Part shown: in pieces, positions 1 through 20,525 of the stretch
How the letters are laid out: every line of letters starts with the position of its first letter
How positions within the stretch are numbered: position 1 is the stretch's first letter
Origin: a virus
Direction: 5' to 3' (one strand)
DNA: 20,525 nt
Virus record (IMG/VR): IMGVR_UViG_3300049448_000454
Coordinates: 1 to 20,525 of that record
Program-made: the position numbers and the translations under genes
Notes under the pieces: generated by a model
Databases searched by the model: none
What the model was told of the DNA's origin: nothing
What the model saw: the letters and a program-made list of their open reading frames with translations, nothing else

Positions 1-6
1 CCGGGC

Positions 7-219
7 GTGAACATCGACTCGGGCTCGGTGAGCGCGTCGAGCCTGCCACCGCGCCCGGGCAAGGGCGGCAAGCGCCCGCCGAAGCCGGTCGACATGGACA
101 ACATCGAGTCGATCGCGAAGCGGCTCACCAAGGTCAACAGGATGATCAACGACGTGAAGGTCTTGACCGAGGAGCGCAAGCGCCTCTCGACGCGACTGAT
201 GCACCTGCTGAAGGGGTGA
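7..219 (+). CDS. Small basic helical protein, unknown function (possibly 5'-truncated)
   Basis: I do not recognise this 70-residue protein. Residues 13-28 are rich in Pro, Gly, Lys and Arg, like a flexible basic arm. Residues 31-70 look like a continuous amphipathic helix with many Lys, Arg, Glu and Leu residues, so a coiled-coil or nucleic-acid-associated role is possible. The start used here is a GTG at position 7, but the frame stays open to the window edge, so the true start may lie outside. It is followed after four bases by the next plus-strand gene, whose ribosome binding site (AAGGGG) overlaps this gene's end, so the two are probably one operon. Together they run towards the late block and are likely part of a separate plus-strand transcription unit. 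Confidence 0.55.
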   Translation: MNIDSGSVSASSLPPRPGKGGKRPPKPVDMDNIESIAKRLTKVNRMINDVKVLTEERKRLSTRLMHLLKG

Positions 220-223
220 CCCG

Positions 224-496
224 ATGCCAAGCAAGAAGAAGAACGCCGTCCCCGAGAACGACGCGCGCCGCTACAAGCTCACCGATGGCATCCCGATCCC
301 GCCACCGCGCAACCAGCCCAACCGCTACCCGCTCAAGCGCATGAAGATCGGGCAGTCGTTCGGCTTCCCGATCAAGGAGGAGGGGCCGGTGCGGAACGCG
401 ATCGCGCGCTACAGGACGGGGGCGAAGAGCACCACGTTCACGATCCGCTTCGACAAGGACCGCAAGGACCGCCGCCGCATCTGGCGCGTGACCTAG
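224..496 (+). CDS. Small phage protein of the '..IGQSF..R..RIWRV' type, unknown function
   Basis: This 90-residue protein begins with a basic tail and then a Pro-rich stretch (residues 22-36). A compact segment follows: RYPLKRMKIGQSFGFP at 34-49, an Arg/Tyr/Gly loop around 60-68, a TTFTIRF strand and a final RIWRVT. That layout matches a family of short proteins common in phage and prophage genomes, for which I recall no proven function; DUF7303 is a possible name but I could not check it. The ATG at 224 has an AAGGGG ribosome binding site seven bases upstream, overlapping the stop of the preceding gene. Its stop codon overlaps the stop of the convergent coiled-coil gene within a CTAG tetramer. 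The reading frame is good; the function is unknown. Confidence 0.75.
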   Translation: MPSKKKNAVPENDARRYKLTDGIPIPPPRNQPNRYPLKRMKIGQSFGFPIKEEGPVRNAIARYRTGAKSTTFTIRFDKDRKDRRRIWRVT

Positions 497-699
497 CTCG
501 GCGAGCGCGGCAAGTCGACCACGTTGCTCTCGGTCGGGGCTTCGCCCTTGGCGAGCGCGACGAGCTTGTCTTCGAGTTCCTTCACCTTCTCCTGCGCCTC
601 GGCCAGCGCGATCGCGAGGTTCGCGGCGCGCTCGCCCATCTGGTTGCGCTGCAGGGCCACTTCCTGAATCGCGGCGTTCATTCGTTCTTCGTTGGTCAT
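493..699 (-). CDS. Small coiled-coil protein after the tail fibre, unknown function
   Basis: This 68-residue protein starts four bases after the tail-fibre stop and is the last gene of the minus-strand late block. Residues 1-52 form one long predicted helix with hydrophobic residues at heptad-like spacing (ALAEAQEKVKELEDKLVALA in its second half). A short polar tail follows. There is no signal peptide or membrane segment, so it does not look like a spanin. It could be a fibre-assembly chaperone, a small virion protein or a non-structural protein; position favours a tail-related role, but that is inference. Its stop overlaps the stop of the convergent plus-strand gene, so no separate terminator fits between them. 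Confidence 0.65.
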   Translation of the reverse strand: MTNEERMNAAIQEVALQRNQMGERAANLAIALAEAQEKVKELEDKLVALAKGEAPTESNVVDLPRSPS

Positions 700-703
700 G
701 TCA

Positions 704-2320
704 TCACCATGCGTAGAAGACTACTCTCCATCGAGCAGTAGTGATCGGTTGAACGCCCGTCGCGCCTGCGGCATCAGTGATCTGCGGGGTGCTGGAAGAG
801 CAAACGTATTTGCAAGTCGTGCTGCTTGCCCACGTCGAAACCATCGGGTTCACACCTGCGCTGGGAATGGCTACCTCATCGCCAATCGCATACCCTAACT
901 CTGCGATCTTGCACCGCAGAACCGTAAGCATGAGCTTGGGCGTTCGCCCCAGCCCGTGCGCCACGCTTAGGACCGTGTTGCCCACCGGGATGCCCTGCTC
1001 GGCGGACTCGAAGGTTGCGGCAATCGTCGTGGAGAACGCGATACTGCCGCCCGTGGTGCCGATGGTCGGGTTGGTCGCGCTCGCCGAGATTGTCAGCACG
1101 TTCGGGGCAGGACCGCCCAACAAGCGTAACTGCTCGACAGCGGAAACGCCGAAGACGCCCGTGTAGAAGCTGAAGGGCGTGCCACCGGCCATTCCCCCTA
1201 CGATTGAGAGGTTCCCTGAATTGTTGAACGTCGCCAGCGTGACAGCAGCCTGAGCAGCCGCGTTCGCGAGCGGGATTTTCGCGATGATGACTTGCCCTTG
1301 AAGGTCGGACTGGATGACGTTGCCCACAAGCCCGCGCGTGCGATAGGTGGCTCCGCCATCAACCTCACAGCACAGGAACAGCCCCGGCTTGCCAGAGGTG
1401 AACTCGAATCCGATTGCGCTACCGTACCCGGCTGCGTTGGTGTGCCCGAATTCAACGGAGTTCCCCGAGCCGCCGCGCGTTGAAATATTCGTCGAGAACT
1501 GCCCGCCCAGCTTCCCCGGGTTGCCGACGTATAGCGTGCCGCCGAGCGGGTTGATCCACAGCGGCGCGGGGCCAGTCCCCGGCACCAGCGAACTAATGAC
1601 CGAGACTCCGTTCGCTCTGTCTGCCGCGAAGTACATCGCCTGCTCACCAGCCGTGCCCAAACCGCTCATGATGTAGAGCGCGGAAGACTCGGCGTTGTAG
1701 ACGCTGTTGTAGAGAATCTCCACCCCCGCGCCCCGGTTGCCGGTCGCTCCATGAATGAGCGCGTTGCCGCTGATGGACGCGGTGCCTTGCAGGGTCAAGC
1801 CGCCGCCGCCGCCGAAAGTCACCCGGTCAGCGGCCCCGTCGTAAAAGCTCAAGTTACCAGCGCCAGAATACAGGGTCCACGCAAGAGCCCCGTTGTCGCG
1901 TCGATTGACGTTCAGCCCACCGCTGCCGACAATGCCGACGGAAACCGTGGGCGAGGCGAGCGCGGTGGTTGCCGTGATCGAACTCGCCGTGAGCGACTTC
2001 GCGGCTGGGATCACGACCCCGCCCGGGATGAACCGCATGACGTCGCTCGACCCGATCGCGAACCGGATGTCGTTGAGCGCAGCGCGGTAGAGGCCGCTCG
2101 ACGGCTCGTTGGTGAACGCGATCCCGGGCGCGGCGAGCGTGCCATCGGAGAACCTGAAGGGGGCGAGCATGCCACCGGCACCGCTGCGCGAGAGCGAGTC
2201 GGTCAGCGCCGCCGCGATGTCGGTGAGGGTCGGGTTCGCCCAGCCCGTCTCGATGACACTTCCGGGGATGACCGGGTTGCTCGGGTCGAGCGTGAAGTTG
2301 CCATTGATGTCGCGTGGCAT
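704..2320 (-). CDS. Tail fibre / receptor-binding protein
   Basis: This 538-residue protein is the likely host-recognition fibre. The N-terminus contains a GWANPTLTDIAAALTDSLSR segment (residues 26-45), a known opening of podovirus tail fibres that probably anchors them to the tail. Residues 66-93 carry the 'PGIAF..EPSSGLYR..LNDI.FA' motif that recurs in phage fibre and tail-spike proteins. The middle is Gly/Ser/Thr/Asn-rich and beta-prone, as expected for a trimeric shaft. From about residue 441 the C-terminus changes to a globular module (VAHGLGRTPKLMLTVLRC, then a GYAIGDEV motif, ending WRVVFYAW) of the kind found at receptor-binding tips. There is no tail-fibre chaperone domain and no enzymatic site that I can see. 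An AGGGG ribosome binding site precedes the ATG, three bases after the upstream gene ends. Confidence 0.88.
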   Translation of the reverse strand: MPRDINGNFTLDPSNPVIPGSVIETGWANPTLTDIAAALTDSLSRSGAGGMLAPFRFSDGTLAAPGIAFTNEPSSGLYRAALNDIRFAIGSSDVMRFIPGGVVIPAAKSLTASSITATTALASPTVSVGIVGSGGLNVNRRDNGALAWTLYSGAGNLSFYDGAADRVTFGGGGGLTLQGTASISGNALIHGATGNRGAGVEILYNSVYNAESSALYIMSGLGTAGEQAMYFAADRANGVSVISSLVPGTGPAPLWINPLGGTLYVGNPGKLGGQFSTNISTRGGSGNSVEFGHTNAAGYGSAIGFEFTSGKPGLFLCCEVDGGATYRTRGLVGNVIQSDLQGQVIIAKIPLANAAAQAAVTLATFNNSGNLSIVGGMAGGTPFSFYTGVFGVSAVEQLRLLGGPAPNVLTISASATNPTIGTTGGSIAFSTTIAATFESAEQGIPVGNTVLSVAHGLGRTPKLMLTVLRCKIAELGYAIGDEVAIPSAGVNPMVSTWASSTTCKYVCSSSTPQITDAAGATGVQPITTARWRVVFYAW

Positions 2321-2323
2321 GGC

Positions 2324-4198
2324 CTAGTACCCCTGAGGCTGATTCGCTTGCATCGTGCGCGGCAGCGCGCCGCCGATGGTCATGTTCATCGCAGTGCGGA
2401 ACGCCAACTGCGCGGGCGTGAGTGGCGCTCTTCGCGCGCTCGCGGCGGCGATCGCGTCAGCAGCAGCGCGCGGATTCTGGAGCAAGCCGACAAGCTCCTC
2501 GCGAGCCCCGCTATCCAAGTGCGCGGCGATCTGCTTCAGCACGGGAATCTCGCGCCCCGCGATCTTGAGCCCACCGCGTGTCGCGGCAGCGGCGTGCCCC
2601 AAGACGTCCATCGTGGTATTCGACCCGCCGCCGGAAGTGCCCACGCTCTTCAGCGTCGACTGAAGCTCCTCGCGTTGCTTGAGATGACCGAGAAGCTCAT
2701 CGAGCGACGCGCGAGCGCGCGGCTCAAGAACGTCGCCGAATTCATTCCGCCCGTACTGCTCCATCGCGCGCCCGAGCTTGTGCCGCGTCACCTCGGGGGC
2801 GCTGCCGTAGAGCTTCGCGCCCTCGCTGTCGATCGCCTCGCGGATTGACCGCTGGGCCACCGAGCTATCCACTGGGCGCGAGAGTTGCGAGTACGTCGAG
2901 AGGTAATTGCCCCAGTCTCCCGGGGCCCCGCGTTCCATGCCCGCGTCGATCGCCGCAATGAGTTTCCGCGCGTCGACTTGCGCGCCCTTGATGATGGCCG
3001 CAGTCTCGTCACCGGGCAGCATCGGCCCTTCGAGCTTGGATGCGAGGAGCTTCCTGAAGCTGTAGAGCTTCTGCGGCGTCGTGCCCTCGCCAACCTCGGC
3101 GAGCGCCATGTTGGCGAGCTTGCGCGACGGGCTCGCCAGCGCGTTCTCACCAGCGATCTGCTTCGCCACCCTCTCCATCGGAGCCTCGGTGCGCTGGAAG
3201 TGCGCCGTGGCGCTCTCGATCGCCCGCTCACGTTGTGCCCCGGTGGCAAGGTCGCGATAGTCGGCGCGGTGCTCCAAGGAGGTCGCGTCGCCGGTCGCTT
3301 CGCGCAGCGCGTCGTACGTGCCCTCGTTCTGAGCGCGCCGGAATTGCGCCCAGTCTTCGGGAGCGCCGCTCGCTGAGGTGCGCTCCATGCGCCCGAGCAC
3401 GGGCGAGCCGGTGACCTCGCCAGCAGTCGTCGGGATATTGGCCGTCGTCGGCCCCGGTTGATGAGCGCGCAGCGATGCCTCTGTCGCACCAGCTTGCGGG
3501 CCAAGCTCGTCGGCGAGCATCTCACCCGCCCGAGCGGCGCGGCCACCTGCGCCCGGGCGCATGCGCCAGAGTCCTTTGGTGGCTCCGACCGCGAGCGGAA
3601 GAGCGCCCCCGGCGACGCCGCCCGTGACCATGTTCATCGCGCGGCTCTCGTCCGAGGTCACAGGCGCGAGCGCGCCGGATGCCGCGCCGCCAGCAGCACC
3701 ACCCAGCGCCGCGACTGCCTTCGGCAGGAAACGCCCCCCGACTCGCGCTGCCATTCCTGCCCCGCCAGCCGGGATGACGAGCGACGGGGCCATCTCGCCC
3801 GCGAACTGCAGCGCGCTGCCAGCGGTCGGTGCCCAGTCGGGGGCGATCCCGAGGTCGGTCTTCTCGGCGAGGCGCTGGTCGATCGCGCGCTTCTCGCGGA
3901 GTTGCTCATCGCTCATGCCCTTCACGCCCGGGGTGATCTGCTTGAGGCCCTCCCACGCATTCGACATCCCCGCGCCGATGTTCGCGAGTGTCTTCGCGCC
4001 AGCGCCCATGCCGACAGTCGGGTCGTAGGTTGCGCGGTCCTGCTCCTGATCCGCCAAGGCCTTCGCCTTGTATTCCGGCGAACGATGGCGACGCCCGAGC
4101 CGCTCCTGCTGCACAGCAGCCTTCACCTCGGGTGCATCCGGGGCCATGCCCTCAGGGATGTCGAGGAAGATGCCGTCGCGTGTCTCGATCGTCGGCAT
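2324..4198 (-). CDS. Large internal virion / DNA-ejection-like protein
   Basis: This 624-residue protein is probably packaged in the head and ejected with the DNA. The opening ETRDGIFLDIPEGM (residues 5-18) resembles the short 'DG..ldiP.gm' N-terminal motif common in podovirus internal and ejection proteins. Residues 60-90 and especially 125-205 are rich in Gly, Ala and small hydrophobics, with several possible membrane-inserting helices (for example VAALGGAAGGAASGALAPV at 162-180). The rest, from about 215 onward, is long, charged and helical. I see no lysozyme or transglycosylase catalytic pattern. Its start overlaps the stop of the upstream gene by one base (TGATG), which indicates tight coupling with another putative internal protein. 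The ejection role rests on family habit and position, not on a specific catalytic motif. Confidence 0.75.
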   Translation of the reverse strand: MPTIETRDGIFLDIPEGMAPDAPEVKAAVQQERLGRRHRSPEYKAKALADQEQDRATYDPTVGMGAGAKTLANIGAGMSNAWEGLKQITPGVKGMSDEQLREKRAIDQRLAEKTDLGIAPDWAPTAGSALQFAGEMAPSLVIPAGGAGMAARVGGRFLPKAVAALGGAAGGAASGALAPVTSDESRAMNMVTGGVAGGALPLAVGATKGLWRMRPGAGGRAARAGEMLADELGPQAGATEASLRAHQPGPTTANIPTTAGEVTGSPVLGRMERTSASGAPEDWAQFRRAQNEGTYDALREATGDATSLEHRADYRDLATGAQRERAIESATAHFQRTEAPMERVAKQIAGENALASPSRKLANMALAEVGEGTTPQKLYSFRKLLASKLEGPMLPGDETAAIIKGAQVDARKLIAAIDAGMERGAPGDWGNYLSTYSQLSRPVDSSVAQRSIREAIDSEGAKLYGSAPEVTRHKLGRAMEQYGRNEFGDVLEPRARASLDELLGHLKQREELQSTLKSVGTSGGGSNTTMDVLGHAAAATRGGLKIAGREIPVLKQIAAHLDSGAREELVGLLQNPRAAADAIAAASARRAPLTPAQLAFRTAMNMTIGGALPRTMQANQPQGY

Positions 4199-5319
4199 CA
4201 GAAGTCCACCTTGGTCGTGCCGCCCGGTGCGATCTGGATCGGCGACTGGCGAGAGCCGCGCCCGGACTGCTGCGCTTGCGCTTGATCGCCGCCGCTCGCG
4301 CCGTAGCCGAGGACGACATTCTCAGGATCGAGCCCATACGTGCGAGCGCGCGCCTTGAACTCGTTGGCGCGCTCGTTGAAGTAGTTCAGCGCCGTGTCGC
4401 GCTCGCTCTTCGCCTGCTTGAGGAAGTCGACTCGCTGCGCTGGGGTGAGCACCACGCCCGTCAACACTTTGTTGTAGAGGTTCGCGATCTGCGCGGGCAC
4501 GCCCGTGGCATTGCGCGCCGTCGCGTATTCGCCCTCGCGCACCACCGAGGTCGGGTCGAGCATCTTCATGTACCGGAAGATCGCGCGCATGTCGCTCGCG
4601 GCGGTGGGCGTTCCAGTGAGAGCGGCCTCGATCTGCGGGTACGTCCCGAGGCTGATGCGCTGATCCTTCACCTGCTTCTCGAAGTCGTCGCGGAGCGCGT
4701 TCTCCTGCGTGAAAGAGCGCGCCGCTCGTTGCTGGTCTTGCGTGTTCTGGCGCGAGCCCGCCGTGATCCCGGCGATCATGCGTCGCGTCTCCGCTGCCTG
4801 TTGCGCCGCTGCTTCGCGCTGGGCGGTGGTCGCGGCGTTCGCCGCCATCGACTCGTAAATCTTCGCCTGCTGTTCAAGCCGTGTCGCGCGCCGCTGCGCC
4901 ACCACCTCGGGGTCGTTGAAGAACTGCCCTCCAGAGACGATGCCCCCGCCGAGCTTCTCGGGCTCTTGCGCGGCGAGCGCCTGCTTGAGCACCTGCGCGC
5001 CGACCGGCTGGAACGCCGAGCCGCCCATCACCTGCATCACCATGCCGCGATCAAAATCGCGCTGCGCCCCTTCCTCGCGCTTCCTCGCGTACTCGCGCAT
5101 CGCCCCGACGTCAGCATCGTTCGGCTGCGTCGACTGTGCCTGCGCGAGCAGGTCAAGCGCCTTGCGCCGATATTCATCACCGGCATCAACTTGTGGCGCA
5201 GGCTTCGGCGCGAGCGCCTGCTTCAGCACACGCGGCGGCGGCTGCAGCGTCGGGTTCGCCGGGTCGAACGGCGCGTCGAACGGCGACTCGTCGAAGAGCG
5301 GAGAGTAGGGTTCAGACAC
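4198..5319 (-). CDS. Putative internal virion protein
   Basis: This is a 373-residue, mostly helical protein. Residues 243-305 hold a motif I recognise from podovirus internal virion proteins: RAIFRYMKMLDPTSVVREGE, followed by an 'A.GVP.Q..NLYN..LTG..L.P.QR.DFL' stretch. In larger ejection proteins the same segment can sit beside a transglycosylase domain, but no such domain is present here. Residues 140-210 are Ala/Gln/Arg-rich and likely coiled coil. The N-terminal 30 residues are Pro- and acidic-rich. The heptapeptide VLKQALA appears twice (residues 31-37 and 110-116), possibly by chance. The start overlaps the upstream stop by eight bases, and the stop overlaps the next start by one base. 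It probably works with the 624-residue protein in DNA delivery. Confidence 0.72.
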   Translation of the reverse strand: MSEPYSPLFDESPFDAPFDPANPTLQPPPRVLKQALAPKPAPQVDAGDEYRRKALDLLAQAQSTQPNDADVGAMREYARKREEGAQRDFDRGMVMQVMGGSAFQPVGAQVLKQALAAQEPEKLGGGIVSGGQFFNDPEVVAQRRATRLEQQAKIYESMAANAATTAQREAAAQQAAETRRMIAGITAGSRQNTQDQQRAARSFTQENALRDDFEKQVKDQRISLGTYPQIEAALTGTPTAASDMRAIFRYMKMLDPTSVVREGEYATARNATGVPAQIANLYNKVLTGVVLTPAQRVDFLKQAKSERDTALNYFNERANEFKARARTYGLDPENVVLGYGASGGDQAQAQQSGRGSRQSPIQIAPGGTTKVDF

Positions 5320-5677
5320 CGCCGTATTGCCCGGTCTGATCGTTGAACTGCGAAGGGTCGTAGTTGTTGACGCTGGGCGGGGCGATCGGCAGGCTGTTCT
5401 GCTGCCGCCGCTGGCCCATCGCGTTGAGCCAGTCCTTCCGGCCAGCGGAGAGTCCCTGCGCGTCCTTCATGGTCTTGTAATCCAACATCGCGCCGCTGAT
5501 GCCGCGCAGCCCCTGCGCGATCTGCGAGGCCTTGTCGATGCGGTTGCCGCCGCCCTCTCGCAAGTCCTTCGCCATTGCCTGCTGCCGGGCGATCTGCTGC
5601 TCTTGCCCGGTGAGGTCTTGCAGCTTCATCATCTGCGCCCACTGGTCATCGGTGTAATACGGGGTATTGGTCGGCAT
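5312..5677 (-). CDS. Small Gln-rich virion-associated protein
   Basis: This 121-residue protein is rich in Gln, Met, Asp and Gly, with no signal peptide or membrane helix. A helical N-terminal half (residues 10-42) is followed by SQIAQGLRGISGAMLDYKTM at 51-70. Short proteins with a similar 'QG...ga..dy...' segment often lie between the Gln-rich virion protein and the ejection proteins in podovirus late operons, so a minor internal virion protein is the best guess. A GAAAGGAAA ribosome binding site lies upstream, in the 12-base gap after the diiron-protein gene. It overlaps the next gene by eight bases. I know of no proven function. Confidence 0.6.
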   Translation of the reverse strand: MPTNTPYYTDDQWAQMMKLQDLTGQEQQIARQQAMAKDLREGGGNRIDKASQIAQGLRGISGAMLDYKTMKDAQGLSAGRKDWLNAMGQRRQQNSLPIAPPSVNNYDPSQFNDQTGQYGGV

Positions 5678-5689
5678 CTCAGTTTCCTT

Positions 5690-6259
5690 TCACCGCATCC
5701 GTTCATTGAGGTAGAAGCCGAGCATCTTCGCGGTCACGAACGCGTTGTAGCAGATGATGTCCGCGAATTCCGCGTGCTCGTCGATCACGCGAGCGAGTTC
5801 CTTCGCGTGCTCGGTGTCGTGCTCGGCGTGATAGCGCACGGTGCGGATCGCGGGCGCACCGTAGACCTTCTCCAACGTCTCGACGTCCGCGAGCGGCATC
5901 GGACGGAACTCCATCGCCGCGATGTACCCGAGGAGCGCCTGCGGCCCGACATGTCGCAGGTAGTAGTACTGCGCCCCGGCTGTCGCCGCGACCGCGTGGT
6001 CGAGCTTGACCGGGGCTTCCCCGAGCAGGTCCATGTCTTCGGCGAGCCACGTCGCGTGATCCTTCTCCTCGGCGAGGTGCGACGCATAGTAGTCGCGCAG
6101 CGCGCCGCTCGACCGCTCGATCGCGAGTTCCAAGAGCGGGGCCGATGCACGCATCAGCCCGTGGCAGAACTTCAGGAACGTCACGAACTGGGCGCGCGTC
6201 TCCATCTTCGGCAGCGGCACCGAGTTGATGAGGTCGAGGGTGACGGTCGAGGGCGTCAT
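5690..6259 (-). CDS. Heme-oxygenase-like diiron (iron-containing redox enzyme, HDO-type) protein
   Basis: This 189-residue protein matches the iron-containing redox enzyme family, which has a heme-oxygenase-like fold (relatives: UndA, BesC, SznF central domain, CADD). Visible features: an N-terminal helix with H33 and E44; HLAEEKDHATWLAEDMDLLG at 61-80, carrying an E65-x2-H68 pair; AQYYYLRHVGPQALLGYIAA at 96-115 followed by E117; and YHAEHDTEHAKEL at 143-155, giving H144-x3-D148-x2-H151. Family knowledge says such Glu, His and Asp residues bind two irons and activate oxygen. Spacing of E65, E117, D148 and H151 is close to what I recall for UndA; the first ligand is uncertain (H33 or E44). The length suits a single domain and the gene looks intact. 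It sits between two virion genes with gaps of 3 and 12 bases, so it is expressed late. Substrate and role are unknown. Confidence 0.85.
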   Translation of the reverse strand: MTPSTVTLDLINSVPLPKMETRAQFVTFLKFCHGLMRASAPLLELAIERSSGALRDYYASHLAEEKDHATWLAEDMDLLGEAPVKLDHAVAATAGAQYYYLRHVGPQALLGYIAAMEFRPMPLADVETLEKVYGAPAIRTVRYHAEHDTEHAKELARVIDEHAEFADIICYNAFVTAKMLGFYLNERMR

Positions 6260-6262
6260 GGG

Positions 6263-7249
6263 TCAGTACATCATCATCGCGGTCAAGCCCAAGCTCGCAG
6301 CGGACCCGGCAAGCTGGCCGTATTGGTTCGACGTGTTCTGGTTGAGTTGCGTCGCCCCGAGCCCGTACTGGCCCTGCGATTGCGCCGCGCCGAGGAGGTC
6401 GGGAGTCTGCCCCTGCGTCGCGGGAGCGAAAGATGGCATCTGCGGCATCGACACCTGCTGCCCGGTGAGCAGCGCGTTCAATTCGTTGAGCGGCATGCCG
6501 CGCCGCTGCGCTTCCTCGGCGATCCCCGCGTTGCGAAGCTGCTGCTGCTGGTTGATCGACGCCGCCGACTGACCGTACTGCTGCGCCTGCTCGGACTGGC
6601 CCTGCTGCATCGCTTGCCCGAGCAGGTTCTTGTCCTCCTGCGTCCACTGGCTCTGCAGTTGCTGGCCCGCGCGGTTTGCCGCCTCGCTCCCCGTGGGCAG
6701 GCCCATGTTCGCGAGCTTCGTGTCGAGTTCGGATTGCTGCTGCTGGCGCTGGGGCTGCAGCATCTGGCTCATCTGACTGTACGCGTTCTGCTGCGCGCCC
6801 CTGATGTCGCCACCCTGCGCGGCCTGCGTGGGCGCACTGGGCATGCTCGACCAGTCGAACGGCGTCGCCGTCGCGCTCGTCGCCTGCCCGAGAAGCTGTT
6901 GCGCGGCCCCCGAGCGGCCCTGCTGTATCGCCTGCTGCGAGTCGAGCGAGGCCTGCTGATCGGGAGACAGGTTGATGTTCTGGTTCCACGTCGTGACGTT
7001 CTGTCCGGTTGCAGGATCGACCGCCGTGCCCGTGCCCCACGTCTGCGAGCCCCACGGCGTGTTGACGGTCGGGCGATTCGCCCATGTGTTCTGCGTCGCG
7101 AGTTGCTGGCTCGCTGCGGCTTGCTGCTGCGCGGCCCCGGTGTAGTCGGGCGAGGCAGGCGGGCTCTTGCCACCACCACCGTGCAGCACCGAGTCAAACC
7201 ACGGATCGGGCGAGCCCCTGAGCAGAGCTTCAATGAACAGTTTGTGCAT
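6263..7249 (-). CDS. Gln-rich virion protein, probable internal/DNA-transfer protein
   Basis: This 328-residue protein is very rich in Gln, Ala, Ser and Asn. After a short hydrophobic/Gly segment (residues 3-28) it shows the pattern 'DYTGAAQQQA' (35-44), NRPTVNTPWGSQTW (58-71) and NLSPDQQASLD (93-103). That set recurs in a family of podovirus virion proteins in which a 'vnq.tPyGs.ty' stretch is followed by 'LSpeQQ.l.d'. These are usually annotated as virion or tail-fibre-domain proteins and are thought to be internal or DNA-transfer proteins; I prefer the latter. The remainder is low-complexity helical sequence. A GGAGAG ribosome binding site precedes the ATG. The gene overlaps the acetyltransferase gene upstream by 20 bases and ends three bases before the diiron-protein start. 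Confidence 0.75.
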   Translation of the reverse strand: MHKLFIEALLRGSPDPWFDSVLHGGGGKSPPASPDYTGAAQQQAAASQQLATQNTWANRPTVNTPWGSQTWGTGTAVDPATGQNVTTWNQNINLSPDQQASLDSQQAIQQGRSGAAQQLLGQATSATATPFDWSSMPSAPTQAAQGGDIRGAQQNAYSQMSQMLQPQRQQQQSELDTKLANMGLPTGSEAANRAGQQLQSQWTQEDKNLLGQAMQQGQSEQAQQYGQSAASINQQQQLRNAGIAEEAQRRGMPLNELNALLTGQQVSMPQMPSFAPATQGQTPDLLGAAQSQGQYGLGATQLNQNTSNQYGQLAGSAASLGLTAMMMY

Positions 7250-7688
7250 CTGGCTCTCCGCGCCGCCACCTGTCGTCGAGGTAGCGGCAGTTGTCTTTGG
7301 TCATCCCGAGCACCACCATGTCGCCGCCCTCCTCGTGCATCCCGGGCAGGCGAAACAGTTCGCGAAAGCCGAGGTGCGCGTCCATCCGCATGGCCTTCTC
7401 GTTCTTGCTATTGACGATGCCGATCAGCGTCTCTCGCCCAGCGGTGATGAACGCGTGGCGGAACACCTCGTGCAGCATCGTGCGCGGTGAGTAGTGCCAA
7501 TCCGGTGCGAACGCGACGTGAATTTGGCAGACCTTGCCGAGGAAACCCTGCAAGCCCACCACGATCACGAGCTTGCCCTCGCTCACCCACCCGACGCACT
7601 GCATGTCCTGCGTCGGCGTGACGAAGGCGTACGTGCGAAGGAACTCGGCGAGAGCCAGCCAGTCGCGCTCGCTCCGCGCGGTGACCAT
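7230..7688 (-). CDS. GNAT-family acetyltransferase-like protein
   Basis: This 152-residue protein looks like a phage GNAT N-acetyltransferase, which would transfer an acetyl group from acetyl-CoA to an amine. A VGWVSEGKLVIVVGLQGF strand pair (about residues 32-49) is followed by a helix at TMLHEVFRHAFITAGRETLI (70-89) and the typical end 'IVNSKNEKAMRMDAHLGF' with Asn96, Ala99 and LGF at 106-108. The acetyl-CoA pyrophosphate loop (usually Q/RxxGxG/A) is degenerate, as in many phage GNATs, so activity is not assured. I chose the ATG at 7688, which shares one base with the upstream stop (TGATG); a GTG one codon earlier is also possible. GNAT genes are often found among podovirus late genes, but their targets are mostly unknown. 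Confidence 0.78.
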   Translation of the reverse strand: MVTARSERDWLALAEFLRTYAFVTPTQDMQCVGWVSEGKLVIVVGLQGFLGKVCQIHVAFAPDWHYSPRTMLHEVFRHAFITAGRETLIGIVNSKNEKAMRMDAHLGFRELFRLPGMHEEGGDMVVLGMTKDNCRYLDDRWRRGEPDAQTVH

Positions 7689-9406
7689 CACATCACACCC
7701 CCGGGCTCGGCCCAGTAGTCGATCGTGGTCAGCAACGTCTCGCGCGTGCAGCGATAGTCAAGCTGCGCGGTCGCAGCGAACCCCGCGCCGCGCGTTCCGA
7801 TCCATCGCCGCAACTGCTGACCGAGCGGCGCGCTCCAGTGCGCCGTCCCCCATATCGCTGAACCCCACGACGACTCGGGCGGCGGGATGGGAATGCTCGG
7901 CGTGACCGGGGAGACGGGAAGCCCATAGTCGATCAGCATCTGCACCGTCACCGTCGGCTTCGTCGAGGCGAGGAACGTCGGGCGCACGAGCGTGAATCGC
8001 TTCTGCAGCCCCGGCGCGCCCATGGCCTGATAGGCGGGCGTCACCTGACACAGGATCGGCTGGCCGCTCGTGGTCGGCGCGGCGATGGTCACGTTGTCGA
8101 GCGTGCCGTCAAACGCGCGCACCACGCGCCCGTCGTTCGTCCCGGCGAAGATGTCGGAGTCGATCGAGACGTAGCAGGTATAGGGCATCGCCTTGAACAT
8201 CGACCACGCTCCGTTGGTGACCTTGAGCGCGAATACGTCGCCGGGGTTTTGCAGTGCGGTCGGCGGCACGTTGACCGTGAGAAGTTCCTCGGCTGGCAGC
8301 GATTGAACTTGCCAACCATCGAAGGTGTTGTAGTTCTGCATCAAGCTCGCGATGACCGGCGCAATCACGTACGTCGCGCGCTTCTGCTCAATCTCGCCGA
8401 GGGTCGGCGAGTTGAGCAGCGTGCTGAGTGGGGTGAGCCCGAATTGCGACAGGATGTGGACGTCGGCCCCGGTCATAATGACCGCGCGATGTCCCACCGG
8501 GAGCGGGCCCACGTTCCACACGCCGCTCAACTGGAACTCGCCGAGCGTGTCGGGGTCGGTGCCCTTATAGATCACGACGTCGCCCTGCGAAGACACCGCG
8601 ACGAGGTAATCGTCGATGCCGATGCCACCGTCGACGGTCCAATTCACAAGCGCAACCAGCTTGCCGCCACGGCGGAACTGCTCACCGAAGTCGAACATCT
8701 TCACCGTGCCGGTGATCTGGCTCACCGGGAGGTACCATGCGTGCGTGCTGTTGAACTCGATGAACCACAGGCGCTTTTTCCACTCGGTGACGTAGCAGAA
8801 CTTCGAGGGGTCCGCGCCGTTGATCTGGCCCACGCCCGCGCCAGCGACTGGCATCGTCCACGCGCCGTTGTAGATCGCGTAGCCCCCAAGCTGGTTGCAG
8901 GCGAGCAGGAACGAGCCCGCTACGTTCTGGAAATTGATCCACGACCAGAACGCAATCAAGCCCGAGCCGCCAACGCCAACCTCGGCGGTCCATGGGCCCG
9001 CGCCGCCAGCGGTGACGTCGTAGATGAAGCCGCCGCGCGCTGCGAAGAGCTTGCCCGCTGGGGGCAGCGCCTGCGCGACGGGAGCGCGCAGAATGCTGGC
9101 GGCGAGACTAATCTCGTTGCGGATGCGCGTCTTCAAGGTCGGCACGGTCGGCGCTGGGTAGTAGCTCATCAGCGTCCACACCGGGCCAACGCCGGGGATG
9201 CTGTTCGCCCATTCGGTGTAGCCCTTGCGCGTTTTGATGCCGAAGTCTTCGACAGTCACGTTGACGAGCGAGATTGCGTACTGCGGTCCCATCACCGCGA
9301 ACGCATCGCGCATGTTCAGCCCCTGCGTCGGGATGGCGACCGGGATCAACTGCCCGACTGGCGGTCGCGCCTTGCGGGTGTTCTGCAGAGTGGCGGCTCG
9401 GAACAT
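7688..9406 (-). CDS. Tail nozzle-like (tail tubular protein B role) structural protein
   Basis: This 572-residue protein matches the large beta-rich podovirus tail family that follows the adaptor gene, in the role of T7 gp12. The opening VAIPTQGLNMRDAFAVMGP (residues 23-41) and GIKTRKGYTEW are typical. Later come KKRLWFIEFNSTHAWYLPVS (210-229), FGEQFRRGGKLVALVNWTVD (240-259), DDYLVAVSSQGDVVIYKGTD (265-284) and a repeated 'G.W.vG..P.G.R' strand. Together they suggest blades of a propeller-like fold. The open frame continues 140 codons further upstream to 9826, but that part is an Arg/His-rich reading of the adaptor gene in another frame. The true start is therefore the ATG at 9406, two bases after the adaptor stop. 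No clear ribosome binding site is seen there, so translational coupling is likely. Confidence 0.85.
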   Translation of the reverse strand: MFRAATLQNTRKARPPVGQLIPVAIPTQGLNMRDAFAVMGPQYAISLVNVTVEDFGIKTRKGYTEWANSIPGVGPVWTLMSYYPAPTVPTLKTRIRNEISLAASILRAPVAQALPPAGKLFAARGGFIYDVTAGGAGPWTAEVGVGGSGLIAFWSWINFQNVAGSFLLACNQLGGYAIYNGAWTMPVAGAGVGQINGADPSKFCYVTEWKKRLWFIEFNSTHAWYLPVSQITGTVKMFDFGEQFRRGGKLVALVNWTVDGGIGIDDYLVAVSSQGDVVIYKGTDPDTLGEFQLSGVWNVGPLPVGHRAVIMTGADVHILSQFGLTPLSTLLNSPTLGEIEQKRATYVIAPVIASLMQNYNTFDGWQVQSLPAEELLTVNVPPTALQNPGDVFALKVTNGAWSMFKAMPYTCYVSIDSDIFAGTNDGRVVRAFDGTLDNVTIAAPTTSGQPILCQVTPAYQAMGAPGLQKRFTLVRPTFLASTKPTVTVQMLIDYGLPVSPVTPSIPIPPPESSWGSAIWGTAHWSAPLGQQLRRWIGTRGAGFAATAQLDYRCTRETLLTTIDYWAEPGGVM

Positions 9407-9408
9407 GG

Positions 9409-10140
9409 CTATCCGAAGCCCGAGTCGGGGACGTTCGCCGCGCTGTCGATGTAGCGGAAGCCACCGGGCATCGGGCCCGAGAGCGTGAGCGCCTGCGCGA
9501 CCTTGTCGTGCCCGAGCAGGAGCGACATGCGGTCGTTGAAGTCGCTCTGCACCGCGACCGTCGCCATGCCCTTCTGCTCCAGCCACTTGAGCTTGATCGC
9601 GAGCACCATCAGCAACCAGTCGAGGCGCGGCATGTCCGAATTCAGAGTGGCGCGCTGCTTGAAGAGCGTCGGGGTGACGCCGTCGATCACCCAGTTCGCA
9701 TCGACGTACTCGATGGTGATCACCTCGCCGTTCATCGGCGCGACGAGGAACTGAAGCTGGTCGGCGAAGATGCGGCACATCGGGCTGATGGTGAGTTTCG
9801 GCACCCAAGCCTTCGCCGCCGCCCACTGCTGTGCATTCACGATCACGATCGGGCGGCGCATCGTGGTCGACCAGCCGGTGTCGTCAACGAAGCGCGAGAA
9901 GTCGGCTGGAAGGGGAAACGTGGTCAAGACCCCGTTGCCCGCGACCGTGAACGTCTTGCGAAGCTGCTGCCAGTCGTAGGCCTCGGCGACCATGATCCCG
10001 GCGAGATTCGCCACGCTCCCCATGAGGAGCGCCGTTTCGTCGGTGGAGTCGTACACGCCCGGAGGAGCGGGCAGCGACATCTGCACCGAGGCCTGCTGCA
10101 CCTCGTAGAGGATCGTGTCGAGCTTTTGGGCCGAGGCCAT
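9409..10140 (-). CDS. Tail adaptor / head-to-tail connector protein
   Basis: This 243-residue protein fits the podovirus adaptor family that joins the portal to the tail (T7 gp11 or P22 gp4 role). The pattern is AEAYDWQQLRKTFTV at 52-66, then TTFPLPADFSRFVDDTGW at about 73-90, then a RRPIVIVNAQQWAAAKA stretch. Next come a FADQLQFLVAP strand, ITIEYVDANWVIDG, and LDWLLMVLAIKLKWLEQKG near 173-191. The order 'DWq.L ... fpLP.DF.rfvd.t.W ... Q.W' is characteristic. It is followed directly by the nozzle-like gene, which is the standard order for this tail type. A TGAGG ribosome binding site overlaps the stop of the preceding gene, eight bases upstream. Confidence 0.85.
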   Translation of the reverse strand: MASAQKLDTILYEVQQASVQMSLPAPPGVYDSTDETALLMGSVANLAGIMVAEAYDWQQLRKTFTVAGNGVLTTFPLPADFSRFVDDTGWSTTMRRPIVIVNAQQWAAAKAWVPKLTISPMCRIFADQLQFLVAPMNGEVITIEYVDANWVIDGVTPTLFKQRATLNSDMPRLDWLLMVLAIKLKWLEQKGMATVAVQSDFNDRMSLLLGHDKVAQALTLSGPMPGGFRYIDSAANVPDSGFG

Positions 10141-10148
10141 CTACAGCC

Positions 10149-10733
10149 TCACGCAGGCTGCGGCTCGTTCTTCGCCATCTTCTCCAAGATGACGGTGAGC
10201 CGCCGCACTTCGGAGGTGAGTTCGGCGATCTGCCCGTCGCGCTTCTCCAGTTCCGCCTGCATGCGGATGAACGGCGCTTCGCCGCGCGCGGCCTCGATGT
10301 AGAGCTTCGCGAGTTGCTTGAGCTTGGTCGCGCCCATGATCTTCTGCACCGTGATGTCGGGAAGCTCGGCGAGTTGCTCGACGGTGAAGACCTTGAAGAA
10401 GCGGTACTCCTCGACTTGCGCGCGCGTCATCTGCGGCCAGTGCTCAAGGCGCATGCCGCTCGCGCCGGGCTCGCTCTGGCCGCTCTGCTTCCACGCGCTA
10501 TACGCCCCGGGCCACCGCTGCCGGTCGGTGTCGCGCACCGGGCGGTCGATGATGTTGTCCTTCGAGTTGTAAATCTTCACGCACTCCACATCCTTGAAGC
10601 ACGGGTGCCCCTGCTTCTCGGTTTCGGCGTCATCGGGAATCGCGCCGATGTAGAACGCGACCGGGAGCTTCTCGTCTCCCTTGTAGGGGTTGCGGACGTC
10701 GAAGTGGCTGATGTCGGATTCAAATGTTTCCAT
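10149..10733 (-). CDS. Conserved podovirus late protein with C-terminal coiled coil
   Basis: This 194-residue protein belongs to a conserved group found between capsid and adaptor genes. Recognisable parts are 'PVAFYIGAIPDDAET...GHPCFKDVECVKIYNSKDN' (about 24-60), 'RPVRDTDRQRWPGAYSAWK' (64-82), 'LEHWPQMTRAQVEEYRFFKV' (96-115), 'FTVEQLAELPD' and 'KLKQLAKLYIEAARGEAP'. A final coiled coil spans about 147-185. The function is not known to me; location suggests a minor head or connector component, or an assembly factor. The frame is open to an ATG at 10760, but the ATG at 10733 has a strong AAGGAG seven bases upstream, so I take that as the start. It overlaps the end of the previous gene by 14 bases. 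Confidence 0.72.
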   Translation of the reverse strand: METFESDISHFDVRNPYKGDEKLPVAFYIGAIPDDAETEKQGHPCFKDVECVKIYNSKDNIIDRPVRDTDRQRWPGAYSAWKQSGQSEPGASGMRLEHWPQMTRAQVEEYRFFKVFTVEQLAELPDITVQKIMGATKLKQLAKLYIEAARGEAPFIRMQAELEKRDGQIAELTSEVRRLTVILEKMAKNEPQPA

Positions 10734-10953
10734 CGGATGTCTCCTTGGCTGCTGGGTCATCGGCGAGCGCGGGCGGCGGCGGCGCTTGGCTTGAGTCGAA
10801 GGTGTAGTTCGCCTGCAGCGAGCCGTCCGCGTTGATCTTCGCCTTGGCGATGGACACGAAAAATGTGCTCGGCAGGCCCGAGGCCTTGCGGATCAAGTCG
10901 AGCACCTCGCTCGCTGGGATGATTGCCGTGCCCTGCCCGCTGCTGCTTGCCAT
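10720..10953 (-). CDS. Small late protein, unknown function
   Basis: This 77-residue protein begins with a Ser/Gly-rich tip, then a helical segment PASEVLDLIRKASGLPS (13-29), then FFVSIAKAKINADGSLQANYTF (31-52), which looks like two beta strands. It ends in a Pro/Ala/Asp-rich tail. It starts four bases after the candidate decoration gene and overlaps the next gene by 14 bases. I recognise no family. Small proteins at this position downstream of the capsid gene are usually minor virion or head-completion components, but nothing in the sequence proves that. Confidence 0.6.
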   Translation of the reverse strand: MASSSGQGTAIIPASEVLDLIRKASGLPSTFFVSIAKAKINADGSLQANYTFDSSQAPPPPALADDPAAKETSDGNI

Positions 10954-10957
10954 GGCG

Positions 10958-11572
10958 TCAGGCGACCGCCGCGCTCGCTGCGACTTGAGAGCCGAAGGTT
11001 GACTGACCGTTCGTGAGCGCCACGCCGCTGCGGTTGGTGAATCCGACCTCGACCACTGCGCCGATCGCGACCGCGCCCGGTGCCGTGACCGTCTTCATCG
11101 GGAAGCCGGTGAATGCTGGCCCTGCGCCCGCATCACGCGAGCCGCCAGCGCCTGCAGCGCCGATGCCGAAGCCTGCGGTGTAGGGCAGGCACCCGGCTGC
11201 TCCCGGGATGTTCTTGTAGCTCGGCGCGCCCGAGGTCTGCGTGCGCCCGGTGCCGATGTACATGAAGCGCGAGTCGACTGCGGCGCTCGCGTCGAGCTTC
11301 GACGCGCCCGGGGAGTAGTCGTCGGTGAAGCCCGCCTTGATGATGCCGAAGAGCGCGTTGCTGATCAGCGGATTGGAAAACGGACTGATGACCACCTCGG
11401 GCCCGTAGCCGATCCCGGTCGAGAGCGCGCCGGTCGATGCGTTGCCGGTCGTGTCCTTGTCGAAAGGGGAGCCCTTCGGGCCCGAGATAAGATCGAACGC
11501 AACGGGCTGGCCCACGCTGGGGTTCGCGCCCGTGTTGTTCGCCTTGGTGTCGCCGGGAAGAGATGCGGGCAT
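10958..11572 (-). CDS. Gly/Ala/Thr-rich late protein, candidate capsid decoration protein
   Basis: This 204-residue protein is rich in Gly, Ala, Thr and Ser and poor in Lys and Glu. It has many short beta-prone segments, such as SRFMYIGTGRTQTSGAPSY near 101-119 and GAVAIGAVVEVGFTNRSGVA near 165-184. It lies two genes after the major capsid protein and has a very strong ribosome binding site (TAAGGAG overlapping the stop of the preceding gene, with the ATG five bases on), which suits high expression. A head decoration or stabilising role is the best inference. A fibre-like surface protein is the alternative. I do not recognise a named domain. Confidence 0.62.
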   Translation of the reverse strand: MPASLPGDTKANNTGANPSVGQPVAFDLISGPKGSPFDKDTTGNASTGALSTGIGYGPEVVISPFSNPLISNALFGIIKAGFTDDYSPGASKLDASAAVDSRFMYIGTGRTQTSGAPSYKNIPGAAGCLPYTAGFGIGAAGAGGSRDAGAGPAFTGFPMKTVTAPGAVAIGAVVEVGFTNRSGVALTNGQSTFGSQVAASAAVA

Positions 11573-11581
11573 GGTTGCTCC

Positions 11582-11842
11582 TTACGGTTTCGGTGCGAAG
11601 CTCGTGCCGAGCAGACTCGGCGGCACTTCGTTGTCGGTCGATGCTCCTGCGATCACCTCGCCGAGCGGTGGTGGCGGCGTCATCGCGACAGCCGGTTCCG
11701 GCTTGTTGGCACGCGTGCTCGCGCTCTCGTGCTGCGGATCGCTCGCGCGATCGCCTACTTCGCCCACGATGGGCGGCGCGACGAACGGCTTGAAGTCCGG
11801 GTCGGGCGCGTTTCGCAGGATGCTGGGGTCGTTCTCGTTCAT
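11582..11842 (-). CDS. Small Pro-rich, probably disordered late protein
   Basis: This 86-residue protein is rich in Pro, Ala, Asp and Ser, with no clear hydrophobic core, so it is probably disordered. The ATG has a good AGAGGTGA ribosome binding site, and the whole gene sits immediately after the intrinsic terminator that follows the capsid gene. Its stop TAA overlaps the ribosome binding site of the next gene. I do not recognise a family. The favourable start signal and the tight fit between neighbours support it as real, but a linker-like or accessory virion role is only a guess. Confidence 0.55.
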   Translation of the reverse strand: MNENDPSILRNAPDPDFKPFVAPPIVGEVGDRASDPQHESASTRANKPEPAVAMTPPPPLGEVIAGASTDNEVPPSLLGTSFAPKP

Positions 11843-11858
11843 CGTTCACCTCTTGAAG

Positions 11859-11899
11859 AAAAACCGGGGGAGCGCCGCCGGTCGACAGCGCCCCCTCGG
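11859..11899 (-). terminator. Intrinsic terminator after the major capsid gene
   Basis: On the minus strand a 12-position stem (CCGAGGGGGCGC paired with GCGCTCCCCCGG, one C/A mismatch and one G/U pair) encloses a 12-base loop and is followed at once by TTTTT. It lies 15 bases after the capsid stop codon and just ahead of the next gene's ribosome binding site. This is the form of a Rho-independent terminator and would lower transcription of the genes beyond the capsid gene. A second small hairpin at 11895-11908 (CTCGG CCTT CCGAG) uses part of the same arm. Confidence 0.75.
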
Positions 11900-11914
11900 A
11901 AGGCCGAGAAAAAA

Positions 11915-12880
11915 TTACGGCGAGATGAGCCGTCCTTGGAACTGCGAGCCGCTGCTCGTGAGGTTCCCCGCCCAGCCGATGATCTGCACCTCGGCGTCTT
12001 GGTTGATCGCGTACCGCTTGTTGGGCGCGAGCGGCACCATGTTGCGCGCCGAGTGCGGGCGGTAGAACAGGTACTTCGTGTTGAGGAAGAACATCGTCTT
12101 CGCTGGGCAGAAGCCGCCGATGCCCCCGTCGAGCACGACGTCCGCGTCCATGTACTTGATGGTCGGGAAGCCGAGCGTCGCGCGGTTGGGATCGGTGAAC
12201 CGCTGATTCGCCTGCAGCGAGGCGATGTAAATGCCCCACATGAAGCCGTCCATGACGATGAGGTCCGGGCGGTCCATGCCGCGCACGAGCGATGCCCACA
12301 TGGTGTTCATCGCGCCCTGCACGGTGAGGTTGGTGAGCGCCGCGCCTGCGGTGGTCGTCTTCGAGCGCCAGAACGTCCACGTCACGCGGTCGATGCCGCC
12401 GTAGGTGCCCGCCGCCGGGTTGACCGGCACGGCTGCGTCGAGCCCGGTGATCTGCTTGCCGCCGTTCGCAGTGCCGTCCGAGTACACGCCGCCCGCGAGC
12501 AGGTTCGACATCGTGCTCTCAGCGACGCCGAGCCGCGCGTCGATGAGGTCGATCATCTGCTCCCGGCCCGCGTTCTGCAGTTGCTCAAGCCCGGAGATGA
12601 TGACGGGGCACGCGGCCTGCTTCAGGTCGAACTGCGCCGCGCTGATCACGTCCTGCGCCGCGACCGGCAGCAAGTCGTAACCCGAGTACCAGCCTGCGTT
12701 GCCGTTCTCAGCGAAGCTCAGTTCCTGCAGGATGGTCGAGCCACCCGAGACGGTCTTGATGTTGCCGCGCGAGTCGATGTACGTGAGCAGCGCGTTGTTC
12801 TTGGTGACGTTGTCGGCGATCTTGCGCGAGCGACTCTCGATCGTCGTCGCGACGATGTCCGAAACATTTGGGAAGGCCAC
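11915..12880 (-). CDS. Major capsid protein
   Basis: This 321-residue protein is the main head shell subunit, presumably of HK97-like fold. Recognisable parts: an N-terminal segment with 'IADNVTKNNALLTYI' (21-35) and 'GGSTILQELSFAEN' (46-59); WYSGYDLLPVAAQDVISAAQ (64-83); the 'NGGKQITGLDAAVPV.P..GTYGGIDR' stretch (139-165) with a following FWR; and the C-terminal EVQIIGWAGNLTSSGSQFQG (about 297-316). This combination is typical of a widespread podovirus capsid family of similar length. The start is GTG at 12880 with AGAGGAG seven bases upstream; no in-frame ATG precedes it closely. The gene is set apart from its neighbours by a 182-base structured leader and a downstream terminator, which suggests separate control of its dosage. 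Confidence 0.88.
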   Translation of the reverse strand: MAFPNVSDIVATTIESRSRKIADNVTKNNALLTYIDSRGNIKTVSGGSTILQELSFAENGNAGWYSGYDLLPVAAQDVISAAQFDLKQAACPVIISGLEQLQNAGREQMIDLIDARLGVAESTMSNLLAGGVYSDGTANGGKQITGLDAAVPVNPAAGTYGGIDRVTWTFWRSKTTTAGAALTNLTVQGAMNTMWASLVRGMDRPDLIVMDGFMWGIYIASLQANQRFTDPNRATLGFPTIKYMDADVVLDGGIGGFCPAKTMFFLNTKYLFYRPHSARNMVPLAPNKRYAINQDAEVQIIGWAGNLTSSGSQFQGRLISP

Positions 12881-12969
12881 GATGGACTCCTCTCAAGGTT
12901 GCAAAGAAAATACTTCTCCTTGCCCGCGAGGCCTCTCGTGTTCGATCTACGATGGCACGCGCCCTTGAT

Positions 12970-13040
12970 CGGTCGGGCTGACCGGCTCACGCTACTCCGC
13001 GATGGCACCGAAGTGTTCGCGGCCCCTCGCGTGGGAGGGG
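12970..13040 (-). promoter_or_regulatory. Structured RNA leader upstream of the capsid gene (consecutive hairpins)
   Basis: The 182-base gap between the scaffold and capsid genes can form several stem-loops in the minus-strand transcript. At 13023-13040 a perfect 6-bp stem (CCCCTC/GAGGGG) has a 6-base loop. At 12997-13022 a 6-bp stem (CCGCGA/TCGCGG) encloses CAC-TTCG-GTG, the ultrastable cUUCGg tetraloop. At 12970-12984 there is a 5-bp stem (CGGTC/GACCG). None has a U-tract, so they do not look like terminators. A role in mRNA stability, processing, or insulating capsid translation is inferred. No convincing promoter is visible in the rest of the gap, which holds an A/T-richer stretch and the capsid ribosome binding site. 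Confidence 0.55.
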
Positions 13041-13062
13041 ACTACGCTGCTCGCCGGGTGGC

Positions 13063-14271
13063 CTAGCCGCCGCTCGACTGATCCCACGCGGCCTCGATGA
13101 GGGCGCGTCGATCGTCGCCTGCTGGTCCCGGTACTGCGCCTGCTGGAGCGGGTGCGCTGCTCAAGCTCACTGCGGTACGTCTCGCCCGCTGGGCGGCTTG
13201 TGCTGCGGCGCTGGCGCGCTCCGACTCCGCACGCTTCGCGAAAACCTCGCTCACCTGCGGATGTAGCTTTATAGCCCTATCGTAGGCGTCTTGCAAGCTA
13301 ATGGTTGCACCCCGTTGGGTGTGCAAGTCCATGATGTCGGCCATAAGCTCGCGCACGTCCTCAAAGAATTCGTGGCCCGCATCGGCAGCGAAGCTCTCCA
13401 CGTCGGTCGAGGCGTTGGCGTTTATCTCGGCCACGGCGCGCTGCCGCTGGGCCTGCTGCTGGCCGAAGTACTGCATCACCGGCTGCAGTTGCTGCTGCAT
13501 CTCCCGGCGCAGCCGCTCGCCCATCATCGTGGCCGGGTCCGAGGTCGGTGCCTGACCGGCCAGCACCGAGTCGAGGGTCACGAGGTCGACGCCGTACGAC
13601 TTGATGATGTTCGCGATCACCGTCGCCTTGTCGGCGACCGAGCCGTGGCGCAGCGCGTTATCCGCTTGAAAAAGCTGGGTCATCATCCCGAGCGCGTCGT
13701 TGCCGCTCGCGTTGATGTTGGCCGCGTAGGGCGCGAGCACGCTCTGGACATGCGTGAGCGCATCGCGCGCGCCCGCCGACTCCTTGACCGCCCGGGCGAC
13801 CTCAGTCTCCCGGCGCACGACCTCCTGCTGCACGTCAGGCGGGAGCTTGCCCCACTGCTCCCGGGCCCCGGGTCGCCACGAGACGGGGGCGCGCAGGGCC
13901 TGCGGGGCGGCTGCTGGCGGGGGTGCTGCCTGTCCCGGGGCTGGGGCCTTCGGTGGAACCGCTGGCGCGATCGCGTGCTGCCCTCCCAGCGGGACCGGGG
14001 CGCGCGGCGGCGCGGTCTTGACGGTCGGCGCGGGCGGTGGGGCCTCGCTGCCCGGGACGAAGCGCCCATCCGGGCCGCGAGCGCGCTCACCGAGCCCCGG
14101 AGCCGCCGCAGGCTGAGGGTGGGCCTGTGGACCCGGCGCGGGTGCCGGTGGCGCGTCGCGGTTTTCGACGATGTCGAACGCGCGGGCGACGTCATCCTGT
14201 CGGGAGGTTTCCCCGCCGCCCGGAGCGTCGCCGCCGGGTTCCTGTCCTGCCGGGACTTCGTTCTCAGCCAT
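13063..14271 (-). CDS. Scaffolding-like capsid assembly protein
   Basis: This protein of about 402 residues precedes the capsid gene, the usual place for a scaffold. Positions below count from the first of two adjacent ATGs. Residues 41-127 are Pro/Ala-rich and likely disordered. Next comes a motif typical of podovirus scaffold-like proteins, WRPGAREQWGKLPPDVQQEV (133-152) with RRETEVARAVKE. Gln-rich helices follow (QLQPVMQYFGQQQAQRQRAV). Then comes 'FFEDVRELMADIMDLHTQRGATISLQDAYDRAI', which matches the family's '.yF.dVr..Ma.li..g...sLqeAYd.A' end. The C-terminus is basic and helical. I place the start at the second ATG (14271), because the GGAG ribosome binding site sits five bases before it and only two before the first (14274). 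That same GGAG lies inside the parS-like sequence. Confidence 0.75.
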   Translation of the reverse strand: MAENEVPAGQEPGGDAPGGGETSRQDDVARAFDIVENRDAPPAPAPGPQAHPQPAAAPGLGERARGPDGRFVPGSEAPPPAPTVKTAPPRAPVPLGGQHAIAPAVPPKAPAPGQAAPPPAAAPQALRAPVSWRPGAREQWGKLPPDVQQEVVRRETEVARAVKESAGARDALTHVQSVLAPYAANINASGNDALGMMTQLFQADNALRHGSVADKATVIANIIKSYGVDLVTLDSVLAGQAPTSDPATMMGERLRREMQQQLQPVMQYFGQQQAQRQRAVAEINANASTDVESFAADAGHEFFEDVRELMADIMDLHTQRGATISLQDAYDRAIKLHPQVSEVFAKRAESERASAAAQAAQRARRTAVSLSSAPAPAGAVPGPAGDDRRALIEAAWDQSSGG

Positions 14272-14274
14272 CAT

Positions 14275-14290
14275 TGCTCCACGTGAAACA
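14275..14290. promoter_or_regulatory. parS-like ParB-binding site
   Basis: The 16-mer TGCTCCACGTGAAACA matches the bacterial chromosomal parS consensus TGTTNCACGTGAAACA at 14 of 15 specified positions (C instead of T at position 3). It contains the invariant CACGTG core and a perfect GTGAAACA right half. It lies between two divergent genes, overlapping the scaffold gene's ribosome binding site and the -35 region of the plus-strand promoter. No parB gene is in the window, so any ParB would come from the host or from elsewhere in the phage. The match is seen directly; binding is inferred. Confidence 0.5.
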
Positions 14291-14303
14291 TAGCATGTGC
14301 TAT
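14290..14303. repeat. Inverted repeat, operator-like
   Basis: ATAGCA-TG-TGCTAT is a perfect 6-bp inverted repeat with a two-base centre. It begins on the last base of the parS-like site and overlaps the first three bases of the plus-strand -10 element. Its position and size suit a dimeric repressor site for that promoter. No candidate repressor with a clear helix-turn-helix is in the window. Confidence 0.45.
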
Positions 14304-14306
14304 ACT
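14298..14306 (+). promoter_or_regulatory. Extended -10 promoter for the small plus-strand gene
   Basis: TGCTATACT is an extended -10 element (TGn TATACT, one base off TATAAT) in otherwise GC-rich DNA. The hexamer at the expected -35 position (14278-14283, TCCACG) matches TTGACA at only three positions, which extended -10 promoters tolerate. Six bases separate the element from the ATG at 14313, so transcription would begin at or next to the A of that ATG and give a leaderless mRNA. Confidence 0.55.
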
Positions 14307-14312
14307 CGCGCC

Positions 14313-14507
14313 ATGCCCAACTTCAAAGTCAAGCGCGAGACACCCTTGAGCCCCGAGCACGCTCGCCAGTGGGAGCGGTTCACGGGCCTGCCGTACGACG
14401 TCGAGGCCGACGCTCGCGCCAAGGAATGGCAGGCGTTCAATCTGTACCACCTTGAGCAGAAGAGGGCTGCTGCAAAACTTCGGCGACGATCGGGGCGAGC
14501 AAAGTAG
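14313..14507 (+). CDS. Small plus-strand protein of unknown function, probably leaderless
   Basis: This 64-residue protein starts MPNFKVKRETPLSPEHARQW and ends in a strongly basic tail (EQKRAAAKLRRRSGRAK, residues 48-64). The middle is charged and helical (residues 15-50). The tail could contact nucleic acid, but I see no helix-turn-helix and recognise no family. It is the only plus-strand gene inside the late block. The frame stays open upstream, but the extended -10 just before the ATG at 14313 marks that codon as the start. There is no ribosome binding site, consistent with a leaderless mRNA. Its last 71 bases are antisense to the 3' end of the 574-residue gene. A chance frame cannot be excluded, but promoter placement and the lack of another gene in this gap support it. 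Confidence 0.55.
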   Translation: MPNFKVKRETPLSPEHARQWERFTGLPYDVEADARAKEWQAFNLYHLEQKRAAAKLRRRSGRAK

Positions 14508-16161
14508 TCGCGCCCATCACCGAGAGCAGCGTCGCATCACCGGAGCGCAGCCGCGACTCCATCTCGGCCTTGGAAATTCCCATGTGTTTCGCCTTGTCCT
14601 CGATCAGGTGCTCGAAGTGGTCGGCGTATGACTTCGACTCGCCGATGATCGACGACCCACGGTACTTCTGCCCGTAGAGTTCGCTGGTGTTCTTGATGCG
14701 CTCGCGGATGCCCGTCCACACGTCGGCGCTGAAGTCCCTGAGCGAGCGACGACCCGACGCGACCTCAGGGTGGCTCGCGATCGCGGCCTTCAGCGTCTGG
14801 TACTGCTTGCCCGGGTCGAGGATGCCCTCGGCTGCGCTGGTGTAGATGCCCTTCGACGGGTCTTCAGCGACGCGCGCCCAGTGGCGATCGAGCACCGCCG
14901 CGTTCGGGTCGCCCATCATCGCCTGCGCTTCCTCGCGCACCTTGTCCTGCTGCAGTTCATCGAGCGCACCGCGAGAAGCTCGTTCAAGGTTGCCGACGCG
15001 CACGTTCTCCATGCCGATCTGCTTCCCGGGTTGCCGCGTCATCTGGCCCTCGGGCACGCGCCAGTCGGGCTGCACGGGCGGTTCACCTTTGATGTGCCGC
15101 CGCAGATACTCCGACATCGTCTGCAGGTTGCCGCGCGGCTCGGAATTCGGCGCGGTCGCTGCAGTGAAGCCCGCGACCTGAGGCAAGTTCTTCTCGCCGT
15201 ACACGCGCTCGAAGGGCCCGCCGTGCATGTCCCACCACTCCTTCTCACCGAATTGCTTCAAGTAGTCTCGGCCCTCCGCACCCATCTCGGTGAGGCGCTG
15301 CGCGAACTCCGGGCCCTTCACGAACTGCTCCCAGTTGCCGACGTCGAAAGTTTTGCCCTCGCCGACGTTATAGCCAGAGATTTGCCCGCTGCGCTCGCCG
15401 TACTTGGTCGCCTGCCGTAGCTCATCGCTCGGGAAACGCCGCGAGACATCGACGTAGGTCTTGCCGCCTTCGGATGGGTCTTTCCAAGTGCCGAGATAGG
15501 TGTCATCGCGAGCGAGCCCCGCTTCGTTCTTCTTCACCATCTCGATGATCTTCTGCCGCGTGAGCGCATCGACCACCGCGTTGCGCTCGTCGGTGTTGGC
15601 GTACTTGCCCATCATCAGCCCTTCGGTCGGGCGCTCGCCTGAGGGCAGGTTCACCGAGTAGCCGCCGCGCTTCGTCGTCTCGTTCACGATGCGCCCTGCG
15701 GTGGTGGTCGGGAACTCGCCGAGTCTCGCCACCGCTTTCGTCGCTTTCGCGCCCTTCGGAGCGATCACGTTCGCCCCGGCGAGGATCGCCGCACCGAGAG
15801 CGGGCGCGCGATCGCCGACCGGGTCAACGAGGTGCTCCTTGAGCGGATCGGTCACCGCGCTAAAGCCCTCGCCGACGTTCTCGACCGCGCGCTGCCCGAC
15901 GTCCGAGCGTGGCTCGTACGTCCAGTAGTCGGCGGTGTCTCCCGCTCGCTGTGTTGCGCGCTCCAGAGCGCGTTGCGGGTGACGCACCGACTCGGGGTTC
16001 ACCAGAAAATCGCCGAGCCCCGCGATCCCGGCAGGCACTTGCGCGAGCGCACCCGAGCCGAGCGTGAGCGCAGTCTCGCCGAGCCCGGTGCCGAAGTCGC
16101 CAACGGCGCGCAGCTTCCTCTTGACCGAGTCAAGGTAGAGGTCGCCGAGGTCGTCGTTCAT
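14437..16161 (-). CDS. Large virion/ejection-like protein with a DUF7178- or HhH-GPD-like core
   Basis: This 574-residue protein is composite. Residues 20-55 and 115-135 are Gly/Ala-rich and hydrophobic, as in proteins that cross membranes during DNA delivery. Residues 167-245 contain GYSVNLPSGERPTEGLMMGK and YVDVSRRF, a stretch I associate with phage and plasmid polyvalent proteins. Residues 275-345 include KEWWDMHGGPFERVYGE and GFTAATAPNSEPRGN. Residues 405-435 include 'MMGDPNAAVLDRHWARVAED', which resembles the 'vDtHv.Rv' end of HhH-GPD DNA glycosylases and the DUF7178 group. A final helical region follows, with one hydrophobic segment at 544-562. The catalytic identity is uncertain. The frame is open to 16293, but the upstream 44 codons lie over the preceding gene; the ATG at 16161 overlaps that gene's stop (ATGA). 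Confidence 0.62.
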   Translation of the reverse strand: MNDDLGDLYLDSVKRKLRAVGDFGTGLGETALTLGSGALAQVPAGIAGLGDFLVNPESVRHPQRALERATQRAGDTADYWTYEPRSDVGQRAVENVGEGFSAVTDPLKEHLVDPVGDRAPALGAAILAGANVIAPKGAKATKAVARLGEFPTTTAGRIVNETTKRGGYSVNLPSGERPTEGLMMGKYANTDERNAVVDALTRQKIIEMVKKNEAGLARDDTYLGTWKDPSEGGKTYVDVSRRFPSDELRQATKYGERSGQISGYNVGEGKTFDVGNWEQFVKGPEFAQRLTEMGAEGRDYLKQFGEKEWWDMHGGPFERVYGEKNLPQVAGFTAATAPNSEPRGNLQTMSEYLRRHIKGEPPVQPDWRVPEGQMTRQPGKQIGMENVRVGNLERASRGALDELQQDKVREEAQAMMGDPNAAVLDRHWARVAEDPSKGIYTSAAEGILDPGKQYQTLKAAIASHPEVASGRRSLRDFSADVWTGIRERIKNTSELYGQKYRGSSIIGESKSYADHFEHLIEDKAKHMGISKAEMESRLRSGDATLLSVMGATTLLAPIVAEVLQQPSSAQGGTD

Positions 16162-16835
16162 CTGCCGCTCTGCCGTTTCAGTTCCTCGCGCGCTGCGTCC
16201 ATCGCTTCCTGCTGCTGGCGGAAGGCGTTCGCGGTCGTGCGTGCTGCAGGGTCTTCTGGTGTGTCGTCGCGCAACGCGCGCGAGAGCCCCCACGCGCCAA
16301 GGCCACCAGCAGCCATCCCGCCTGCGAGCTTGGGCGACATGAAGCCGCGCTGCGCGCTGGGTCCGCCACGCAGCAAGAATGCGTACGGGTCTGCCGCTTC
16401 CCGCGCGGCTGTCTGTGTCGCGAGAGCTTCTCGCTCCGCTGCCGCGCGCAGCGCCCGGGAAGTCGCCACCTGCTTGATCGCCTTCGCGCCGAGCGCGCCA
16501 GTGCCCCCGGTGATGAAGTTCGCAGGATCGAGGAGGTGAGCCCCGAGCCGCACACCCTGATCGCTCGAAGCCTGCGCGAATGGCGACTCCTGCATCTGCG
16601 GCTCGGAGGGCGGGTCAATCGGCGAACGCCCGGTCCCACCCTCGGGTGGGCCGAAAGTGCCGCGCGGCGCGAGACTGCGCCCGAAGTTAGCGAGGCCTTG
16701 GTAGTTCTGCGCGATCTGGCGCGCGATGCCCTCGCCCTGAGTGCTCGCTCGCCGCAGCATGCCCTTGCCCAGCGACCCGAGCGTAGTTGTCGAGATGGGC
16801 TCGAAGGTGCGACCGTCGTCGCTCTCGTCAGCCAC
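16158..16835 (-). CDS. Virion-associated protein with one hydrophobic helix, unknown function
   Basis: This 225-residue protein has a polar N-terminal third, a Pro/Gly-rich stretch (about 58-85), and a helical region with LLDPANFITGGTGALGAKAI (101-120). It then has a Gly/Ala-rich hydrophobic segment (KLAGGMAAGGLGAWGLSRAL, 168-187) that could span or insert into a membrane, and a Gln/Arg-rich C-terminal helix. It starts with GTG, eight bases before the end of the upstream stop, and a GGAGAAG ribosome binding site lies seven bases upstream. The next gene begins in its stop codon. The similar Gly/Ala-rich character of this and the 574-residue protein suggests a shared role in DNA delivery, but I recognise no family. 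Confidence 0.62.
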   Translation of the reverse strand: MADESDDGRTFEPISTTTLGSLGKGMLRRASTQGEGIARQIAQNYQGLANFGRSLAPRGTFGPPEGGTGRSPIDPPSEPQMQESPFAQASSDQGVRLGAHLLDPANFITGGTGALGAKAIKQVATSRALRAAAEREALATQTAAREAADPYAFLLRGGPSAQRGFMSPKLAGGMAAGGLGAWGLSRALRDDTPEDPAARTTANAFRQQQEAMDAAREELKRQSGR

Positions 16836-17133
16836 GATGCTTCTCCAGTGCGCGCGCGATGTCGCCCTTGCGCGATACGTCCTTGCCCTGCAGGGCCTGC
16901 GCGCGCTGCTGTTCTGCGCTCGCGAAGTGTCCCTTGAAGTCGTCGACGGTCGTGAGCCCCTCGCGCTTCATGAACTCGCGGTGCGACGTGCGCGAGTGGA
17001 AGCGCGGATCACCCACGTCTTGGTAGGCGCGGTCGTTCCACAGCGCGGCGTCCGAGTTCTTCGGCTCGGGCGAGTAGTTGAGCGGCACCTCGATCAGGAC
17101 GCCGTCACGCTGGATGTAGCGGCGGCGCGTCAT
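16828..17133 (-). CDS. Portal-linked conserved small protein ('YIQRDG' family)
   Basis: This 101-residue protein belongs to a conserved set of short proteins encoded directly after podovirus portal genes. It begins MTRRRYIQRDGVLIEVPLNY, continues with LWNDRAYQDVGDPRFHSRTS (31-50) and REFMKREGLTTVDDFKGHFA (52-71), and ends in a charged helix with DIARALEKH. The same order (YIQRDG, S/T-R-T-x-HREyM, LTTvdDfk) recurs in many phages; the function is not known to me. The frame is open far upstream, to 18534, but that region reads the portal gene in another frame. The ATG at 17133 overlaps the portal stop (ATGA) and is the natural start. Confidence 0.8.
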   Translation of the reverse strand: MTRRRYIQRDGVLIEVPLNYSPEPKNSDAALWNDRAYQDVGDPRFHSRTSHREFMKREGLTTVDDFKGHFASAEQQRAQALQGKDVSRKGDIARALEKHRG

Positions 17134-19268
17134 GGCCCGGGCATCGCGGCAGGAGGTGCAGGCGGCGCGCCCGTCGGGTCGCCCGGCGGCAAGCCCATCA
17201 TCGCGGCTTCGCCCATGGCCTTCGCCTGCTTGTTCTTCGCGTCGGCGACGAGCTTGAACCGATCGCCCTGAATTTTCGCGGCGGTCTTCATCTGCGTCGA
17301 CTTCACGTCGGCTGTCGCCTTCATCATGGTGCCCTGCGCGTCGGCCTGCGCGGCCACCATCCTCGGGTCGGGCTGCTGCTGCTGCGGCTGCGGTGGCGTC
17401 TGCTGCATCATCCCGATGGCCTGATCGAGCACGCCCTCGATCTGCTTCCCGGCCTTGAAGCCCGCGAGCAGCCACTGCAGAATCTGCAGGAGGAACGGCG
17501 TCGCATCGGGCTTCGCCTGCGCGAGCGGCCACACCGCCTGCACGAAAGTCGCCACCGCCGTGATGCACGCGGTGCGCGCCTCTTGCTCGGCGGCGTAGTC
17601 GACCATCGCCATCGTGTCCGGGTCGACCGCGAGCGAGTAGATCGCCATGCGCTTGTCGCGCAATAGCTCGATCGCGGGCTGCGCGTACTGCATGTCGGGG
17701 GTCTTGTCGATGAGCGAGCGCCGGATGAGCGTCTCGGGCTGGAAGTGCGCGGCCATAATCTCGGCCTTGATCGCGAGCGCGCTCTGCACGAACTCGGCAA
17801 GCTCGCCTTGCATGAACTGCATCCGCACCGAGCCGTACTGCGCCTTCAGTTGCTGCGCGGTCGCCGTCTCGCTCGCCACCGTCGCGCCGCGCATGATGTC
17901 CGAGAGGCCGGTGAGGTCGTAGAGGTCTTGCTTGAGCGCGTTCTTCACCTCGCGCAGCTTGTCGAGCGCGCCGATGATCATGTCGAGCGGGAACCAATCG
18001 ACCGCGCCCTTGATGCCGCCGCGCTCGGCGAACATCGCCCAGTTGTCCGCCGGGATCATGATGTTCTGCACGCGGTTGCTGATCAGTTGGTTGATCTGCG
18101 CGCTCGACTTGTCGTACACGCCCGCGACGCGGATCGAGTCTTCGAGAAGCGCGATGCGTGCCGAGATGACGTCGAGTTCGACGTACTGGTCGCGCAGCAT
18201 CTGGTAGTCGGCCTTCGGGATGAACGCCGTGGTGCTGACGTTCGACACGAGCGGCTTCGGGCACGGGAAGAACTCGGTGAGCCCGAGCGGGTCGGGCTGC
18301 TCGCCCAGTAGCTCGGGGAAGCCGATCACCTTCCAGCACACGTAGCGCGACTCCTTCGACCAGATTTCCCACACCTGCGCCTTCGACCACGGGTCGTTCT
18401 CGGGCAGGCTGCTGTTCTTCGCGCCGCGCGGATTTTGCAGCGGCACGCGCGAGCCGAGGTCGTTGCCGAATTTCTGCTTGAGTTGCTCGCGCGTCATCCA
18501 CACGCCGCGCGCGACCCAGCGGCACTCGCGCCATGTGCGGCAGGGCGAGTAGAGGAAGTCGCGCCAGTAGACGTAATCGGTCGCGACGTGCTCGTCGCCG
18601 ATCACTTCAAGCTCGGGCGGCGGTGGCGCACCGGCAGGGCCAGGTACTGGCGCTGCTGGTGTCATCGGCGGTGGCGGTGGGGCTTGCGGCGGCATCCCCT
18701 GCTGCGGTGGCATGCCCGGTTGAGGCGGCATTCCCGGCTGCTGCGCCGCTTGCGGTGGCATGCCCATCTGCGGCGCTTGCTGCGGCATCGCGGGCGCGGC
18801 CTGCTGCGGCGCTGGCGCTTGGTAGTCGGGGTTGGGCATGTTGACGAACGTCGGCTCGTAGCGCAGCCACATCTGCCCCATGCCCGGGACGAGCCGGTCC
18901 TCGATCGCGTTGCGAAGCGCGCTGTCGAAGTCGCTCGCACGCGAGTCCATGTCGAGGTTGAGGATGCGCTCGATGATGAGCCCGCCGACACGCGCGACGT
19001 CGTCCATCGCATCCTTGTGGCGACGCGAGACATCGGCGCGCGGCTGCTTCGCGTAGAGCGCCGCCTTCAGGATGTTGATGTTCGACCAGAACAGGTTGAA
19101 CACGCCGCCGTCATCGGCGACGCCAGCGCCCGTGGTCTTGCCCCCGAGGTACCGCTTCACCACGCGCTGGCCCGTCTCCTGCCAGCTTTGCAGTTCCTTC
19201 TTCGCCGCCGCAAGCTCGCGCTCGTAGAGGTCGGACTTCGTTTTGAACTCGGTAAGCTCTTCAGCCAT
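17130..19268 (-). CDS. Portal protein
   Basis: This 712-residue protein forms the ring at the DNA-entry vertex. Supporting parts: FNLFWSNINILKAALYAKQPRADVSRRHKD (57-86, split here as NLFWSNINILKAALYAKQPR plus following residues), a 'DYVYWRDFLYSPCRTWRECRWVARGVWMTREQL' region (231-263), and a later segment with SARIALLEDSIRVAGVYD and 'LREVKNALKQDLYDLTGLSDIMRGA', which is the classic portal stem region with the 'tGlsdimRG' motif. The C-terminus is Pro/Gln-rich and helical, like a barrel extension. Residues 150-218 are an unusual Pro/Gln/Met-rich insert. The ATG at 19268 overlaps the upstream stop by eight bases. The size is large but within the range of P22-like portals. Confidence 0.88.
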   Translation of the reverse strand: MAEELTEFKTKSDLYERELAAAKKELQSWQETGQRVVKRYLGGKTTGAGVADDGGVFNLFWSNINILKAALYAKQPRADVSRRHKDAMDDVARVGGLIIERILNLDMDSRASDFDSALRNAIEDRLVPGMGQMWLRYEPTFVNMPNPDYQAPAPQQAAPAMPQQAPQMGMPPQAAQQPGMPPQPGMPPQQGMPPQAPPPPPMTPAAPVPGPAGAPPPPELEVIGDEHVATDYVYWRDFLYSPCRTWRECRWVARGVWMTREQLKQKFGNDLGSRVPLQNPRGAKNSSLPENDPWSKAQVWEIWSKESRYVCWKVIGFPELLGEQPDPLGLTEFFPCPKPLVSNVSTTAFIPKADYQMLRDQYVELDVISARIALLEDSIRVAGVYDKSSAQINQLISNRVQNIMIPADNWAMFAERGGIKGAVDWFPLDMIIGALDKLREVKNALKQDLYDLTGLSDIMRGATVASETATAQQLKAQYGSVRMQFMQGELAEFVQSALAIKAEIMAAHFQPETLIRRSLIDKTPDMQYAQPAIELLRDKRMAIYSLAVDPDTMAMVDYAAEQEARTACITAVATFVQAVWPLAQAKPDATPFLLQILQWLLAGFKAGKQIEGVLDQAIGMMQQTPPQPQQQQPDPRMVAAQADAQGTMMKATADVKSTQMKTAAKIQGDRFKLVADAKNKQAKAMGEAAMMGLPPGDPTGAPPAPPAAMPGP
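18615..18821 (-). repeat. Pro/Gln/Met-rich low-complexity insert in the portal gene
   Basis: This stretch encodes portal residues 150-218, almost entirely Pro, Gln, Met, Ala and Gly. It includes four degenerate GMPPQ units (residues 169-173, 179-183, 185-189 and 191-195). It separates the N-terminal wing segment ending at MWLRYEPTFVNMPNPDY from the wing segment starting near ELEVIGDEHV. The unit repetition suggests growth by slippage. Confidence 0.7.
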
Positions 19269-19722
19269 CGAATCTCACCCAGTCCGCGATGAGCCACTTC
19301 GGCATCGCGTAAAAATCGCACACGCGGTCCTGCGCCGGGTCGCGATTGCTCTCGACCTTCCACCACTTGCGCGTGAACGCGCGAATCACGGCGGCGTGCG
19401 TCAACTTCGCGTTGACGATGTAGTACGCGTCGAGCGTGTTCGGGTTGAAGCGGTCGACGTGGTAGCACTCGTCGATGAACACGGTCGAGAACGGGAAGTC
19501 GTCCTCGCAGGTGAAGTCGATCTTGCGGTGCTTCACCTCGACGCGCTTTCGCACGATGAGGTCGCCGCAATCTGCGTAGAGCCGCCGCACTTCAGCGGTT
19601 GGTCGCAACTGGCTCTGCGGTCGAAACACCGAATACCCGGCGCGCACCAGAAGCCGACCGACAGCATCGACCGACGCATCTTGGCGGTCGAAGTCGGCGA
19701 GGAATGCGCGGTCGGGTTTCAT
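19261..19722 (-). CDS. PD-(D/E)XK nuclease-like protein
   Basis: This 153-residue protein has the core signature of the PD-(D/E)XK nuclease fold. An N-terminal helix (SVDAVGRLLVRAGYSVFRPQ, 17-36) leads into ADCGDLIVRKRVEVKHRKID (50-69), which gives D54, then E62-V-K64 on two adjacent strands. A further strand FSTVFIDE (78-85) and a helix/strand region with AYYIVNAKLTHAAVI follow. The rest is Trp/Arg-rich (RKWWKVESNRD). The function is unknown: packaging-associated nuclease, host-directed nuclease or a non-catalytic relative are all possible. The frame extends 13 codons upstream, but the ATG at 19722 overlaps the lipoprotein stop (ATGA) and is preferred. It ends eight bases inside the portal start. 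Confidence 0.68.
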   Translation of the reverse strand: MKPDRAFLADFDRQDASVDAVGRLLVRAGYSVFRPQSQLRPTAEVRRLYADCGDLIVRKRVEVKHRKIDFTCEDDFPFSTVFIDECYHVDRFNPNTLDAYYIVNAKLTHAAVIRAFTRKWWKVESNRDPAQDRVCDFYAMPKWLIADWVRFDG

Positions 19723-19865
19723 TTGCCGGGGAACACGATCACCTTGCCGTCGGACTCGCAATGCGTCGTGACCTTGACATCGCGGGTGCAGGGACCGGAG
19801 ATGCTGGTGCAGCCCGCGAGCAGGACAAGGATCACGAGCGCGGCCCTGTCAAAAGTGTCGGCCAT
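19719..19865 (-). CDS. Small lipoprotein (48 residues)
   Basis: The protein has a short N-region (MADTFDR), a hydrophobic core AALVILVLLAGC and a clear lipobox L16-A17-G18-C19. Signal peptidase II would therefore leave a 30-residue lipoprotein anchored in the envelope. The mature part contains two more cysteines (C26 and C37). The ATG at 19865 lies 17 bases inside the end of the terminase gene, and the stop overlaps the next start (ATGA). The size resembles outer-membrane spanins (Rz1-like), but mature Rz1 proteins are usually Pro-rich and paired with an inner-membrane spanin, neither of which is seen. A superinfection-exclusion lipoprotein is the alternative. Confidence 0.7.
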   Translation of the reverse strand: MADTFDRAALVILVLLAGCTSISGPCTRDVKVTTHCESDGKVIVFPGK

Positions 19866-20525
19866 TCGATGCAGCCTCGCGATCCTGCCAAAGCTGGTCG
19901 AGGTTGAAGGCGTAGTTCGCCGGTTGCCCGATGTCGCGGTGACGGTTCGCCTCTTTCGCCGTCGCGGCGAACTCCGCGACCATCGTCGCGCCGTAGCTGA
20001 ACGCGTCCCCGCCGTGGCTCGCATAGTTGTGGTCGGGCTCGCGCGAGAAGCTCTTGCGCTCCTCGTCGTACTTGAACGCCCAGTCGCGCAGCATCTGCAA
20101 GCCCTTCGCGCAGCGCGAGCGCGCGAAGCTGCAGCGCGGCACCACCGAGCGCGCGGCGTTGATGCGGTCGACGATTCGCACCTGCGGCACGATCGAGCAC
20201 TTCAGGCCCGCTTCGAGGAACTGCTCCAGCACCGAGTGGCGCGTCGCCATGGTCTTCGCCTTGGCGTCCTTGGGCAGCAGCACGCGCCCGATCGGGAACG
20301 CGTGAGCGCGCAGCCGCTCGATCCAGTCGCCCGCTTCGAGGCCGGTGTCCTCGTCGTAGTTCAGCAGGTTGTAGCCGCCCGGGACCGCCTGCCACCACCA
20401 CCACGCGGCAGCGTCGCGGTAGCCGATGTCGGAGGTGACGATCACCTCGCCCGCGTTCGGGTCGTGCTCGACCGCGTCCGAGATGCGGCCCTCCTTCTCG
20501 GCGCGCTCGATGCGCGACCCAAGTA
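19849..20525 (-). CDS. terL: Terminase large subunit, C-terminal nuclease domain (partial)
   Basis: The visible 224 residues continue past the right edge of the window, so the ATPase domain lies outside. The segment fits the RNase H-like nuclease of TerL, which cuts concatemeric DNA during packaging. Counting from the window edge, 'VIVTSDIGYRDAAAWWWWQ' supplies D32, 'RVLLPKDAKAKTMATRHSVL' supplies D86 (a known 'LPhDa' motif), and 'YASHGGDAFSYGA' supplies D173; these are the likely metal-binding acids. The middle part (VPQVRIVDRINAARSVVPRC) is the typical 'Gi.aaR..fp.c' stretch. The gene ends in RHF and overlaps the lipoprotein start by 17 bases. No small terminase subunit is visible. Confidence 0.88.
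   Translation of the reverse strand, partial: LGSRIERAEKEGRISDAVEHDPNAGEVIVTSDIGYRDAAAWWWWQAVPGGYNLLNYDEDTGLEAGDWIERLRAHAFPIGRVLLPKDAKAKTMATRHSVLEQFLEAGLKCSIVPQVRIVDRINAARSVVPRCSFARSRCAKGLQMLRDWAFKYDEERKSFSREPDHNYASHGGDAFSYGATMVAEFAATAKEANRHRDIGQPANYAFNLDQLWQDREAASNGRHF

Follow-up and report, generated by a model that had tools for sequence, protein, structure and literature searches.

The gene studied here almost certainly encodes a haem-oxygenase-like dimetal oxidase/oxygenase (HDO; PF14518; UndA, BesC, AetD, HrmI and CADD), and we are just as confident that it occupies a conserved slot for an exchangeable cassette after the gp14-like gene of a phage late operon. Known HDOs come from bacterial pathways for natural products and cofactors. 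The explanation that we favour as a whole is that an HDO cassette belonging to a phage clade is made late and would oxidise the C-terminal aromatic residue of the gp14-like protein; we hold it tentatively, at somewhat less than an even chance.

The HDO gene and its operon

The window, by which we mean the whole stretch of DNA analysed, is a virus record of 20.5 kb without cellular neighbours. Its late genes lie on the minus strand in the order portal, head, tail proteins, GNAT-fold, gp14-like (phrog_6121), HDO, a 121-aa protein and two large proteins (Table 1). The HDO ORF is intact and is separated from the upstream and downstream genes by 3 and 12 bases, the gaps given in the preliminary description of this DNA. 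That description had also placed the gene inside a late virion operon, a placement that synteny upholds and that is conserved across many phages. We chose the label 'gp14-like' by position and by analogy to the ejection proteins of the T7 type; what the tools support is phrog_6121 and synteny. The AlphaFold model of this protein was poor (pLDDT 52). Three further virus contigs carry copies of the HDO that are identical or 84% identical. Two large ORFs of the head/tail operon, at 14437-16293 and 2324-4198 of the window, had no match in Pfam and PHROG searches.

Table 1. Features of the window; ligand positions are those of the HDO protein
Feature	Positions	Strand	Basis or remark
HDO gene, intact, diiron-type haem-oxygenase-like enzyme, 189 aa, ATG start	5690..6259	minus	ORF, fold and ligands
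Codons E65-x-x-H68 (ligands, core helix 1)	6056..6067	minus	Invariant in 31 phage and 62 bacterial relatives
Codon E117 (ligand)	5909..5911	minus	Alignment of relatives
Codons H144-xxx-D148-xx-H151 (ligands, core helix 3)	5807..5830	minus	Alignment of relatives
gp14-like virion structural protein	6263..7249	minus	phrog_6121, 9e-34; directly upstream of HDO; ends ...TAMMMY
Last four gp14-like codons, Met-Met-Met-Tyr	6266..6277	minus	Aromatic C-terminus typical of HDO-carrying phages; putative substrate
GNAT-fold gene	7230..7691	minus	phrog_4470; conserved neighbour upstream of the gp14-like gene
Tail nozzle-like protein	7688..9526	minus	Listed ORF extends to 9826; backbone gene for the phage tree
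Small 121-aa protein	5312..5677	minus	Next downstream of HDO (12-base gap)
Large protein, presumed ejection module	4198..5319	minus	phrog_13634
Large protein, presumed ejection module	2324..4198	minus	No family match (Pfam, PHROG)
Major head protein	11915..12880	minus	phrog_9953; puts the phage near Mx8 and BUCT555
Portal protein	17130..19268	minus	phrog_12082

Fold, ligands and family assignment

The haem-oxygenase-like fold proposed in the preliminary description, for which a predicted structure of another kind had been named as the refuting outcome, is the one returned by structure prediction. The AlphaFold model of the HDO (pLDDT 96, pTM 0.91) found proteins of the haem oxygenase (HO) fold as its best Foldseek matches in the PDB, including HrmI (TM 0.78), CADD (0.76), AetD (0.65) and UndA (0.61), and a profile search agreed (3dde, 9.5e-10). 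The expected ligand pattern (E65xxH68, E117, H144xxxD148xxH151) is present in the window protein and kept in 93 sequences: the six residues, three histidines and three carboxylates (3H/3C) on core helices, do not vary in any of the relatives, 31 distinct phage and 62 bacterial ones, and the ligand losses in close relatives that would have spoken against the assignment were not seen. D75 is likewise invariant in all of these sequences, the AQYYY and ALLGY motifs are present in the window protein, and Y98, Y99, G111 and Y112 do not vary across the 31 phage HDOs. No further acidic residue was identified as a seventh ligand on the auxiliary helix (3H/4C); E64 is kept in only 26 of the 31. We infer that the window HDO would hold a dimetal cofactor and activate O2.

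Searches with sequence families gave a mixed result. No Pfam, NCBIfam or PHROG family matched the window protein above cut-off; PF14518 did not match it, and the single weak match was to Ferritin (PF00210, E=0.004, below cut-off). PF14518 matched 11 of 18 phage relatives at E<=0.1 (best 2e-10) and, above cut-off, a Sinorhizobium fredii relative that is 35% identical in the alignment (1e-11). The profile search suggested earlier was thus negative for the window protein itself and positive for these relatives. A ferritin or Dps was rejected, since PF00210 stayed below cut-off and the fold search put HO-fold proteins first; the window HDO does not show a four-helix ferritin bundle with the ferritin ligand pattern. 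Comparison with the 84% copy indicated purifying selection (dN/dS of about 0.25; 0.082/0.324), which together with the invariant ligands excludes a degenerate protein. The copies on virus contigs, this ratio and the retention of the six ligands in relatives indicate that the gene is more than a chance reading frame.

The phage protein shares the HO-like fold and the 3H/3C ligand set with UndA, BesC, AetD, HrmI and CADD. It differs from the solved HDOs in being shorter (189 aa) and only about 9-17% identical in the fold search, and from known HDOs in lying in a late virion operon rather than a biosynthetic cluster. The likeness to CADD was seen in the fold search; CADD/PabS are self-sacrificing pABA synthases in which Tyr27 and Lys152 are sacrificed.

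A single phage clade in a fixed slot

Searches of viral contigs found HDO relatives down to about 31-40% identity, and 31 distinct phage HDOs form one clade (support 100/100) apart from all sampled bacterial HDOs, in a tree that is unrooted and from which the direction of transfer therefore cannot be read. An isolated acquisition is ruled out by the 31 distinct sequences in a single clade. A survey of phage genomes at the same locus, as had been proposed, found the HDO after the gp14-like gene in dozens of related phages; both genes were read in 30 distinct loci, and every one shows this order, nearly always with the two directly adjacent. The usual junction is a one-base TGATG overlap or a few bases, the HDO of one locus (L032) starting 262 bases on. 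Mapped on the nozzle-protein tree, the HDO was gained or lost at least 10 times on well-supported branches, always at the same slot. Our analyses therefore indicate a gene that is old in phages, mobile among them and confined to one slot.

Related phages without the HDO either have a PAPS-reductase-domain enzyme (PF01507) or a DUF7694 protein in its place, or leave the slot empty. PF01507 genes were located in the slot of four HDO-lacking relatives (L163:8688-9476, L194:9010-9708, L242:6459-7163 and L228:5405-6088), and a DUF7694 gene occupies it in L214 and L232. These phage cysH/PAPS-reductase-domain genes (phrog_424) stand exactly where the HDO would, behind the gp14-like gene of related phages, but their fold and chemistry are unrelated to those of the HDO. 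The head and tail backbone of the window, with GNAT, gp14-like and large virion proteins, is that of Mx8 (p53-p57) and of the BUCT555 late genes; Mx8 and BUCT555 differ in having no HDO, which is also absent from ppBjS10J-1, and in the S74-like end of their gp14-like protein.

The earlier statement that no role had been described for an HDO in a phage late operon agrees with our searches of PHROG, BFVD and the literature, which turned up no family, structure or paper on such a phage enzyme. None of the PHROG profiles matched any of 18 phage HDOs, the BFVD fold search gave no convincing HDO-like viral protein, and literature searches for phage with HO-like or iron-containing redox enzymes returned nothing relevant; the words 'phage' and 'virus' are absent from a 2026 review of HDOs. 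Among 369 gammaproteobacterial genomes no match was as strong as expected for the phage HDO clade. A Tunturi_5 phage match with E=0.5, which lies inside a helicase gene or next to it, was rejected as a relative. That the phage clade diversified anciently and is tied to one position of the virion operon suggests that phages adopted O2-activating chemistry for their late programme.

Bacterial relatives and peptide modification

The nearest bacterial HDOs sit in peptide-modifying (RiPP) contexts. The HDO adjoins YcaO and TfuA in 11 Rhizobiaceae loci, neighbours a radical SAM gene in the best 20 Streptomyces loci, and is found in Colwellia as two genes around a TIGR03975 radical SAM methyltransferase (651 bits). 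The candidate precursors in these bacteria, which are our own choices made by leader-like motifs, have the C-termini ...GGVVW, ...GGYLW, ...AGGALF, ...ICGF or ...ICGL.

Individual loci add detail to this picture. On the minus strand of the YcaO-HDO interval of the rhizobial locus L005 lies a conserved 67-aa ORF, with FDRLKNSNVIP near its start and an ...ICGF/L end, which recurs in L011, L013, L017 and L020 and is likely to be the precursor of the YcaO/TfuA/HDO cluster. The Streptomyces loci (L012:3781-8150, L304, L305, L309 and L255-L273) combine one or more radical SAM genes and an HDO with small candidate precursors ending in ...AGGVVW or ...AGGALF, possibly an undescribed RiPP family. In Colwellia (L018:2169-7566), where the two HDO genes flank the TIGR03975 C-methyltransferase, a papain-like protease gene is also present.

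The rhizobial YcaO/TfuA HDOs (L005, L011 and others) are about 32-35% identical to the window protein and have the same motifs. VarO, the HO-like protein of the thiovarsolin cluster, is needed for, and appears to effect, the desaturation of arginine in a ribosomal peptide (PMC6511847). TfuA clusters of Sinorhizobium that contain an HO-like gene have been compared to the thiovarsolin cluster (PMC8120280). VarO is likened to the phage HDO by description, the identity figures being those of the rhizobial HDOs, and it was not seen in those Streptomyces loci for which we inspected the neighbouring genes. By analogy, a ribosomal substrate is likely to be common to VarO, the rhizobial HDOs and the phage HDO.

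The HDOs of Streptomyces (L012, L255-L273) and Colwellia (L018) share their ligands with the phage enzyme, and their candidate precursors end in W or F and in L, respectively. They differ in lying on bacterial chromosomes with small precursor peptides, whereas the putative phage substrate is a virion protein of 328 aa. No YcaO, TfuA, radical SAM or small precursor gene was recognised in the window or in the syntenic phage loci, where the neighbours are virion genes; the window HDO may work like a RiPP tailoring HDO although the genomic neighbours by which one is recognised were not found beside it.

The C-terminal tail of the gp14-like protein

Phe or Tyr is the last residue of this protein in 28/30 distinct phages with the HDO, against 12/88 without it, and the tails that accompany the HDO usually read Ala/Met-Met-Phe/Tyr; the two remaining HDO phages (L042, L051) end in Leu or Met. 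No control protein of HDO-carrying phages ended in F, Y or W (0/25 nozzle, 0/26 GNAT and 0/30 HDO proteins; 0/81 together). Independent contrasts on the nozzle tree, 10 in number, paired the HDO with the F/Y end in the same direction in 7.2, in the opposite direction in 0 and with a tie in 2.8 (median p 0.016); restricted to gp14-like proteins without an S74-like end, the test gave p 0.06 for the HDO. Fisher values from the raw counts take no account of relatedness and do not serve as tests. We rejected the idea that the stop/start overlap itself produces the aromatic tail: the distance to the HDO start ranges from 0 to 262 bases, and such a tail is missing at other TGATG junctions.

The association is shared in part with the other occupants of the slot. 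An F/Y end is also present in 4/11 phages with a PAPS-reductase gene and in 2/2 with a DUF7694 gene in the slot, so that aromatic or Met-rich tails occur without the HDO in 6/13 of these cases and the tail may therefore mark the cassette rather than the substrate of the HDO. Many gp14-like proteins of phages lacking the HDO carry an S74-like end instead, a flag that is our own motif match with no profile behind it (43/74 empty-slot phages; none flagged among 30 with the HDO). The tail and the next gene were seemingly exchanged together, replacing the S74-like chaperone end (L192 against L194, L185 against L196), and the correlation could thus arise from exchange alone. L192 and L194 have nearly identical nozzle genes and differ in that the former type combines an S74-like end with an empty slot and the latter a PAPS gene with an aromatic tail, a difference that we read as a recent cassette exchange.

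Proposed function and alternatives

Two observations favour a peptide or protein as substrate, a proposition to which we give an even chance: the bacterial relatives are of the RiPP type, and the neighbouring virion protein has an aromatic C-terminus. The preliminary description had listed a host metabolite, a virion protein or a competitor as possible targets; the same observations narrow that list toward a peptide or protein. The leading candidate is the gp14-like C-terminus, plausible but well short of an even chance. The HDO would be made late, its translation coupled to that of the gp14-like gene, and would bind two irons (or Fe/Mn) and then activate O2; like the RiPP-tailoring HDOs, it would oxidise a ribosomally made substrate. 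Its most likely target would be the C-terminal Tyr or Phe on the Ala/Met-rich tail, whose free carboxylate could bind Fe1, the iron that the substrate ligates in five determined HDO structures (PMC13108848). The tail data and the ends of the candidate precursors fit an enzyme whose target is a C-terminal residue, aromatic or hydrophobic, that bears a free carboxylate. Were this residue desaturated, decarboxylated or hydroxylated, the tail would be capped or made more rigid, either ahead of virion assembly or while it proceeds.

A serious though doubtful alternative is that the HDO is an auxiliary enzyme, made late or ejected, whose substrate is a small host metabolite such as a free amino or fatty acid; the slot would then be a tolerated cargo position. 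Amino or fatty acids are the substrates of most characterised HDOs (PMC13108848), and UndA, BesC, AetD and HrmI act in this way; moreover, the content of the slot is often exchanged, and the cargo position is also used by PAPS-reductase-domain genes, the alternative slot gene falling in the PHROG category 'moron, auxiliary metabolic gene and host takeover'. However, the nearest bacterial relatives are of the peptide-tailoring type, the tie to the gp14-like C-terminus would be left unexplained, and restriction to a single slot would be odd for a free cargo gene. The presence of the HDO within a presumed ejection module, in which the downstream protein of L024 matches tail-injection transglycosylase profiles, would also suit an enzyme packaged or ejected beside the gp14-like protein that consumes O2, H2O2 or iron on entry and so protects the genome or counters redox defence. 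In dried Acinetobacter the HDO-domain protein DtpC keeps H2O2 in check, an activity that requires predicted metal ligands, but it gave no protection against acute H2O2 (PMC13232832). We consider this role unlikely, as packaging has no direct sign and conservation extends to motifs other than the ligands (YY, GY), which points towards a specific substrate.

The distribution of the S74-like end (0/30 against 43/74, as above) is what one might expect if the HDO were a structural or chaperone-like helper of the gp14-like protein, taking over from the S74-like intramolecular chaperone, and if its catalysis had become secondary or had been lost. This is very unlikely, because all metal ligands, which a non-catalytic helper would not need, are invariant in 31 divergent phage HDOs, and many phages lack both the HDO and the S74-like end.

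Oxidation of the gp14-like tail remains our preferred reading. The claim that a phage diiron oxygenase modifies the C-terminal aromatic residue of an ejection protein post-translationally, by RiPP-type chemistry and from an exchangeable slot used elsewhere by a different enzyme, is somewhat doubtful as it stands. If the gp14-like C-terminus is the substrate, it would be a case of enzymatic oxidation of a phage virion protein and would connect a RiPP-type enzyme with genome ejection in a way open to direct test. The alternative slot occupants are natural comparisons. The HDO itself is possibly packaged into the virion; its operon position fits packaging and late cargo expression equally.

Lifestyle of the phage

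A 39.5 kb contig with the same genes, from a near-identical phage (L314), encodes an integrase, and the window phage is therefore probably temperate. Judging by their IMG numbers, two records of the phage set (L034 and L185) appear to derive from isolate genomes. An ORF on that contig (L314:4916-5542; no PHROG match) looks by eye like an outer-membrane beta-barrel protein with a signal-like start and is perhaps a lysogenic conversion gene.
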